Assembly (NCBI RefSeq): GCF_021568905.1
Contig: NZ_JAKGSB010000004.1
Location: 186,001-250,000 of the forward strand
Source: Zavarzinia marina
GTDB taxonomy: Bacteria > Pseudomonadota > Alphaproteobacteria > Zavarziniales > Zavarziniaceae
DNA: 64,000 nt
Reading direction: 5' to 3'
Shown here: positions 1 through 64,000 of the stretch, one piece after another
How positions within the stretch are numbered: the first letter of the stretch is position 1
Layout of the letters: every line of letters starts with the position of its first letter
Notes under the pieces: generated by a model
Seen by the model: the letters and a program-made list of their open reading frames with translations, nothing else
Told to the model about the DNA's origin: nothing
Database searches by the model: none
Program-made: the position numbers and the translations under genes

Positions 1-2
1 GC

Positions 3-1745
3 TTCTTCTCCAAGGGCGAATGGCGCGAGGCTTCGGTGGTCGAGCGGGCCGCGCTGATGACCGGCGACACCGTCCCCGGCCCCGCCATCGTGATCGAGGA
101 TCATTCCACGATCGTGGTCGAACCGGGCTGGCATGCCCGCATGGGCGCGACCGGCGTCCTCTTCCTCGAAGGCGGGGGAACGGACATGCGCGCCGCCGTC
201 GGCACCGAGCGCGACCCGGTGATGCTGGAGGTCTTCAACAATCTCTTCATGTCGATCGCCGAACAGATGGGCCTGACGCTGGAGAAGACCGCCCATTCGG
301 TGAACATCAAGGAACGGCTCGATTTCTCCTGCGCGATCTTCGACGCCAGGGGCGGGCTGGTCGCCAATGCGCCGCACATGCCCGTGCACCTGGGCTCCAT
401 GTCGGAATCGGTCGAGACCGTGATCCGCGGCCATGGCGATCATATGCGGCCGGGCGACGCCTATATGCTGAACGCGCCCTATAACGGCGGCACCCATCTG
501 CCGGACGTCACGGTGATCGCGCCGGTGTTCGACCGGGCGGGACGCCATGTGATCTTCTATGTCGCGGCGCGCGGCCATCAGGCCGACATCGGCGGCATCA
601 CCCCGGGTTCCATGCCGCCCCATTCGACCAGCGTGACCGAGGAAGGCGTGCTGATCGACAATGTCCCCCTGATGGCGGGCGGGCGTTTCCTCGAGGACGA
701 GGTGACGGCGCTGCTGACCTCGGGCCCCTATCCGTCCCGCAACATCGTCCAGAACCTGGGCGACCTGAAGGCCCAGGTCGCGGCCTGCGAGAAGGGCGCC
801 CAGGAATTGCTGGCCATGGTCGACCAATACGGCCTGGACACGGTCCACGCCTATATGCGCCACGTCCAGGACAATGCGGCGGAAGCGGTGCGCCGGGTGA
901 TCGACCGGCTGCACGACGGCGCCTTCGTGGTCGGGATGGACAATGGCGCGCATATCGCCGTCGCCATAAGGGTCGATCGCGCCGCGCGCCGCGCCACGGT
1001 CGATTTCACCGGCACGTCCGACCAGTTGCCCAGCAATTTCAACGCCCCCTTCGCGGTGGTGAAGGCGGCCGTGATCTATGTCTTCCGCACCCTGGTCGAC
1101 GACGACATTCCCCTGAACCAGGGCTGTCTGGAGCCGATCGACATCGTGGCCGCCGAAGGTTCCATGCTGCGCCCGCATTATCCGGCGGCCGTGGTCGCCG
1201 GCAATGTCGAGACCAGCCAGGCGATCTGCGACGCGCTCTATGGCGCCCTGGGCGCCATGGCGGCGGCCCAGGGCACGATGAATAATTTCACCTTCGGCAA
1301 CGACCGCCACCAATATTACGAGACGATCTGCGGTGGCGCCGGCGCGGGGCCCGATTTCGACGGCTGCGACGCCGTCCACACCCATATGACCAATTCCCGC
1401 CTGACCGACGTCGAGGTGCTGGAATGGCGCTTCCCCGTGCTGGTGGAGCATTTCGGCATCAGGCGCGGCTCCGGCGGGGCCGGGCGCCATCACGGCGGCG
1501 ACGGCGTGGTCCGCGCCGTCCGCTTCCGCGAGGCGATGACTTCGGCCATCCTGTCCGACAGGCGGCGGGTGCCGCCCTTCGGCCTCGACGGTGGCGCACC
1601 CGGCGCCTGCGGCATCAACCGCCTGACGCGGGCCGACGGCACAGAGGAAATATTGCCCGCCTGCGTCGAGGTCGAGGTCGGCCCCGGCGACGTGATCACG
1701 ATCGAGACGCCGGGCGGCGGCGGCTTCGGCCCGCCGGAGGACTGA
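3..1745 (+). CDS. 5-oxoprolinase / hydantoinase HyuA-HyuB fusion (3' part, truncated by window start)
   Basis: The reading frame is open from base 3, so the gene begins before the window. The first ~50 residues resemble the end of a HyuA (hydantoinase A) domain. The remaining ~520 form a complete HyuB domain with its Gly-rich ending ([11 protein letters not shown]). No stop separates them, so this is the single-chain form typical of ATP-dependent 5-oxoprolinases (about 1,200 residues in all), which open 5-oxoproline or a hydantoin-like ring using ATP in the cytosol. The substrate cannot be fixed from this half alone; N-methylhydantoinase or acetophenone carboxylase-like activity is also possible. 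An SDR dehydrogenase follows after 33 bp on the same strand, suggesting a shared catabolic operon. Confidence 0.85.
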
Positions 1746-1778
1746 TCCCAGCCTCTGGCGCCAGACAGGGAGGAAAGC

Positions 1779-2450
1779 ATGACCGGACATGTGCTGATCA
1801 CCGGCGCCAGCCGGGGCCTCGGGCGCGGCTTCGTCGAGAGCTTCGCCGCCGACGGCTGGCAGGTCCATGCCGTCACCCGCGATCCCGGCGATCTGGAGCG
1901 CATGCCGGGCGTCACCGCCCATGCCGTCGAACTGACCGACCGCAAGGCGATCGCCACACTGCGCACGCGCTTCGCCGAGGAACGCCTGGACGTCGTCATC
2001 AACAATGCCGGCACCTGGGGCCCCCACGATCAGGAGTTCGGCGCGATCGACGCCGATGCCTGGATCGAGACCTTCCGCCTGAACACCATGGTGCCCTATT
2101 ACGTGACCGAAGCCCTGGCCGATCCCCTGGCACGGGGGCGCGGCATCGCCGTCACCATCTCCAGCGGTCTCGCCTCCATCGACGACAACCGCAGCGGCGG
2201 CACCTATGCCTATCGCTCGTCCAAGGCGGGGGTGAACATGGTCGTGCGCTCCCTCGCCCGGGACCTCGCCTTGCGCGGCATCACCGTCGTCGCGCTCAGC
2301 CCCGGATGGGTGCGGACGGACATGGGCGGCGCCCAGGCGCCCTTGTCGATCGAACAAAGTATCGCCGCGATGCGCCGCACAATTGCCGACGTGACTTCAA
2401 AGGACAGCGGCAAGTTTCTGAATCTGGACGGAAAACCCCTGCCTTGGTAA
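1779..2450 (+). CDS. Short-chain dehydrogenase/reductase (SDR), classical type
   Basis: A 223-residue classical SDR with all family landmarks. The nucleotide-binding TGASRGLG motif is at residues 8-15 and NNAG at 75-78. The catalytic Ser lies near 129, with the YxxxK pair at Tyr145 and Lys149. A PGWVRTDM segment follows near 184. These enzymes oxidise or reduce an alcohol/carbonyl using NAD(P)(H) in the cytosol; the substrate is not readable from the sequence. The start is supported by the upstream GGGAGGAAAGC. It lies 33 bp downstream of the 5-oxoprolinase-like gene and is probably co-transcribed with it. Confidence 0.9.
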   Translation: MTGHVLITGASRGLGRGFVESFAADGWQVHAVTRDPGDLERMPGVTAHAVELTDRKAIATLRTRFAEERLDVVINNAGTWGPHDQEFGAIDADAWIETFRLNTMVPYYVTEALADPLARGRGIAVTISSGLASIDDNRSGGTYAYRSSKAGVNMVVRSLARDLALRGITVVALSPGWVRTDMGGAQAPLSIEQSIAAMRRTIADVTSKDSGKFLNLDGKPLPW

Positions 2451-2552
2451 GAGTCGCCCCTGGTTGCGGCGCAGCGACGATTTCGGCTTTTCAAGACGGC
2501 GTTTCTACGAGACCATTTTCCCACCTCACCGAAGAGAAAGGAACGGGAGCGG

Positions 2553-2624
2553 ATGACTGCAAACCACTTCCTCACCGGTGTCGTCTTCACCTTTCTGATG
2601 GCGCTGGTCGTCGGACTTGTCTGA
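2553..2624 (+). CDS. 23-residue single-pass membrane microprotein
   Basis: A very short frame starts at an ATG preceded by purine-rich AAAGGAACGGGAGCGG, a credible ribosome binding site. The product begins MTANHFLTG and then runs as one uninterrupted hydrophobic stretch (residues ~6-23) to a TGA: a soluble tip of a few residues and one membrane helix. It sits about 100 bp after the SDR gene and just before a hairpin (2685-2713), so it may be the last cistron of that operon. I do not recognise a family. Small helices of this type often bind or stabilise larger membrane complexes, but no partner is evident. Chance occurrence cannot be excluded. Confidence 0.45.
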   Translation: MTANHFLTGVVFTFLMALVVGLV

Positions 2625-2684
2625 GCATCAGCCCGCTACAGGGCAACGCGACAGATCACAGTCACACAGGCGCGAATGGTGAAA

Positions 2685-2713
2685 AACGGGGCGATCCAGG
2701 GGGTCGCCCCGTT
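2685..2713 (+). terminator. Strong hairpin, probable terminator after the SDR/microprotein unit
   Basis: AACGGGGCGA and TCGCCCCGTT form a perfect 10-bp stem around a 9-nt loop. An A-tract precedes it and TTCCATTT follows. There is no long U-run on the plus strand, so termination efficiency is uncertain. Its position between the SDR unit and the methyltransferase fits an operon end. Confidence 0.6.
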
Positions 2714-2774
2714 CCATTTGGGGCACATTCCATTTGGGGCACATTCCACTTAGGGCGCATGCCATTTCGGGCTC
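2711..2774. repeat. Four tandem copies of a 16-bp unit
   Basis: Consensus ATTCCATTTGGGGCAC. Copies lie at 2711-2726, 2727-2742, 2743-2758 and 2759-2774. Copies 1 and 2 differ by one base and copies 3 and 4 progressively more. The array starts inside the right arm of the preceding hairpin and ends about 84 bp before the methyltransferase start. No protein appears to be encoded by it. Confidence 0.8.
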
Positions 2775-2857
2775 CCGCCTTCCTCTTGGTCCTTTGTCGA
2801 CTTGACCCGCCACGCCGGTGCGGCCAAACCCGTTCGACGCAGGACGGGAGGAAGACC

Positions 2858-3526
2858 ATGACCGCCTTTTCGGATGCCGCGGCCGAAGATTACGATGGGC
2901 GCATCGCGCGCATGGCGCCGGGTTACACCCTCGCCCTGGAGCTGGTGACGGCCCTCGCGCGCTGCCGCTTTCCCGAGGATGCGCGCGTGCTGCTGGCGGG
3001 CAGCGGCACGGGCACCGAATTGCTGGCACTGGCCGCCGCCGGGCCGGGCTGGCGTTTCACCGCCGTCGAGCCCTCGCCCGCGATGATGGCCAGCGCGCGC
3101 GGGAAGATCGCCGCCGCCGGCCTGGACCACCGCGTGACCTTCGTCGAAGCGATGCTGGACGAGGCCCCGCCGGAGCCCCATGACGCGGCCGTTTCCGCCC
3201 TCGTCCTCCACTTCATTCCCGACGACGGCGCCAAGGCCGGGTTCATGGCGGCGCTGGCCGCGCGCCTGGCGCCGCGCGCCCCCCTGCTGCTGACCGATTT
3301 CGCCGCCTTCGACCTGCCGGACGGCTGCTACGACCGCTGGCTGCTCGATCGCGGCGTCGAGGCCGAGGTGGTGGCGCGGGCGGCGGACTGGCGCCGCCGG
3401 GTGTGGCAGCCGGTGACGCCGGAGCGGGTGCGCGGCCTGGCGGCGTCAGCGGGTTTCGAGGATGTCAGGCCCTTCTTCCAGGCCCTCGGCTTTCACGGCT
3501 TGCTGGCGTCCCGCGCGGATGCCTGA
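2858..3526 (+). CDS. Class I SAM-dependent methyltransferase
   Basis: A 222-residue Rossmann-fold methyltransferase. Motif I (VLLAGSGTGTE, residues ~44-54) binds SAM, followed by an acidic VEPS turn (~68) and the ALVLHFIP segment (motif IV region). The overall plan is that of Methyltransf_11/25-like small-molecule methyltransferases acting in the cytosol; the acceptor is unknown. The chosen ATG has GGGAGGAAGACC just upstream; the frame is open much further upstream, but only because GC-rich DNA lacks stops there. The last 34 bp overlap the convergent TetR gene tail to tail, so the two mRNAs are complementary at their ends. Confidence 0.85.
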   Translation: MTAFSDAAAEDYDGRIARMAPGYTLALELVTALARCRFPEDARVLLAGSGTGTELLALAAAGPGWRFTAVEPSPAMMASARGKIAAAGLDHRVTFVEAMLDEAPPEPHDAAVSALVLHFIPDDGAKAGFMAALAARLAPRAPLLLTDFAAFDLPDGCYDRWLLDRGVEAEVVARAADWRRRVWQPVTPERVRGLAASAGFEDVRPFFQALGFHGLLASRADA

Positions 3527-4209
3527 TCGAAGCAATCGTCCATGTGGCCCTGGATCAGGCGGCCGAACCAGGCGCGGAAGCGGGCGCGGGCGGCCGGCGT
3601 GTCGTCGCGCCCGGCGGCCATGCGCAGCGCCTTGCCCATGATGCCGTCGCCGTAAGCGACCGTCGCGACCAGGAGGACGACATTGGCCGTGTCCTCTTCC
3701 AGCGGCGGATCGCGGTCGGCGTCACCGTGGTGCTGGACACGCAGTTCGTGGATCACCCGGGTCAGTTCCGCGATCATCTGGCGCGAATGGCGGCGGTTCT
3801 CGCGCCGGGGCTCCAGGGTCAACCATGCGGCGAGCCGCGCATAGCCGCGCTCCGACAGGATCTCGAAGACCTTCTCGATCACCTGGCCCGCCTCGGGGGC
3901 GGAGCCGTCCGGCGTCGACAGCGCCGCCAGAACCTCCGCCTTCAACTGCTCGGCGGCGCGCGAGGCGAGCGCCTTCACCAGGCCCTCGCGGTTCTCGAAG
4001 TGATGCAGGATGGCGGAATGGGACATGCCGACGTCGCGGCCGATGTCCTGCAGGCGCAGGCCCTCGGGCCCCAGGCTGGTCAGGCGCGCCTCGGCCGCGT
4101 CGAGGATCTGGCGCCGCGCCTCTTCCGACGTGCGGCGGATCCGCTTGCGGCCGGACCGCTGGTCGCCGTCGCGTTCCGCTTCGAGCACCCGGCCCACCGT
4201 TTCCGACAT
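3493..4209 (-). CDS. TetR/AcrR family transcriptional regulator
   Basis: 238 residues. After a basic N-terminal extension (residues 1-25, rich in Arg/Lys) comes a TetR DNA-binding domain at about 27-80, containing ILDAAEARL, the recognition region DVGMSHSAILHHF and the boundary Lys in GLVKAL. The C-terminal ~150 residues form a helical ligand-binding domain that cannot be assigned. The gene is divergent from the Coq4-like gene; a palindrome overlapping that gene's -35 box (4302-4314) is the obvious candidate operator. It is probably a repressor of its neighbour and of itself. Its 3' end overlaps the methyltransferase gene convergently. Confidence 0.88.
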   Translation of the reverse strand: MSETVGRVLEAERDGDQRSGRKRIRRTSEEARRQILDAAEARLTSLGPEGLRLQDIGRDVGMSHSAILHHFENREGLVKALASRAAEQLKAEVLAALSTPDGSAPEAGQVIEKVFEILSERGYARLAAWLTLEPRRENRRHSRQMIAELTRVIHELRVQHHGDADRDPPLEEDTANVVLLVATVAYGDGIMGKALRMAAGRDDTPAARARFRAWFGRLIQGHMDDCFDQASARDASKP

Positions 4210-4228
4210 TCAGAACCTCTTTCCCTAT

Positions 4229-4286
4229 CGCCCGCCGTCTCGGGGTCGCCCGCCGTCTCAGGCGAATCCCCGGGCGAATCCCCGGG
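4229..4286. repeat. Two short direct repeats upstream of the TetR gene
   Basis: An 18-bp unit starting CGCCCGCCGTCTC begins at 4229 and recurs at 4247. It is followed by two exact copies of CGAATCCCCGGG at 4263-4274 and 4275-4286. All lie in the 5' leader of the minus-strand TetR gene, between its start codon and the shared promoter region. They look like slippage products, though stacked copies could also bind protein. Confidence 0.7.
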
Positions 4287-4301
4287 TGCGATCACTCTAC
4301 G

Positions 4302-4333
4302 CAATTGACAATTGTGTAAGCAACCACTAACAT
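4302..4333 (+). promoter_or_regulatory. Sigma-70-type promoter with an overlapping palindromic operator
   Basis: TTGACA at 4305-4310 (perfect -35) is followed by a 17-bp spacer and TAACAT at 4328-4333 (-10), 30 bp before the Coq4-like start codon. The -35 box is embedded in CAATTGACAATTG (4302-4314), a 13-bp palindrome with one central base. This is the arrangement expected for repression by the divergent TetR protein. It is also one of few AT-rich patches here, which favours a real promoter. Confidence 0.7.
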
Positions 4334-4362
4334 GCCTACAAAAATACCGAGGAATCGTACCG

Positions 4363-5115
4363 ATGGACAGCACCACGCCGATCGACGAACGTCGACCCTA
4401 TCGCCCGCTGGAGGCCTTCCGCGCGCTCCGCGCCCTGCTGCGCGACAAGGAAGACACGGCGCAGGTGTTCCGCATCATCGATGCCCTGGGCGGTCCCGCC
4501 TTCACCAAGCTCTATCGCCGCGCCATCGCCATGCCGGGCACCCGGGAGATCCTGGAACGCGAGCGCAGCCTGTGCGACGTGCTGTCGGACCGAGCCTATC
4601 TCGCGTCGCTACCCGAGGGCAGTTTCGGCCGCGAGTACCTCGCCTTCGTCGAGCGCGAGCAATTGACCGCCGACGGCCTCGTCACGGCGAGCGAGGAAGG
4701 CCACGGCGAGCGGATCAGGAACGATCCCCTGCAGCGCCGCCTGGGGGAGCGCATGCGCGATGCCCACGATCTCTACCACATCATCGGCCAATACGGGCGC
4801 GACGGCATGGGCGAGGTCTGCGTTCTGTCCTTCACCCATGGCGTCTCGGGCAATCCGGGCGTTCTGCTGGTCATTCTGGGCGGGCTGTTCAAGTTCCGCC
4901 AGGAGATGCCGGAACAGCCGGTCATGCGCATGGCCTGGCAGGCGTGGCGCATCGGCCGCAAGGCCGCCTTCCTGCCGGCCGCCGACTGGGAAGCCCTGCT
5001 GCCCCTGCCGACGGACGAGGTGCGCCGCCGCTTGAAGGTGGGCACGCCCACCCGCTATCTGGCCTCCGGCCTGATGGGGTCGGAAGAGCATGCGGGCGAT
5101 CTGGCCGCGGCCTGA
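4363..5115 (+). CDS. Coq4-like protein (ubiquinone biosynthesis COQ4 family)
   Basis: 250 residues, similar in length to COQ4. The diagnostic metal site is intact: His135-Asp136-Leu-Tyr-His139, then 11 residues, then Glu151, i.e. HDxxH-(X)11-E. In mitochondria COQ4 organises the ubiquinone biosynthesis complex, and an oxidative decarboxylation role at C1 of the quinone ring has been described. Bacterial members are less well understood. The start at 4363 is preferred over an upstream in-frame codon because GAGGA lies 11 bp before it and the promoter (4305-4333) would cut off the longer form. The TetR gene is divergent, so expression is probably inducible, unusual for a quinone housekeeping gene; a role other than respiratory quinone synthesis is possible. 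Confidence 0.82.
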   Translation: MDSTTPIDERRPYRPLEAFRALRALLRDKEDTAQVFRIIDALGGPAFTKLYRRAIAMPGTREILERERSLCDVLSDRAYLASLPEGSFGREYLAFVEREQLTADGLVTASEEGHGERIRNDPLQRRLGERMRDAHDLYHIIGQYGRDGMGEVCVLSFTHGVSGNPGVLLVILGGLFKFRQEMPEQPVMRMAWQAWRIGRKAAFLPAADWEALLPLPTDEVRRRLKVGTPTRYLASGLMGSEEHAGDLAAA

Positions 5116-5137
5116 AACACGGAACATCAAAAAAAGA

Positions 5138-5166
5138 GCGGCCCGACGCCGTCTGCGTCGGACCGC
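5138..5166. terminator. Hairpin between Coq4-like and TonB-like genes; rest of 5116-5410 unassigned
   Basis: GCGGCCCGACGC pairs with GCGTCGGACCGC across a 5-nt loop (one bulge pair). The run of eight A residues just left of it means the minus-strand transcript would carry a U-tract, so it could stop antisense reading into the Coq4-like gene. It may also end that gene on the plus strand. In the remaining ~245 bp to 5411 I see no convincing gene or RNA. Confidence 0.5.
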
Positions 5167-5410
5167 CCATTCCTGGGTCCTTCCCTTTTCGGTCCCAGAT
5201 GGCCTTCCGCACCCTCCCCAGCGTGCGACCGACCATCATCCGGGGTGTTATTGGTTCTTTTGACCCCGGCTTCCCTGGCGCCCGCTTGTTGTTCTGGGTA
5301 CGCCAAAGCTCGTTCCGCCCCTCTCGACCACCCGCTCCCGATCCCGACGATCCTGGAATGCGAGTGATTCCGACGGTTGCGTTTCCGCAATTGCCGCGCA
5401 TCATGCCCTC

Positions 5411-6559
5411 ATGTTTGCCTTGAATGCAACACCAGAAGTTACCGCACCTGCGTCTCGCACACGCAGCACGGACCGGCGCGCCGTCCTGGCATCGGCGCTG
5501 CTGCATGTTCTGGTCCTGCTCCTCCTCCTTCTGCGCCTGCCCGACGCGCTCGAGGACGGCGCCGGCGGATTGGCCGTCGACATCGTCTACGACGTGCCGG
5601 GCGACGGCACCAAGGGCGACGGCGAGGACGCCGCGGCCGAAGCCGCCCCCCTGTCCGAGGATGTCGCCGAGGATGCGGAAGAAGCCCCGCAGCCGCCCCC
5701 GCCGAGCGCGCTGTCCATGGCCGAGCCGGTGACCGAGACGCCGGCCGAGGAAACCCGGCCGATCCCCGAAGAGCCGGTGACCGAAGTACCGGCCCCCGAG
5801 GAGCCGGTGCCGGAAGAGCCCATGGTCGCCGCCGAACCGGAGCCGGAGCCACCCTCCGACGTGCCTCTGCCGGTCGCGCTCAAGCCGCCGGTGCCGGCGA
5901 CCAAGCCGACGCCGCCGGCCGTCGCCCGGGCCGAACCGACGCCGCCGACACCGCCGGCGCCACCACGACCGTCCGCGCCCACGCCGACCACGGCGCTGCT
6001 GGTGCCCGGCAACGGCAGCGGCGCGGTCACCACGGGCCAGGGCCGGGGTACCGCCGCCGGCGCCGACGATCCGAACGCCGCCGCCGGCGAGCTGGCGGGC
6101 GACGGCGGCGTGCTCGGCAACGGCGTGCCCAGGGCCGCGCGCGGCACCGACCTCGGCGCCGCCGACCTCACAAACCGGCTGATCGGCAATACGCTGTCCG
6201 GCATGATGGGCAGCCGCGACGGCGCCGAGGGGCGTTTCGACGTCGAATGGCAGGCCTATGTCCGGGCCGACGGCAAGGTGATCGCCCGCGTCCGCTACAA
6301 GGCGCTCGACAAGCGCGGCGAGATGAAGGAACGCGTGGTGACCGAGGACGGGCACTGGACCCTGGAAAACGGCCTGATGTGCCTCAAGTTCGGGGAGAAG
6401 ATCGACTTCGGCGCCAAGGATTGCTTCCACGTCCAGGACGTCGACAGGAAGCTCGCCTTCTATTACGCCTCCTGCCCCTATCACGCCTCGGACCGCTGCA
6501 ACAGCGGCCGCCTCGGCCAGTTCGGCGAGGTTCTGCCGGGCAACGCCTTCGGGCTTTGA
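5411..6559 (+). CDS. TonB-like anchored periplasmic protein with a Cys-containing C-terminal domain
   Basis: 382 residues in three parts. Residues ~24-43 are a Leu-rich membrane anchor preceded by Arg residues, giving an N-in orientation. Residues ~50-200 are an extended Glu/Pro-rich linker with many repeats of PEEP and PxEE type, like the periplasmic spanning segment of TonB or TolA. Residues ~245-382 form a compact domain with four Cys (in contexts LMCLKF, KDCFHV, ASCPYH, DRCNSG) that could form disulphides. The last domain is not a recognisable TonB or TolA C-terminus. No ExbB/ExbD genes are adjacent. It could be an energy-coupling or envelope-spanning protein; I do not assign a function. 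tRNA-Arg follows 61 bp later. Confidence 0.7.
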   Translation: MFALNATPEVTAPASRTRSTDRRAVLASALLHVLVLLLLLLRLPDALEDGAGGLAVDIVYDVPGDGTKGDGEDAAAEAAPLSEDVAEDAEEAPQPPPPSALSMAEPVTETPAEETRPIPEEPVTEVPAPEEPVPEEPMVAAEPEPEPPSDVPLPVALKPPVPATKPTPPAVARAEPTPPTPPAPPRPSAPTPTTALLVPGNGSGAVTTGQGRGTAAGADDPNAAAGELAGDGGVLGNGVPRAARGTDLGAADLTNRLIGNTLSGMMGSRDGAEGRFDVEWQAYVRADGKVIARVRYKALDKRGEMKERVVTEDGHWTLENGLMCLKFGEKIDFGAKDCFHVQDVDRKLAFYYASCPYHASDRCNSGRLGQFGEVLPGNAFGL

Positions 6560-6620
6560 GACCGCGACGGCGCCAGCGCGATTGACGCCGGGCCCGCCGC
6601 GCCGCTACAAACCTGCCAGT

Positions 6621-6697
6621 GTCCCCGTAGCTCAGCAGGATAGAGCACAGGATTCCTAATCCTGGGGCCACTGGTTCGAATCCAGTCGGGGACACCA
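6621..6697 (+). tRNA. tRNA-Arg (anticodon CCT)
   Basis: A 77-nt cloverleaf with acceptor stem GTCCCCG/CGGGGAC, D-arm GCTC...GAGC, anticodon stem CAGGA/TCCTG enclosing loop TTCCTAA, and T-arm ACTGG-TTCGAAT-CCAGT. Discriminator A and an encoded CCA end it. Anticodon CCT reads AGG codons. I see no integrated element attached to its 3' end in this window. Confidence 0.97.
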
Positions 6698-6829
6698 CCT
6701 CTCGCCTCCCCGTATCGGGCTGGGCCGGAGTGGGGGAACGGGGAATTGGTCGACGTCGTCGTTGGTCGGAACAGCACGGAATTGACCGGCATCACATGCC
6801 GGCGCCGCATTGTCATGTAACCATCCGCC

Positions 6830-8080
6830 ATGGTCTCTCCCGCTCCCCCCGACCTGCCGGCGACGCCCCGCAGCTTCCTGTTCCTGCAAGGCCCCCTCGG
6901 CCCGTTCTTCCGGCGCCTGGGCCGGCGCCTGCGCGGGCGCGGCCACCGGGTGCTGCGGGTCAATTTCAACGGCGGCGATCTCTACGACTGGCCGTGCCGG
7001 GGCGTGGTCAATTATCGCGGCACGGCGGACGACTGGCCGGGTTTCGTGACCGACCTCGCCGCGCGCAACGAAGTGACCGACATCGTGCTGATCGGCGATT
7101 GCCGGCCGCTGCATGTGGCGGCGGTCGAGGCCCTGCGCGCCTGGCGCCCGTCGATCCGCGTCCATGTCTTCGAGGAGGGCTATATCCGTCCCGACTGGAT
7201 CACCCTCGAGGCGGACGGGGTCAACGCCCGCTCGAACCTGCCGCGCGATCCCGCCGTGATCGCCGCCGTGCCCGAGGGCAATCTGCCGCCGCGCTTCGGC
7301 GTGCCCGTCGGGCAGAGCACCTTCCGCATGGGGCTCAGGGCGATGATCTCCTATTTCGCCATGTTCCTGCTGACGCCGCTGTTCCGGCACTATGTCCACC
7401 ACCGGCCCGACATGCCGAGCCGGGAGGCACGGCTGTGGTTCAGGCGCCTGCTGGGACGCGAGGCGCGCAAGACGCGGGCACTGGCCCAGGAAGAGGAACT
7501 GCTGGCCTCCGGCCGGCCCTATTTCCTGCTGCTGCTGCAGTTGAACGTCGACAAGCAGATCGTCAACCATTCGCCCTACAAGTCGATGCGCGACTACATG
7601 GCGGCGGTCATGCGCTCCTTCGCCGACCATGCGCCGGCCGACGCGCATCTGGTGGTGAAGGCCCATCCGCTGGACAATGGCCGTGACGACCATGGCGGCG
7701 ATCTCGCCGCGCTCGCGGCCGAGACCGGCCTCGACGGGCGGGTCATGCTGATTGACGGCGGCAATCTCTTCGCCCTGCTGGGCGGCTGCCGGGCGGCGGT
7801 GACGGTGAATTCGACCGCCGGCATTTCCGCCCTGCACCGCTCCGTGCCGCTGATCGCCCTCGGCAATGCGATCTTCAACATCGCGGGCCTGTGCCATCAG
7901 GGCGGTCTCGACAGTTTCTGGACCGAGCCGAGCCCGGTCGACGCCGGGCTCTATCACGCCTGGCGCAACATGGTCGCCTATCGGACCCAGGTAAACGGCA
8001 ATTTCTATGTCGAGCGCGGCATCTGGATCGCCATCGAAGGCAGCCTGCCGATCCTCGAAGGCGCGCCGGAAGCAGCCTGA
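6830..8080 (+). CDS. Capsular polysaccharide export/biosynthesis protein, KpsS/LipB type
   Basis: 416 residues with the hallmarks of the KpsS-like family. The N-terminus has the FLQGPLGPFF segment followed by VNFNGGD, a central FEEGYIRPDWIT motif, and a C-terminal half with KAHPLDNG and TVNSTAGISAL. KpsS homologues are beta-Kdo glycosyltransferases that build the Kdo linker on lyso-phosphatidylglycerol for group 2-type capsules, acting at the cytoplasmic face. The partner KpsC and ABC exporter genes are not in the window, so this is an isolated copy; it may act on another surface glycan. The start lacks a strong Shine-Dalgarno sequence. It converges with gabT. Confidence 0.85.
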   Translation: MVSPAPPDLPATPRSFLFLQGPLGPFFRRLGRRLRGRGHRVLRVNFNGGDLYDWPCRGVVNYRGTADDWPGFVTDLAARNEVTDIVLIGDCRPLHVAAVEALRAWRPSIRVHVFEEGYIRPDWITLEADGVNARSNLPRDPAVIAAVPEGNLPPRFGVPVGQSTFRMGLRAMISYFAMFLLTPLFRHYVHHRPDMPSREARLWFRRLLGREARKTRALAQEEELLASGRPYFLLLLQLNVDKQIVNHSPYKSMRDYMAAVMRSFADHAPADAHLVVKAHPLDNGRDDHGGDLAALAAETGLDGRVMLIDGGNLFALLGGCRAAVTVNSTAGISALHRSVPLIALGNAIFNIAGLCHQGGLDSFWTEPSPVDAGLYHAWRNMVAYRTQVNGNFYVERGIWIAIEGSLPILEGAPEAA

Positions 8081-8103
8081 GACCGCTTCCGGCGCCTGCG
8101 GTC
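8081..8103. terminator. Hairpin between convergent kpsS-like and gabT genes
   Basis: GACCGC (8081-8086) pairs with GCGGTC (8098-8103) directly after the kpsS-like stop codon, overlapping the gabT stop codon. A short stem without a U-run; a weak bidirectional terminator candidate. Confidence 0.35.
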
Positions 8104-9391
8104 AGGCCTGATGGGCGGCGGCCAGCGCGGCTTCGAGCTTGCCCAGCCCCTCGTCCAGCACCTCGTCGGAGACGGTGAGCGGTACGAGGACGCGGATCAC
8201 ATTGCCGAAGACGCCGCAGGACAGAAGGATCAGCCCCATGTCGATGGCGGCGGCGGTGACCCGCTTGGTCGCCTCGGCGTCCGGCTCATAGCCGCCGCGG
8301 CTCTTCACGATGTCGAAGCCGATCATGGCGCCGGGGCCGCGGATCGCGGTCACGGGGACCACGTCGTTGCGGGTCGCGACCTTCGCCACGCGGGCCTTGA
8401 TGCGTTCGCCGATCGCATTGGCGCGGTCGAGCAGCTTTTCCTCGGCGATCACGTCGAGAACGGCGAGCGCCGCCGCGCAGGAGACCGGGGAGCCGGCATA
8501 GGTGCCGCCGATGCCGCCCGGATCGGCCGCGTCCATGATCTCGGCCCGTCCGATCACGCCGGAGATGGGAAAGCCCCCGCCCAGCGATTTGGCGACCGTG
8601 ACCAGGTCCGGCTCGACGCCCGAATGCTCGATGCCGAAGATCCGGCCGGTGCGGGCGAAGCCGGTCTGCACCTCGTCGGCGACGAGGACGATGCCGTGCT
8701 CGTCGCACAGCTTGCGCAGGGCGACGAGGAGTTCCGTCGGCGCCGCGTAGAACCCACCCTCGCCCTGCACCGGCTCGATGATGATGCAGGCGACGCGGCT
8801 CGGCTCGACGTCGGCGCGGAACAGGAATTCGATGGCGCGCAGCGAATCCTGGACCGTGACGCCATGTTCCGCCACCGGGAACGGCACGTGATAGATCTCG
8901 TTCGGCATGGGGCCGAACTTCTTCTTGTAGGGCAGGGTCTTGCCGGTCATGGCCATGCTCAGCATGGTGCGGCCGTGGAATGCGCCGGTGAAGGCGATGA
9001 CGGCACTGCGCCCGGTATGGGCACGCGAGATCTTCACCGCGTTCTCGGTCGCCTCGGCGCCCGTGGTGAAGAACACGGTCTTGGCCGGGCCCTTGAACGG
9101 GGCGAGCGCGTTCAGACGCTCCGCCAGTTCGACATAGCCTTCATAGGGGGCGACCTGGAAACAGGTATGGGTGAACTTGTCGAGCTGGTCGCGGACCGCC
9201 GCGATCACCTTGGGATGGCGGTGGCCGACGTTGAGCACGGCGATGCCGCCGGCGAAATCGACGAAGCGTTTGCCCTCGACGTCCCACAGCTCGGCATTCT
9301 CGGCCCTTTCGGCATAGACCGGATAGGCGACGGAAACGCCGCGCGGCGTGGCGGCCTCGCGGCGGGCGGTGAGATCGGCATTGCTGGCCAT
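8102..9391 (-). CDS. gabT: 4-aminobutyrate aminotransferase (class III, PLP-dependent)
   Basis: 429 residues, standard length for GABA transaminase. Class III landmarks are present: TGAEATENAVK (110-120), FHGRT (139-142), VADEVQTGFARTG (237-249, Asp239 contacting the pyridine N of PLP) and the Schiff-base Lys268 in VAKSLGGGFP. It transfers the amino group of 4-aminobutyrate to 2-oxoglutarate, giving succinate semialdehyde and glutamate. The start at 9391 (MASNADL) fits the family; an upstream in-frame ATG would add 26 atypical residues. No gabD is adjacent. Specificity for GABA over 5-aminovalerate or other omega-amino acids is inferred from overall similarity. Confidence 0.88.
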   Translation of the reverse strand: MASNADLTARREAATPRGVSVAYPVYAERAENAELWDVEGKRFVDFAGGIAVLNVGHRHPKVIAAVRDQLDKFTHTCFQVAPYEGYVELAERLNALAPFKGPAKTVFFTTGAEATENAVKISRAHTGRSAVIAFTGAFHGRTMLSMAMTGKTLPYKKKFGPMPNEIYHVPFPVAEHGVTVQDSLRAIEFLFRADVEPSRVACIIIEPVQGEGGFYAAPTELLVALRKLCDEHGIVLVADEVQTGFARTGRIFGIEHSGVEPDLVTVAKSLGGGFPISGVIGRAEIMDAADPGGIGGTYAGSPVSCAAALAVLDVIAEEKLLDRANAIGERIKARVAKVATRNDVVPVTAIRGPGAMIGFDIVKSRGGYEPDAEATKRVTAAAIDMGLILLSCGVFGNVIRVLVPLTVSDEVLDEGLGKLEAALAAAHQA

Positions 9392-9507
9392 GACGGAACC
9401 CCGAAGTGCAGGACGGATGGAGGGCCGAGTGTGCGGCCATCCAGGGTTCGCGACCATCAGCTTTATCATGCCAACTGGTGCCTTAAAGGCACCGGTTGCA
9501 TTGGTGC

Positions 9508-10458
9508 TCAGATGGCTTGCAGGGCGATATAGCCGCCATAGGCGGCCAGCAGCGCGGCACCGACGCCGCGCCCGATGACCCTGAAGGCGAACAATAGGCC
9601 GAGCAGCACCATGGCCACCACGATCATCAGGGGGCCGTCCATCGTGGCGAAGCGCGGCGCCACCGGCACCGGCGTGATGATGGCGGTGATGCCGAGGATG
9701 CAGAGCAGGTTGAAGATGTTGCTGCCCGCGACATTGGCCAGCACCACGTCCGAATGCTTGCGCATGGCGGCGACCACCGCCGTCGCCAGTTCCGGCAGCG
9801 AGGTGCCGACGGCGACCACGGTCAGGCCGATCACGGCTTCCGAAATGCCGAAGGCCCGGGCGATGCCGGTGGCGCCGTCGACCATGAGGCGGGCCCCGAC
9901 GACGAGCAGGGCGAGGCCGGCGAGCGTGATCACCGCCGCCAGCGGCGCCTTCATCGGAATGTCCCGGGCCTCGTCCGCCTCATGGGTGAAGGCCGAGACC
10001 TGGCGCCGCCGCTCGACCACATAGGTGGTGCCGAGATAGGCGAAGAGCAGCGCGACCATGGCGATGCCGACCACGCGCCCGATTTCGCCCAGCATGAAGA
10101 CCAGCACGGTGGCGATCGAGAACACCACGACGGCGCCGGCATCGCGGCGGATCGCCTTGTCGTCATTGGCGATGGGCGCGACCAGCGCGGCGACGGCGAC
10201 GATCAGCAGGATGTTGGAGATGTTGGAGCCGACGACATTGCCGACGGCGATGTCGGGCGAACCGGCGAGCGCCGCCTGGACCGAGACCAGGAGTTCCGGC
10301 GCCGAGGTTCCGAAGCCGATGATCACCATGCCGACGATCAGCTTCGAAATGCCGAAACGATCGGCGATGGCGACACTGCCCCGAACGAGAAACTCCCCCC
10401 CGAAGAACAGCAGCAGCAAGCCGCCGACGACGAATACGATATCCAGACCCACGATCAC
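9508..10458 (-). CDS. Calcium/sodium antiporter family protein (CaCA, YrbG type)
   Basis: About 316 residues with the internal duplication typical of the Ca2+/cation antiporter superfamily. Repeat 1 carries GFGTSAPELLVS and VVGSNISNILL; repeat 2 carries AVGTSLPELATA and VAGSNIFNLLC. These alpha-repeats, with acidic GTSxPE motifs, form the ion path. About ten membrane helices are evident in the inner membrane. The ion is probably Ca2+ exchanged for Na+ or H+. The start is GTG at 10458 (or the GTG at 10452), preceded by GGGGG; a longer frame to 10605 would add a non-conserved polar extension. Confidence 0.88.
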   Translation of the reverse strand: MIVGLDIVFVVGGLLLLFFGGEFLVRGSVAIADRFGISKLIVGMVIIGFGTSAPELLVSVQAALAGSPDIAVGNVVGSNISNILLIVAVAALVAPIANDDKAIRRDAGAVVVFSIATVLVFMLGEIGRVVGIAMVALLFAYLGTTYVVERRRQVSAFTHEADEARDIPMKAPLAAVITLAGLALLVVGARLMVDGATGIARAFGISEAVIGLTVVAVGTSLPELATAVVAAMRKHSDVVLANVAGSNIFNLLCILGITAIITPVPVAPRFATMDGPLMIVVAMVLLGLLFAFRVIGRGVGAALLAAYGGYIALQAI

Positions 10459-10549
10459 GCCCCCATTGCCGGAGCGCCGACTGGCCCCCGGTGTCCCCGG
10501 AACATGGTGCGTTTTCCCGGCCGTGCAAGCCCCCTGCTGCACCGCACCG

Positions 10550-11434
10550 TCAGGGGCGGTCGGTCGTCCCCTCGAGCCAGCGATCGAAAGCGCCGAGGAA
10601 GGCACGGGCGGCGACCACCAGAGCGGTGGTCTTCAGGCGCCAGGGGTCGAACAGGAAGACGTGGCGGCCGCCGTCGTGAAAGCGGACCACCATGGCACGC
10701 ACGCCCTGCCGCCGGCCGCTTTCGCCGATGCCCAGCGCCGCGATCTGATCGAAGCCGTGAAAGGTGCCGGTCATCGTCGGGCCGTTTCCCAGGGCGACCG
10801 CGTAACCGTCGTCGGCGAGGGCCACCACCGCCTCGCCGTGTCGGCCGTCTATCTTGGCACGGGTGACGAAGGTGGCGGTGACCGCCCTGCCCTTCAGGAC
10901 CCCCCGCGCGGCCATGAGATCGACCGCCACCGGGTCCGGCGCCGCGTCGGCAACCCGGCGCCGCGCCCAGAGAAAGGTGAAGAGAACGACGGCGAGTCCG
11001 GCCCCCGCCCCGATGAAATAGCGCCGATCGTCGAGCAGCAGGCCGGCCCCCGCCGCCGCCACGCCGCCGATCAGGCCGAGGCCGATCGCCACGGCCGCGA
11101 TCAGGCGGATCCGCTCGCCGCTGGTGCGCCAGGCCCGGAAACTGCGGCCGGGGCGATAGGCCCGGTGCCGGAACATCAGCAGGAGAACGGCGACGGGCAG
11201 CAGGGCGAGCCCGGCCCAGAGCGTCGGCGGCACCCCCGCCGCGAGCTTGGCCCAGCCGATCACCAGCGCTTCCCAGCGCTGCCAGGCCAGAAAGCCCATG
11301 CCGGCGAGAAACAGCAGGAAGCCGAGCACCAGCCGGACCCCACCGGCGGCGAACTGCACCTCGAGATGGTTCAGCACCCGAACCCCGGCCTGCCGTTCCG
11401 CCGCCGCCGGCGCCGTGATATCCCTTGCCGTCAT
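10550..11434 (-). CDS. Hypothetical four-helix membrane protein, YRPGRSF paralog A
   Basis: 294 residues, family not recognised. Two predicted membrane helices lie at about 33-52 and 65-86, then a cytoplasmic linker with the motif YRPGRSF (~93-99), two more helices at ~113-133 and ~140-156, and a soluble C-terminal domain (~165-294) containing GFDQIAALGIGESG. The protein just upstream on the same strand (11482-12480) shares the order helices-YRPGRSF-helices-soluble domain, including the IAALG segment, so the two are diverged paralogs. They read in the same direction with 47 bp between them and probably form one transcript with LysR. Function unknown; the shared C-terminal domain may be a PH-like or sensory module. 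Confidence 0.7.
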   Translation of the reverse strand: MTARDITAPAAAERQAGVRVLNHLEVQFAAGGVRLVLGFLLFLAGMGFLAWQRWEALVIGWAKLAAGVPPTLWAGLALLPVAVLLLMFRHRAYRPGRSFRAWRTSGERIRLIAAVAIGLGLIGGVAAAGAGLLLDDRRYFIGAGAGLAVVLFTFLWARRRVADAAPDPVAVDLMAARGVLKGRAVTATFVTRAKIDGRHGEAVVALADDGYAVALGNGPTMTGTFHGFDQIAALGIGESGRRQGVRAMVVRFHDGGRHVFLFDPWRLKTTALVVAARAFLGAFDRWLEGTTDRP

Positions 11435-11481
11435 CTGCCCGTTCCCAATGGTCGTCTTCGGTTCAGAGTCACGGAAAAACG

Positions 11482-12480
11482 TTAAGAAGGACTGGACTCC
11501 CCCTTCGACATCACATCGTCACCACAGGACATGGCAAACAGGGGCGCCTCCCGGCCGCAAGTCGCCTGAGACGACCACCAGCGGTCAACCTCGGCGACCA
11601 GGAGACGGGCGAAATGGAGTGGCGGCACCTCCTCGCCTTCATGGCGGCGGAGTTCCGCCCGCCAGATCGGCCCTTTCGGGTGCAGGAAGGCGACGACCGC
11701 GACCGAACCGTCCCAACCTTGATGAAGGCCGAGTGCCGCGATCTCGCCAAAGTTCCGGCGCATCGCGATCGCGCCACTGTCAGCGATACCGCAGAGGATC
11801 AACTCGTCGCCGACGATGGCGGCTATCCAGATTTCCGTGAACATTTCGACTGAAACTCGTCGATAGCCAACACAGGCGGCCGTCACCTCCTCGTGGTCGA
11901 CGAGACCGTATCGGATCAGCAAGTCGGTCGCCTCGTGATCGACCGACGGCAGGTCGCCGACAGGCCGGCGCAGGCAGAGAGCCCAGACCATGGCGAGAAC
12001 TGCCCCCGCGCCGAGCGGCACCATGACCTCCGGCTCGCCATATCCGGCGATCACAGTCAATGTCCCGCCGATCACCGTGACCGTAGCCAGACAGAAAACC
12101 GAGATCCTGAGCCAGCCCCCCGGTCCGAAACGAAACGGGTAGAAAGACCGGCCGGGCCGATAGGGGGTGATGCGCGTCTGCCGCCGCCCGTAGGCCTCTC
12201 CCACCTTGAAACCAGACAGGAGACCGAGAAGGAGGGCGAGGCCGAGCAGAAACGCGCCCGCCGCGGACGATTCCAGAAACCAGGATACGGGCACCGCGAC
12301 GAGAATGCCGAGACTCATGCCGATCATGGTGCCGGCCGCGATTGCGGCCGCGCCCACCACCGGATTCCATCGCCGATGCCAAAGAGGTAGCGTCGAAAGC
12401 CCGCGCTTCGGCCGTCCGTCCGTCGACCTCGCGGTCGTTCCATCACGGCCCCGGAACAGGATGCGAGACAGCCCCCTCAT
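11482..12480 (-). CDS. Hypothetical membrane protein, YRPGRSF paralog B, coupled to LysR
   Basis: 332 residues, not recognised. A basic N-terminus (1-35) is followed by two helices (~40-62 and ~72-92), the shared YRPGRSF motif (~105-111), two more helices (~124-145 and ~152-168), and a soluble domain with NFGEIAALGL and an aromatic segment EVDRWW near the end. Its ATG overlaps the stop codon of the LysR gene (ATGA, 12477-12480), so translation is probably coupled and the regulator may respond to, or share regulation with, this membrane protein. It resembles the downstream gene at 10550-11434 in architecture, though identity looks low. Confidence 0.7.
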   Translation of the reverse strand: MRGLSRILFRGRDGTTARSTDGRPKRGLSTLPLWHRRWNPVVGAAAIAAGTMIGMSLGILVAVPVSWFLESSAAGAFLLGLALLLGLLSGFKVGEAYGRRQTRITPYRPGRSFYPFRFGPGGWLRISVFCLATVTVIGGTLTVIAGYGEPEVMVPLGAGAVLAMVWALCLRRPVGDLPSVDHEATDLLIRYGLVDHEEVTAACVGYRRVSVEMFTEIWIAAIVGDELILCGIADSGAIAMRRNFGEIAALGLHQGWDGSVAVVAFLHPKGPIWRAELRRHEGEEVPPLHFARLLVAEVDRWWSSQATCGREAPLFAMSCGDDVMSKGESSPS

Positions 12481-13418
12481 GCCTGCCTCTCTTCCAGCGG
12501 GGATGCCCCCACCGCCACCGTCAGCCAGCGGCGCAGGCGGGTGAGGTCGCGGGTTTCCCAGAGGGCGGCGGGGGCGCGCAGGCGGTAGGTGCCGAGGCGG
12601 ATGTCGCTGTCGAGCACTTCGACCAGGCGGCCGGCGGCGATGTCGTCGCCGACCAGCAGGCTGTTGGCAAGCGCGATGCCCTGGCCCTGCAGGGCCGCCT
12701 CGATCGCCGCGTCGGCGTGCCAGAGACGGGGACCGTGGAGCGGTGGCACGGCATCGAGCCCGGCCAGCGCCAGCCAGCGGCGCCATTGCTCGCGGCTGTC
12801 CTCGTGGATCAGGGGGGCGGCGGCGATGTCGGCGGCCGCGCGGAAGGGACCGCGGCGCTCGACGAAAAGCGGGCTCGCCACCGGAAAGAAGCGGGGCGCC
12901 AGCAGGTCGCATTGGGCGACGCCCGGGGCGGGCGCCGGATCGAAGGCGATTTCGGCGTCCGCCTCGCCGGCACGGAAATCGGGGCTGCGGTCGGCGGGCT
13001 GGAGCGCGATGTCGACTCCGGGCAGGGCCGCCTCCAGCCCCGACAGGCGGCGCGCCAGCCAGCGGACGGCAAGCCCCGGCACGCAGAAGATGCGCATCTC
13101 CCCCGCCCCGCCGCGCGGCGACAGTTCCTCCGTCGCCTCGGCGATCAGGTCGAGGGCGCGGGCGATCCGCTCGTGATAGCGCCGCCCCTCCGGGGTCAGC
13201 ACGAGGCCGCGCCCGTCGCGCGCGACGAGGCGCACCCCGGCCCAGGATTCGAGGTTCGCGAGGTGGCGGCTGATCACCGTATGGCTGACGTTCAGATCCT
13301 CCCCCGCGCGGCGCGTACCGCCCAGACGGGCGACCGCCTCGAAGGCGCGAAGGGCGACGAGCGGCGGCAGGCGACGGGACAAGGGACACCCCAGGGACAA
13401 GGCAGGTGCGACGACCAT
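12477..13418 (-). CDS. LysR family regulator (GcvA/AmpR-like)
   Basis: About 313 residues from the ATG at 13418. The winged HTH begins with PLVALRAFEAVARLGG and the recognition segment VSHTVISRHLANLE, characteristic of the GcvA/AmpR branch. The C-terminal ~220 residues form a LysR substrate-binding domain with LIHED and GQGIALANSLL segments. Family members typically start just before the PPL segment, so the true start may be a later TTG near 13379. Its 3' end overlaps the next gene by 4 nt. The gene diverges from the beta-glucan synthase, making that enzyme or the membrane protein its likely targets. Confidence 0.85.
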   Translation of the reverse strand: MVVAPALSLGCPLSRRLPPLVALRAFEAVARLGGTRRAGEDLNVSHTVISRHLANLESWAGVRLVARDGRGLVLTPEGRRYHERIARALDLIAEATEELSPRGGAGEMRIFCVPGLAVRWLARRLSGLEAALPGVDIALQPADRSPDFRAGEADAEIAFDPAPAPGVAQCDLLAPRFFPVASPLFVERRGPFRAAADIAAAPLIHEDSREQWRRWLALAGLDAVPPLHGPRLWHADAAIEAALQGQGIALANSLLVGDDIAAGRLVEVLDSDIRLGTYRLRAPAALWETRDLTRLRRWLTVAVGASPLEERQA

Positions 13419-13550
13419 GAAGCGCGGGCCGCCGCCATGCAACGCCCACATGCCGCCCCCGCGATCCTTTCCGCAAGTGGATGAAATAACTGGGGAACCG
13501 GATGGTGCGATGCGGCGTTGTTGCCTTGACGTTGCCTCGGATCAGATGAA

Positions 13551-16268
13551 ATGCGCAAACTCGCCGGTAATCTCGCCGTCCTTCTTCTGCTGCTTGCCGC
13601 CCATGCCGGGCTCTGGGCCTGGCTCAACCGTCCGGTTCAGATGGCCGATTGGGATGGCAGCATCCAGGCGCTGTCCTTCGATCCGCACCGTGCCGACCAG
13701 AATCCCAACGACGGCGAACACCCGACGGCCGCGCAGATCGACGAGGATCTGGCGACGGTCGCGACCGTCGCGCAGGGCGTGCGCACCTATTCCACCCTGA
13801 ACGGCCAGGACGCCATTCCGGCGCTGGCCGAGCGCCACGGCCTGACCGTGATCGCCGGCGCCTGGCTGGACACCCGGGAGGAAAGCAACGCGGCCGAAAT
13901 CGCCGGCCTGATCCGGATCGCCAACGCCAATGCCAACGTGAAGCGCCTGATGGTCGGCAACGAGGCGGTGCTGCGCGGCGACCTGACGGTTCCCGAACTG
14001 ATCCGCCTGATCAAGGACGTGAAGCGCCAGACCGACCAGCCGGTCTCGACCGCCGAGCCGTGGCACGTCTGGCTCGACCATCCGGAACTGGTCGAATCCG
14101 TCGACTATATCGCCGTCCACCTGCTGCCCTATTGGGAAGGCGTGCCGGCCGATCAGGCGATCGACTATGTCGCGCGGCGCTACGACCAGATTGCCCGGGC
14201 CTATCCCGACAAGAAGATCCTGATCTCGGAAATCGGCTGGCCGTCCGACGGCCGGATGCGCGACGGCGCGGTGCCGAGCCTCGACAACGAGGCCGACTTC
14301 ATCCGCGATTTCCTGACCCTGGCGCGTGCGCGCGGCTGGGACTATTCCCTGATGGAAGCCTTCGACCAGCCCTGGAAGCGCCAGATCGAGGGCGCGGTCG
14401 GTGCCTATTGGGGCCTGTTCGATGCCGACCGCACGGCCAAGTTCCCCCTGTCGGGCGCCGTCACCGCCGTCCGCGATTGGCGGTCGCTCGCGGCGATCGC
14501 CGCCGCCATCGCGCTGCTGCCGCTGCTGTTCTTCCTGCGCCGCGCCGACAATCTGAAACCCCAGGGCAGGATCCTGTTCTCGGGGCTCATCATGGTCGCG
14601 GCCAATGTCGCGGTCTGGACCGTCCACTACGGCACCACGCAATATCTGAACGGGCCGATGATCGCGGTCTGGAGCCTGCTTTCCCTCGGCATGGTGTTCC
14701 TGATGTCGCTGATCCTGGCGGAAGGCTTCGAATTGTCGGAAGGCCTGTTCGCGCGGCGCCTGACGCGGCATTTCACGCCCTATCGCCTGCCCGCCTCGGC
14801 CGAGCGCGAGCGCGCCTGGCCCATGGTCTCGCTGCATCTGCCGATCTGCAACGAGCCGGCCGAGATGGTGCGCCGCACCCTCGACAGTCTGGCCCGGCTC
14901 GACTACCCGCATCTCGAGGTCCTGGTGATCGACAACAACACCAAGGACCCGGCGATCTGGCAGCCGGTGCAGGATTATTGCCGCCAGCTCGGCGCCCGCT
15001 TCCGCTTCTTCCATCTCGACCTCTGCAAGGGCTTCAAGGCCGGCGCGCTGAATTTCGCCGCCCAGCAGACCGCGCCCGAAGCGCGGGTGATCGGCGTCAT
15101 CGACAGCGACTATCTGGTCGAGCCGGACTGGCTGAAATCCACCATTCCCTATTTCGACGACGCCAAGGTCGGCTTCGTGCAGGCCCCCCAGGACCACTAC
15201 GACTGGACCGAGAGCGCCTTCAAGGAAATGATCAACTGGGAATACGCCGGCTTCTTCCACATCGGCATGTCGATCAGGAACGAGCGCGACGCCATCATCC
15301 AGCACGGCACCATGACCCTGATCCGCCGCGACGCCATGGCCGGGGTCGGCAATTGGTCGACCTGGACCATCTGCGAGGATGCGGAGATGGGCCTGAAGCT
15401 GATGCAGTCGGGCTGGAAGTCGGTCTATATCAACCATCCCTTCGGCCGCGGCCTGACGCCCGACAGTTTCGCCGCCTATCGCGGCCAGCGCTTCCGCTGG
15501 GCCTTCGGCGCCATGCAGATCCTGCGCGGGCGCGCCGCCTGGCTGAACCCGTTCCGCCGCACCGGCCTCTCGCTCGGCCAGAAGTATCACTTCATCATGG
15601 GCTGGGCGCCCTGGCTGGCGGACGCCATGAATCTTCTGTTCACGCTGGCGGGTCTCGCCTGGACCGTCGGCCTTCTGCTGCTGCCCGATTATTTCGCCTT
15701 CCCGGTCACCCTGTTCCTGGTGCCGACGCTGGCGGTGTTCGGCTTCAAGCTGGCCTATACGTTCTCGCTCTACGCGAAGCGCGTACCGTGCACGCCGGTG
15801 CAGGCGGCGGGTGCCGCGCTGGCCGGGCTGGCGCTCACCTATACGGTCGGCAAGGCCTTCGCCATCGGCCTCGTCAAGAAGCAGAAGCCCTTCCTGCGCA
15901 CGCCCAAATGCGCCGACAAGCCGGCCGCCATCCAGGGCCTGCTGAACGCCAGGGAAGAGACCACCCTGATGCTGCTGCTCTGGGCCGCCGCCGCCGCCGT
16001 CGCCGTGGTCTACGGCGAGCGTGATCGCGAATCCTGGGTCTGGGTCGCGGTGATGCTGGTGCAGTCCCTGCCCTATCTGGCCGCCCTGGTGCTGTCCATG
16101 GCTTCCGCCCTGCCCGGCCTGCGCCGCCTGCCGTTCAGCGGCACCGCGCCCCTGTCGTCCGGTGGCCCCAGGCAGGGTGCGCATGCCGCCGGCCAGCTCC
16201 CCGCCGGTCCTCTCCAGGCCAGTCAGATCCAGGCCAACCACATGCAGTCGCCGGGCGCCGGGCATTGA
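13551..16268 (+). CDS. Beta-glucan synthase: GH17-like domain fused to GT2 glycosyltransferase (NdvB/NdvC-like)
   Basis: 905 residues. An N-terminal membrane anchor (~5-25) leads into a periplasmic GH17-like domain (~35-305) in which both expected catalytic acids are present: Glu138 in MVGNEA and Glu227 in ISEIGWPS. Two or three helices (~312-390) precede a cytosolic family 2 glycosyltransferase with DSD (518-520), a CEDAEMG acceptor-site motif and QRFRW. More helices follow, and a His/Gln-rich tail. GT2 would polymerise UDP-glucose into beta-glucan and thread it out; the GH17 domain would branch, cyclise or trim it. In Bradyrhizobium the corresponding functions are split between NdvB and NdvC for cyclic beta-1,3/1,6-glucan. 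The product linkage here is inferred. GtrA starts on its last base. Confidence 0.85.
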   Translation: MRKLAGNLAVLLLLLAAHAGLWAWLNRPVQMADWDGSIQALSFDPHRADQNPNDGEHPTAAQIDEDLATVATVAQGVRTYSTLNGQDAIPALAERHGLTVIAGAWLDTREESNAAEIAGLIRIANANANVKRLMVGNEAVLRGDLTVPELIRLIKDVKRQTDQPVSTAEPWHVWLDHPELVESVDYIAVHLLPYWEGVPADQAIDYVARRYDQIARAYPDKKILISEIGWPSDGRMRDGAVPSLDNEADFIRDFLTLARARGWDYSLMEAFDQPWKRQIEGAVGAYWGLFDADRTAKFPLSGAVTAVRDWRSLAAIAAAIALLPLLFFLRRADNLKPQGRILFSGLIMVAANVAVWTVHYGTTQYLNGPMIAVWSLLSLGMVFLMSLILAEGFELSEGLFARRLTRHFTPYRLPASAERERAWPMVSLHLPICNEPAEMVRRTLDSLARLDYPHLEVLVIDNNTKDPAIWQPVQDYCRQLGARFRFFHLDLCKGFKAGALNFAAQQTAPEARVIGVIDSDYLVEPDWLKSTIPYFDDAKVGFVQAPQDHYDWTESAFKEMINWEYAGFFHIGMSIRNERDAIIQHGTMTLIRRDAMAGVGNWSTWTICEDAEMGLKLMQSGWKSVYINHPFGRGLTPDSFAAYRGQRFRWAFGAMQILRGRAAWLNPFRRTGLSLGQKYHFIMGWAPWLADAMNLLFTLAGLAWTVGLLLLPDYFAFPVTLFLVPTLAVFGFKLAYTFSLYAKRVPCTPVQAAGAALAGLALTYTVGKAFAIGLVKKQKPFLRTPKCADKPAAIQGLLNAREETTLMLLLWAAAAAVAVVYGERDRESWVWVAVMLVQSLPYLAALVLSMASALPGLRRLPFSGTAPLSSGGPRQGAHAAGQLPAGPLQASQIQANHMQSPGAGH

Positions 16269-16711
16269 TGGGCGGCGACGGGCATCCGCCGCCTCCCTCG
16301 CCGCTCGCGCGGCTGCTGAATGCTCCCTTCCTGCGCTTCGCGCTGATCGGGGTGCTGGGTGCCGGGGTCGACATCGCCGCGCTCTATGCCGCGCTCTACG
16401 CGCTCGGCCTCGGGCTCTATGTCGGGCGGGTGTTCTCCTTCGCCGCCGCCGTCACCTTCACCTTCTTCGCCAATCGCGCCTTCACCTTCCGGCACGCTTC
16501 GCGCATGCCCTTGCTGAGGCAATGGGCGCTGTTCGCGAGCAGCCAATTGCTCGGCCTCGGTGCCAATTACGCGGTCTATGCCGCCCTGGTGACATGGTGG
16601 GATCTGGCGCGCGGCATTCCGGCGATCGCCGTGATCGCCGGGTCCCTGACCGGTCTCGTCTTCAATTATTCTGCCGCGAGCCGGCTGGTGTTCCGCCGGC
16701 CGCGCGCCTGA
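16268..16711 (+). CDS. GtrA family membrane protein
   Basis: 147 residues with four helices (roughly 22-42, 48-68, 85-104, 115-135), matching GtrA. The family signatures are RFALIGVLGAGVD at the start, FANRAFTFR after helix 2 and FNYSAASRLVFR at the end. GtrA proteins are thought to flip lipid-linked sugars across the inner membrane. The ATG overlaps the beta-glucan synthase stop codon by one base (TGATG), so translation is coupled. This suggests it moves a lipid-linked sugar or otherwise assists glucan decoration or export. It converges with the first WS/DGAT gene. Confidence 0.88.
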   Translation: MGGDGHPPPPSPLARLLNAPFLRFALIGVLGAGVDIAALYAALYALGLGLYVGRVFSFAAAVTFTFFANRAFTFRHASRMPLLRQWALFASSQLLGLGANYAVYAALVTWWDLARGIPAIAVIAGSLTGLVFNYSAASRLVFRRPRA

Positions 16712-16717
16712 GCACAC

Positions 16718-18250
16718 TCACCCGACGGCGGATTCGACCGGCGGGATCGCCCCGGCGCGGCGGCGCGGCGCCTTCTTGCGCGGGGCCGGCGCCTCGGCCT
16801 TTTCCGCCGCCGGCGCATCCTTGCCCGGCACCGCGTCGGCGGCGGCCGCGAGATCGTTCAGCGAGTCTTCGAGGAAACGGACGAAATCGGCGACGTCCGG
16901 CATGATCCGGCGGCACGAACTGACGCCGATGGAGATCGTGCCGTCATAGCTGAAGATGGCGAGCAACAGGCCCATGCCGTCGAAGATCGGGCCGAAGCCG
17001 ATCTGCGCCTCCAACCGGTTGCCGAGGGTATAGAGCGGGATCTGCGGCCCCGGCACGTTCGTGATCACGCAGTTGAAGATGGGGCTGTGGGATTCCGCCG
17101 CCTTCATGCGGGTGTAGAGCCGCGTCGCCATGGCGGCCGTGGCCGAGGGCACGAAGCGGGTGTAATCGGTCAGGGCGCGGGCGCCGACGGCATTGATGAA
17201 GCTCTTCGACTTCTCGGTGTTGCGGCGGACGGCGGCGAGGCGTTCCATCGGATCGGCGATGTCGGTCGCGATCGAGACCAGCATGCCCGAGACCTGATTG
17301 CCGAGGGCCCCCTTCTCCTTCTCGTTCCGGACCGAGATCGGGGCGAAAGCGATGAGCGACCGGTCGGGCAGCGAATGATGCTTGTCCAGCCAGCGCCGCA
17401 GGGCGCCGGCGCAGACCGCCAGCACGACGTCGTTCACCGTGGCGCCTTCGACCGCCTTGCGGATGCGCTTCACCGTATCCAGGGGGAAGATCGCGCCGTC
17501 CCACACGCGCTGGGCCGAGACCGGCACGTTCAGCGGCGTGCGCGGCGCCTGGAAGGGAGCCGGCGGCGGATCCTCGCGGTATTTCGGCAGGCGCGCGACC
17601 GAGCCGATCAGGCTGGAGGCCAGCCGCGCGCCGCCTTCGAACAGCTTGAAGGGCGCGACCGCCGTGGTCAGGGCCGTGCGCACCAGGAGTTCGCCCGCGC
17701 CCGGCAGGCGCTCCGGCACCCAGCGCTTGCGCGGCGGTTCGATGTTGCGGCCTTCGGGTGTGAGGTCGGTCAGGGCGAAGAGGATGTCGTTCGACGAGAC
17801 GCCGTCGATCGCCGCGTGGTGGATCTTCACCAGGGTGGCGAAACTGCCCTTCGGCAGCCAGTCGACATTGTCCAGCCCCTCGATCACATAGAATTCCCAG
17901 AGCGGCCGGCTGCGGTCCAGGGGGTAGGAGGCGATGCGCGCCGCCATGGTCATCAGCGAATGCCAATCCCCCGGGGACGGCACCGCGACATGGCGCAGGT
18001 GATAGTCGAGATCGAAATCCGGATCCTCGATCCAGTAGGCCCGATCGAGGGACATCGGGACTTCCACCAGACGCTGGCGGAAGGTGCGCGCCAGATGCAG
18101 GCGATCCTCGATACCCTGGCGGATCCGCTCGAAGGAGAAGGGTTCGGCGGCGGTGGAAGGGTCGTAGAAACAGAGGCCGGCGATATGCATCGGTGAATTG
18201 GGCGTCTCGAGCGCCAGGAAACCCTGGTCCAGACCGCTCAACTGCTGCAT
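16718..18250 (-). CDS. Wax ester synthase / diacylglycerol acyltransferase (WS/DGAT), copy 1
   Basis: 510 residues. The acyltransferase motif HHAAIDG (His144, His145, Asp149, Gly150) is intact; the second His is the catalytic base. PLWEFYVIEGL precedes it, and the family PLY and NVPGP segments (ITNVPGPQIPLY) occur in the C-terminal half. The enzyme joins acyl-CoA to a fatty alcohol or diacylglycerol, giving wax ester or triacylglycerol for storage at the membrane/lipid-body interface. The last ~45 residues form an Ala/Pro/Lys/Arg-rich tail absent from copy 2 (28511-29929), possibly for binding lipid droplets or nucleic acid. GGAGGACG precedes the start. Confidence 0.9.
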   Translation of the reverse strand: MQQLSGLDQGFLALETPNSPMHIAGLCFYDPSTAAEPFSFERIRQGIEDRLHLARTFRQRLVEVPMSLDRAYWIEDPDFDLDYHLRHVAVPSPGDWHSLMTMAARIASYPLDRSRPLWEFYVIEGLDNVDWLPKGSFATLVKIHHAAIDGVSSNDILFALTDLTPEGRNIEPPRKRWVPERLPGAGELLVRTALTTAVAPFKLFEGGARLASSLIGSVARLPKYREDPPPAPFQAPRTPLNVPVSAQRVWDGAIFPLDTVKRIRKAVEGATVNDVVLAVCAGALRRWLDKHHSLPDRSLIAFAPISVRNEKEKGALGNQVSGMLVSIATDIADPMERLAAVRRNTEKSKSFINAVGARALTDYTRFVPSATAAMATRLYTRMKAAESHSPIFNCVITNVPGPQIPLYTLGNRLEAQIGFGPIFDGMGLLLAIFSYDGTISIGVSSCRRIMPDVADFVRFLEDSLNDLAAAADAVPGKDAPAAEKAEAPAPRKKAPRRRAGAIPPVESAVG

Positions 18251-18312
18251 CGAATCGTCCTCCAGCCCATCTCCGTCTTACGCCCTTACGAACCGACCAT
18301 ACGCGACGAGCG

Positions 18313-18400
18313 GCCGGCGGTCATCGTCGCCGGCACTGGTCCCGCCATTCTGGGTAGAATCAACGAGGCGCGCCGATTCCCGGTCTTCGCCGCCGGGAAT
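18313..18400. repeat. Pair of palindromic repeats (REP-like) between WS/DGAT and CHAP genes
   Basis: Two hairpins occur in the 181-bp gap. GCCGGCG/CGCCGGC (18313-18334) is the first; ATTCCCGG/CCGGGAAT (18376-18400, 8-bp stem, 9-nt loop) is the second. The minus strand of the region reads as a spurious MAGPVPATMTAG peptide, a pattern typical of dispersed alphaproteobacterial palindromic repeats rather than of a gene. A related copy lies at 42016-42041. It may also terminate the CHAP transcript. Confidence 0.55.
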
Positions 18401-18431
18401 GACCCGGCCTTCCGGATGGTGAAGAGCCGGA

Positions 18432-19532
18432 TCAGGGCGCCGGCTTCAGGGTCGGCAGAACCGCGGGCAGGGCCGCGTCGGCGGCCGAGGCGACCTCGAC
18501 GACTCCGGCTTCGGCTTCGGCGGCGGCCACGACCGGGCTTTCGATCCCGGGTTTCATCGCCACATAGCGGACCGGCGACCGATCGACCGAAATCGCGGGC
18601 GCGGGCGCGGGCGCGGCCGCGACGGCGCTCGACGGTTTCACCGAGGGGCGCGGCACCGCCGGCACCGAGCCGACGGCGGTCGAGGCGGGACGCGCCGCCA
18701 CATCCGCCTGCTCGGTCTGGCGGCGATGGGGCATTTCGGCCGCGGCGGCCGGTTTCGGATCGCCGTCGGAATAGACCGGGCGCCCCATCATCACGGGCTT
18801 GCCCGCCCGGATCTGCAGGGTCGCCGCAGTGTGCTGCGCCGTGGCGAGCTGGGCGTCCAGGGTGCCCGGCACCGCTTCGCCGGCCCGTGCGACGGCGTGC
18901 AGCGTGCCGCTCGCCGGCGCCGGCACGGGCGCGGCGCGATCGGCGGCGCGCGTGTCGGCCGATGCTTCGGCGCGTTCGTCGCGGCGGCCCTCGTCGCGGC
19001 GGAGATGCAGGCGCCCGCCGGCGGCCACGGCCGCGACCTCGATCGCGCGATCGTCGCGGTCGCCGTAGATGAAGCCGTAGAGCGGATAGACACTGGAGCC
19101 GTAGTCGTCGATCGGCGGATACCAGACCCGGACCGAGGACCAGTCGTTGCGGGCCGAAACGTCGATCACCGAGATGCCGCGGTCGATACGGCCCTTGCGG
19201 GCACTGCGCCGCGACTGCCAATTGGCATGATCGATGATGATTTCGCGCGGGCCGACGATCTCGCGGACGACCGCGACATGGCCGCGGCGCATGGCATGGG
19301 CGCGCCGGAACACCATGACCGCGCCGGCCTGCGGACGGCCGCCGGTCTCATAGCCGGCGGGCCGCGCCTGGCCCCACCAGGTCCAGGCATCGCCCTTGAT
19401 CTGGACGCCGGAAATCTGGCGCGCGTAGGGCACGCATTCGATGGCCTGCGCGGGGGATTCGAGGGCGACACACAGGACGAGGGCAAGGGCAGCGCAAGTG
19501 CCGCGCCCGATCAAACCAGCCCGAATCACCAT
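18432..19532 (-). CDS. Secreted CHAP-domain amidase/endopeptidase with disordered C-terminal tail
   Basis: 366 residues. An N-terminal signal peptide (1-~30, ending SPAQA) is followed by a CHAP domain (~31-150) with nucleophile Cys33 (ECVPYAR), His85 (RRGHVAVV) and a polar third residue in DHANW (~102-106). CHAP enzymes cleave peptidoglycan cross-bridges or stem peptides. The second half (~160-366) is low-complexity Ala/Pro/Val-rich sequence with no fold apparent; it could act as a wall-binding or spacer region. AGGGGGC precedes the ATG. It is likely periplasmic and involved in wall remodelling. The similar N-terminal half of many alphaproteobacterial proteins supports the call; substrate bond not determinable. 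Confidence 0.85.
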   Translation of the reverse strand: MVIRAGLIGRGTCAALALVLCVALESPAQAIECVPYARQISGVQIKGDAWTWWGQARPAGYETGGRPQAGAVMVFRRAHAMRRGHVAVVREIVGPREIIIDHANWQSRRSARKGRIDRGISVIDVSARNDWSSVRVWYPPIDDYGSSVYPLYGFIYGDRDDRAIEVAAVAAGGRLHLRRDEGRRDERAEASADTRAADRAAPVPAPASGTLHAVARAGEAVPGTLDAQLATAQHTAATLQIRAGKPVMMGRPVYSDGDPKPAAAAEMPHRRQTEQADVAARPASTAVGSVPAVPRPSVKPSSAVAAAPAPAPAISVDRSPVRYVAMKPGIESPVVAAAEAEAGVVEVASAADAALPAVLPTLKPAP

Positions 19533-19763
19533 GATGCCCCCTGCACTTCTTTTTTACCGCGCCCTCCCTGCCGGTGTAACAAACCGAAATATTCGTGTCC
19601 ACAGCCATTTCCCCTCGAAAGATTTGGTCGCACCCGGCCCCGGAGAACGGCTGGACACCAGATATTGTTGGAAATCGGGCAGTCATGTTGTCATTTGGCG
19701 GTCCGAAACACCGCCGATGTGGCGCGGTGGCCGAAATACCCCCTGATCGGTTGGAATTCGAGA

Positions 19764-20537
19764 ATGCCGCTGCTGACTGCCGACGAACCCGCCGCCGTCG
19801 AAACCGTGAATGCCGAGGGATCGTCGCCCGTGGTTCTGCTGTGCGACCACGCCAGCCCGCGCATCCCCCGCGCTCTCGGCGACATGGGCCTGACCGAGGT
19901 CCAGCGCCTCGACCACATCGGCTGGGACATCGGCGCGGCGGAGGTGGCGCGGCGCCTGTCGGCGCTGCTGGACGCGCCCCTCGTCCTCGCCGGCTATTCC
20001 CGCCTCGTGATCGACTGCAACCGCCCGGCCGGCACCCCGGGTTCGATTCCGCCGGTCACCGGCGGCGTCACCGTGCCCGGCAATCAGGCGGTCACGGCGG
20101 AAGACAGACGGCGCCGGGAAGCGGAACTGCTGCTGCCCTATCACGCGGCCATCACCGCCATCCTGGATGCGCGCCTGCGCGCCGGTACGCCGGCCGTGGT
20201 GCTGGCGATCCATTCCTTCACCCCCTTCCTGGAAACGCCCCGGCCGTGGCGCATCGGCTTCACCTACGGGCGCGACCGCCGCCTCGCCGGGGCCATGCTC
20301 GACGCCTTCACCGCGCGCTGGCCGGCGCTGACGGCGGGCGACAACCTGCCCTATGCGGTCGGCGAGGCCACGGATTACGCCATGCCCGTCCACGGCCTGG
20401 CGCGGGGCCTGCTCCACCTGCTGATCGAGATCCGCAACGACGGGGTGCGGGACGCCGCCGGCCAGACCGCCTGGGCGGCGCGCATCGCGGAATGCTGGCG
20501 CGCGGTCGAGCCGGCGCTGGCGCGGGCCGGCTATTGA
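19764..20537 (+). CDS. N-formylglutamate amidohydrolase family protein
   Basis: 257 residues of the N-formylglutamate deformylase (HutG2/FGase) family. LLCDHASPRIPRAL at ~24-38 carries the first metal ligands and VLAIHSFTPF at ~145-154 another metal-binding His; IEIRND lies near 219. It would release formate from N-formyl-L-glutamate, the last step of one histidine degradation route. No other hut gene is nearby, and many family members act on other N-formyl or N-acyl amino acids, so the substrate is open. The ATG at 19764 follows GGAATTCGAGA, a modest ribosome site. Confidence 0.82.
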   Translation: MPLLTADEPAAVETVNAEGSSPVVLLCDHASPRIPRALGDMGLTEVQRLDHIGWDIGAAEVARRLSALLDAPLVLAGYSRLVIDCNRPAGTPGSIPPVTGGVTVPGNQAVTAEDRRRREAELLLPYHAAITAILDARLRAGTPAVVLAIHSFTPFLETPRPWRIGFTYGRDRRLAGAMLDAFTARWPALTAGDNLPYAVGEATDYAMPVHGLARGLLHLLIEIRNDGVRDAAGQTAWAARIAECWRAVEPALARAGY

Positions 20538-20638
20538 CGGCGCCATCCTTCCCGGATCGAAGCATTTAGCAGATGCGGAATTTTTTTCGCTGATGCAGCA
20601 TTTTCTCTCCGCCTGTCGGCACGATGGAGGAGAGAGCC

Positions 20639-20821
20639 ATGCGCACGATCGACATGATGTGGTGGACCTGGGTGCTCGTCGTCGGCTGCCTCACACTGAT
20701 GGGCGTGGCCGAAGCGGTGACGACGGCGGCATCGCGCCCGGCCCCGGTCTCCTGGGAAGCGCCCGCCCATGCCCCGCTGATGACCATCGATCCCTGGCTC
20801 TACGCCGCCATCACCGCCTGA
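20639..20821 (+). CDS. Small membrane protein, 60 residues
   Basis: Starts at an ATG with an excellent GGAGGAGAG ribosome site 4 nt upstream. The product begins MRTIDMMWWTW, runs into one hydrophobic helix (~9-31) and ends in a Pro-rich segment with PWLYAAITA. The strong ribosome site argues for real translation. It could be read as a cleavable signal peptide (VAEAVTTAA) with a ~30-residue secreted peptide, or as a membrane-anchored peptide. It converges with the TadG-like gene, whose stop is 10 bp away. No family recognised. Confidence 0.55.
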   Translation: MRTIDMMWWTWVLVVGCLTLMGVAEAVTTAASRPAPVSWEAPAHAPLMTIDPWLYAAITA

Positions 20822-20830
20822 TCCGGCCGG

Positions 20831-23020
20831 TCAGCGCACCAGCCGGCCGCCCGTGGTGCAGGTGAGATTGGCGCCGACGTCGACATTGGCGACACCGATC
20901 GCCAGCGCGTTCAGCAGATGGGCGACCAGCGGATCGGTGATGCCCGAGATGGTGGAGAGCACGGGCTGGAGATTGGTCGTGGTGCCGTCGATGATGCCGT
21001 CGGTCCCGGCGATCGCGACCTTGAGCAGCGAGACCGGCGTATCCGGGGCATAGGCCTTGAAGTGCAGGCCCGACAGGGTCGACTTCACCGAGGCGACGAT
21101 CTTCTTCTCGTTCTGGCGCGGATGTTCGCAATAGGGCGGCGGCGGCGCATTGCCGTTGTAGCAGGTGCCCGAAATACCGGTGCCGACGTCGGGCGGATCG
21201 TCGAATTCGTCGGGATCGTAGACCGTGCCCAGCACCTCGCTTTCCAGATGGATGGCGATGCCGCCGCCGGTCAGGGCCCGGCGGTCGTCGCAGGATGTCT
21301 CCGGCGGGCCGCACAGGAGGCCGGTGACGCAGGTCTTGGTCGTGGTGCAGCGCCTCGAGCCGATGTCGATGAGCGGCAGGGGCTCCATCACCGGCGCCGC
21401 GACCGAGGAGAAGACGGCATCCGGATCCGCCAGGCGGCCCACCCGCACCGTCGCCGCCTGGGACGCGATCTGCACGTCGAGGCGCTTGTCCCCGCCCGTC
21501 TCCGGACATTCGTAATCCGTGACATAGGCGGAGGCGCCGCCGACGTCGATGACGACGTCGAGGCCCGGCGGCCGGTCGTCGTCCTCGGAGCGGGTGAGCA
21601 ACTGGATGTCGAGAACGTCGCGGGCCTCGGTCCGCGTGCCGATGAACAGGATGTCGGAGAGGAGATCGACGAGGCTCTGCACCGAACCGACGACGTCGAG
21701 CCCGAGCGCCGAGACAAGCACCGGCGCGATCGGCTCCGCCATCGCCTGCATGTCGGCGATCAGGTCGGAGAGCGCGGTCAGCGCCGGGATTTCGATCCGG
21801 ACATGCAGGCGGACCTGCGCCGTCCGAACGTGGATGCCGCCCTCGGACACATCCCGCTGACCGGCGGGCGTCAGGCCGGCCGCCACCACCGGATTGCCGA
21901 CGGCCGACAATTGCGGCGGCTCGATGATGGTGAAGGCGATCGAGACGTCGGCGACGCTGCCACCGATGTTCAGGAAGGGGAAATTGTCGACGCTGTCCGG
22001 ATCGATGGTGATGGCGCCACTGGCGGCATGATTGGAATTGGCGACCAGCAGGGCCGAATAGACCAATTCGAACAGGTTCACGGCGAAGTCGAGACCGGCC
22101 GAATTCATGCCGGTCTGCGCGGCGACCAGATCCGAGAGCTGCAATGTCATGCCCCGCACGTCGATCGAGAAGCCGCCGCCCCCGTTCAGCGCCTCGAGGT
22201 CCGCCCCCGCCGAGGTGCCGGCACCGACCGCGAGGGCGGAGGCCGACAGGAGATCCCCCACCGTGATCGGCGCAATCAGCACGGCTTCGTAATTGCCGGC
22301 GCCGATCCCGATGCTGGGCCCGAGCACATCGAGAAAATCGCGGAAGTTCACCTCGGCGTCGGCGATACCGTTTCCACCGATCAGATTGAGCCCCGCGTTG
22401 CCGCCGAGCACGCCGAGCACCTGATTGACCAGGCCGCGATGGGTGCGCAGCAGGGTGCTGGAAATGGTGAGCTGGGCCGCCGGCACACCCGCGCGCACCG
22501 CCGTCGCGGTCCCCGCCACCTCGATCCCGTCGGCGCCGAAGAGGCCGGCGAAGAAGATGCCGGACACACCGCGACCGCGAAGGCGGACGGCGTCCACTTC
22601 CGTGCCCCCGGGCGTGAACCGCTGATCGGTCGGCAGCAGCCTGTCCTTGGAATCGCGCGCCTCGAACCTGCCGAAACAGACCGCCACCCGACCGGTGGCC
22701 GCCGCGCCGTCGCAGGTCGCCGACGCGATCAGCCGCTCGTCGGCATCGGGATAGTTGAGATCGAGCGTGCGCTGGACCGCCGCCAGAGCCTCGGCCTGGT
22801 TGCCGATCTCGTCGTGCAGTTCCTGGACCGCGGCGATCGCCGCGAGATCGAGCGCGTCCTGCAGGCGCTGGCGGTTGAAATAGCCGAAGCCGACGTCCAC
22901 CACCATGGCCAGCATGCCGGCGATCACGGTCAGCGACACCACTAGCCAGAGCGCGGCGACCCCTTGTTCGCGGTTCGGGCATGCGGCTTTCCCGGCGCCC
23001 TTTCCCCCTGTTCTTGTCAT
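20831..23020 (-). CDS. TadG-like protein 1 (Flp/Tad pilus-associated, large)
   Basis: 729 residues from the ATG at 23020, which has AGGA just upstream; a GTG at 23044 lacks one. The N-terminus is TadG-like: basic/Gly region with EQGVAALWLV, one membrane helix (~27-48) and the Tad motif DVGFGYFNRQRLQDALDLAAIAA. A large extracytoplasmic region follows with hydrophobic beta-rich repeats (GLVNQVLGVLGGNAGL), VRTAQVRLHVRIEIP, VIDVGGASAYVTDYEC, many Cys late in the protein and a terminal LTCTTGGRLVR. It is the distal gene of a TadE-TadG-TadE-TadG array on the minus strand and is a full-length paralog of the protein at 23680-26136. Likely exported and membrane anchored; no other tad genes occur in the window. 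Confidence 0.78.
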   Translation of the reverse strand: MTRTGGKGAGKAACPNREQGVAALWLVVSLTVIAGMLAMVVDVGFGYFNRQRLQDALDLAAIAAVQELHDEIGNQAEALAAVQRTLDLNYPDADERLIASATCDGAAATGRVAVCFGRFEARDSKDRLLPTDQRFTPGGTEVDAVRLRGRGVSGIFFAGLFGADGIEVAGTATAVRAGVPAAQLTISSTLLRTHRGLVNQVLGVLGGNAGLNLIGGNGIADAEVNFRDFLDVLGPSIGIGAGNYEAVLIAPITVGDLLSASALAVGAGTSAGADLEALNGGGGFSIDVRGMTLQLSDLVAAQTGMNSAGLDFAVNLFELVYSALLVANSNHAASGAITIDPDSVDNFPFLNIGGSVADVSIAFTIIEPPQLSAVGNPVVAAGLTPAGQRDVSEGGIHVRTAQVRLHVRIEIPALTALSDLIADMQAMAEPIAPVLVSALGLDVVGSVQSLVDLLSDILFIGTRTEARDVLDIQLLTRSEDDDRPPGLDVVIDVGGASAYVTDYECPETGGDKRLDVQIASQAATVRVGRLADPDAVFSSVAAPVMEPLPLIDIGSRRCTTTKTCVTGLLCGPPETSCDDRRALTGGGIAIHLESEVLGTVYDPDEFDDPPDVGTGISGTCYNGNAPPPPYCEHPRQNEKKIVASVKSTLSGLHFKAYAPDTPVSLLKVAIAGTDGIIDGTTTNLQPVLSTISGITDPLVAHLLNALAIGVANVDVGANLTCTTGGRLVR

Positions 23021-23137
23021 GTCCTCGCGGGCTCCCGACGACACCGGCGGCGAAGATCGCCGCCCTTTGGCGTCTATCGAAGCCTTCGGGACATGGAGAA
23101 GAAGTTAACGTCGGGCGCGGAGCAGGTCCAAATCCCG

Positions 23138-23614
23138 CTATTGGGAAATGGTGAACGAGCGGGTGGCGCTGACGTTGCCGGGCAGCGGCACGAAGACCTG
23201 CGGCATGATGCGGCAATTGCCGTCGCCGCCGTGGTCGAAGTCGTAGGACAGGGTGAAGGAGATCTGGCTTCCGACTTCGACCGGCGGATCCTCCCCGTCG
23301 ACAATGGGGGTGGTGCTCAGCGCGCTGTAGGTCAGGGCCCCGGCGCAGCCGGTCATGTTCATGAAGCCCCGCAGCGTATCGTTCTGGGCGTCGAGATAGA
23401 TCTGCTCGCGGTCGGCGCCGTCCTCGCCGAGCGAGACGAGACGGGCCACCTCGCCCGCGCGGTAGCGAAGCTGGACATAGTCCGCCAGAACCTCGCCATA
23501 GGAGAGGATGGCGAACATCAGGGTGAACATCAGGGTGGAGATCAGCGCGAATTCGATGATCGTCGCGCCGCGCTCTCCTTTCGTCACCGCTGCCTTTTCG
23601 CGGCCGAACATCAT
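23138..23614 (-). CDS. TadE-like pseudopilin protein 1
   Basis: 158 residues. TadE hallmarks: ERGATIIEFALI with the conserved Glu inside the start of the membrane helix (~19-42), followed by YGEVLADYVQLRYRAGEVARL. A periplasmic part (~50-158) contains two Cys (MTGCAG and NCRIMP) that can form a disulphide and the ending PLPGNVSATRSFTISQ. AAGGAGG lies 7 nt upstream of the ATG. TadE-type minor pseudopilins assist Flp pilus assembly. The gene lies between the two TadG-like genes and pairs with the downstream one; a second TadE-like gene at 26163-26591 has the same plan. Confidence 0.85.
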   Translation of the reverse strand: MMFGREKAAVTKGERGATIIEFALISTLMFTLMFAILSYGEVLADYVQLRYRAGEVARLVSLGEDGADREQIYLDAQNDTLRGFMNMTGCAGALTYSALSTTPIVDGEDPPVEVGSQISFTLSYDFDHGGDGNCRIMPQVFVPLPGNVSATRSFTISQ

Positions 23615-23679
23615 GTGACGCCTCCTTGCACGCTGTTTCCGGTCGGCCCGGCTTCCGCTTCGCCCGGGCTCCCGCGGCA

Positions 23680-26136
23680 TCAGTTGACCAGACGGCCGCC
23701 GGAGGTACAGGTGAGATTGCCCCCGACCTCCACCGCATTGAGCTGCAGCCCGAGAAGCTCGAGCAGCGAATTCACCAGGGGATCGAGCAGATTGGACAGC
23801 ACGTCCACCAGGGGCCCCAGGATCGTTTCCGTCAGCGTCTCGATCGGGCTGGTCAGCAGGCCGCCGGCCACCGGATTGATCGCCGTCAGGCTGGCCGCCA
23901 GCGGCGAGTCCGAGAGAAGTCCGCTGCTGCCACCGGTATAGACCTCGATGTCGAGAGAGCCGAGACTGTCGCCCAGGCTGTCCACCACGTTCTGGGTCGC
24001 ATAGGCGTGGTAACCCTCGGGGTCCGGAATCGGCTCGCCGACGTTCGGCGGATCCTCGAACGTGTAATCCCCCAGATCCACCTCGTCGTTGGCGAGGAGC
24101 GGTGTCTCCAGCCCGAGAGTCACCCCCGCGATCGAGAAGGGCTCGCGCGGGCCCTGATGGGGATTGGGCAGGCCGTTCAGCGACGGATCGTCGGCACCGC
24201 TGATGGTCGCCGGCTGGGTGATGTCGCAGGTCAGCTTCAGGAGCAGCAGGCCGCAGACCTTGCGCTGGGTGACCGTGGTCGGAATCGTGCCGATGTCGAT
24301 CAGCGACAGCGGGTCGACGATCGGGAATTCGGTCGAGCTGAAGACGCTGCCCGGGTTCTGCAGGGCGCCGACATTGGCCTTGGCGGCGGTGATCGCGGCA
24401 CGCGCGGTCAGGGTCTTCTCGCCGTCGTCGCAGTCGTAGTCGGAGACATAGGCTTCGGCGCCGCCGACGTCGAGCACGACATCGACCCCAGGCCCCTGGC
24501 TCGGACCGCGATCGAGGATCAAGGTGTCGATGACATCGGCGGTGACGGTTTCGGTCTCCACGCAGGCCAGGAGGCAGACGACGCCGTTGAGCAGCCCGGC
24601 GACGAGATTGACCACCGCCTGGAGCGTGCCGACGACGTTCAGCGACAGCAGGGAATTGACCGCCGGCGCCACCTGATTGCCGAGCAGGCCGTTGACGAGG
24701 CCGGTCACCGCGTTCAGAAGGCCGGACACGTTCTCGAGCACCGGCAGATCGATCGAGATATGCAGGCGAACCTGGGCCGTGCGGACGTAGATCGCTTCCT
24801 CGAGCCAAGCATCGACCGCCGCGGCATAGCCCGCCGACGTGCCGTAATTGGCGCGCAGCGGCTTCGGCCCGGCGGCACGCGCGCGTTCCGGATCGCCGAC
24901 GGCGGAAACCCGCGGCTTTTCGATGACCGCGACGCGGAGCGTGATGTTGGCGCCGCCGCCGAGCACGGTGTCGGTCAGGTCGCCGATGCCGTCCAGCGCC
25001 TCGAGCCCGGTCTCGCTGCCGAGATCGGTGAGCAGGTTGGAGAGCTGCGCGGTCGAGAGGTTGATCTCGCCGCCGACCGCATTCTCGCCGTTTGCCGCCA
25101 TCAGCGTGCCGGTCAGGAGATCGAAGGCGGACAGCCCGACGTCGAGCGCGGAGGTGCCCGTGCCGGTCTGCACCCCGAGGATGTCGGCGAGGCGGATGGT
25201 GGTCGAACTGACGCCGGCCGACAATTGCGCGCCGATGGCGTCGAGCAGCACGCCGGCCGTCGAATCCTGGCCGAGCACGTCGACCGCCGCCCCGAGGATG
25301 TCGCCCACCCCGAGATCGGTATCGAGCACCTGCTCGTAACCGCCGGCATCGAGATCGATGTTCAGGCCTTCGTTCAGGATCAATTGCTGAAGGAAGTCCA
25401 CGAGCGGGATCGGCGAGCCGTTCAGCAGGTCGACATTGGCATCGGCGAGACCGCCGGAGCCGATGGCGGTCAGGCCGATGTTGCCGCCGAGCAGCCCCAG
25501 GATGTCGTTCACCAGGCCGCCGTCGAGCTTCAGGAGATCGTTGCGGATGGTGAGCTGGGCCCGGGGCGGGTTGTCGTTCACCGCCGTCGAGACGGCCGCG
25601 ACCTCGAGCGAGGTGATGCCGAGTGCCCGGGCGAAGAAACTGGGGGATTCCGCCTCGCCCTTGAGGCGGACGGCATCGCAGGCCTCGCAGGCCGTGCTGG
25701 CATTGGTGAAGCGGTCGTAGAGCGCGGGCCGCGCGCCCTGCTCGTCCGGCGCCGAATTATAGGTGCCGAAGCACATGAAGACCGTGCCGACGGCCTCCGG
25801 CGTGCCGCAGGAGACCGAGAGCTGGAGGGTTTCGCCGCCGTCGTAATTGAGGTTCAGGACCTGCGTGGCGCTGGTCATCGCATTGCTGTCGGCGCCGTCG
25901 ACACCGGTCAGTTCGCGCGCGGCGGCAATGGCCGCGAGGTCGAGCGTGTCCTGCAGCCGCTGCTTCGAATAGAATCCGTAGCCGATGTCGACGACGATCG
26001 CGGTGACGGCGATGAACATGAAGAGTCCGACGGCGAGCAGGATCGCCGAAGCGCCGCGCTCGCCTCGCCCGTGCCTGCTGGCCGCCTTGGCCGTCGGATG
26101 ATCCGTCGTCGTGGTCATGACCGTCGTCGTCTCCAC
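23680..26136 (-). CDS. TadG-like protein 2 (Flp/Tad pilus-associated, large)
   Basis: 818 residues from a GTG at 26136 (or 812 from the ATG at 26118). N-terminal plan: GERGASAILLAVGLFMFIAVT helix region, then DIGYGFYSKQRLQDTLDLAAIAA. The extracytoplasmic part repeats short Gly/Leu/Asn/Asp units such as NDILGLLGGNIGL and includes VRTAQVRLHISIDLP and VLDVGGAEAYVSDYDC, each matching TadG-like 1 in order. It ends LTCTSGGRLVN, as does the paralog (LTCTTGGRLVR). It lies 26 bp downstream of the second TadE-like gene and 65 bp upstream of the first. The Leu/Gly/Asp repeats suggest an elongated surface protein; function beyond family membership is unknown. Confidence 0.78.
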   Translation of the reverse strand: METTTVMTTTTDHPTAKAASRHGRGERGASAILLAVGLFMFIAVTAIVVDIGYGFYSKQRLQDTLDLAAIAAARELTGVDGADSNAMTSATQVLNLNYDGGETLQLSVSCGTPEAVGTVFMCFGTYNSAPDEQGARPALYDRFTNASTACEACDAVRLKGEAESPSFFARALGITSLEVAAVSTAVNDNPPRAQLTIRNDLLKLDGGLVNDILGLLGGNIGLTAIGSGGLADANVDLLNGSPIPLVDFLQQLILNEGLNIDLDAGGYEQVLDTDLGVGDILGAAVDVLGQDSTAGVLLDAIGAQLSAGVSSTTIRLADILGVQTGTGTSALDVGLSAFDLLTGTLMAANGENAVGGEINLSTAQLSNLLTDLGSETGLEALDGIGDLTDTVLGGGANITLRVAVIEKPRVSAVGDPERARAAGPKPLRANYGTSAGYAAAVDAWLEEAIYVRTAQVRLHISIDLPVLENVSGLLNAVTGLVNGLLGNQVAPAVNSLLSLNVVGTLQAVVNLVAGLLNGVVCLLACVETETVTADVIDTLILDRGPSQGPGVDVVLDVGGAEAYVSDYDCDDGEKTLTARAAITAAKANVGALQNPGSVFSSTEFPIVDPLSLIDIGTIPTTVTQRKVCGLLLLKLTCDITQPATISGADDPSLNGLPNPHQGPREPFSIAGVTLGLETPLLANDEVDLGDYTFEDPPNVGEPIPDPEGYHAYATQNVVDSLGDSLGSLDIEVYTGGSSGLLSDSPLAASLTAINPVAGGLLTSPIETLTETILGPLVDVLSNLLDPLVNSLLELLGLQLNAVEVGGNLTCTSGGRLVN

Positions 26137-26162
26137 TTTGCCTCTGCCCGAGCGCTTGCGGA

Positions 26163-26591
26163 CTAGAGCGCGGTGAACGTGTTTTCGGCCGTCACCGTAT
26201 CCGGTGTCGGCAGGAGGAAGACCGGCATCATCCGGCAGCCTTCCGGCCCGAAGTCATAGGTGCCGGTCACCGTCACCTGGCCGGAGAAGCCGCTCGACTC
26301 GAAGACCACGCATTGGTCCGCGAAGCCGCTGTTCGCCTTCACCTGAGCCTCGGCCCGGGTGAAGCGCGCCGCGCTGTCCCCCGCGTCGGTCCCGGTGGCG
26401 ATCTGGCGCGAAAGCTCGCCGACCGCGTATTTCAACTGGATGTAGTTCGCCAGGATCTCGCCATAGGTCAGGATGCCCAGGACGATCGTCACCATGATGA
26501 TCGCCGCGAAGGCGAATTCGATCATGGCGACGCCGCGCTCGCCCAGATGGCGCAGGGCCCGCCCGCCGGCACCTCGTTTCGTCGTCTTCAT
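26163..26591 (-). CDS. TadE-like pseudopilin protein 2
   Basis: 142 residues from the ATG at 26591; ATGs at 26609 and 26618 are alternatives, none with a strong ribosome site. A basic N-terminus leads to ERGVAMIEFAFAAIIMV, the TadE helix with its Glu, then YGEILANYIQLKYAVGELSR. The periplasmic part has two Cys (DQCVVF, EGCRMM) and ends PLPTP-like (LLPTPDTVTAENTFTAL). It is the first gene of the TadE-TadG-TadE-TadG unit, so any promoter should lie in 26592-26769, a relatively AT-rich stretch. Confidence 0.85.
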   Translation of the reverse strand: MKTTKRGAGGRALRHLGERGVAMIEFAFAAIIMVTIVLGILTYGEILANYIQLKYAVGELSRQIATGTDAGDSAARFTRAEAQVKANSGFADQCVVFESSGFSGQVTVTGTYDFGPEGCRMMPVFLLPTPDTVTAENTFTAL

Positions 26592-26769
26592 GTCAAGAAC
26601 TGCACGCATCGGGCACATCCATTACTGCCGCGGCAATTTACCCCCGCTCCATCGTGGGTTCACCGCGCATCCGGCTCAATGTGATCCGATATTGGTAAAG
26701 AATTTCGTTAACAACCGGGAGCGGCTCGGATTAATACAACCGATATGGGAGTTTTTGCACCCCGTACCG

Positions 26770-27471
26770 TCAGGCATCGCCGGCGCCGGCACCAAAGGCC
26801 ATGGCGCGCATGACGGCGGCGTAGTGGCAGGCGGTCGCGGCCAGCACGAAACCATGCCAGATCGCGTTCTGGTAGAGCAGGCGGTTCCAGACGTGAAACA
26901 CGGTCCCGGCCGAGAACAACAGGCCGCCGATGCCGATCAGGATCGCCGTCGAGACTTCGATCGTGTCCATGAACTGGCGGATCGGAATCACCAGGAACCA
27001 GCCGAGCCCCAGGTAGACGCCGATGGAGAGCCGCTCGAAACGGCGCGGAAAGCCGATCTTCACGGCAACGCCGATCAGGGCGATGCCCCAGACCGTCGCG
27101 GTGACGGCGATCGCCCAGGGACCTTCGAGATAGCGCGTGGTGAAGGGCGTATAGGTGCCCGCGATCATGACGAAGATGGCGGCATGGTCGAAGCGGCGCA
27201 GGAATTCGCGCCGGGCCGACGGCCGGGTCAGATTATAGGCCGCGGAACAGAGCAGCATGGCGTTCAGGCCGACCAGATAGGGCAGCACCGCCGCCAGCGC
27301 GCCGCCGTCGCCGAAGATCGTCACCAGGACCAGCAGCACGATCGAGCCGACGGCGGCGAAGCCGACGCCGACACGGTGGATCCAGCGATCCGCCAACAGC
27401 TCGCCCGGCCGATAGGCCCGGGGGCCCCAGTCATAGCCGTCGCCCGCCGCCCGCTCCGTCCGTGCCGTCAC
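26770..27471 (-). CDS. Hemolysin III / YqfA family membrane protein
   Basis: 233 residues with seven membrane helices, as in the PAQR/hemolysin III family. Signature elements are LCSAAYN near ~75, FDHAAIFVMIAGTYTPF near ~95-110 and HGFVLAATACHYAAV near ~207-220; the Asp/His residues of these motifs form the buried metal site of PAQR proteins. Despite the name, haemolytic activity is rarely shown; a role in lipid or membrane homeostasis is more plausible. It begins 16 bp after the MipA-like gene on the same strand, so the two are probably co-transcribed. Confidence 0.88.
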   Translation of the reverse strand: MTARTERAAGDGYDWGPRAYRPGELLADRWIHRVGVGFAAVGSIVLLVLVTIFGDGGALAAVLPYLVGLNAMLLCSAAYNLTRPSARREFLRRFDHAAIFVMIAGTYTPFTTRYLEGPWAIAVTATVWGIALIGVAVKIGFPRRFERLSIGVYLGLGWFLVIPIRQFMDTIEVSTAILIGIGGLLFSAGTVFHVWNRLLYQNAIWHGFVLAATACHYAAVMRAMAFGAGAGDA

Positions 27472-27487
27472 GCCCGCCTCCTCCGGG

Positions 27488-28327
27488 TCACCAGGCGTAG
27501 GCCATGGTCATGGAGGCATAGAACTGGTTTTCGTCGCCCCGGTCCTTGACCACGGGGCTGTCGGCGGCGTCGCCGATCAGCCGGCGCCAGCCGGCCACGG
27601 CGCCGAGACGCCAGTTCTCCGAGAGATGCAGCACGGCGAGCGGCGCGATCCGAATGTCGCGGAAGCCGCCGTCCGGCTGAAAGGCCGAAAGCCCGCTCGC
27701 GGTCGCGTCCGCCGCGGTCACACCGAAGGTCTCGGCCATATAGTCGCCGCTGGCGAAGGAGACCCCGGCCAGCACGCCGAGATCGAGCCGCCCCGCCACC
27801 TCCTGGCGATAGATGACGGAGAGATCGGCGACGAAGCCGCCATGGCCGTCCGAGACGTCCTGCAGCAGATCGAGGCCGACGCGCAGGCGGTTGCGCGCAT
27901 TCTCCGGGTCATGGATCTGCCAGCCGAGGGCGAGGCCGGCCTCCCAGGCGTCGTCCACCTCGTGAACCGCGCGCACCGTGGCGTCGTCGGCATCCTGGCG
28001 GCCCGGGCGGTAGTTCACCACCGGCCCGACCTGCCAGCGGCTGGCCCCGATGAAATTGGCGCGCAGCGCGGTGCCGATCAATTCGACGAAACGCCCCTCG
28101 CCCAGGCCGACATGGGCATAGACGGCGGGCACGATGCCCGAATCGCCCGCGCCCTCGTAATCGGGGGCGAAGCCCGCGCCCAGCGCCACCAGATCGTCAC
28201 CCGACGCGAGGAACGCGGTCGAAACGTCCCCCAGATCGGCCCGGGCCGTCACCCCGAGCGCGGCCACCGCGCCGAGCAGGGCCCCCGCCAGCATACCGAT
28301 CCATGTCGACGACATCCGTTCCCCCAT
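27488..28327 (-). CDS. MipA/OmpV family outer membrane protein
   Basis: 279 residues. A signal peptide (~1-30, ending VTARA) is followed by a beta-barrel-rich sequence with VALGAGFAPDYEGAGDS near residue 47, the family's first strands, and GWRRLIGDAADSPVVKDRGDENQFYASM near the C-terminus. The last residue is Trp (MAYAW), an aromatic end as expected for BAM-inserted barrels. MipA-type proteins scaffold a murein transglycosylase and an endopeptidase, while OmpV-type members act as porins. GGAGG precedes the ATG. Shares a transcript direction and close spacing with the hemolysin III gene. Confidence 0.85.
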   Translation of the reverse strand: MGERMSSTWIGMLAGALLGAVAALGVTARADLGDVSTAFLASGDDLVALGAGFAPDYEGAGDSGIVPAVYAHVGLGEGRFVELIGTALRANFIGASRWQVGPVVNYRPGRQDADDATVRAVHEVDDAWEAGLALGWQIHDPENARNRLRVGLDLLQDVSDGHGGFVADLSVIYRQEVAGRLDLGVLAGVSFASGDYMAETFGVTAADATASGLSAFQPDGGFRDIRIAPLAVLHLSENWRLGAVAGWRRLIGDAADSPVVKDRGDENQFYASMTMAYAW

Positions 28328-28510
28328 GACCACCTCCCTGTCGCGGCGACAGGATAACATCGCGTCGCCCCCTCGCCAGTGCAATCGAGCCGCGCGCGGG
28401 CGATAGTCCATTCGGTCGATCCGTTGCAGGCCCGATGCCGCTAGGTTCGGCGCGACATCGGCGCTTGTGGCTTTGCCGAACACCATCGCAAACCCACAGG
28501 GAGCCTTCTG

Positions 28511-29929
28511 ATGGAACGGCTGAAGGGCATCGACGCCTCCTTCCTCTATATCGAGACCCCGAACAACCACATGCATATCGGCATGCTGTGGATCCTGAAG
28601 CGCCCCGAGACGACGGCGCCCGGCGGCTATTTCGCGGCCGTGCGCAGGCTGATGGAAGGCCGCCTGCATCTCTCCAAGACCTATCGCCGGCGCCTGGTTC
28701 AGGTGCCCTTCGACGTCGACCATCCGATCTGGATCGAGGATCCGGATTTCGACCTGGACTTCCACCTGCGCCATATCGCGGTGCCGCCGCCGGGCGACCG
28801 CCACAAGCTGCTGGAACAGGTGGCGCGCCTGCATTCGCGCCCGCTGGACCGCAGCCGCCCGCTCTGGGAACTCTATGTCATCGAGGGCCTGCCCGACGAC
28901 CAGGTGGCGGTCTACATCAAGATCCACCATTGCTGCATCGACGGCATGGCGGGGACGGAACTCATGGTCTCGCTGCTCGATTTCGGGCCCGAACCGCGCG
29001 AGGTGCCGCCGCCCGAAAGACCCTGGGTGCCGGAACGGGCGCCGAGCGACATCGAGGTGCTGCTGCGCGCCTCGGTCCACAGCGTCGTCTCGCCGCTGCG
29101 CAGCCTGCGCCGCCTGCCCAAGGTGGTCGGCGCAGGCGTCGCCTTCGGGCGCCGCGCCCTGGCCCGGACCGAAGCCATGCCCGCCGCCCCCTTCCAGGCT
29201 CCGAAGACCCCCTTCAACCGGGCGCTGACGCCGCATCGGCGCTATGCCGTGGGCGAGGTTTCGCTCGACCGCGTGAAGGCGCTGAAGAACGCGGTGGGCG
29301 TCACGGTGAACGACGTCATCCTCGCCATGTGCGCCGGGGCGCTGCGCCGCTATCTCGAACTGCGGAACGAATTGCCGGCCGAACCCCTGCTGGCGGTCTG
29401 CCCGGTCTCGGTCCGGACGGAGGGAGAGAACGCGGCCAACAACGCGGTCTCGGCCATGTTCGTCTCGCTGGCGACCGACATCGACGATCCCCTCGAACGG
29501 ATCGAGGCGATCAAGGGCCATACGGTGCAGGCCAAGGAAGCCCTGAAGGCCCTGCCCGCCAACATGCTGCAGGACTGGTCGGCCTTCGCGGCCCCGCTGG
29601 TGGCGGCCCAGGCGGCACGGCTCTATTCGCGTTACAAGGTCGCGGACATGCATCGCCCGCCCTACAACGTCATCATCTCGAACGTGCCCGGCCCGCCCTT
29701 CCCGCTCTATCTGGCGGGGGCGGAGCTGGTGCATTCATATCCCATCTCGCTGGCGATCGAGGGCATCGCCCTCAACATCACCATCATGTCCTACCGCGAC
29801 GAGGTCGCGATCGGCCTGACCGCCGACCGCGAGGCGGTTCCCGACATCGAACGCATGATGGAACAGATGCCCGCCGCCCTGGCCGATCTCGAAGCCGCCC
29901 TGAAAGCGCGAAAGAAGAAGGCGGGCTAG
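28511..29929 (+). CDS. Wax ester synthase / diacylglycerol acyltransferase (WS/DGAT), copy 2
   Basis: 472 residues. The active-site motif is HHCCIDG (His139, His140, Asp144). The N-terminus GIDASFLYIETPNNHMHIG and the later IISNVPGPPFPLYLAG are family signatures. The reaction is transfer of an acyl group from acyl-CoA to long-chain alcohol or diacylglycerol, yielding neutral storage lipid. It aligns throughout with copy 1 (16718-18250), for example WIEDPDFDLDFHLRH versus WIEDPDFDLDYHLRH, but lacks its basic tail. Two such genes 10 kb apart on opposite strands suggest different acceptor preferences. A strong terminator follows at 29947. Confidence 0.9.
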   Translation: MERLKGIDASFLYIETPNNHMHIGMLWILKRPETTAPGGYFAAVRRLMEGRLHLSKTYRRRLVQVPFDVDHPIWIEDPDFDLDFHLRHIAVPPPGDRHKLLEQVARLHSRPLDRSRPLWELYVIEGLPDDQVAVYIKIHHCCIDGMAGTELMVSLLDFGPEPREVPPPERPWVPERAPSDIEVLLRASVHSVVSPLRSLRRLPKVVGAGVAFGRRALARTEAMPAAPFQAPKTPFNRALTPHRRYAVGEVSLDRVKALKNAVGVTVNDVILAMCAGALRRYLELRNELPAEPLLAVCPVSVRTEGENAANNAVSAMFVSLATDIDDPLERIEAIKGHTVQAKEALKALPANMLQDWSAFAAPLVAAQAARLYSRYKVADMHRPPYNVIISNVPGPPFPLYLAGAELVHSYPISLAIEGIALNITIMSYRDEVAIGLTADREAVPDIERMMEQMPAALADLEAALKARKKKAG

Positions 29930-29946
29930 AGCGGGCGCGACAAGAG

Positions 29947-29983
29947 AAAAGGCCCGGCCGCATCGCTGCGACCGGGCCTTTTT
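29947..29983. terminator. Bidirectional Rho-independent terminator
   Basis: AAGGCCCGG pairs with CCGGGCCTT, flanked by AAAA on the left and TTTTT on the right, so both strands see a stem followed by a U-tract. It lies between the convergent WS/DGAT copy 2 and Do-protease genes and should serve both. Confidence 0.9.
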
Positions 29984-29998
29984 GCGCAATCCGTCGGA

Positions 29999-31534
29999 TT
30001 ACTTGTCTACGCGCAATGCAACGAAGCTGAGGTCGCCTTCGCGCGAGACCAGGAACAGCACCGATTTCTTGCCGTCCGCCTTCTCGGCCTTGATCTTGTC
30101 GCTGACTTCCGCCGGGGTTTCGACCTTGGACTGCGCGACCTCGACGATCACGTCGCCCGGCCGCATGCCCTTTTCGGCCGCCTGGCTGTCGCCTTCGACA
30201 TCGACCACGACGACGCCGTTCACGTCGTCCGGCAGGGAGAAGCGCTCGCGCTGGGCGTCGCCGAGCGGCGCGAGGCTCATGCCCAGAACGACCTGGGCCT
30301 TGGCCGGGCTGCTGCTGCCCTTGTCGCTGCCTTCGGCGGCGGCGGCGACCGCCGTCTCGTCCATCTGGCCGACCTGGATCTCGACCGTCTGCTGCTTGCC
30401 GTCGCGCCAGATGTCGACGTCGACCTTGGCGCCGATCTTGGTCTCCGCGACGACGCGGGGCAGGCTGCGCATGTCGGGCACGTCCTTGCCGTCGAAGCCG
30501 AGGATGACGTCGCCGACCTCGATACCGCCGTCCGCCGCCGGGCCCTTCTCGTCGACGCCGACGACCAGGGCGCCGCGCGCCTTGTCGAGGTTCAGGCTCT
30601 CGGCGATCTCGTCGGTCACCGTCTGGATGCGGACGCCGAGCCAGCCGCGCCGGGTTTCGCCGAATTCCCGAAGCTGGGCGACGACCTGCTTCGCCAGCGC
30701 CGACGGCACCGAGAAGCCGATGCCCACCGAACCGCCGGAAGGCGAATAGATCGCGGTGTTGATGCCGATCACCTCGCCATCCATGTTGAACAGCGGACCG
30801 CCCGAATTGCCCCGGTTGATCGCGGCATCGGTCTGGATGAAGTCGTCATAGGGACCGGCGTTGATGTCGCGGTTACGCGCCGAGACGATGCCCGCCGTGA
30901 CCGAGCCGCCGAGACCGAAGGGGTTGCCGATGGCCATCACCCAGTCGCCGACACGGATCGCGTCGCTGTCGCCGAAGTTGACGTAGGGCAGCGGCTTGGA
31001 CGGCTTCACCGTCAGCACCGCGACATCGGTCTTCTCGTCGTGACCGCGCAGTTCCGCCGGAAGCTGTGTACCGTCCGACAGGGTCACCGTGATTTCCTCG
31101 GCGCCCTGAATGACGTGATTGTTGGTCACGATCACGCCCGAGGCGTCGATGATGAAGCCCGAGCCGAGCGAGGTGACCTTGCGCGGTTCGGCGTTGCCCC
31201 GGCCCTGGCGCTCCAGGAAGTCCTTGAAGAATTCCTCGAAGGGCGAGCCGGGCGGGAACTGGGGCATCGGCACTTCGCCGTCGCCGCCGGAAACCGTCTG
31301 GGTGGTCGAGATGTTCACCACCGCTGGCGACAGTTTCTCGGCCAGATCGGCGAAACTGTCGGGGGCGCTGCGCGCCTGCGCCGCCTGGCTGCCGAGCATG
31401 ACCGCCAGCAGAAGGAGGGCGGTGAAGAAGAGAAACACGCGGCGATGCAGGGCGGCATCGTCTCCCGAGCGGACCAGCGCACGAGCGCGCAGCGCGCTCT
31501 TCGGCAGGAGGCCCCGTTGTTGATTGAGATCCAT
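29999..31534 (-). CDS. degP: Do family serine endopeptidase (DegP/HtrA/MucD type)
   Basis: 511 residues. An N-terminal hydrophobic segment (~32-50) is a signal anchor or long signal peptide. The trypsin-like domain has the complete triad: His140 (TNNHVIQG), Asp170 (KTDVAV) and Ser244 (GNSGGPLF). Two PDZ domains follow, at about 285-375 (RRGWLGVRIQ) and 415-505 (GVVVVDVEGD). It degrades or refolds misfolded periplasmic proteins. The start at 31534 gives a typical length; a frame continuing to 31657 is not favoured. The next genes upstream on this strand are hflC and hflK, the usual alphaproteobacterial grouping of envelope quality-control proteins, though 230 bp with a hairpin separate them here. 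Confidence 0.92.
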   Translation of the reverse strand: MDLNQQRGLLPKSALRARALVRSGDDAALHRRVFLFFTALLLLAVMLGSQAAQARSAPDSFADLAEKLSPAVVNISTTQTVSGGDGEVPMPQFPPGSPFEEFFKDFLERQGRGNAEPRKVTSLGSGFIIDASGVIVTNNHVIQGAEEITVTLSDGTQLPAELRGHDEKTDVAVLTVKPSKPLPYVNFGDSDAIRVGDWVMAIGNPFGLGGSVTAGIVSARNRDINAGPYDDFIQTDAAINRGNSGGPLFNMDGEVIGINTAIYSPSGGSVGIGFSVPSALAKQVVAQLREFGETRRGWLGVRIQTVTDEIAESLNLDKARGALVVGVDEKGPAADGGIEVGDVILGFDGKDVPDMRSLPRVVAETKIGAKVDVDIWRDGKQQTVEIQVGQMDETAVAAAAEGSDKGSSSPAKAQVVLGMSLAPLGDAQRERFSLPDDVNGVVVVDVEGDSQAAEKGMRPGDVIVEVAQSKVETPAEVSDKIKAEKADGKKSVLFLVSREGDLSFVALRVDK

Positions 31535-31658
31535 CACCTGACGGCTCCATGCTGTGCCGGGACGGCGACGGGCCGCCACGGCGTTTCCTGCAACAGATTC
31601 GAGACCGGCCATGAAAGCGGCCGTCGGTCGGGGTTTAGGCGCCGATTGTGGACGCAAT

Positions 31659-31680
31659 GTGACCGAAATAGCACGGTCAC
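31659..31680. promoter_or_regulatory. Inverted repeat upstream of the Do protease
   Basis: GTGACCG (31659-31665) and CGGTCAC (31674-31680) form a perfect 7-bp inverted repeat with 8 bp between, centred about 135 bp upstream of the protease start. It could be a dimeric regulator site for envelope-stress control or simply an RNA hairpin in the leader. No protein match is claimed. Confidence 0.4.
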
Positions 31681-31720
31681 GGGATCAAATGAGGCCATTC
31701 CGCGACCGGCGGGAACTTTT

Positions 31721-31755
31721 CGCGCGGCCGGTGCTTACTGCGCGCCGGCCGCGCG
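31721..31755 (-). terminator. GC-rich hairpin after hflC
   Basis: An 11-bp perfect stem (CGCGCGGCCGG/CCGGCCGCGCG) with a 13-nt loop begins 10 bp after the hflC stop codon. On the minus strand it lacks a U-tract, so it may stabilise the 3' end or pause polymerase rather than terminate alone. It separates hflKC from the protease gene. Confidence 0.5.
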
Positions 31756-31764
31756 GTTCCCCGA

Positions 31765-32676
31765 TTACCGCGACGCCGGCACGCCCGAGATCGCCCCCGC
31801 CACATTGTCGAGATAGCGGAAGAAATCGCTGTTGGGCGACAGCACCATGGTGGTCGTCCTGTCGCTCAGGGCCTCGCGATAGGCCTGCATGGAGCGATAG
31901 AAGGCGAAGAAGGCCGGATCCTTGCCGAAGGCGTCGGCGAAGATCTTGATCGCCTGGGCATCGCCCTCGCCGCGCTTGATCTCGCTGTCGCGCTTGGCGT
32001 TGGCGATGATGACCGTCGCTTCGCGGTCCGCCTCGGCGCGGCGCTTCTGGGCCGCTTCCTGGCCGGTGGCGCGGATCAGCTTGGCTTCCTGCTCGCGCTC
32101 GGTGCGCATGCGCTGGAAGATCGCCTGGCTGTTGGCTTCCGGCAGATCGGCGCGGCGGATACGGACGTCGACGATCTCGACCCCGTTCTCCTTGGCCTTG
32201 GCGTCGACGAGCTGGCTGATGTTGCGCATGATCTCCGCCCTGAGGCCGCCGTGGGATTCGGCGCGCGGGTCGATCAGCAGGGCGGTCAGCGGTTCGCGGC
32301 CGACGACGTCGCGCAAGGTCGACGAGATGAAGGTCGCCAGCTGGCGCCTCGCGTTGTCCTCGTTGCGCAGGCGCTGGTAGTACTTCAGCGGATCGACGAT
32401 GCGCCAGCGCGCGAAACTGTCGATGACGACGCGCTTCTGGTCGGCCGCGATCAATTCCTCGGCCGGGGCGTCGACCACCAGCACGCGCTTGTCGATGTAG
32501 ACGACGTTCTGGAAGAACGGGATCTTGAAGTGCAGGCCGGGGTCCGCGACCATCTTCTTCGGTTCGCCGAACTGCAGGACCATGGCCTGCTGGGTCATGG
32601 ACACGGTGAAGACGGACGACAGCGCGACGACCAGAATGGCGACGACGACGACGCCGGCGATGACGAGACGGTTCAT
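31765..32676 (-). CDS. hflC: HflC, SPFH/prohibitin-domain regulator of FtsH
   Basis: 303 residues. One N-terminal membrane helix (~4-24) is followed by a periplasmic SPFH/band 7 domain (GLHFKIPFFQNVVYIDKR, residues ~47-64) and a long coiled coil rich in Arg/Glu/Ala (~165-235). HflC with HflK forms the large cage that encloses FtsH and limits its access to membrane proteins. The ATG overlaps the hflK stop codon by one base (TGATG), so expression is coupled. The genes read hflK then hflC on the minus strand. Confidence 0.95.
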   Translation of the reverse strand: MNRLVIAGVVVVAILVVALSSVFTVSMTQQAMVLQFGEPKKMVADPGLHFKIPFFQNVVYIDKRVLVVDAPAEELIAADQKRVVIDSFARWRIVDPLKYYQRLRNEDNARRQLATFISSTLRDVVGREPLTALLIDPRAESHGGLRAEIMRNISQLVDAKAKENGVEIVDVRIRRADLPEANSQAIFQRMRTEREQEAKLIRATGQEAAQKRRAEADREATVIIANAKRDSEIKRGEGDAQAIKIFADAFGKDPAFFAFYRSMQAYREALSDRTTTMVLSPNSDFFRYLDNVAGAISGVPASR

Positions 32677-33785
32677 CACTGGCCTCCCGCGGGGTTGCCC
32701 GGCGCACGGCCGAGTTCGGGCAGCGGCAGATAGGGCAGCACGCCCTGGGTCTGATTGCCGCCATCGAGAATCATCTTGTTCATGTTGCGCAGGATGCCTT
32801 CCATCGTCTCGATGTAGATGCGCTGCACGGTGACGTCCTTGGCCGCGTTATAGGCGGTGAGCACCGACTGGAAGCGCGACGCCTGACCCTGGGCATCCGC
32901 CACCACCTGCTGGCGGTAGCCTTCGGATTCCTGGAGGATCTTCTGGGCCTGGCCGCGGGCCTGGGGCACCTTGTCGTTGTAATAGGCTTCCGCCTCGTTG
33001 CGGTACTGCTCCTGGTTCGCGCGGGCGGCCTGGACGTCGCGGTAGGCTTCGATCACGGCGGCCGGCGGGTCGACCCGGTGGAGCTGGAGCTGGGTGATCT
33101 GGACACCCGCGCCATAGGCATTCAGCACCGACTGGATCAGTTCGCGGGCTTCGCGCGCGACGCGCTCGCGACCCTCGGTCTGGGCGTCCTGCAGGCGCGA
33201 GCGGCCGATCACCTCGCGCATGGCGGAAATGGCGACGGCGCGCACCGTGTCGTCCGGGTTCTCGATGTTGAAGAGATATTTGCCCGCGTCGTCGATCACC
33301 CAGAAGACCGAGAAGGCGACGTCGGCGATGTTCTCGTCACCGGTCAGGATCAGGCTCTCGTTCGCGGATTCGCGCCGCACCGAGCGGATGCTGTCGCTGA
33401 GCGGAAGGCCGACATCGACCCGGTTCTGGGTCGTGACGGACGGGGTCTGCACCCGTTCGATCGGGGCCGGCAGGTGATAGTGCAGGCCCGGATCCGTGGT
33501 CTCCACCCATTCGCCGAAGCGGGTGACGATGCCGAGCTGGTCGGGATCGACCCGATAGAAGCCGGTCGAGGCCCAGAGGCCGACGAGCACGAGGGCCGCG
33601 AGGGCGATGCCCCTCTTGCCCCAGCCGCCACCCGGCACCATTTCCTTGAAACGATCCTGACCGCGCCGCAGAAGGTCCTCGAGATTGGGCGGCTGCCCTC
33701 CCGGCCCGCGCGGGCCCTGGCCCCAAGGACCGCGATTGCCGCCGCCACCGCCGCCCCAAGGGCCGCCATTGTTCTGCCATGGCAT
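32676..33785 (-). CDS. hflK: HflK, SPFH/prohibitin-domain regulator of FtsH
   Basis: 369 residues from the ATG at 33785, with GGGAGA upstream. The cytosolic N-terminus is Gly/Pro/Trp-rich (PWGGGGGGNRGPW), typical of HflK, followed by the NLEDLLRRGQDRFK segment, one membrane helix (~60-78), the band 7 domain (PGLHYHLPAPIERV) and a C-terminal coiled coil. It forms the FtsH-regulating complex with HflC in the inner membrane. It diverges from mrp with 192 bp between them, which should hold both promoters. Confidence 0.95.
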   Translation of the reverse strand: MPWQNNGGPWGGGGGGNRGPWGQGPRGPGGQPPNLEDLLRRGQDRFKEMVPGGGWGKRGIALAALVLVGLWASTGFYRVDPDQLGIVTRFGEWVETTDPGLHYHLPAPIERVQTPSVTTQNRVDVGLPLSDSIRSVRRESANESLILTGDENIADVAFSVFWVIDDAGKYLFNIENPDDTVRAVAISAMREVIGRSRLQDAQTEGRERVAREARELIQSVLNAYGAGVQITQLQLHRVDPPAAVIEAYRDVQAARANQEQYRNEAEAYYNDKVPQARGQAQKILQESEGYRQQVVADAQGQASRFQSVLTAYNAAKDVTVQRIYIETMEGILRNMNKMILDGGNQTQGVLPYLPLPELGRAPGNPAGGQ

Positions 33786-33977
33786 GCTGTCGAGTTCTCC
33801 CAGCTTGTCGTTGCGCGCCGGGCCGACAGTTGGGCGCCGGACCACGATGCGCTATACCCCTGATTCTTGCGGGGGGCGACGGCGGATCGGCGAAGGTGAA
33901 GACCCGCGATTCCGGCGCCCCCGTTCCACGCCCTTCGCAATGTGGGCGAAATGCCGGGTAATTCAAGGACGAAGGCA

Positions 33978-35081
33978 ATGACATTCCCGACCCGCGACGA
34001 CGTTCTGGCCACCCTTGGCGGGATTCCCGACCCGCAGGGCGGCGGCGACATGGTCTCGTCCGGGCGCGTCACCGGCCTGATGCTGAAGGACGGCCACGTC
34101 GCCTTCTCGATCGCCGTCGAGCCCGCACGCGCGGCCGAAGCCGAGCCGCTGCGCGCCGCCTGCGAGAAGGCGGTGATGGCCATGGAGGGCGTCGTCTCGG
34201 TCACCGCCGTGCTGACCGCCCATCGCGACGCCCCGCCGCCCCCGCCGCCGCAACAGCCCCGCGCCGCCGCCTCGATCGCGGTGCCGGGGGTGAAGCGGAT
34301 CCTGGCCGTCGCCAGCGGCAAGGGCGGCGTCGGCAAATCGACGACGGCGGTCAATCTGGCGCTGGGCCTGAAACGGCTCGGGCTTTCGGTCGGGCTGCTC
34401 GACGCCGACATCTACGGCCCCTCGATCCCGCGCATGCTGGGCCTCGACCAGAAGCCCCGCACCAATGCCGACAAGAAACTGATCCCGCTCGAAGCCTTCG
34501 GCCTGAAGGCGATGTCGATCGGCCTTCTGGTGCCGGAGGACCAGGCGGTCATCTGGCGCGGCCCCATGGTCATGAGCGCCATCGGGCAGTTGCTGTCGGA
34601 CGTCGCCTGGGGACCGCTCGACATCCTCGTCATCGACCTGCCGCCGGGCACGGGCGATGCCCAGCTGACGCTGTGCCAGCGCGCGCCGCTCTCGGGCGCC
34701 GTCATCGTCTCGACGCCCCAGGACATCGCCCTGATCGACGCGCGGAAGGGCCTCGCCATGTTCCAGAAGGTCGAGGTGCCGGTGCTCGGCATCGTCGAGA
34801 ACATGAGCTATTTCACGTGCCCCCATTGCGGCGAGCGCTCGGACATCTTCGCCCATGGCGGCGCCCACCGGACCGCGACGGCGCTGGGCGTCGATTTCCT
34901 GGGCGAGATCCCGCTCCATATCGCCATTCGCGAACATGCCGACGAGGGCCGCCCCATCGTCGCCGTCGCCCCCGAAACCGCCGAGGCCGAGGCCTATATG
35001 GCGGTGGCGCGCGGGGTGCTGGCCAGATTGGAGGCGAAGGGCGATAGTGAGCGCGCGGCGCCGCGCATCGTGATCGGCTGA
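33978..35081 (+). CDS. apbC: Mrp/ApbC-type iron-sulfur cluster carrier ATPase
   Basis: 367 residues. An N-terminal MIP18/DUF59 domain (~1-85) is joined by a Pro-rich linker to a deviant Walker P-loop ATPase. The P-loop GKGGVGKST spans ~114-122, followed by LLDADIYGPSIPRML and IDLPPGTGD. A CPHC motif (FTCPHCGERS, near residue 280) provides the bridging [4Fe-4S] ligands in a dimer. It transfers Fe-S clusters to apoproteins in the cytosol. The ATG at 33978 follows AAGGACGAAGG. It stands alone and diverges from hflK. Confidence 0.92.
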   Translation: MTFPTRDDVLATLGGIPDPQGGGDMVSSGRVTGLMLKDGHVAFSIAVEPARAAEAEPLRAACEKAVMAMEGVVSVTAVLTAHRDAPPPPPPQQPRAAASIAVPGVKRILAVASGKGGVGKSTTAVNLALGLKRLGLSVGLLDADIYGPSIPRMLGLDQKPRTNADKKLIPLEAFGLKAMSIGLLVPEDQAVIWRGPMVMSAIGQLLSDVAWGPLDILVIDLPPGTGDAQLTLCQRAPLSGAVIVSTPQDIALIDARKGLAMFQKVEVPVLGIVENMSYFTCPHCGERSDIFAHGGAHRTATALGVDFLGEIPLHIAIREHADEGRPIVAVAPETAEAEAYMAVARGVLARLEAKGDSERAAPRIVIG

Positions 35082-35122
35082 GCGCGCCCGCGCGGTTCAA
35101 TCGTGGTTGTGGGATCGAAAGC

Positions 35123-36838
35123 TTGAGCGCATCCCCAAAGGCCCCCGGCGAGTCTGCGCCCCCCCGGCCGGCGGCAAACGGGAAACACGAGCCTCACGGC
35201 GTGGTGGAGCGCGGCCACGCGCTGGTCGACGGTATCGCGCGGGCGGGACGCAAACCGCGCACCATCCTGCTGTCGATCATCGTGCTGCTGTTCGGCGCCG
35301 GCATCTTCACCTGGGCCTCCCTGACCTGGGCGGGCCACGACCGCGCCCTCAGCCAGGCGCGGGACGAGGCCCGCCTTCTTTCGCGCGTCGTCGACGAACA
35401 TTTCCAGTGGACCATCAAGGGCTCGGACCTGGTGCTGCGCCAGGCGGTCGAAATGGTCGCGGACGACGGGCTGGACAGTCTCTTCGCGACCGAGACCAAG
35501 CGCCTGCGCCTCATCTCCATGGCCCGGCTGCTGCCCCAGATCGGTTCGCTCTGGTTCTTCGACGACCGCGGCCGCGTGGTCTATTCGACCAGTCAGGGGC
35601 GCACGCCGCCGGCCGATTTCGCCGACCGCGACTTCTTCAAGGCGCATCAGAACGGCGCCGATTTCTTCATCACCCCGGCCAACCGCAGCCGCCTGACCGA
35701 TACGGTCTATTTCAGCGTCAGTCGGCGCCTGATGCGCGGCGGGCGTTTCGCCGGCGTCGTTCTCGCCGCCATCGACATGCGCTATTTCGCGGCTTTCCAC
35801 GGCGGCCTTCGCGTGCCCTCGACCACCGCCCTCGAATTGTTCCGCACCGACGGGCGGCTCGTCGTGCGCTGGCCGATCAACGACGACATGGTCGGGCGCG
35901 ATTTTCTGGAGACGCCGTTCTTCCGCGATCACCTGGCGGCGGACGTCGAGGCGGGCGCGGTGGAAGCACCGGCCATCGTCGGCGATGCGCCCTCGATCAT
36001 CGCCTATCGGCGCATCAAGGGCCTGCCCCTGGTCACGCTCGCGACGATCGACCGCGAGGCGGCCTTCGCCGACTGGCGCGCCGACACCGCCGCCGGCCTG
36101 GTCTTCATCCTGCTGGCCGGCGGGCTGATCGGCGGCCTGACCCTGTTCGGGCTGCGGGCCATCGACCGCGAGGAGGCGACCCGGGACAATCTGGCCGCGC
36201 GCACCGTCGAACTCGAGGAGGCGCTGGCCTCGCGCACGCTCCTGTTCAAGGAGATGCATCACCGGACCAAGAACAATCTCCAGATCGTCTCCAGCCTGCT
36301 GTCGCTGCAGGCGGGCCAATACGGCGATCCCTCGCTGCGCCAGGGCTTCACCGACACGGTGAACCGCATCCGCGCCATGGCCCAGCTTCACGAGCAATTG
36401 TACCAGGGCGGCGAGATCACGGCGGTCGACTGCGGCGCCTTCCTGCGCTCGATCGGCGAGAGCCTGACCGGCGAGGGCGCCAGCCGGGGCCGGATCGACC
36501 TCGATCTCGATCTCGAAAGCGTGAGCCTGCCGATGGATCGCGCCGTCCCCCTCGCCCTGATCGCCAACGAACTGCTGACCAATGCCCTGAAGCACGGTTT
36601 CGCCGAAGGGCGCGGCGGCCGCATCCGCATCGCGCTGCGCCGGACCGAGAGCGGCATCGAACTGGTGGTGGCCGACGACGGCGCCGGCTTCACGGAAGAG
36701 ACGGCGCCGAGCGAGAAGGCCCGCAGCCTCGGCATGCGCCTGATCCGGGGTCTGGCGCTGCAGCTGAAGGGCACGGTCGACTTCGCCAGCCCCGGCCCCG
36801 GCCAGGGCACCACCGCCTGCCTGCGCATGCCCGCCTGA
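35123..36838 (+). CDS. Membrane sensor histidine kinase, Cache domain plus HisKA_2
   Basis: 571 residues. A first membrane helix (~48-69) and a second (~323-345) bracket a periplasmic double-Cache-like sensor (~75-310) containing LWFFDDRGRVVYS. The cytosolic part has a HisKA_2 dimerisation segment, EMHHRTKNNLQIVSSLLSLQ, with the phospho-accepting His at ~379/380, then a HATPase with NELLTNALKHGF and DDGAGF. This class often feeds PhyR or single-domain response regulators; none is adjacent. The start appears to be TTG at 35123 without a clear ribosome site; an internal GTG near residue 27 is an alternative. Ligand unknown. Confidence 0.85.
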   Translation: MSASPKAPGESAPPRPAANGKHEPHGVVERGHALVDGIARAGRKPRTILLSIIVLLFGAGIFTWASLTWAGHDRALSQARDEARLLSRVVDEHFQWTIKGSDLVLRQAVEMVADDGLDSLFATETKRLRLISMARLLPQIGSLWFFDDRGRVVYSTSQGRTPPADFADRDFFKAHQNGADFFITPANRSRLTDTVYFSVSRRLMRGGRFAGVVLAAIDMRYFAAFHGGLRVPSTTALELFRTDGRLVVRWPINDDMVGRDFLETPFFRDHLAADVEAGAVEAPAIVGDAPSIIAYRRIKGLPLVTLATIDREAAFADWRADTAAGLVFILLAGGLIGGLTLFGLRAIDREEATRDNLAARTVELEEALASRTLLFKEMHHRTKNNLQIVSSLLSLQAGQYGDPSLRQGFTDTVNRIRAMAQLHEQLYQGGEITAVDCGAFLRSIGESLTGEGASRGRIDLDLDLESVSLPMDRAVPLALIANELLTNALKHGFAEGRGGRIRIALRRTESGIELVVADDGAGFTEETAPSEKARSLGMRLIRGLALQLKGTVDFASPGPGQGTTACLRMPA

Positions 36839-36856
36839 GGGGCGGGCGAGGCCGGC

Positions 36857-38785
36857 TCAGATTTCGAGGTTGGCCTGACCGGGATTTGCGGCGAGGCGTT
36901 CGACCCCCGGCCCGATGGCGAGCGTCGCCCCCATGGAATTGAAGTAGAGCCGGGCCTGTTCGGTCGATTCGACGCCGCTGACCAGCACCGGGTTGTTGGT
37001 GGCGCGCAGGCGCTCGATGAACTGGCGGACGATCAGGGGATCGCGCTCGATCAGCTTGCCGAGACGCTGGGATTCGAGAACGAAGCCCGCCAGCCCTTCC
37101 TGACGGCCGGTGACGCCCCGCGCGTCGAGATCGTTGAGCGTGATCCAGGCGCCCCGGCAGAAGGCCTTGATCCGGCGCAGCATGGATTGCAGGCGTTCGC
37201 CGGAAATCTCCGGCGGCAGGTCGCCGACGATGGCGAAGAGCCGGATCCGCGCGGCGGGCGGCAGGGACGAGGCCAGCGCCGACAGGCGGTCGGCGGTGGA
37301 GGTGTGGAGAAGACTGTCGTAGCCGACCGGCACCAGGATCGAGAGGCTGAGGTTCTCGCCCGAGAGCAATTGCTCGACCACCCGGCCGAGGAGGGCGACG
37401 TCGAATTCGCGCTTCAGCGACGGCGACAGCAGGTGACGTTTCTGGATCCAGGCGATCCAGCGTTCGGACCGATCGTCGAAACTGGCGACGGCCTGGCGCG
37501 CCGGCCCCAGGTCGCGCCCGCGCACCGGCCGGAACGCCGCCGTTCCCTCGTCCAGGATGTCGGCGATGATGGTGTCGATCTGATGCTCGCCGTCCTGATG
37601 GCCCCGGATCAGTTCCACCAGGCGTTCGACGACGACGCCCGGCGCATTGCCGCGCGGCGCGGTCACGGCCTCGTCGTCGGCATCGACCATGATGGCGGCG
37701 CCGAAGGCTTCGAGCGCGGCGACCGCGCCGCCCTCGCCGATCAGGCGGTGGCGCGCGATCTGGGCGATCGTATGCATGCGCGTCAGCGCATCCTCCGCCG
37801 TGCCGGAGGTGAGCAGCAGGACGACCACGGTATCGCTGCGCACGGCGGCGAAGAGTTCGCCCGGGCGCAGTTCGCCCGACAGCGCGCCGACGGCGGCAAG
37901 GCGCGCACGTTCCAGGGTATCGCGCCAGATGGAGCCGAGGTTGCGCGCCATCTCGTCGTCCGCGACGATCTCGAGAAGACCGATGGCGACCGGCATGCGG
38001 TCGCGCTCCACCTTCTTCAGAAGCGTCTGTTCGAAGATCTCCATGCGCGTGCCGACCGGACTGTCGGGCGGGCGCGGGCCGTTGGCGGCGGACGCGCGCA
38101 ACGCCATCACGCGGAACGGCCGGCCGCGATGGTCGATGCCCCGCGACATGCGCACCGCGGCGGACCGGGCGTTGGCAGCGGCGCCGATGAAGGTCGCGGC
38201 GCCCATGGGCTCGCGCTCGCCGGGGGGAAAGCGCAGCTCCATCACCTTGTCCACCGGGGTGCCGACGATCTCGTCGGCGTCGATGCCGGTCATGCGGGCG
38301 AAGGCGGCATTGGCCGTGACGATGCGTTGCTCCTCGTCCAGGACGGCGACCCCGTCGTGGAGCGCGTCCATCAGGATGGGCAGCAGGCGTTCGGGCGCGG
38401 GTGGAACCACGGTGGTGGCGCCGCCGCCGACCGCGACCGGCGAGGATGCGATGAAACCCGACGCTTCGCCCACCACGCAGCGCACGCCGCCCTCGCCGTC
38501 CGGCTCGACCGAGACCAGGGCATCGAAGACATTGCCCGAATAGCCGTAGACGCGGACCGGCAGCGGTTCCTGTTCGTTGCCCTGTTCGACCGCGCGGGTG
38601 ATGCGGTCGACGGTCGAGCGATCGCTCCACGGCCCGAAGAGAATGGCGACGGTCTGGCCCACGGCCTCTTCCGCCGGCCAGCCGGTGACGCGGGAGAAGG
38701 CCGGGTCGACCTCGGTGATCCGGCTGTCGAAGCCGGTGGTGAGGCGCAGGTGGGCGGCGGTGGAAACGGCGGCGGACGCGGGCAT
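36857..38785 (-). CDS. PAS-domain protein with a degenerate EAL-like domain
   Basis: 642 residues. Two PAS domains occupy ~1-110 (GFDSRITEVDPAFSRVTGW) and ~128-240 (LDEEQRIVTANAAFARMTG). The middle (~250-390) is a poorly conserved region that may be a relic GGDEF. Residues ~395-642 resemble an EAL domain, but its signature acidic residues are missing: the usual AEGVE is SGVES, the DDFG stretch is NDLDARG, and no EAL motif is seen. It is therefore probably a catalytically inactive c-di-GMP receptor or a protein-interaction module that responds to PAS signals in the cytosol. It starts 3 bp after the alpha/beta hydrolase stop codon and is likely co-transcribed with it. Confidence 0.7.
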   Translation of the reverse strand: MPASAAVSTAAHLRLTTGFDSRITEVDPAFSRVTGWPAEEAVGQTVAILFGPWSDRSTVDRITRAVEQGNEQEPLPVRVYGYSGNVFDALVSVEPDGEGGVRCVVGEASGFIASSPVAVGGGATTVVPPAPERLLPILMDALHDGVAVLDEEQRIVTANAAFARMTGIDADEIVGTPVDKVMELRFPPGEREPMGAATFIGAAANARSAAVRMSRGIDHRGRPFRVMALRASAANGPRPPDSPVGTRMEIFEQTLLKKVERDRMPVAIGLLEIVADDEMARNLGSIWRDTLERARLAAVGALSGELRPGELFAAVRSDTVVVLLLTSGTAEDALTRMHTIAQIARHRLIGEGGAVAALEAFGAAIMVDADDEAVTAPRGNAPGVVVERLVELIRGHQDGEHQIDTIIADILDEGTAAFRPVRGRDLGPARQAVASFDDRSERWIAWIQKRHLLSPSLKREFDVALLGRVVEQLLSGENLSLSILVPVGYDSLLHTSTADRLSALASSLPPAARIRLFAIVGDLPPEISGERLQSMLRRIKAFCRGAWITLNDLDARGVTGRQEGLAGFVLESQRLGKLIERDPLIVRQFIERLRATNNPVLVSGVESTEQARLYFNSMGATLAIGPGVERLAANPGQANLEI

Positions 38786-38788
38786 GGA

Positions 38789-39718
38789 TCAACCGAACAT
38801 GGTCTTGAAGGTGCGGTCAAGGAAAGCCGTCACCTGGTCCACCCATTGCTCGCGCAGGAGGCGGTAGGACAGGGCGTGGGCCCCCCAGGGCCCCGCTTCG
38901 ACGATCAGCGGGTCATGGACCGCCGGCGCCGGCGTCGCCCAGAGGGCGGCGGCTGGATCGGCGGCGGCCAGCGCCTCGGCATCGGCGAAGGGCACGATGG
39001 GATCGCCCAGGGAATGGATGATCAGATAGGGCCGCGCGCCGAGACCGGCGACGACGTCGATCGCCCGCCCCGCCTTGTCCGCGAAGCCCCAGAGGTTGCG
39101 CGCCCCCCACAGCACGGCATCGACCACGGGCGCGGGCAGGCCGCTTTCGGCCGCGACGCCGCGCGCCGTGACCGGGGCCGCCACGGCATAGGTGTCCATG
39201 GTGATCAGGGCTTCGATGCGGGGATCGGCGGCAGCGGCATAGATCGCTGCATTGCCGCCCATAGAGACGCCGAGGACCGCGACCCGGCGCCCGGGGTGGC
39301 GGGCCTTGATCCAGTCGACGGCGGCGACCACGTCCCTGCCCTCGTCCGGGCCGAAGCTGGGCGGCCGGGGACCGGCGCCGGACTCGCCGTGATTGCGAAG
39401 ATCGAGGGCGAGGACGGAATAGTCCCGGCCGAGGAGGTCGCGCATCATGCCGTAGAAGCCGACGTATTCGTCGCCCCGCGTGCCGGTCGCGCCATGGACC
39501 AGCACGACCGTCGCCTTGGGCGCCGCCGCCTCGGCGGACCAGGCGACCAGGGGCACGCCGTCGGCGCTTTCGAAACGGACCTCGGCCAGCGGCAGGTCGG
39601 CGGGCGGCGGCGGCACCGGATTGCGGTAGGCCGCGAGCAGCACGGCCGGCAGGACGCCCAGCACCACCACGGGCACCGCGACCGCCAGGACCGCCAGCAG
39701 AACCACCACGCGCTTCAT
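38789..39718 (-). CDS. Alpha/beta hydrolase, membrane-anchored
   Basis: 309 residues. An N-terminal helix (~4-30) anchors or exports it. The hydrolase fold shows LVHGATGTRG (oxyanion region), the nucleophile elbow GVSMGG (Ser at ~151), a catalytic Asp candidate in SLGDPIVPF and the late His in GAHALSY. The family includes esterases and peptidase-like hydrolases of the S9/BAAT type; the substrate is unknown. GGGGGAAG precedes the ATG. It is the first gene of a two-gene unit with the PAS/EAL protein. Confidence 0.85.
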   Translation of the reverse strand: MKRVVVLLAVLAVAVPVVVLGVLPAVLLAAYRNPVPPPPADLPLAEVRFESADGVPLVAWSAEAAAPKATVVLVHGATGTRGDEYVGFYGMMRDLLGRDYSVLALDLRNHGESGAGPRPPSFGPDEGRDVVAAVDWIKARHPGRRVAVLGVSMGGNAAIYAAAADPRIEALITMDTYAVAAPVTARGVAAESGLPAPVVDAVLWGARNLWGFADKAGRAIDVVAGLGARPYLIIHSLGDPIVPFADAEALAAADPAAALWATPAPAVHDPLIVEAGPWGAHALSYRLLREQWVDQVTAFLDRTFKTMFG

Positions 39719-39797
39719 CGTCTTCCCCCGACCGGGACGAATCTCCCTGCCAGGATGAAGACTCAGGGCACGGCGCTACTCAAGCCCCATTGCCCCC

Positions 39798-40493
39798 TCA
39801 GCGGGCGAGACCCTGCCACAGGGCGGAGAGGCCGAAGACCACCAGCACCACGCCCGAAAGCCGGTCGATCCAGCCCAGCACCGCAGGGCGGAGCCAGCGC
39901 CGGGCCCCGCCCGCCGCCGCGACGATGGTCCATTGCCAGGTCAGCGAGCCGAGGCCGAGACCGATCACCGTCGCGGTCGCGGCGGCGGGACCGGCCGCGG
40001 CCGCCAGCCCGATGCCGGCAAAGGCGCCGGCGAAGGAAATCACCGTCAGCGGGTTGGTCAGGGTCAGGCCGAGGGCGGAGACGAAGGCCGGCAGCACATG
40101 CGCCCGCGCGGCCGGCCCGGTTTCGCCGGGCGCCATCTCACCGGGCGCCGTCTCACCGGTCGCCGTCTCACCGGTCGCCTGGGGCAGGGCTGCGCGCCGG
40201 CCCGCCGCGCGAAAGCCCCCGATTCCGAGCCAAATCAGGATCCCGCCGCCGATGATGCCGAGCCAGCGCGCCTGATCGACCAGCACGGCGGTGACCGCCG
40301 AAAGCCCGAAGGCGGCCAGCGCCGCATAGATCGAATCGGCGGCAGCGGCGCCGAAGCCGGTGGCGAGACCGACCGCGAGCCCGCCCCCGACCGTGCGACG
40401 CAGGATGAGGAGGGAGATCGGCCCGACCGGCATGGCGATGAAGAAGCCGAGGGTGAAGGCACTGGCCAGAAGGCCGACGGGCAGGTCGCTCAC
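39798..40493 (-). CDS. LysE/RhtB family amino-acid exporter
   Basis: 231 residues with six membrane helices and the family motif AMPVGPISLLILRR in helix 1. LysE-type transporters export basic or other amino acids by proton antiport. A cytoplasmic loop at ~101-122 holds four pentapeptide repeats of GET(A/M)(T/P) type encoded by a 15-bp tandem repeat (40121-40180). The GTG start overlaps the Lrp stop codon by 4 nt (GTGA), so the regulator and exporter are translationally coupled, the classic Lrp/LysG-exporter arrangement. The substrate is presumably the amino acid sensed by the Lrp protein. Confidence 0.9.
   Translation of the reverse strand: MSDLPVGLLASAFTLGFFIAMPVGPISLLILRRTVGGGLAVGLATGFGAAAADSIYAALAAFGLSAVTAVLVDQARWLGIIGGGILIWLGIGGFRAAGRRAALPQATGETATGETAPGEMAPGETGPAARAHVLPAFVSALGLTLTNPLTVISFAGAFAGIGLAAAAGPAAATATVIGLGLGSLTWQWTIVAAAGGARRWLRPAVLGWIDRLSGVVLVVFGLSALWQGLAR
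40121..40180. repeat. 15-bp in-frame tandem repeat in the LysE-type gene
   Basis: Four copies of TCTCACCGGTCGCCG-like units (plus-strand view) start at 40121, 40136, 40151 and 40166. They encode four Gly-Glu-Thr-Ala-Pro-like pentapeptides in the loop of the exporter. Unit 1 is the most diverged. Copy number may vary between strains without shifting the frame. Confidence 0.85.
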
Positions 40494-40960
40494 GGCGCAT
40501 CCCCCGCCGCGTTCCCCACCGGCAGGGCTGTCGTCTCCTTCACGGTGGAGAGCGCGAGCTGGGTTTCGCTGCGGGCGATGGTGCCCGTCGCCTTCAGGCG
40601 CTTCAGAAGGGCTTCGAGGCCAGCGACGTCCGCGACCCGGACCTTGAGGAGGTAATTGGCGGCACCCGTGACGTGATGCGCCTCGAGCACGGCGTCGTCG
40701 CCCGCGACATGGGCGACGAAGGCCGCCTCGTCCGCGCCCGGCAGCAGGGTGACGGTGACGAAGGCGGCGATGCCGAGGCCGAGCGCCAGCGGATCGGCCA
40801 GCGCCACCGTGCCCCGGATGACGCCGCGCGCGGCGAGCTTGCGCACGCGTTCGTTGACGGCGGAGGTCGAAAGCCCGACCGCCTGGCCCAGCTCGACGAT
40901 GCCCATGCGGCCGTCGACCTGCAGCCGCGCAATTATCGCCCGATCCACGGGGTCCATCAT
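40490..40960 (-). CDS. Lrp/AsnC family transcriptional regulator
   Basis: 156 residues. The N-terminal HTH (DRAIIARLQVDGRMG, then VGLSTSAVNERVRKL) matches Lrp/AsnC. The C-terminal RAM domain includes ALGLGIAAFVTV and the ligand loop HHVTGAANYLLKV. It should sense an amino acid and control the coupled LysE-type exporter, probably also itself. The gene diverges from fpr across an AT-rich island (40961-41232) that offers many possible Lrp sites. Start at the first of two tandem ATGs. Confidence 0.92.
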   Translation of the reverse strand: MMDPVDRAIIARLQVDGRMGIVELGQAVGLSTSAVNERVRKLAARGVIRGTVALADPLALGLGIAAFVTVTLLPGADEAAFVAHVAGDDAVLEAHHVTGAANYLLKVRVADVAGLEALLKRLKATGTIARSETQLALSTVKETTALPVGNAAGDAP

Positions 40961-41232
40961 ATTTTCACTACTTTCATGAAAAATTTTTTCAATAACAAAA
41001 AATTACCGCAAAACAATGGTTCCCCCATATGGAGGATAATGCGGCAATTTTTCCGTTATATTTAATTTATAAAGGAATTTTTTTCGTTCAATACCGAATT
41101 TTCCGGAACAATCATGAATTGACGCGGCAATCAGCCGCCCCCGGGGAGAGGTTGCGGCCCGGGCCTTATATGGCTATGCCATCTCACCGCGTTTCGGCGG
41201 CAGCGTTCGGCCGCCCGTTCGAGAGACAAGTC
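40961..41232. promoter_or_regulatory. AT-rich divergent control region between lrp-like and fpr
   Basis: This gap is strikingly AT-rich for about 160 bp (40961-41120) in otherwise GC-rich DNA, with A- and T-runs of 5-7 bases. TGAAAAATTTTTTCA at 40977-40991 is a near-perfect palindrome close to the Lrp start. Toward fpr, TTGCGG (41152-41157) and TATGCC (41175-41180) with a 17-bp spacer form a plausible but weak promoter. Lrp-type proteins favour such DNA. No coding sequence is evident in it. Confidence 0.55.
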
Positions 41233-42006
41233 ATGAGCAATCTGAACCGAGAGCGGGTGCTCAGCGTTCATCACTGGACCGACCGTCTGTTCTCCTTCAC
41301 CACCACGCGCGACATGTCGCTGCGCTTCGTGAACGGCCAGTTCACGATGATCGGGCTGGAAGTGAACGGAAAGCCCCTGCTGCGCGCCTATAGCGTCGTC
41401 TCCGCCAATTACGAGGAGCATCTGGAGTTCCTGTCGATCAAGGTGCCGGACGGCCCCCTGACGTCGCGCCTCCAGCATATCCAGGTGGGCGACACGATCC
41501 TGGTCGGGCGAAAGCCCACGGGCACCCTGATCGCCGACAATCTGCTGCCGGCCCGGCACCTCTATCTGCTGTCGACCGGCACCGGCCTCGCGCCCTTCAT
41601 GTCGATCATCAAGGATCCCGAGGTCTACGAGAAATACGAGAAGGTGGTCCTGGTCCACGGTGTGCGCCAGGTCGCCGAACTCGCCTATCAGGCGCTGATC
41701 GAGAAGGACCTGCCGGACAACGAGTTCTTCGGCGAGATGGTCCGTGACAAGCTGATCTATTACCCGACGGTGACGCGCGAGCCGTTCCGCAACCAGGGCC
41801 GCCTGACCGATCTCATCAAGTCGGGCAAGCTGTTCTCCGACGTCGGCCTGCCGCCCATGTCGAAGGCGGACGATCGCTTCATGATCTGCGGCAGCCCCGA
41901 GATGCTGACGGACATGGTGAACCTGCTGACCGAAGAGGGCTACGACGAAGCCAGCTTCTCCAAGGCCGGCCACTACGCCATCGAGAAGGCCTTCGTCGAG
42001 AAGTAA
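41233..42006 (+). CDS. fpr: Ferredoxin-NADP+ reductase
   Basis: 257 residues, the standard bacterial subclass length. The FAD-binding RAYSVVSANYEEHLEF (~54-69) and FLSIKVPDGPLTSRL segments, the NADP region LSTGTGLAPFMSII and the terminal FVEK are characteristic of alphaproteobacterial Fpr. It moves electrons between NADPH and ferredoxin or flavodoxin, supporting Fe-S and oxidative stress metabolism in the cytosol. An upstream in-frame start in the AT-rich island is rejected because the family begins at MSNLN. Confidence 0.93.
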   Translation: MSNLNRERVLSVHHWTDRLFSFTTTRDMSLRFVNGQFTMIGLEVNGKPLLRAYSVVSANYEEHLEFLSIKVPDGPLTSRLQHIQVGDTILVGRKPTGTLIADNLLPARHLYLLSTGTGLAPFMSIIKDPEVYEKYEKVVLVHGVRQVAELAYQALIEKDLPDNEFFGEMVRDKLIYYPTVTREPFRNQGRLTDLIKSGKLFSDVGLPPMSKADDRFMICGSPEMLTDMVNLLTEEGYDEASFSKAGHYAIEKAFVEK

Positions 42007-42015
42007 CCCAAGCGC

Positions 42016-42041
42016 GTCGTCCCGGCGAAGGCCGGGATGAC
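42016..42041. repeat. Palindromic dispersed repeat after fpr
   Basis: GTCGTCCCGGC ... GCCGGGATGAC form an imperfect hairpin 10 bp after the fpr stop codon. The sequence resembles dispersed alphaproteobacterial palindromic repeats (GTCATCCCGG...CCGGGA). It may terminate or protect the fpr mRNA. A related element is at 18376-18400. Confidence 0.6.
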
Positions 42042-42139
42042 ACTCTTTGCCACGCGCCCTTTGCCGAGCACTCTTTGCCCGACAGCCGTCACGCCCTAAA
42101 AGGGGGGAACGCCCCAGTAGTCCCCCAGCGTGGTGCCCC

Positions 42140-43657
42140 ATGTCCGTCGAGAAACCCAACGTCCTCCTGATCACGGCCGACCAGTGGCGGGGCGAATGCC
42201 TCGGCGCGCTGGGGCATATGGTGCGCACGCCCAATCTGGACTGGCTGGCGGCCGACGGCGTGCTGTTCCGGCGCCATTTCGCCAGCGCGACGCCCTGCGG
42301 GCCGAGCCGGGCCTGCCTGCTGACCGGCATGTATCTGATGAACCACCGCTCGGGCACCAACGGCACGCCGCTCGACGCCCGCTTCACCAATGTCGCCCTG
42401 GAGGCGCGGCGGATCGGCTATGCCCCCGCCCTCTTCGGCTATACCGACACCTCCCATGACCCGCGCACCCGCCCGCTCGACGATCCCGCCCTCGCGACCT
42501 ACGAGAGCGTGCTGCCGGGCTTCGATCCCGTGTGCTGGCTGCCGGAGGATCCGAAGGCCTGGACTCATTGGCTGCGCAAGCAGGGCGTGCCCGTGCCGGA
42601 CGATGATCTGGACGTCTATCTGCCGATCGACGGCTATCCGGGCGCCGAGGGCAAGGGCCCCAGCTATCCGCCGCCGATCTATGGCGCCGAACAGTCGAAC
42701 ACCGCCTTCCTGGCGGGCGAGGTGCTGGACCATCTGACGGCATGGGGCGACGACAAGCCCTGGTTCGTCCATCTGTCGTGGCTGCGCCCGCATCCGCCCT
42801 GGGTGGCGCCCGAGCCCTACAACACCCTCTATGACGCCGATGCCGTGCCCGGCTTCATCCGCCGCGACACCCGCGAGACCGAGGGGCGGCAGCATCCCTG
42901 GCTCGCCTTCCAGGGCGCCCGGCCGGGCTTTCGCGCGCCGGACGACGACCTCGCGCTCCGCCAGTTCAAGGCCACCTACTATGGCCTGATGAGCGAGGTG
43001 GACGACCAATTGGGCCGGATCGTCGACTGGCTGAAGGCGAACGGGCAATACGAGCGCACCCTGATCGTCTTCACCTCCGACCATGGCGAGCAGATGGGCG
43101 ACCATTGGCTGATGGGCAAATCCGGCTATTTCGACCAGAGCTTCCACATCCCCCTGATCGTGCGCGACCCGGCCCGCGCGGCCGACGCGGCGCGCGGCGC
43201 GGTGGTCGATCGCTTCACCGAATCCGTCGACGTCACGCCGACCATCCTGGACTGGCTGGGGCTCGAGGTGCCGCTGACCTGCGACGGCCGCAGCCTGGTG
43301 CCGTTCCTGCGCGGCAGGCCCATGCCGATCTGGCGCGACGCGGTCCACTGGGAATACGACTTCCGCGACGTGCGCTCGGCGGCCCCCGAGACGGATCTGG
43401 AGCTTTCGCTGGAGACCAGCAATCTCGCGGTCATCGCGGACGAGGCGTTCAAATACGTCCATTTCGCCGGGCTCGATCCCCTGCTCTTCGACCGCGCGGC
43501 CGATCCCGGCGAATTCACCGATCTCGCCGCCGATCCCGCCCATGCCGCGACCCTGGCGCGCTATGCCGGGCGCATGCTGTCGTGGCGCATGGGCCATATG
43601 GACCGCACCCTCACCCATTGGCATCTGGGCGAAGGGGGGCCGGTCTTTCGGCGTTGA
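42140..43657 (+). CDS. Sulfatase-fold phosphonate monoester hydrolase / phosphodiesterase-like enzyme
   Basis: 505 residues of the alkaline phosphatase superfamily. The formylglycine site CGPSRACLLTG has Cys53, the residue normally oxidised to formylglycine; ADQW (~13-16) and TSDHGEQMGDHW supply metal ligands. The stretch LMNHRSGTNGTPLD and the C-terminal ending LSWRMGHMDRTLTH closely match phosphonate monoester hydrolases (PMH) from Rhizobium and Burkholderia, about 510 residues long. These promiscuous enzymes split phosphonate monoesters, phosphodiesters and sulfate esters. No signal peptide, so cytosolic. Formylglycine-generating enzyme is not in the window. The ATG lacks a strong ribosome site. 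Confidence 0.85.
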   Translation: MSVEKPNVLLITADQWRGECLGALGHMVRTPNLDWLAADGVLFRRHFASATPCGPSRACLLTGMYLMNHRSGTNGTPLDARFTNVALEARRIGYAPALFGYTDTSHDPRTRPLDDPALATYESVLPGFDPVCWLPEDPKAWTHWLRKQGVPVPDDDLDVYLPIDGYPGAEGKGPSYPPPIYGAEQSNTAFLAGEVLDHLTAWGDDKPWFVHLSWLRPHPPWVAPEPYNTLYDADAVPGFIRRDTRETEGRQHPWLAFQGARPGFRAPDDDLALRQFKATYYGLMSEVDDQLGRIVDWLKANGQYERTLIVFTSDHGEQMGDHWLMGKSGYFDQSFHIPLIVRDPARAADAARGAVVDRFTESVDVTPTILDWLGLEVPLTCDGRSLVPFLRGRPMPIWRDAVHWEYDFRDVRSAAPETDLELSLETSNLAVIADEAFKYVHFAGLDPLLFDRAADPGEFTDLAADPAHAATLARYAGRMLSWRMGHMDRTLTHWHLGEGGPVFRR

Positions 43658-43737
43658 GGTCGCCTGGGGCACGGTGCGCCCGGTAATGCTAGACTCCCGC
43701 GACCATTGACCTGCCTGATTCGTCCGACGAGGAAGCC

Positions 43738-46700
43738 ATGGCGAAGCCGCGCGACAGCCTCCTGCCCGTGCCGACCGAGGTGCGGGAAGCCACGGCGAGC
43801 CCGCCGCCCCTGAACGAAGCCTCCCTGAGCGGCCTGATCGGCTGGGCCTTCGTCTTCGCCGTCTCGGTCGGCTGGCTGGCCGCCGTCGCCACCTATCTGG
43901 GCGACATCGTCGGCTTTTCCGCCCTCGGCGGCCTCGCGCCCCACGAATTGGCGGCGGTGCTGACCGGCGTCTTCGGGCCCATCGCCCTGATGTGGCTGGT
44001 CGCCCTGATGCTGGATCAGCGCGCCCGCGTGCTGCGCGCCCTGAGCGGGCCGGCCGTGCCCCGCCGGGCCGAGAGCGCCGCCGCCCCCCTCGCCGGCATC
44101 GGTGCCGCCGACACCGGCAAGCACCTGAAGGCGGAGGTCGACAACATCCGCCTCGCCACCCTCGAGGCGCGGGAGGCGACGCGCGATCTGGTCACCATCG
44201 TCGCCGCCCGCACCGAGGATCTGCGCAAGGTGATGCAGGAGGCGCGCGAAGCCCGCAGCATGATCGGCGGCGCCCTCGACGCGCTGTCCAGCGCCACGCG
44301 CTCCACCTCCGACACGCTGGCGGGGGCACTGACCGCGATCGAGCAGCAGCTGGACCAGCGCCTGTCGCGCCTGACCGACAGCGCGCGCTCCGCCGCCTCG
44401 GCCGCCGCCGCCGCCTCCGCCGACCTGCAGCGACAGGCGGATTCCATGCTGGCGGCGGGCGATGCCGCGGCCGAGAAGGCCGACGGCGCGACGGCGCGCC
44501 TGCGCCAGATCGGCACCGATCTCGAAACCGCCGCCAACCGTCTGACCACGGCGGCGGAAGAAGCCTTCACCGCCCAGACCGCGCGCATCGACGCCGTCGA
44601 CAATTCGCTGGCCCGGATCGGCGAGGTGAACGCCAGCCTGGACGAGAGCATCGCCAACGCGAGGAACGGCATGCTGGGGCTGGAGGATTCGGCCGGCGGC
44701 ATCGCGCGCCGCCTGTCGACCGCGACCGATGCCCTGGCGACCGAGAGCGAGCGCCTGAAGGATCTGGCCGAGGCCAGCCAGGCGGCCATCACCATGGCCG
44801 CCGGTTCGACCTCGCGCGCCGGCCAGACCGTGAACGAGGCGACCGACACCGCGCTCGCCAAGCTGCAACAGACCGAGCGCAACCTGCGCGGTCTCGTCAC
44901 CGCGACCCAGAGCGAGCTGGGCCGCGCCGTGACCGATTTCGCGCAATTGGGCGAGACGCTGCGCCGGAGCGCCACGGAACACAGCGAAATCACCAATGCC
45001 GCGACCCAGAAGGCGACCATCGCCCGCGACCAGCTGCGCCGGGTGGCGGAGGAGATCGCGGCCGCCGGCAACGAAGCCGCCTCGCGCTCCCATGCCGCGG
45101 CCGACGCGCTGCGCATCAGCGCATCGGCGCTGTCCACCAATTCCGATGCCGCCCTCGACAAGATCGGCGACGTCGGCCAGGGCTTCGACGCGCTGGCGAC
45201 GCGGCTGCGCACGGCGGTCGACGATGCCCAGGCGCGCGGCGGCGAAGCCAGCCGCATCGCCGCCGAGACGGCGCGCGAACTGGCCCGCGCGGGCGAGAAG
45301 CTGAAGGACGAATTGCGCGGCATGGAAGCTTCCATCGACGAGCATGCCCGCACCCTCGAGACCGCCGCCGGGCGCGCCGCCGGCTCGATCGAGGAAGCGG
45401 GCCGGCGCTTCGACGCCCAATCGGCCAATCTCGAGGAAGAGACGGTGCGCGCCGTCGGCACCGTCGACAATGCGGTGAAGACCCTGGCACGCCAGGGCAC
45501 GGACGTGATCGCCGCCGCCGACAACGCGGTCCAGCGTCTGGCGACCGTGGTCACCGGCTTCCGCCAGCGCGCCGATGCCCTGGCCGAAAGCGCCACCACC
45601 GCCGAACGGCGCCTGAACGAGAGCACCCAGGCCCTGGACGGCCGCGCCCGCGAACTGGTGATCACCGCCGATACCGCCGGCGGCCGGGTGGAACAGGCCG
45701 CCGACATGATCGAGCGCCGGGGCCGCGACCTGGAGAGTGCGGCCGAGCGCGCCAGCGCCCGCATCGATGCCGCCGTCGGCGCCATGCAGCGCCAGGGCGA
45801 CATCATCACCGCGATCGCCGACCGCGCCACCCACGAGACGGGCAAGGCGGGCGAGAGCCTGGACGAGATCGGCATCGCCGTCGACGAGCGGATCGCCGCC
45901 GCGCGCGCCCATGTCGCCGAGGCGGAACGCCAATTGGGCACCTTCGCCGCCCGCCTCGACGCCGCGACCCAGGACACGGTGGGCAATCTGAACCTGCTGA
46001 TCGAGACCATGGAGCGCGACGATGGCAATCTGGCGGTGCAGGCCAAGGACGCCATCTCGAAACTGCGCGAGATGGGCACCACCATCGCCTCGGAACGCCA
46101 GGCCCTGGTCGAATCCTCGGCCAAGAGCCGCGACGAGCTTGAGACCGCCATCGTCATGGCGACCAAGCGCGGCGCCGAACTGAAGGCCCTGGCGGACGAG
46201 ACCGCCATGGCGCTGGGCCAGATCGCGCGCAATCTCTCGACCGAGACCCAGACCCTGTCGGGCCGCGCCGACGAGGCCCGCCGCCTGATGGGCGATCTGG
46301 TCGGCGCCATGCGGGCCGAGGTCGAGTCGCTGGGCGAGACGGCGGGCGAGATCGAGCTGCGCCGGCGCAACATCGACGAGACCGACCGGGTCCAGCGCCG
46401 CCAGCAGGCGGTGAAGGCCTCGGCCGCCGTGATCGAGGGGCTGAACGGCCTGTCCGTCGACCTGGCCCGCACCCTGGACGAGGACGTGCCGGAAGACGTC
46501 TGGCGCCGTTACCTGGGCGGCGAGAAGGGCGTCTTCACCCGCCGCCTGCTGGGCGCGCGAAGCCGCGACGGCCACGACACCATTGCCGCCAAATACCGCG
46601 AGGACGGCGAATTCCGCACCTATGTCGACCGCTTCATGCGCCAGTTCGACGAATTGATGCGCCTGTCGTCGGAAGTGGACGACGAGGACGTGCTGACCGC

Positions 46701-46770
46701 GACGCTGCGCTCGTCCGACATCGGCAAGCTGCACCGCCTGCTGGCGGGGGCGCTGGGGCGGGAACACTAG
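43738..46770 (+). CDS. Very long membrane-anchored coiled-coil protein (1010 residues)
   Basis: 1010 residues. Two membrane helices near the N-terminus (~33-56 and ~68-92) leave the remainder as an extraordinarily long Ala/Glu/Arg/Thr-rich helical region (~100-960), without Pro breaks, built of repeated ~30-residue units such as AAERRLNESTQALDGRA and RVEQAADMIERRGRDLE. The heptad-like pattern indicates a long rod, probably cytosolic if both helices are a hairpin. The C-terminal ~110 residues (YLGGEKGVFTRRLLG, YVDRFMRQFDELM) are more globular. GAGGAAGCC precedes the ATG. mtgA begins 12 bp downstream, so the two are co-transcribed. Resembles polarity or division scaffolds in shape only; no family recognised. 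Confidence 0.75.
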   Translation: MAKPRDSLLPVPTEVREATASPPPLNEASLSGLIGWAFVFAVSVGWLAAVATYLGDIVGFSALGGLAPHELAAVLTGVFGPIALMWLVALMLDQRARVLRALSGPAVPRRAESAAAPLAGIGAADTGKHLKAEVDNIRLATLEAREATRDLVTIVAARTEDLRKVMQEAREARSMIGGALDALSSATRSTSDTLAGALTAIEQQLDQRLSRLTDSARSAASAAAAASADLQRQADSMLAAGDAAAEKADGATARLRQIGTDLETAANRLTTAAEEAFTAQTARIDAVDNSLARIGEVNASLDESIANARNGMLGLEDSAGGIARRLSTATDALATESERLKDLAEASQAAITMAAGSTSRAGQTVNEATDTALAKLQQTERNLRGLVTATQSELGRAVTDFAQLGETLRRSATEHSEITNAATQKATIARDQLRRVAEEIAAAGNEAASRSHAAADALRISASALSTNSDAALDKIGDVGQGFDALATRLRTAVDDAQARGGEASRIAAETARELARAGEKLKDELRGMEASIDEHARTLETAAGRAAGSIEEAGRRFDAQSANLEEETVRAVGTVDNAVKTLARQGTDVIAAADNAVQRLATVVTGFRQRADALAESATTAERRLNESTQALDGRARELVITADTAGGRVEQAADMIERRGRDLESAAERASARIDAAVGAMQRQGDIITAIADRATHETGKAGESLDEIGIAVDERIAAARAHVAEAERQLGTFAARLDAATQDTVGNLNLLIETMERDDGNLAVQAKDAISKLREMGTTIASERQALVESSAKSRDELETAIVMATKRGAELKALADETAMALGQIARNLSTETQTLSGRADEARRLMGDLVGAMRAEVESLGETAGEIELRRRNIDETDRVQRRQQAVKASAAVIEGLNGLSVDLARTLDEDVPEDVWRRYLGGEKGVFTRRLLGARSRDGHDTIAAKYREDGEFRTYVDRFMRQFDELMRLSSEVDDEDVLTATLRSSDIGKLHRLLAGALGREH

Positions 46771-46782
46771 GCGGCACACGCC

Positions 46783-47469
46783 ATGCGCGGCTTCCTGAAG
46801 CGCCTGCGCCGCCATCTGGTGCTCACCGCCTTCGGGATCCTGGTGCTGTTGCCGATCGCCACCACCCTGATCTATCGGGTGGTGCCGGTCCCCGTGACGC
46901 CCCTGATGGTGATCCGCCTGTTCGAGGGCGAGGGGTTGGACCACGACTGGGTCGCCTACGACCGGATCGCCCCGGTCATGGTGCGTTCGGTGATCGCGGC
47001 GGAGGACGCCAAATTCTGCAGCCACCAGGGCTTCGACTGGGACGCCATCGGCGACGCCCTCGAATCGGCGGAAGACGGCGGGCGCCTGCGCGGCGGCTCC
47101 ACGATCAGCCAGCAGACGGCGAAGAACGTCTTCCTCTGGCCCGACCGCTCGTGGCTGCGCAAGGGTCTCGAAGCCGGCTTCACGGTGCTGATCGAAGCCG
47201 CCTGGCCCAAGCGCCGGATCCTGGAGATTTATCTGAACTCGGTCGAATTCGGCCCCGGCGTCTACGGCGTCGAGGCGGCGGCGCGCCATCATTTCGGCGT
47301 CGCCGCCGCCGACCTCTCGCCCCGCCAGGCCGCCCTCCTCGCCGCCGTGCTGCCGAACCCGCGCGAGCGCTCGGCGGCGAAACCCTCCGCCTATGTCAGC
47401 GGCTACGCCGGCCGCATCCAGGCCCGCGCCCGATCGGTTACCCGTGCGATGATGCCGCCTTGCGAATAG
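46783..47469 (+). CDS. mtgA: Monofunctional biosynthetic peptidoglycan transglycosylase
   Basis: 228 residues. One N-terminal membrane helix (~13-32) and a GT51 domain with all five motifs, including the catalytic Glu74 in [24 protein letters not shown] (104-115), [13 protein letters not shown] and [15 protein letters not shown]. It polymerises lipid II into glycan strands on the periplasmic side without a transpeptidase domain. It follows the 1010-residue coiled-coil protein by 12 bp, suggesting that rod could localise or regulate it. Converges with the lipoprotein gene of the Mla-type operon, 6 bp apart. Confidence 0.93.
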
Positions 47470-47475
47470 GCGGGA

Positions 47476-48153
47476 TCACAGCAGCTTGCCCTCGTTCGGG
47501 TTGCGCTGGGAGAGGGCCCATTCCACGACGGCCTTCATGGTGGCGCCGAGGACGCTGTCGAAGCCGCGGATGATGGTGTCGATGTCGTTGGCGTCGAGCT
47601 GGGCTTCGCGGTCGAAGGATTGCGAGGCGACGATGATCTGCTGGGGCTGCAGGATCATCTTGGCGCTGAGGCGGACGCGGATCACCGGCGGCGAGCGCAG
47701 GCCGTCGCGGTATTCCGCCTGGAACTCCCGCAGTTCCGAGGTGAGCTGGAAATCGGCGCGCAGCCCCACGGCCTGGCGGCCGACGGCGACGATGCGGTTG
47801 GAATTCTCGAAGGATTCGACCAGCAGGGTCTGCACCATGCGCGGCGCCCGCTCGGCCCAGCGCGCGCTGTCGAAATACTTCACCTCGGTCGAGGACGGCA
47901 TCAGGGCGATGAAATCGGTGTCGATGGCGCGCGATGCCAGCGGTTCCTCGACGACGAGCTGCCACTGCGTGTTGACGCCGGGGCCGATGTCCTTGGCCGA
48001 CGTCAGGGTGAACAGGCGCGGGGTCGAGGTCGCGGCCCGGAACAGGCTGCCGCAGCCGCCGAGCGAGACGGCGATACCGGCCATCGAGGCCCCGGTCAGC
48101 GATGCCCTTCTCAGCAGGCCGCGGCGGGTGGTCGGAACTCGAACGTCGATCAT
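47476..48153 (-). CDS. ABC-type transport auxiliary lipoprotein (Mla/PqiC-like)
   Basis: 225 residues. An Arg-rich N-terminus (TTRRGLLRRASLTG) and helix lead to a lipobox LGGC, so it is lipidated, probably after twin-arginine-like export. The remainder matches the ABC-type transport auxiliary family (PqiC/YmbA, DUF330) with RLFTLTSAKD and QWQLVVEEPLASRAID. It is the last gene of the Mla-type unit; its ATG overlaps the MlaD stop codon (ATGA). It probably docks at the outer membrane and receives lipid from the MCE protein, in place of MlaC/MlaA. Confidence 0.85.
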   Translation of the reverse strand: MIDVRVPTTRRGLLRRASLTGASMAGIAVSLGGCGSLFRAATSTPRLFTLTSAKDIGPGVNTQWQLVVEEPLASRAIDTDFIALMPSSTEVKYFDSARWAERAPRMVQTLLVESFENSNRIVAVGRQAVGLRADFQLTSELREFQAEYRDGLRSPPVIRVRLSAKMILQPQQIIVASQSFDREAQLDANDIDTIIRGFDSVLGATMKAVVEWALSQRNPNEGKLL

Positions 48154-49049
48154 CGGGGCGCATACTCCGGTCGCTGGGTGCCGAGGAGGAAGCGGGACGG
48201 ATCGCTCTCGAGGCGTTCCGCCACCCGTTCCAGGGTGCCGACGAGACGTCGCGCCTCGGTGATGAACTTGGCGAATTGAGTCAGGCCCTCGGCCGCGAAT
48301 TCGTCGATGGAGCGCCGGTTGCTGACCACCAGGTCGCTGAGGGTGCGGGCGAAATTCTCGATCGAGGCCATGGCCTTGCGCCCGTCCTCGGTGATCGAGG
48401 AGATGGCGCGGGCGGCATCGGCGATCGAATTCGAGACCACGTTGACGTTGTCGATGATCTCCTGGATCTCGCCCGATTTCGCCGCGATGGCACCGGTCAC
48501 GGTCTCGATGTTGGCGAGCGTGCGGGCGACCGATTCCTGGTTCTCCGGGCCGACGAACTGCTTCGCCTCCTCCAGCAGTTCCGCGCTGTGGCGCAGCACC
48601 TCGGGCAGGGTCGCGATCACCTGGGCGAGGCCGCCGGTCCGGCTTGGAATGACCGGCGGGCCGCCTTCGGCATGGGGGTTCAGCAGGGGGCTCTGCCCGG
48701 TGCCGGCGGTCATCTGGACGTAGGCGATGCCGGTGATGCCCTGGGACTCGAGCTTGGCCACCGTGTCCTCGCGCACCGGCGTGCCGGTGGCGACGTCGAT
48801 CTCCACCTTCACCCGGCTGGGATCGTCGCGGTCCAGGGTGATCTTGCCGACGGAACCGACCTTGATACCGTTGTAGCGCACGTCCGAGCCCGCGCCCAGG
48901 CCGTCGACGGCGCCCGAGAAATAGATGATGTAACGATCGAAGGCCGGCGCCCGTCCCGCCCCCGCCAGCCACAGCGCGAAGACGAAGCCGCCGATCAGCA
49001 GGGCGAGCGTCAGGGAGCCGATGAAGAGATAATTTGCGCGGGTTTCCAT
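48150..49049 (-). CDS. mlaD: MlaD family (MCE-domain) lipid transport protein
   Basis: 299 residues. One N-terminal helix (~7-29), an MCE domain (~38-120) with GLGAGSDVRYNGIKVGSV and GITGIAYVQM, then a long helical C-terminal part (~150-280) with RSIDEFAAEGLTQF. MCE proteins form hexameric rings or tunnels that carry phospholipid between inner and outer membranes. The long C-terminal helix is more like PqiB/LetB or mycobacterial Mce proteins than E. coli MlaD and could span much of the periplasm. Third gene of the minus-strand unit mlaE-mlaF-mlaD-lipoprotein. Confidence 0.9.
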   Translation of the reverse strand: METRANYLFIGSLTLALLIGGFVFALWLAGAGRAPAFDRYIIYFSGAVDGLGAGSDVRYNGIKVGSVGKITLDRDDPSRVKVEIDVATGTPVREDTVAKLESQGITGIAYVQMTAGTGQSPLLNPHAEGGPPVIPSRTGGLAQVIATLPEVLRHSAELLEEAKQFVGPENQESVARTLANIETVTGAIAAKSGEIQEIIDNVNVVSNSIADAARAISSITEDGRKAMASIENFARTLSDLVVSNRRSIDEFAAEGLTQFAKFITEARRLVGTLERVAERLESDPSRFLLGTQRPEYAPR

Positions 49050-49065
49050 CTGCGTGTCGCTTTCT

Positions 49066-49884
49066 TCAGCCCTCGAGGCGCGCTTCGTTGCGTGCCTTGG
49101 CGTCCAGGGCCGCGCGGCCCCGGGGCCCGTGGAAATACTCGACGATCCAGGGGTGGGTCTGTTGCAACATCTCTTCCATCGTGCCGACGACCATAACACG
49201 TTTTTCGCCGAGAACGGCGATGCGGTCGCAGACGGTGGCGAGCGTATCGAGGTCGTGGGTGACGAGGAAGACCGTGAAACCGATGGAATCCCGCAGATCG
49301 GCGATCAATTGATCGAAGGCGGCGGCACCGATCGGATCGAGGCCCGCCGTCGGCTCGTCCAGGAACACGATCTCGGGATCGAGGGCGAGCGCGCGGGCGA
49401 GCCCGGCGCGCTTCTTCATGCCGCCCGAGAGTTCCGAGGGATATTTGTCGCCGGCTTCCGGCGGCAGGCCGGCGAGCGCGATCTTCAGGGCCGCGATCTC
49501 GTCCAGGATCGGGCCCTTCAGGCCCAGATGCTCCTTCAGCGGCACCTGGATGTTCTGGGCGACGGTAAGCGAGGAGAACAGGGCGCCGTTCTGGAACAGG
49601 ATGCCCCAGCGCTGTTCGACCTTGCGCCGCTCGACGGCGGGCATGCCGAGGATCTGCTTGCCGAAGACCTCGATCGAGCCGGCGGCGGGCCGGTTCAGCC
49701 CGACGATAGTGCGCAGCAGGACCGACTTGCCGGTGCCCGAGCCGCCGACCAGGGCGATGATCTCGCCCCGCCGGACGTCGAGGTCCAGCTTGTCGTGGAC
49801 GACCTGCCGCCCGAAGGCGTTGCGGATGCCGCGCAGGCGGATGATGGGCTGGCCCCTTTCGGCCGGGCTGCCGTTGTCCGCCAT
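49066..49884 (-). CDS. mlaF: MlaF-type ABC transporter ATP-binding protein
   Basis: 272 residues. Walker A GGSGTGKS (~47-54), Q-loop FQNGALFSSLTV, signature LSGGMKKRAGLARA and Walker B IVFLDEPTAGLDP, then the switch His in VTHD. The signature variant with GGMKKR is typical of MlaF/Ttg2A. It powers phospholipid transport with the MlaE permease. Start codon follows the MlaE stop with 1 bp between; MlaD follows 16 bp later. Confidence 0.93.
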   Translation of the reverse strand: MADNGSPAERGQPIIRLRGIRNAFGRQVVHDKLDLDVRRGEIIALVGGSGTGKSVLLRTIVGLNRPAAGSIEVFGKQILGMPAVERRKVEQRWGILFQNGALFSSLTVAQNIQVPLKEHLGLKGPILDEIAALKIALAGLPPEAGDKYPSELSGGMKKRAGLARALALDPEIVFLDEPTAGLDPIGAAAFDQLIADLRDSIGFTVFLVTHDLDTLATVCDRIAVLGEKRVMVVGTMEEMLQQTHPWIVEYFHGPRGRAALDAKARNEARLEG

Positions 49885-49885
49885 G

Positions 49886-51058
49886 TCAGATCCCGACCGT
49901 CGCGAAGAAGATGGAGAAGGCGGCGTCGAGCACGATCACCAGGAAGATACCCTTCACCACCGACTGTGTGGTGCGCTGGCCGACGGATTCCGAACTGCCC
50001 TCGACCCGCAGCCCCTCGAGGCAGCCGACGACGGCGATGGTGACGGCGAAGAAGGGCGCCTTGACGATGCCGACGGCGAAAGTCTTCCAGGAGACGGAAT
50101 CGGCCAGCCGGTTCATGAACACGTCGGGCGGAATGCCGAGCACGCCCCAGGACATCAGCATGCCGCCGGTCAGGCCCATCATGTCGGCGAAGAAGGCGAG
50201 GCACGGCAGCATGATCATGAGGGCGAGGACGCGCGGAACCACCAGGACCTCGATCGGATCGAGCCCCAGGGTGCGCATGGCGTCCACTTCCTCGTTCAGC
50301 TTCATCGAGCCGATCTGCGCCGTGAAGGACGAGCCGGAGCGCCCGGCGATGACGATCGCGGCCAGCAGAATGCCGAGTTCGCGCAGCACCGAGATGGCGA
50401 CCAGATTGACGACGAAGATCTGCGCCCCGAACATCGCCAACTGGTCGACGCCCTGATAGGCGATGACGATGCCGATGAGGAAGGAGATCAGGCCGACGAT
50501 CGGCATGGCCTCCAGCCCCGCCTTCTGCGCCTGGGCGAAGGTCGAGGTCAGGCGGAAGCGCCCCGGATGCAGGAACACGAGGCGGAACAGGGCCGCGATG
50601 GTCTCGCCGAGGAAGGAGATCAGGCTGAGCGATTCCTTGCCCGCCAGACTGACGGAGCGCCCGAAACCGTCGATCATGCGGGCGATCCGGCCGTGGCCGC
50701 GCGGCTTTTCCGGCACCGGGCGGTCGGCCTTGGCGACCTGGCCGAGCAGGACCTCGTAGTCCTCGTTCACCCCGGTGATCAGGGGTTCGCCGCCCGCGCG
50801 CTGCCAGCGCGCGGCGGTCCGGTGCACCAGCCATGCGCCGACCGTGTCGATCGCCTCGACCGCCGAGAGGTCGATTTCGAGGGCGCGGCCGCCGACGGGG
50901 CCCCCGCCCTTTCGCGATTCGCCCGGCAGCGCGGTCAGCGCGCGTTCGAGGCCGGCGACATTGGCGACGACCCAGCGCCCCGACAATTCCGCCCGCAGCC
51001 CGCCCTGGCGGTCGACGAGGCGCAGCAGGCCGGAAGCATCCACTCTAGTCGCTGACAT
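49886..51058 (-). CDS. mlaE: MlaE permease with N-terminal MlaB/STAS-like domain
   Basis: 390 residues, about 130 longer than E. coli MlaE. The extra N-terminus (~1-110) is a STAS-like domain ([21 protein letters not shown]) corresponding to MlaB, which is a separate protein in E. coli. The permease part carries [23 protein letters not shown] and about five or six helices. It forms the membrane core of the lipid ABC transporter. Fusion of MlaB and MlaE is common in alphaproteobacteria. First gene of the unit; DUF2336 lies 60 bp upstream on the same strand and may be co-transcribed. Confidence 0.92.
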
Positions 51059-51118
51059 GCGGGAAAATCCGAAACCAATGAAGACGATGAAATGCAGGGC
51101 TGCTCAAATCGCGGCCGA

Positions 51119-52246
51119 TCAGAGGGTGTTGGCCGCCGGGGCGGGCCCCCGGCCGATCTTGGTGATCATATAGTCGACGCTCTCGGTGTCGACCCTGTCG
51201 CCGAAGCCGGTCAGAATCCGCTCGATCACCAATTCGCGGTAGTGTTCGCGGGCGCCGGGAGCGTCGCGCAGCTCCGTCTCCTCGGCCGCGATCAGGGCGA
51301 CCCGGGCCAGGGGCAGTTGCGCCTCGGGCATGCCCGCGACGGAGAACAGGCGCGCGACGCCGGTACCGCCCGGATCGCGGATCAGGGACGCCGCATTGTC
51401 GGCGGCAATCCCGGCGCGGAGCGCCAGCGCCGTCTCGAAGAACAGATAGTCGCCCATCAGCAGGGCGCGCATGATCAGCGTCGGCGTCAGGCGGCCCGAA
51501 CGGTGCAGGTCGGCGATGAAGCTTTCCAGATCCTGACCGATGCCGTGGGGCAGCATCAGGGTGGCGCGTTCCCGGCTCTGCAGGGTGAGATCGGCGAGCA
51601 TGTCGGGATCGAGGGCGCCCCGCCCCGACAGGTGACGGTGAAGCTGCTCCGACACCATCGCCATCAGCTTGGCCGCCACCCGGACCGGCAGGCCGCCACG
51701 CCCGGCCAGCGGTTCGGCGACGCGGCTGATGGCGCCATAGCGATCGGCCACCCGGTCGAGGGAGGCGTCGGAAATCGCGGCCCCCGGATTGCCCACCAGC
51801 CGCGCGACCGCGCCGATGTCGCCGCGCTCGATCAGAGCTTCGGAAAGATTGGCGGAAATGCTGGCGCGTCCGGCGATCGCCGAAAGCCCGGCGGACGACG
51901 TGGCGAGAACGAGGCCGAGCAGGTCCTCGTCCGTCAGCACGGAAGAAGCCTCGAGCACCGGCAGCGCCACGTGATCGACGTCGCTGGCCAGTTTGACGGC
52001 GATGTCGTGGGGCAGGTCGTCGGCGTCCTTCATGGTGGCCGAGAGGGCGGCGCGCACCGCCACCGTCGCCTTCTTCGCGATGGTCCGGAACAGGGCCTCC
52101 GCCGCCAGCCGCGCCTTGGGATCCAGGGTGCCGTCGCGCCAAGCGGCGGCCACCAGTCGCGTCGCCTCGGCCTGACGGTCGGGGGACGGATCGGTCAGCA
52201 GAGCCTGCAGATCCAGTCGCGTCATGACGGGCTCGGACACCTTCAC
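51119..52246 (-). CDS. DUF2336 domain-containing protein
   Basis: 375 residues, largely helical, with HEAT-like repeats early ([24 protein letters not shown]) and [10 protein letters not shown] near the end. DUF2336 proteins are abundant in alphaproteobacteria, and their role is poorly defined. The start is a GTG with AGGAAGAG just upstream (52246); an ATG at 52225 would shorten it by seven residues. It lies 60 bp before mlaE on the same strand. No membrane helix or signal is apparent, so it is probably cytosolic. Confidence 0.8.
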
Positions 52247-52465
52247 CTCTTCCTGCGGCCTTTGCTTCTCGCGGCCTTCGCCTCTTGTCGCCTCGCGGCG
52301 GAGGTCCTCGCCACGGACCCCCTCGCCAAGCCGGCAGCACCCTTATTGGACGGTCCTACCATAGCACGGTGGCGCGATGCCGCATGGACGACAAGGACCA
52401 ATGTGATCAAAAAATGCGACCACAGGGCCGACATTGCCATCAAATCGCGACTGGATTTCGACATC

Positions 52466-52849
52466 ATGCACATGAAACGCCTTCTGGCCCGTATGGCACC
52501 GCTGGCCCTCGCATTGGTCACGGCCGCGTCCGCGCAGGCCGCCGACACCAAGAAGGGCGCGATCATCTTCAAGCGTTGCGCGACCTGCCACACCCTGGAC
52601 GCGGGCGGCCCCAACCGCGTCGGCCCCAATCTGCACGGCGTCTTCGGCCGGGCGGCGGGCACCGCCGAGGGCTTCACCTATTCGAAGGCCATGGCCGCCA
52701 GCGGCATCACCTGGACCGCCGAGACCATCGCCGAATATGTCGCCAGCCCGAAGGCCATGGTGCCCGGGAACAAGATGGCCTTCGTCGGCGTGAAGAAGGA
52801 AGACGAGCGCGCGGACCTGATCGCCTACCTGGAAGAAGCGACGAAATAG
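52466..52849 (+). CDS. Class I c-type cytochrome, soluble periplasmic (c2-like)
   Basis: 127 residues. A signal peptide (~1-25, ending AQAAD) is followed by a mature protein of about 100 residues with CATCH (Cys38, Cys41, His42) and the axial Met104 in [26 protein letters not shown] is typical of cytochrome c2/c550. It is a small electron carrier between respiratory complexes or from a dehydrogenase. Start at ATG 52466 or 52472; no strong ribosome site. The PQQ-dehydrogenase 4 kb away is a possible donor, but nothing in the layout links them. Confidence 0.9.
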
Positions 52850-52933
52850 GCTTTCGCGCTTCGCCGCCGGCCCGGTTAAGCTGCGGCCCCGTCGGGGCAC
52901 GGGCCCTGCACGCAGCAGGGCTCGGAGTCATCG

Positions 52934-53911
52934 ATGGAACTCACCGTCGCGATCGAACGCTGGCCGATCGCCGGAACCTTCCGCATCGCGCGGGGCGCCA
53001 AGACCGAAGCCGCCGTCGTCACCGCCCGCCTGTCGGACGGCACCCATGTCGGGCGCGGCGAATGCGTGCCCTATGCCCGCTATGGCGAGACGGTCGAGGG
53101 GGTTGCGGCCAGCCTGAGGGCCCTCGCGCCCGCCGTCGCCGCCGGCCTCGACCGCGCGGCGCTGCAGGATCGCCTGCCCCCCGGGGCCGCGCGCAACGCG
53201 CTCGACTGCGCCTTCTGGGATTTCGCGGCCAAGACGTCGGGCCGCAGCGCCGCCGAACTGGCGGGCCTGCCCGCGCCCGGGCCGGTGACCACCGCCTATA
53301 CCCTCAGTCTCGAGGCGCCGGCGGCCATGGCGGCGGCGGCCGTCGCCGCGCGGAAGCCCCTTCTCAAGCTGAAGCTCGGCGGCGACGGTCTCGATCTCGA
53401 ACGGGTGGCGGCGGTCCATGGCGCCTGCCCCGACTCCCGCCTGATCGTCGACGCCAACGAAGCCTGGACGCCGGCCCTTCTGCTCGACCAGGGGCCGGCC
53501 ATGGCCGGCCTCGGCGTCGCGCTGATCGAACAGCCCCTGCCGGCGGCGGCGGACGCGGCGCTGGCAGGGATCGACAGCCCCGTCCCGCTGTGTGCCGACG
53601 AATCCTGCCACAGCAGCGCCGATCTGCCGCGCCTCGCCCGGCTCTACAGCCACGTCAGCGTGAAACTCGACAAGACCGGCGGCCTGACCGAGGCGATCGC
53701 CCTGACGCGGGCGGCAAGGGACCTGGGTCTCGGGGTCATGGTCGGCTGCATGGTCGGGACCTCGCTGGCCATGGCGCCCGCCCTCCTCCTCGCCGGCGCG
53801 GCCGATTTCGTCGATCTGGACGGTCCGCTGCTGCTGGCGCGAGACAGGGTGCCCGGACTTCGCTACGAAGGGGCAGTGATCCGACCGGCGGAAGGGGATC
53901 TGTGGGGATGA
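52934..53911 (+). CDS. Dipeptide epimerase (enolase superfamily)
   Basis: 325 residues of the muconate lactonising subgroup. The pocket is complete: KLKLGG (KxK, base), metal ligands in VDANEAW, IEQPL and CADES, then the second Lys in VKLDKTGG and GCMVGTSLAM. It interconverts L,L- and L,D-dipeptides such as L-Ala-D/L-Glu, freeing peptidoglycan peptides for catabolism; related alphaproteobacterial proteins are called DgcA and act on N-acyl-glutamate. Its TGA overlaps the ATG of the M14 peptidase by 4 nt, so the two act together. Confidence 0.88.
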   Translation: MELTVAIERWPIAGTFRIARGAKTEAAVVTARLSDGTHVGRGECVPYARYGETVEGVAASLRALAPAVAAGLDRAALQDRLPPGAARNALDCAFWDFAAKTSGRSAAELAGLPAPGPVTTAYTLSLEAPAAMAAAAVAARKPLLKLKLGGDGLDLERVAAVHGACPDSRLIVDANEAWTPALLLDQGPAMAGLGVALIEQPLPAAADAALAGIDSPVPLCADESCHSSADLPRLARLYSHVSVKLDKTGGLTEAIALTRAARDLGLGVMVGCMVGTSLAMAPALLLAGAADFVDLDGPLLLARDRVPGLRYEGAVIRPAEGDLWG

Positions 53912-55014
53912 CGCACGGCGACCGTCCAGGCCAAGCACATCCGGGCCATTGGCACTTCAGCGCCGATTACGCGACGGCGCGGCGCCGCCTGATCGCGGCC
54001 TGTGCCGAGGCGGGTTTCGCCCTGGAAAGCCATCGCCATCCCCTGCGCGGCCCCGATGGCGGCACCCTCGCCACCGACGTCGTCCGCGTCGGGCCGATGT
54101 CGGCGCGCAGGCGCCTGGCGGTGGTCGCCGGCACCCACGGCGTGGAAGGCTATTTCGGCGCCGCCGTCATCCACGGGCTGATCGCCGACGGCCATCTGCG
54201 CGCGCTGCCGCCCGATTGCGCCGTCGTTCTGATTCACGGCCTCAACCCTTACGGTTTCGCCTGGACCCGTCGGGTGACGGAAGACAATGTCGACCTCAAC
54301 CGCAATTGGGTGGATTTCGGCCGCCCACGGCCCGACGCGCCGGACTATGCCGCGATCGCCGACGCCCTGCTGCCCGCCGACCTCGAGCCCCCGACCCTGG
54401 CCCGATCCGACGGCCGCCTTCAGCGCTTCGCCCGCGAGCGCGGCTTCTTCGCCCTGCAGGAAGCGATCACGCGCGGCCAGTACCAATGGGACGACGGCCT
54501 CTATTTCGGCGGGCGCGGCCCGACCTGGTCGCGCCGGCGCATGGCCGAGATCGCGGCGCGCCATCTGGCCGGGCCCGGCCATGTCGCGGTGGTCGATTGC
54601 CATACCGGCCTCGGCGGCCACGGCAAGGGCGAGCTGATTTCGATCGCCGCCCCCGACAGCGCCGACTTCGTCCGGGCGGAACATGTCTTCGGGCCCGGCG
54701 TGACCTCGACCCTCGCCGGCAATTCGGTCTCCGCCCATCTCATGGGGTCGCTGGACGAGGGCATGGCGGAACTGGTCGGGCCGGCCGATCTGACCTTCGT
54801 CGCCCTCGAGGTCGGCACGCGGGACGGCCAGACCGTGATCGCGGCGCTGCGCGACGACAATTGGCTGCACATGCGGGGCAATGCCGGCGGCCCCCTGGCC
54901 CCGGCGATCAAGGCCCGCCTGAAGGACGCCTTCGCCCCCGAGGACCCGGGCTGGCAGGACCGTGTCCATGCGCTCGGCGTCGGCTGCGTGACGCGGGCCC
55001 TGTCACGCATCTGA
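53908..55014 (+). CDS. M14-like zinc metallopeptidase (DUF2817 family)
   Basis: 368 residues. The carboxypeptidase-like zinc site is recognisable: GTHGVEGYFG (His..Glu, ~77-86), VDLNRNWVDF (substrate Arg/Asn, ~124-133) and a third ligand His in VVDCHTGLGGHG. FVALEVGT near the end may carry the general base Glu. The family is annotated DUF2817/M14 and probably trims amino acids or acyl groups from small peptides. No signal peptide, so it is cytosolic. Overlap ATGA with the epimerase implies a joint role in wall-peptide or acyl-amino acid recycling. The phoX promoter follows. Confidence 0.85.
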   Translation: MTHGDRPGQAHPGHWHFSADYATARRRLIAACAEAGFALESHRHPLRGPDGGTLATDVVRVGPMSARRRLAVVAGTHGVEGYFGAAVIHGLIADGHLRALPPDCAVVLIHGLNPYGFAWTRRVTEDNVDLNRNWVDFGRPRPDAPDYAAIADALLPADLEPPTLARSDGRLQRFARERGFFALQEAITRGQYQWDDGLYFGGRGPTWSRRRMAEIAARHLAGPGHVAVVDCHTGLGGHGKGELISIAAPDSADFVRAEHVFGPGVTSTLAGNSVSAHLMGSLDEGMAELVGPADLTFVALEVGTRDGQTVIAALRDDNWLHMRGNAGGPLAPAIKARLKDAFAPEDPGWQDRVHALGVGCVTRALSRI

Positions 55015-55048
55015 TCCGGCCCGGATCCGGCCGGCACCGATCGCGCCA

Positions 55049-55082
55049 TTGTCACGCCCAGGTCATCGACCTTGTTTAGAAC
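55049..55082 (+). promoter_or_regulatory. PHO box-like site and -10 upstream of phoX
   Basis: TTGTCAC (55049-55055), GCCC spacer, AGGTCAT (55060-55066) form an 18-bp direct repeat with the 7-4-7 layout of the PhoB box (consensus CTGTCAT-N4-CTGTCAT). TAGAAC at 55077-55082 follows 10 bp later, where PhoB-dependent promoters place the -10 box, and the start codon is 35 bp further on. A weaker second 7-4-7 element (CTGTCAC-GCAT-CTGATCC, 55000-55017) overlaps the end of the M14 gene. Confidence 0.6.
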
Positions 55083-55117
55083 AGCAATCGCCAAATCCTA
55101 TTTCAGGGAGCCCAGCG

Positions 55118-57070
55118 ATGCTGTCTCGCGAACGCGTGCCGGCGGACATGATCGTCGGCGATACCGACGACCTGCCGTCCAACGAATCGACCGCCACCCC
55201 CTTCGCCGCCGTCCTCGAGGAACGCCTGTCCCGCCGCGGGATGCTGGGCCTCGGCGTCGCCGCCACCGCCCTCGGCGTGTTCGGCGGCTTCCGCGCGCGG
55301 ACCGCCGCCGCCGCCGAAGCGGAAATTCCGGCCTCCAGCCTGACCTTCAAGGAAGTGCCCCATCTCCTCGACGAGACGATGCATGCGCCGGAAGGTTACG
55401 AGGCGCAGGTGCTGATCCGCTGGGGCGACGCGGTGCTGCCCGGCGCGCCCGCCTTCGATCCGCTGAAGCAGACCGCCGAGGCCCAGGCCAAGCAGTTCGG
55501 CTACAACAACGACATGATCGCCTGGTTCCCCCTGCCCTACGGCAGCAAGACGGCGGACCACGGCCTGCTGGCGATCAACCACGAATATACCGATCCGCAC
55601 ATCATGTTCCCGGGCTTCGCCGACGAGAAGGCGGCCTATAAGGACACGACCAAGGAACAGGTCGAGGTCGAGCTGGCCGCCCATGGCATCTCGGTCATCG
55701 AGGTGAAGCGCGAGGGCGACGCCTGGAGCGTGGTGCCGGACAGCAAATATGCCCGGCGCATCAACCTCCTGAACAGCGAGACCCTGCTGTCCGGCCCCGT
55801 CGCCGGCAACGACAAGGTGAAGACCTCGGCCGATCCGAGCGGCACCAAGGTGATCGGCACGATCAACAATTGCGCCGGCGGCTGGACCCCCTGGGGCACC
55901 TATCTGTCGGGCGAGGAGAATTTCCACCAGTACTTCAGCGGCGCGACCGACGCCCCGATCCACACCCGCTACGGCGTGAAGGGCAAGCCGGAATATCCGT
56001 CCTGGGGTGCCCATGTCGATCGCTTCGACGTGACCAAGGAGCCGAACGAGCCGAACCGCTATGGCTGGGTTCTCGAGGTCGATCCCTACGACCCGGAGGC
56101 GACGCCGAAGAAGCGCACCGCCCTCGGCCACTTCAAGCATGAGAACGCGACCTCGGCGCTCACCGCCGACGGCCGCCTCGCGGTCTATTCGGGCGACGAC
56201 GAGCGTTTCGAATACGTCTACCGCTTCGTCACCAAGGGCAAGGTGAACATGGAGGACCGCAAGGCCAATGCGGATCTCCTCGACGAAGGCACCCTCTATG
56301 TCGCGCGCTTCGACGCCGACGGCACGGTCACCTGGATGCCGCTGGTGTTCGGCGAAGGCCCGCTGACGGCGGAGAACGGCTTCAACTCCCAGGCCGACGT
56401 GCTCCTCGAGACGCGCCGCGCCGCCGACCTGCTGAAGCCGACGCCGATGGACCGTCCGGAGGACGTCGAGACCAACCCGGTGACGGGCAAGGTCTATATC
56501 GCGCTGACCAAGAACGACCGCCGCACGCCGGATCAGGTCGATGCCGCCAACCAGCGCTTCAACAACGTCTTCGGCCACATCATCGAAATGGTCCCGCCGA
56601 CCGTCGACGGCAAGGTCGACCACGGCGCCGACACCTACGCCTGGGACATCTTCATCCGGGGCGGCAATCCGGGCAGCAAGTCGGCCGGCGCCAAGTTCGG
56701 CCCGGGTACGTCCCCCGACGGCTGGTTCGCCAATCCGGACAATTTCGTCTTCGACAGCCAGGGCCGTCTCTGGGTCCTGACCGACGGCTTCCCGGATTTC
56801 GACGTCGCCGACGGCCTGTGGTGCTGCGACACCGAAGGTCCCGCGCGTGGTCAGACCAAGCATTTCTTCGCCGTGCCGAAGGGCGCTGAAATGTGCGGCG
56901 GCGCCTTCAATTCCGACGATACGGCGATCTTCCTCTCGATCCAGCACCCGGCCGAGGATTCGATGTATGACGCGCCCTCGACCCGCTGGCCCGACTTCAA
57001 GGACGACATGCCGCCCCGCCCGGCGGTGGTGGTGGTCACCAAGAAGGGCGGCGGCCTGATCGGCGCCTGA
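55118..57070 (+). CDS. phoX: PhoX family alkaline phosphatase (DUF839)
   Basis: 650 residues. A twin-arginine signal lies at LSRRGMLGLGVAATALGVFGG (Arg39, Arg40), after an unusually long ~37-residue n-region. The PhoX beta-propeller contains INHEYTDPHIMF, NNCAGGWTPWGTYLSGEENF, LGHFKHENAT, the late NPDNFVFDSQGRLWV and a GGAFN/AIFLSIQHP ending. PhoX enzymes use Ca2+ and Fe to release phosphate from esters in the periplasm and are made under phosphate starvation. The start at 55118 has AGGGAG upstream. The PHO box-like promoter supports this regulation. Terminator at 57088. Confidence 0.93.
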   Translation: MLSRERVPADMIVGDTDDLPSNESTATPFAAVLEERLSRRGMLGLGVAATALGVFGGFRARTAAAAEAEIPASSLTFKEVPHLLDETMHAPEGYEAQVLIRWGDAVLPGAPAFDPLKQTAEAQAKQFGYNNDMIAWFPLPYGSKTADHGLLAINHEYTDPHIMFPGFADEKAAYKDTTKEQVEVELAAHGISVIEVKREGDAWSVVPDSKYARRINLLNSETLLSGPVAGNDKVKTSADPSGTKVIGTINNCAGGWTPWGTYLSGEENFHQYFSGATDAPIHTRYGVKGKPEYPSWGAHVDRFDVTKEPNEPNRYGWVLEVDPYDPEATPKKRTALGHFKHENATSALTADGRLAVYSGDDERFEYVYRFVTKGKVNMEDRKANADLLDEGTLYVARFDADGTVTWMPLVFGEGPLTAENGFNSQADVLLETRRAADLLKPTPMDRPEDVETNPVTGKVYIALTKNDRRTPDQVDAANQRFNNVFGHIIEMVPPTVDGKVDHGADTYAWDIFIRGGNPGSKSAGAKFGPGTSPDGWFANPDNFVFDSQGRLWVLTDGFPDFDVADGLWCCDTEGPARGQTKHFFAVPKGAEMCGGAFNSDDTAIFLSIQHPAEDSMYDAPSTRWPDFKDDMPPRPAVVVVTKKGGGLIGA

Positions 57071-57087
57071 TCCCGCAGCAGACGACG

Positions 57088-57117
57088 AAGGGGGGGCGCG
57101 ATGCGTCCCCCCTTTTT
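57088..57117. terminator. Rho-independent terminator after phoX
   Basis: AAGGGGGGG (57088-57096) pairs with CCCCCCTT, and the T-run is TTTTT (57113-57117). It lies 18 bp after the phoX stop and can also close the convergent PQQ-dehydrogenase transcript, whose stop is at 57136. Confidence 0.85.
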
Positions 57118-57135
57118 CGCGCCTGTGCTGCGCTT

Positions 57136-59223
57136 CTATTCCTTTGGCGTGCCCGGCACCACGCCCTCGTTGGCGCGCTGGATGACATAGGCGTGGATGG
57201 CGTCGGCGCCCGCTTCGTCGAGGACGTCGTCGAAAGCGACCATGCCATTGTCCTTCAGCATGCCGCCCAGCACGATGTCCTTCCAGGCTTCGTGGATCAC
57301 CGGGCCCGAATGGCGAAGATCCGGCAGCACGCCGCCGGAGACGGCGCCAATGCCGTGGCACACCATGCAATATTGGGCATAGAGCGCGGATCCCTTGGCG
57401 ACCATCTCCTCGGGCGCGGTATTGGCCGGCGGTTCGGGGAAGGCGGCGCTCAGGTCCGGCGGCGGCAGTGTGTCGGTACCGCCGATCCTGAAGGTCAGCA
57501 CGCGGCCGATATTGGGCATGTCCATCGTATGGGCGGCGCGGCCATAGGCCAGCGCATAGGCGCCGCCGTAACCGGCGACGACCGTGACATATTGCACGCC
57601 GTCGATCTCATAGGTGATGGGGGCGGCCTGGATGCCGGTCTGGGCCGGCGTGTACCACAGGCGTTCGCCCGTCCTCGCGTCATAGGCGATGAACTTGCCG
57701 TCGCTGGTGCCCTGGAACACCAGGCCGCCGGCGGTTGAAAGCACGCCGCCGTTCCACGGGCCCCACAGCTTGGCGCGCCAGGCTTCCTGCTGCTTCACCG
57801 GATCCCAGGCGATCAGGGCGCCGGAGACGATGTCGGGGTCGATGTCGGCGATCGGGCTGTTGTCCGTCCCCGTGTTCCACTGCTTGCGGTTATAGGCGAA
57901 TTTCTTGTCCGGGGCGTAGAGGCCGGGGATTTCCTGGGTCGGGATATAGACGAGGCCGGTCTCCGGATCGAAGGACATGGGCTGCCAGTTGTGGCCGCCG
58001 ATGGGCGACGGCATCACCACCGCCGGCTCGTCCGCCCAGCGCGCGCCCGGGGTTTCGATCGGGCGCCCGGTTTCCATGTCGATCCCGCTCGCCCAGGTGA
58101 CGGTGACATAGGGTTTGGCCGAGATCAGTTCCCCGGTCTCGCGGTCGAGGACGTAGAAGAAGCCGTTCTTCGGCGCCTGCATGATCACCTTGCGCGGCGT
58201 GCCGTCGATCGCCAGTTCCGCCAGGATCAGATGCTGGGTCGCGGTATAGTCCCAGGTATCGCCCGGCGTGACCTGATAATGCCACTTCAGGCGTCCCGTA
58301 TCGGGATCGAGCGCCAGGATCGAGGAGAGATAGAGGTTGTCGCCGCCCTCGGGGCTGCGGATGTGGCGGGCCCAGGGCGCGCCGTTGCCGGTGCCGACAT
58401 AGAGAAGGTCGAGGTCCGGATCATAGGCCATGGAATCCCAGATCGTGCCGCCGCCGCCCATCGTCCACCATTCGCCGGTCCAGGTCTTGGCGGCTTCCGC
58501 CAGTTCAGGGTGCTCGAAGGGTTTCGAGGGATCGCCGGGCACGGTGTAGAAGCGCCACGCCTGCTTGCCGGTATCGGCGTCATAGGCCGTGACGTAACCC
58601 CGAACGCCATATTCGGCGCCGCCATTGCCGATGATCACCTTGCCCTTCACCACGCGCGGCGCGCCGGTGATCGTATAGGGCCAGGGGCCTTCCTTGGTGT
58701 CGACGTCCCAGAGTTTCTCGCCGGTCGAGGCATCGAGGGCGACGAGGCGGCCGTCCAGCGTGCCGACGAAGACCTTGCCCTGCCAGACCGCGACACCCCG
58801 GTTGACCACGTCGCAACAGGCGAACTTGCCCCATGCGCGCGGCACTTCCGGATCGAAGGACCAGAGCGGCTTGCCGGTCTTCGCATCCAGCGCATCGACC
58901 ATGGACCAGGGCTGGGTCACATACATGACGCCATCGACCACGATGGGGGTCGCATGGTGACCGCGCACGCCGCCGGTCTCGTAATGCCAGGCAAGACCCA
59001 ATTGCTTCACGTTTTCGGTGTTCACGGCCTTCAGCGGGCTGAAACGCTGTTCCGAATAGGTGCGGCCGTGGGACATCCAGTTTCCCGGCTCGCTGTCGGC
59101 ACCGATGATGCGGGCACCGTCGACCGCCGCCGGGCCCTCGGCGGTTGCGGTTGCGGTCGCGGACCAGAGACAGAGAGCGGCAAGCGCGGCAAGGCGGACG
59201 CCCGGACGGGTGATCTTCGACAC
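57136..59223 (-). CDS. PQQ-dependent quinohemoprotein alcohol dehydrogenase
   Basis: 695 residues starting at GTG 59223, with GGGAGGAAAAC directly upstream. A signal peptide (~1-28) precedes an eight-bladed propeller. The vicinal Cys136-Cys137 pair ([10 protein letters not shown]) near PQQ and the catalytic Asp in TWDYTATQ are present. At the position two after that Asp is Thr rather than Asp, so the Ca2+ type rather than the lanthanide (XoxF/ExaF) type is expected. Residues ~600-695 form a cytochrome c domain with CMVCHG. It oxidises primary or aromatic alcohols in the periplasm and passes electrons to a cytochrome. No accessory pqq genes are in the window. Confidence 0.92.
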
Positions 59224-59308
59224 GTTTTCCTCCCCCCCGATTTTCTTATCGTTCGGGTGGAAGAACCCTAGTCCGCGACCGCCCCGCCGGGCAATAGTGA
59301 ACAAGGCG

Positions 59309-60514
59309 TCAACTTTGTCCCGGACTGGCGCGGCCCCCCTCCTCCATCGCCAGTTCGCCGCCGTCCCAGCGCCGGTCGAGACGGAAGGCGAAAGCCGTCG
59401 CGATGGCGCAAAACACCGCCATCAGGGCGAACACCACGCCGCCGCCCCATTCGAACAGCGGTCCGATGATCAGGGTCGCGGCCGAAACCGCCACCGAAAT
59501 CCCGAAGGAGGCATAGAGCCCCTGGGCGGTCGCGGTCAGGCCGGGGCGGATGGCGCGGGCGATGAAATGCATGGCGCCCAGATGGGCGAAAGCGAAGGAA
59601 CAGGCGTGCAGCCAGTTGACGGCCAGGAGAAACGCGGGATCGGTCGTCGCCGCCAGCACGGCCCAGCGCAGGATGCCGCCGATCGCCCCGATCAGGATCA
59701 GCAGGGTCGGGCGCAGCCGGTCGACGAAAAGTGACGAGAAGGCGAAGAGCAGGATCTCCGCCACCACGCCTTCCGACCAGATCAGGCCGATGGTGGCATC
59801 GCTGAGGCCGGCGTTCTGCCAATGGATGGTGGCGAAGGTGTAATAGGCGGCGTGGCTGGACTGCACGAAGGCATTGGCGCCGAGGAAGAGCAGGAACACG
59901 GGCTGGCGCAGGAAGGCGCGGATGGCGCCGGGAAAGCGCGGCCGGCGCTCGATCTCGATCACCGGCAGCAGCCAGGCGGTCGATGCCGTGAGGGCGAGAA
60001 GCGCGAGGGTCAGCCACAGGATCCCCTCCCTGCCCGTCACCGGCATCACCCAGCCCATGACCAGCGTGCCCAGGATGAAGGTGATGGAACCCCAGAGCCG
60101 CACGCGGCCATAATCATAGCCGCGCTGATAGGCGGCGATGACGCCCAGATTCTCGGTCAGGGCGACCTGGGCGGGATAGAACAGATTGGCCACCAGATAG
60201 GCGCCCAGCACGGCCCAGAAGCCTTGCGCCGGCGCCAGCAGGGCGAAGGACGCGAGGCTCGCCACCGTAAGGCCCATGAGGATGCGGCGGCGATCCGCCA
60301 GCAGATCGGCGAGACGCCCGAAGCCGGTGTTGCCGACGATGCGGATGATCTGGCCGAGGGCCAGCACGATGGCGATATCCGTCGGCGCCAACCCGCGATG
60401 GGCCATCCAGGCCGGCAGGAAGGGCACGACGACGCCGAGCCCCGAGAAGGAGACCGCATAGAAGAAGGCCATGCGGACGGCCACCGGCCAGCGCCGGCGC
60501 AGGGGTTCGGACAT
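59309..60514 (-). CDS. MFS transporter (MFS_1-like / HcaT-type)
   Basis: 401 residues with about twelve helices. N-terminal [21 protein letters not shown] and [15 protein letters not shown] resemble the LacY/nucleoside/3-phenylpropionate permease (HcaT) group, with a large central loop near ~190. The substrate is unknown. It follows the serine hydrolase on the same strand by 36 bp and is likely co-transcribed, so a hydrolysis product or the enzyme's substrate is a reasonable guess. An upstream extension of the frame is not supported. Confidence 0.82.
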
Positions 60515-60550
60515 CGAAGGCGGGCCAGGGCCCCGGAAAAGCCCGAAGGT

Positions 60551-61702
60551 TCAGCCTTCCAGGGCGCAGTGGACGAGATCGGACAGGCGGCGGAACCGCT
60601 CGATCGAGGCACTGTCTTCCAGAAGCCCCGCCGAGAGAAGCACGAAAGTGACGTCGCTGACCGGATCCACCCAGAACGCATGGGAGCCGGCGCCCAGCCC
60701 GCCGAAGGTGCCCGGGCTGGCCAGATGCCCGAAGGGGGCCGGATGGACCCCGGTGCCCCGCAGCCAGAAGCCATAGGACATGTGGGAGGGCACGTCGCCC
60801 CAGCCGCGCTCCACGGCATGGGCATAGAGGGAATTGGGCAGCTTGCCCGTCCGGTCCTCCAGGGCGAAGCGCACCAGCGCCGGCGCCAGCAGCGAACCGC
60901 CGGGGCCCCGCCCCTTCTGGCGCCAGCATTCGGCGAAGCGGAAGACGTCGCTCGCCGTCGTGACGCAGCCGCCGCCCGGCATCTCGCTGTCGGGCTTCAG
61001 CCGGTCGGAGGATTCGAGGACGCCGGGGGGAAACAGGCCCGGCGTCCTGTCGCGGACGACGACCGGCACATAGCGCGGCCGGACTTCCGCCGGAATGCCG
61101 AGCACGGTGTCGGTCATGCCCAGCGGCTCGAAGACATCGTCCGCCAGGATGCGGGCGAAGCGCCTATCGTGGCGATCCAGCCGGCGCACGATTTCCGCCA
61201 GCAGGCCGTGGGCCAGCACAGGGCTGTACATGAATCGCTCGCCCGGCGGGCAGAGGGGCGTGGCGCGCGAGAGCGCGGCGGTGACCGAGCCGATGTCGGC
61301 GGCGTTCAGGCTCTTGTCGCCCACGATCACCGGGGGCAGGCCGCTGGTATGGGTGATCAGATGGCCGATGGTGATGCCGGATTTGCCGTGTTCCGCGAAT
61401 TCCGGGATCACCGCCGCCACCGGCGTGTCGATGGCGAGGTCGCCGCGCTCGACGCATTGCAGCACGGCCATATTGGTGAACTGCTTGGAGACCGACATCG
61501 ACATGAAGACGTCGCCGATGTCCATCCGGCGCTCGCTCTCACGATGGGCATAGCCGATCGCCTGATGCAGCACGATACGGCCGCCGCGCGCCACCAGCAC
61601 CTCGGCGCCGTCGATCCGCGCCGCCTCGACATCGGCCAGGATCGCGGCCGGCAGGCGCGCGAGGCGGTCGGGATCGAACTGGCAGGCTTCGGCGGCATTC
61701 AT
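60551..61702 (-). CDS. Beta-lactamase-fold serine hydrolase (EstB/class C-like)
   Basis: 383 residues. Ser70 and Lys73 in MSMSVSKQF form the SxxK motif of penicillin-binding/esterase enzymes. A Tyr in the MYSPVLAHG segment (~158) takes the YxN place but with Pro in the third position, and GGGC and LGAGSHAFWVDP lie late. No clear signal peptide, so cytosolic. Such proteins are usually esterases or small-ester hydrolases rather than antibiotic-resistance enzymes. It is the first gene of a pair with the MFS transporter. Confidence 0.82.
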   Translation of the reverse strand: MNAAEACQFDPDRLARLPAAILADVEAARIDGAEVLVARGGRIVLHQAIGYAHRESERRMDIGDVFMSMSVSKQFTNMAVLQCVERGDLAIDTPVAAVIPEFAEHGKSGITIGHLITHTSGLPPVIVGDKSLNAADIGSVTAALSRATPLCPPGERFMYSPVLAHGLLAEIVRRLDRHDRRFARILADDVFEPLGMTDTVLGIPAEVRPRYVPVVVRDRTPGLFPPGVLESSDRLKPDSEMPGGGCVTTASDVFRFAECWRQKGRGPGGSLLAPALVRFALEDRTGKLPNSLYAHAVERGWGDVPSHMSYGFWLRGTGVHPAPFGHLASPGTFGGLGAGSHAFWVDPVSDVTFVLLSAGLLEDSASIERFRRLSDLVHCALEG

Positions 61703-61767
61703 CGGCTTCTTCTCCCGGCGGCTGTCTGATGGGCGGCGGGAGTGTGCGCGGAATGCCCGCCCGGTTC

Positions 61768-61815
61768 AACCGGGCGAGGATCGAATTTCCGGGGCCCGCC
61801 GAAACCGGGCCCCGG
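61768..61815 (-). terminator. Two GC-rich hairpins after efp
   Basis: Reading from efp, CCGGGGCCCG/CGGGCCCCGG (61789-61815; 10-bp stem, 7-nt loop) is followed by AAATT, and then CGCCCGGTT-C-AACCGGGCG (61768-61786). Together they form a probable terminator, though the U-content is low. Confidence 0.55.
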
Positions 61816-61824
61816 CAGGACCGA

Positions 61825-62394
61825 TCAGTCCTTGGCGCGTTCCATGTAGGAGCCGTCGGCGGTGGCGACGACGACGCGGGTGCCGGATTCGATGTGGGGC
61901 GGGACCAGGACCTTCTGGCCGTTCTCCAGCATGGCGGGCTTGAAGGACGACGACGCGGTCTGGCCCTTCACCACCGGATCGGCCTCGACGATCTGCAGGG
62001 TCACGGTCTGGGGCAGTTCGGCCGAGACCGGATCGCCCTCGAAGGTGCGGATGTTGCAGACCATGCCTTCCTGCAGCCACACCGCCGGCTCGCCGATCAC
62101 ATCGCGCGAGACCAGGATCTGATCGAAGGTCTCGACATCCATGAAGGCGAAATTCTCGCCTTCCGGATAGAGGTACTGATAGTCCCGGTCTTCGAGGCTG
62201 ACGCGCTCCACCTGCTCGGACGAGCGGTAGCGTTCCTGCGTCTTCACGCCGTCGCGGATGCCGCGCAGTTCGAGCTGGGCGAAGGCGCCGCCCTTGCCGG
62301 GCTGCACCATCTGGGTCTTCAGAACTGCGAACAGCTTGCCGTTGATTTCGACGACATTGCCGACGCGGATCGTATTCGCGTTTACCTTGGGCAT
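61825..62394 (-). CDS. efp: Elongation factor P
   Basis: 189 residues, standard EF-P length with three OB-like domains. Lys34 in QPGKGGAF is the site lysylated by EpmA. EF-P enters the ribosomal E site to relieve stalling at Pro-rich stretches; the Pro-rich linkers in this window (for example at 5411-6559) would need it. The gene is divergent from its modification enzyme, with 98 bp between the start codons, so expression is probably coordinated. Confidence 0.96.
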   Translation of the reverse strand: MPKVNANTIRVGNVVEINGKLFAVLKTQMVQPGKGGAFAQLELRGIRDGVKTQERYRSSEQVERVSLEDRDYQYLYPEGENFAFMDVETFDQILVSRDVIGEPAVWLQEGMVCNIRTFEGDPVSAELPQTVTLQIVEADPVVKGQTASSSFKPAMLENGQKVLVPPHIESGTRVVVATADGSYMERAKD

Positions 62395-62492
62395 GGGGAT
62401 TGACTCTAAATGGCCTGTCTGGATGGCGGCGGACCCTATCAGACGCGCCCGCGATGGACAACCGCCACGGCGCCTGCTACGGCCCCTGCATC

Positions 62493-63554
62493 ATGACCGG
62501 ATCGAACCCGCCCCAAAGCGCGCCCTGGTGGCGCCCCGACGTTTTCGCCGCCCGGCGCGACGCGCTTCATGCCCGCGCCGCCGTGACGAAGGCGATCCGC
62601 GCCGCCTTCGACGCCCGCGATTTCATCGAGGTGGAGACGCCGGCGCTCCAGGTCAGCCCGGGGATCGAACCGCATCTGATGGCCTTTTCGACCGATCTGG
62701 AACCGGCGGACGGCGGGCCGGGCTTGCGCCGGCACCTGCACACCTCGCCCGAATTCGCCATGAAGAAACTGCTGGTCGCGGGCGAAAGCCGGATCTTCCA
62801 GATGGCGCGGGTGTGGCGGAACCGGGAACGCTCCGACACCCATCACCCGGAATTCACCATGCTGGAATGGTATCGGACGGGCGCCGGGCTGGACGATCTG
62901 ATGGCCGATTGCGAAGCCCTGCTGCGCGCCGCCGCCAGCGCATGCGGTCGCGATCACCTGCTGGTCGCCGGCAAGGCCATTCCCCTGGACGAGGATTTCG
63001 AGCGCCTGTCGATCGAGGAAGCCTTCTTCCTGCATGCGGGCGTCGACCTGTTCGCCACGATCGACGATGACCGCGACCCGAGCCCCGGGCGTCTCCGCGA
63101 AGCGGCGGAGGAGATCGGCATTTCGACCAGCGACGAGGATCGCTGGGAAGATATCTTCTTCAAGATCGCCCTCGACCGGATCGAACCCCATCTGGGCGAG
63201 ACGAAACCGACCTTCCTGACCGACTGGCCGATCTCCATGGCCGCCCTGTCGCGCCCGAACCCGGACGATTCCCGGGTGGCGGAACGTTTCGAGCTCTATG
63301 TCGGGGGTGTGGAACTGGCGAACGCCTTCGGCGAACTGACCGATGCGGCGGAACAGCGCCGGCGCTTCGAAGCCGACTGCGCCTTGAAGGAGAAGCTCTA
63401 CGGCTTCTCCTATCCGATCGACGCGGATTTCCTCGCGGCCTTGGAATGGGGTCTGCCCGAATGTGCCGGCATCGCGCTGGGCGTCGATCGCCTCGTCATG
63501 CTGGCGACGGGGGCGGCGCGAATCGAGGACGTGCTCTGGGCGCCGGTGGTTTGA
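62493..63554 (+). CDS. epmA: EF-P--(R)-beta-lysine ligase EpmA (GenX/PoxA)
   Basis: 353 residues, a stand-alone class II LysRS-like catalytic domain without the N-terminal anticodon-binding domain. WWRPDVFAARRDAL opens it, and class II motifs are HHPEFTMLEWYR (motif 2), ANAFGELTDA and GIALGVDRLVML (motif 3). It attaches beta-lysine or lysine to Lys34 of EF-P. The start at 62493 places WWRPD near the N-terminus as in other members; an ATG at 62454 would add 13 residues. The lysine 2,3-aminomutase EpmB, often nearby, is not in the window. Confidence 0.92.
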   Translation: MTGSNPPQSAPWWRPDVFAARRDALHARAAVTKAIRAAFDARDFIEVETPALQVSPGIEPHLMAFSTDLEPADGGPGLRRHLHTSPEFAMKKLLVAGESRIFQMARVWRNRERSDTHHPEFTMLEWYRTGAGLDDLMADCEALLRAAASACGRDHLLVAGKAIPLDEDFERLSIEEAFFLHAGVDLFATIDDDRDPSPGRLREAAEEIGISTSDEDRWEDIFFKIALDRIEPHLGETKPTFLTDWPISMAALSRPNPDDSRVAERFELYVGGVELANAFGELTDAAEQRRRFEADCALKEKLYGFSYPIDADFLAALEWGLPECAGIALGVDRLVMLATGAARIEDVLWAPVV

Positions 63555-63560
63555 ACGGCG

Positions 63561-64000
63561 TCAGGCGGCCTTCGCCGACTTCGCCGCCTTCTCCTCCTCG
63601 CCCGGCATGGGCAGGGTCGCCAGGGTGAGAACCGCGTCGGTCGAGAGGCGGGGTCCGAAGACGCTGGCGATACTGTCGACCGCGCTGGCGAGGCCGCGCC
63701 CGATCTGTCGGCCGATGCTGCCCACCGTGTCGGCGGCGGTATCGACCTGGGCCACCACCACGTCGGCGGCCTTGGCGCCGGCGCTTTCGATCTTCTTGGC
63801 GAAATGATCATAGATCGCGCTGACCGATCGCGGCTTGCCGGATTTGTCGTAGAAGATGTTGCGGTTGGCGGCGGCGGCGGCCGGCAGCAGGTCGGCGCCG
63901 GACGCCTGTGGCGCCTTCTCCATGGTGCGCAGGAAGCGCGACGCCCCGCCGGCACCGAGGAAATGCGCCATATAGAGGTCGGTCGAATTCACCGGGCGCG
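63561..64000 (-). CDS. C-terminal part of a probable SLT lytic transglycosylase (truncated by window end)
   Basis: At least 145 residues; the frame is open to the last base, so the start lies beyond the window. The visible part begins with NSTDLYMAHFLGAGGASRFL and continues with AAANRNIFYDKSGKPRSVS, a tail typical of alphaproteobacterial proteins with an SLT lytic transglycosylase domain. The end (~95-145) is a helical amphipathic segment rich in Ala/Asp/Val. If correct, the full protein cleaves peptidoglycan in the periplasm, perhaps for envelope structures. The catalytic Glu is off the window, so the call rests on the tail alone. Converges with epmA. Confidence 0.5.
   Translation of the reverse strand, partial: RPVNSTDLYMAHFLGAGGASRFLRTMEKAPQASGADLLPAAAAANRNIFYDKSGKPRSVSAIYDHFAKKIESAGAKAADVVVAQVDTAADTVGSIGRQIGRGLASAVDSIASVFGPRLSTDAVLTLATLPMPGEEEKAAKSAKAA

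Follow-up and report, generated by a model that had tools for sequence, protein, structure and literature searches.

The window, a stretch of 64,000 nt from Zavarzinia marina, encodes a GH17-GT2 membrane glucan synthase whose gene is followed by gtrA. Our explanation of the pair as a whole, to which we assign a probability of roughly 0.7, combines a synthase-remodeler of the NdvB/'Orphan' type with a GtrA that serves as a flippase separated from its gtrB. The synthase and remodeling half of this finding is already known; the GtrA linkage is its unusual part. The features of the region are as follows:

12477..13451, minus strand: divergent LysR-type regulator, GcvA-like (below the curated cut-off)
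13551..16268, plus strand: putative GH17-GT2 membrane glucan synthase/remodeling enzyme of the NdvB/'Orphan' type, 905 aa (ORF from ATG, Pfam, sequence, predicted structure)
13560..13616, plus strand: first transmembrane helix, residues 4–22 (hydropathy script; helix 2–25 in the predicted model)
13653..14459, plus strand: GH17 domain, residues 35–303 (alignment with RmBgt17A 4wtp; Pfam PF00332)
13962..13964, plus strand: E138, expected acid/base, codon GAG, in VGNEA (aligns with the VGSEV glutamate of RmBgt17A)
14229..14231, plus strand: E227, expected nucleophile, codon GAA, in SEIGWPS (aligned with RmBgt17A structures 4wtp/4wtr)
14823..15530, plus strand: GT2 catalytic domain, about residues 425–660, with DNN, DSD, CED and QRFRW motifs
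15891..15908, plus strand: FLRTPK, counterpart of the BcsA gating-loop motif, residues 781–786 (sequence)
16268..16711, plus strand: GtrA (PF04138), 147 aa from ATG 16268, with an alternative TTG start at 16265

Architecture and predicted structure of the synthase

The 905-residue protein consists of one helix, a GH17 domain carrying E138 and E227, a BcsA-like GT2 domain and further helices. Pfam scanning returned Glyco_hydro_17 at 34.5 bits (cut-off 28.2) and three GT2 models at 79–92 bits (cut-offs 23–27), with PilZ absent from the matches, while nothing in NCBIfam scored above its cut-off. The original prediction of a GH17-GT2 fusion with both glutamates (138 and 227) intact was borne out, the ORF, codons, Pfam matches and alignments all agreeing. 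Both residues are invariant in alignments A1 (12 rows) and A2 (37 rows), and so, in A2, are the GT2 motif residues (D, DxD, ED, QxxRW), which lie between membrane helices; A2 was built with 36 relatives, 41 of 80 loci having been tried and 5 with an internal stop excluded. At the position of E227, 4wtp has Glu, whereas the 'active-site mutant' 4wtr has Ala. Given the first transmembrane helix, the GH17 domain would be periplasmic. The available excerpt of PMC10237404 is our source for the acid/base role of the E138-type residue, for the roles of the GT2 motifs (its Table 3) and for FFRTPK as the counterpart of the BcsA gating-loop motif; it also states that sequence does not reveal which linkage GT2 makes, and this holds for the synthase here too.

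The best solved relatives by sequence are RmBgt17A for residues 51–297 (E 2e-30) and BcsA for residues 377–705. The predicted model has a pLDDT of 87.2, with the GH17 blocks mostly at 90 or above. A loss of the catalytic cleft was looked for and not found, the predicted GH17 domain superposing on RmBgt17A 4wtp (Z 33.1, rmsd 2.0 Å over 255 residues) at 29–30% identity. The GT2 part matches the two best BcsA chains with Z 36.9 and 34.4. These superpositions are realignments of the candidates on Foldseek's list, outside which other families are possible.

Hydrolases are also found among the members of GH17, whose mechanism is retaining, and the model also superposes on a Formosa endo-laminarinase (6fcg; Z 29.1, 2.5 Å over 267 residues), as would suit a plain, laminarinase-like hydrolase that trims or releases the chain. 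We regard this reading as improbable: the closest GH17 match by both sequence and structure is the transferase RmBgt17A, and transglycosylase activity is reported for Glt1, Glt3 and Glt7, GH17 domains of proteins that share this GH17-GT2 architecture (excerpts of PMC11005184 and PMC10237404). We also rejected the domain as a degenerate relic, since both glutamates are invariant and the predicted fold is good. Sequence and modeling support a predicted glucan synthase with a well-formed GH17 domain that is closest to a transglycosylase and keeps its catalytic acids. This agrees with the earlier suggestion of a glucanosyl-transferase that branches or cyclizes the glucan, but the idea is not new: a model of synthesis plus transglycosylation was published for pseudomonad NdvB/'Orphan' proteins (PMC10237404, excerpt) and is backed by the activity of the cloned GH17 domains Glt1, Glt3, Glt7 and Glt20 (PMC11005184, excerpt).

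Distribution of the synthase and an NdvC-like paralogue

The synthase architecture is common: of 385 genomes of the class, 75 gave a match at E ≤ 1e-60; the 591 relatives retrieved may include proteins other than GH17-GT2. The window synthase is a well-conserved addition to a family whose members are believed to remodel the glucan that they make. The same genome contains a separate NdvC-like GH17 membrane protein, matched at G000:C11:432778-433872, on another contig than the synthase. This paralogue (L154:10208-11917) has a GH17 match of 35.6 bits, no GT2 match and helices by hydropathy, and its sequence carries both Glu motifs. Elsewhere, in 16 of the 75 genomes, picked by eye, a paralogue match shares the strand of the synthase match and lies 57–192 nt from it.

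Linkage of gtrA to the synthase gene

GtrA matches PF04138 with 75 bits (cut-off 26.1) over model positions 1–117 of 117 and is the sole PF04138 protein in the genome; a phmmer search against the PDB found no relative of it. In the related GtcA, R95 and N132 are essential (PMC7389260, excerpt). The predicted start of gtrA on the synthase stop codon was confirmed in the window, where the ATG at 16268 begins with the last base of the TGA (TGATG), a one-base overlap, and the two genes are probably co-transcribed. Members of the genus do not all share this overlap: the window, L003 and L004 permit it, but at L005 and L006 the first usable gtrA start located by a script is 34 and 49 nt past the first base of the synthase stop codon.

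The same gene order recurs in G001, G003, G004 and G005, four further genomes of the genus, with synthases 80–85% and GtrAs 61–72% identical, so the pair is not a chance arrangement. The left and right neighbors of the pair differ among the five genomes while the linkage is kept; a LysR regulator homologue stands beside the synthase in four of the five other same-genus genomes examined, the exception being G001. We examined 122 synthase loci for a downstream GtrA (L076 and L008 are apparently one record counted twice, and other doubles are possible). GtrA was found at 5 of the 117 with at least 450 nt downstream, all 5 in the genus of the window, which is itself included, and at none of the 112 such loci outside the genus. 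Inspection by eye of synthase and GtrA coordinates in 78 genomes showed adjacency only in the window genome (G000) and the four named above; in G204 and G372, GtrA lies about 8–9 kb from the synthase. Linkage to GtrA as a general trait of the synthase family was therefore rejected.

Relatives of GtrA and the three-component system

After removal of 8 duplicate loci from 63 rows, a tree of 55 GtrAs placed the five synthase-linked proteins in one clade (SH-aLRT 99). Another branch with a value of 99 separates 25 GtrAs from a set of 30, made up of the 5 synthase-linked proteins, all 20 seen with gtrB/F3, and 5 with no gtrB/F3 within the sequence examined. The order inside this set is poorly resolved, 27 of the 52 inner branches of the tree being open, and the nearest GtrA outside the genus is distant from the synthase-linked clade (path 1.71). 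In 20 GtrA regions from elsewhere, gtrB (family F2) and/or a GT-C-like protein (family F3) stands beside GtrA in 14, and neither was detected by profile in 6; the regions come mostly from genomes with both the synthase and an L155-type GT-C and are not a random sample, and the loci used for reading the context had also supplied the sequences for the F2, F3 and GtrA profiles. Some gene calls in these neighborhoods came from a simple GC-frame script, which missed some GtrAs (e.g., L159) that profile searches found. For F3, Pfam gave no match to four of five members and a sub-threshold PMT_2 match to one, NCBIfam gave none to two members, and phmmer against the PDB found no relative of one member.

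The window genome has an F2-type gtrB on contig C9 (L242/L067), 55–61% identical to the operon GtrBs (463 bits by HMM). It matches the AglJ model over residues 11–301 with 195 bits (cut-off 325) and the dolichyl-phosphate hexose transferase model with 71 bits (cut-off 375), and judging from its sequence it is probably a polyprenyl-phosphate glycosyltransferase. NCBIfam names AglJ an N-glycosyltransferase. Genes for GtrA, GtrB and GT-C do not stand together in one locus in this genome. Neither F2 nor F3 was found in the window or in the 14.6–20 kb around the pair in the four same-genus genomes, and the F3 profile had no match in the part of the window genome searched, which comprised 152 kb and some short loci. 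Because GtrA shares its half of the tree with the GtrAs of gtrA-gtrB-GT-C-like operons and gtrB lies on another contig, we think it most likely that GtrA belongs to a lipid-linked hexose system as its flippase and has been displaced to a place behind the glucan synthase gene.

Which acceptor GtrA may serve

The original prediction had lipid-linked sugars decorating the glucan. Of this, the flippase family and the presence of gtrB in the genome stand in its favor, while the absence of GtrA at the synthase loci outside the genus and the occurrence of related GtrAs in a separate gene set go against it. That a sugar supplied by GtrA decorates the glucan is only possible, because many synthase genomes lack GtrA and no final transferase was identified. 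We find it unlikely that GtrA flips a polyprenyl-phosphate hexose onto the synthase's glucan in one pathway, yielding a lipid-donor-decorated periplasmic glucan. Such a pathway would suit the close linkage in all five genus genomes with long enough loci, despite their differing neighbors, and a genome that holds gtrB and no GtrA but that of the window; yet no GtrA match was found in 29 of the 75 synthase genomes (some of them incomplete), and beyond the genus the related GtrAs have gtrB and F3 as neighbors, with no GtrA found beside the synthase. The L155 GT-C has homologues in 100 genomes, and of these GtrA occurs in 28 of 31 with the synthase versus 33 of 69 without, which is consistent with the pathway, but these counts are uncorrected for shared ancestry, and no periplasmic transferase specific to the glucan was found. 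A form confined to the genus, in which the C9 GtrB would load hexose on polyprenyl phosphate, GtrA would flip it next to the synthase and a periplasmic enzyme would add it to the emerging glucan, is more doubtful still. In its boldest version, either the NdvC-like protein or the GH17 domain of the synthase itself would be the adding enzyme; provided that the donor is beta-linked, a GH17 enzyme with a retaining mechanism could in principle use it as a source of glucose, and no GT-C would be needed. We consider this version highly improbable.

There is about an even chance that GtrA supplies a different acceptor (lipid A, O-antigen or another surface glycan) and is a mere passenger in the synthase transcript, with the L155 ArnT-like GT-C or another GT-C as the candidate final transferase. 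The L155 operon (GT2/GT-C/PAP2; G000:C12 near 334–336.5 kb) has a DPMS/ArnC-like GT2 (113 bits to ArnC, cut-off 529) and an ArnT-like GT-C (80 bits, cut-off 567); none of the five genes annotated there encodes a flippase. GtrA and the GT-C homologue also co-occur across the 385 genomes, GtrA being present in 61 of 100 with the GT-C versus 81 of the 285 that lack it; a Fisher test with no correction for ancestry gave 1.7e-8, and in 2 of the 142 genomes counted for GtrA the match is below Pfam's cut-off. Two PMT_2 proteins are encoded in the window genome, the second of them on C9 near 455 kb. With respect to L155 itself, the 14 of 20 regions elsewhere in which GtrA sits with F2/F3 argue against it, as do the lack of an ArnT-like GT-C homologue in all 20 and the location of the F2 gtrB on a different contig from the L155 operon. 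The operon was accordingly dropped as the obvious partner of GtrA, the neighborhoods of related GtrAs pointing to F2/F3, and kept as a rival.

Proposed mechanism

In our preferred explanation, a synthase-remodeler with a flippase separated from gtrB, the cytoplasmic GT2 part would use UDP-glucose to build a glucan chain, probably a beta-1,3-glucan, which would pass through the membrane helices to the periplasmic GH17 domain. There, E138 and E227 would serve to cut and re-join the chain, resulting in elongation, branching or ring closure, and the NdvC-like GH17 membrane protein of the same genome may add 1,6-type linkages. The gtrA gene would be the flippase gene of a gtrA/gtrB/GT-C-like lipid-linked-hexose system, split from gtrB in this genus. 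We infer the enzyme activities, linkage types and flipping in this scheme. A functional GtrA link would connect lipid-linked-sugar decoration with self-contained periplasmic glucan synthesis, two pathways that are usually regarded as distinct; a literature search of limited depth found no report of such decoration of this class of glucan.

Comparison with known systems

In Bradyrhizobium, NdvC is a separate GH17-type membrane protein. The window genome resembles the NdvB/NdvC system of that genus (ndvBDC; PMC4070871; Glt20, PMC11005184; both as excerpted) in having a synthase plus a separate GH17-type membrane partner, a likeness by description rather than by sequence, and differs from it in that the NdvC-like gene lies on another contig. 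A close parallel in architecture is the BcsA-like GH17-GT2 group of Pseudomonas NdvB/'Orphan' proteins (PMC10237404, excerpt; Glt1, Glt3), which share the order TM-GH17-TM-GT2-TM, the lack of PilZ and the same or matching motifs VGNE, ExGWPS, DNN, DSD, CED, QRFRW and FxRTPK; a Pseudomonas relative (L146) is 45% identical to the window synthase. Annotation of the flanking genes here gave a LysR regulator, a wax ester synthase and GtrA, unlike the dapE of the Pseudomonas system. RmBgt17A, the GH17 beta-1,3-glucanosyltransferase of Rhizomucor miehei (4wtp, 4wtr), has the fold and both catalytic glutamates in common with the GH17 domain but is a single-domain fungal enzyme. Finally, the window GtrA resembles the GtrA/GtcA flippases of GtrA-GtrB-GT-C systems (PMC7389260, PMC11127046; excerpts) in being a PF04138 protein in a genome with gtrB, whereas its gene stands behind a glucan synthase instead of beside gtrB or a GT-C gene.

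A GH17-GT2 synthase of a described family

The synthase gene and the GtrA gene directly behind it lie as follows.

13551–16268, + strand: GH17-GT2 synthase, single open frame of 905 codons, ATG start
16268–16711: GtrA gene, ATG at 16268 sharing one base with the synthase stop codon; alternative start TTG at 16265

Pfam matches, hydropathy and an AlphaFold2 model built from 37 sequences (mean pLDDT 87.2) order the synthase as a hydrophobic helix, the GH17 domain, membrane helices, the GT2 domain and further helices. The GH17 portion is mostly at pLDDT ≥90, and the tail (residues 865–905) is of low confidence. Both glutamates named in the original prediction, E138 (VGNEA) and E227 (SEIGWPS), are correct on the sequence and invariant in alignments of 12 and 37 rows. 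For residues 51–297, the best solved relative by sequence is RmBgt17A, a glucanosyltransferase from Rhizomucor miehei (E 2e-30), and E227 aligns with a position occupied by Glu in 4wtp and by Ala in 4wtr, an entry titled as an active-site mutant. The synthase model matched 4wtp (266 residues) with Z 33.1 and an rmsd of 2.0 over 255 residues, followed by lower matches to the laminarinase 6fcg (Z 29.1) and to plant endo-glucanases (Z about 24). On the RmBgt17A match, the model quality and the invariance of E138 and E227, the GH17 domain is well formed and closest to a transferase, and it is predicted to be active.

The GT2 domain is BcsA-like in sequence and structure matches, and residues of its motifs DNN (D461–N463), DSD (D518, D520), CED (E609, D610) and QRFRW (Q646, R647, R649, W650) are invariant in the 37-row alignment; roles for these motifs appear in Table 3 of PMC10237404. 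The type of glucan made is not readable from the GT2 sequence, a point on which that paper agrees. It treats pseudomonad proteins of this architecture as likely cyclic beta-glucan synthases, in a model in which GT2 supplies the chain and the periplasmic GH17 domain cleaves and cyclises it (PMC10237404). The proposal that the domain branches or cyclises glucan is therefore already in print for the family, and hence not new. The synthase is an ordinary member of this described family, which is common: within the class, 75 of 385 genomes had matches reaching E ≤1e-60, and a scan of named genomes yielded at least 591 stretches encoding a relative, 80 of which were kept.

GtrA linkage is specific to one genus

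GtrA stands beside the synthase in five of the 117 loci with at least 450 nt downstream (122 loci in all). All five, including the window's own, belong to the window's genus, and GtrA was found beside the synthase in 0 of the 112 such loci outside it. In L002, a sixth same-genus locus, the sequence stops short of the position where GtrA would be seen. A coordinate comparison by eye across 78 genomes searched with PF04138 (48 with GtrA) gave the same genus-only adjacency. The GtrA neighbour, rightly observed in the original prediction, is a real, genus-specific arrangement, and the linkage probably represents one evolutionary event.

Within the genus, synthases share 80–85% identity and GtrAs 61–72%, and the exact stop/start overlap is not conserved. 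A LysR homologue adjoins the synthase in four same-genus loci (L002, L159, L160, L161) and was not found beside it in L157; a wax-ester-synthase gene lies downstream of the pair in L157 and L160 and was not found in L159, nor in the 2.1 kb downstream in L161. Because the pair outlived these changes in flanking genes, the pattern suggests selection for the link. A literature search joining GtrA with glucan synthases retrieved no paper, and among the 12 listed of 65 papers matching a broader search on periplasmic glucans and flippases, none dealt with the link by its title or abstract opening. Beyond gtrA, the window carries:

16718–18250, − strand: wax ester synthase/diacylglycerol acyltransferase (466 bits to TIGR02946, above cut-off), directly downstream of gtrA and convergent with it
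18432–19532, − strand: CHAP-domain protein; by eye, its tail is long and rich in Ala/Pro

GtrA groups with gtrB-associated relatives

The window's GtrA is the sole PF04138 protein of its genome. In 14 of 20 GtrA regions from other genomes, GtrA adjoins one or both of two families: F2, a gtrB-type GT2 (mostly 310–360 aa; two C-terminal helices in one member examined), and F3, a multi-helix protein (about 510–590 aa; no Pfam match in four of five members scanned). These regions look like gtrA-gtrB-GT-C operons, in which F3 would be the transferase. In several genomes of the class F3 lies next to gtrA, gtrB or both. Seven aligned members conserve WD..NYHWY..Y..L..R...D in the N-terminal region, and F3 is possibly an undescribed GT-C family.

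L239:5561–7204, − strand: F3 example; relatives in L222, L224–L229, L233, L234, L237 and L238

Phylogenetic analysis of 55 GtrAs placed the five synthase-linked proteins in a single clade (SH-aLRT 99). A branch of 99 separates 25 other GtrAs from a set of 30, made up of the synthase-linked five, all 20 that occur with gtrB/F3, and a further five with neither in the available sequence. Within the set the branching order is weakly resolved, and the closest row from beyond the genus lies far off (path 1.71). The window's genome also encodes an F2 gtrB on contig C9, 55–61% identical to the operon GtrBs; its product scored below cut-off against models for AglJ (residues 11–301, 195 of 325 bits) and dolichyl-phosphate hexose transferase (71 of 375 bits). 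No F3 match occurred among the called neighbours of this gtrB, nor did the F3 profile match in 152 kb plus short loci of the genome. Given the GtrA grouping and the C9 gtrB, a flippase and a lipid-charging enzyme both appear to be present but are unlinked. In the literature, GtrA is a proposed flippase for which direct proof is still awaited (PMC11127046, PMC7389260).

Candidate acceptors for GtrA

We favour the reading that GtrA serves an acceptor other than the synthase's glucan, with a probability of about one half. The genome encodes a second PMT_2 protein and has an operon of ArnC-like GT2, ArnT-like GT-C and PAP2 genes that resembles lipid A sugar-transfer sets and, we presume, rhizobial RgtE/RgtF/LpxE.

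L155:4251–8554 (contig C12, about 332–336.5 kb): ArnC/DPMS-like GT2, ArnT-like GT-C, PAP2 phosphatase and acyl-CoA dehydrogenase genes
L172:7128–8696 (contig C9, about 455 kb), − strand: second PMT_2-type membrane glycosyltransferase, adjoining an M17 aminopeptidase gene

The ArnC/DPMS-like GT2 has no predicted helices, and no flippase is among the annotated genes of the L155 run. That GtrA instead serves the glucan, as originally proposed, seems unlikely, although the link to the synthase is conserved in the genus and, among 100 genomes with an L155-type GT-C, GtrA occurs in 28 of 31 with a synthase versus 33 of 69 without (uncorrected for ancestry). Against it, 29 of the 75 synthase genomes, some of them incomplete, lack a GtrA match, and loci from other genera yielded no synthase-adjacent GtrA. 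The remaining probability falls to GtrA serving neither or both.

Comparison with the Bradyrhizobium glucan system

The window's genome encodes an NdvC-like paralogue that carries both Glu motifs.

L154:10208–11917 (contig C11), − strand: NdvC-like GH17 membrane protein, 570 aa; GH17 match, no GT2 match

Two acyl-CoA ligase genes lie near it, as does a gene clustering with LysR regulators. Among the 75 synthase genomes, 16 selected by eye have such a paralogue match 57–192 nt from the synthase match on the same strand. By its title, a 1999 paper cited in PMC4070871 reportedly found that an NdvC mutant produces a cyclic (1->3)-linked decaglucoside. By analogy with Bradyrhizobium, the synthase would make a 1,3-chain and then close or extend it, and the paralogue may add 1,6-type links. 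In Bradyrhizobium, ndvB, ndvD and ndvC lie together (PMC4070871), whereas in the window's genome the synthase and the NdvC-like paralogue occupy separate contigs.
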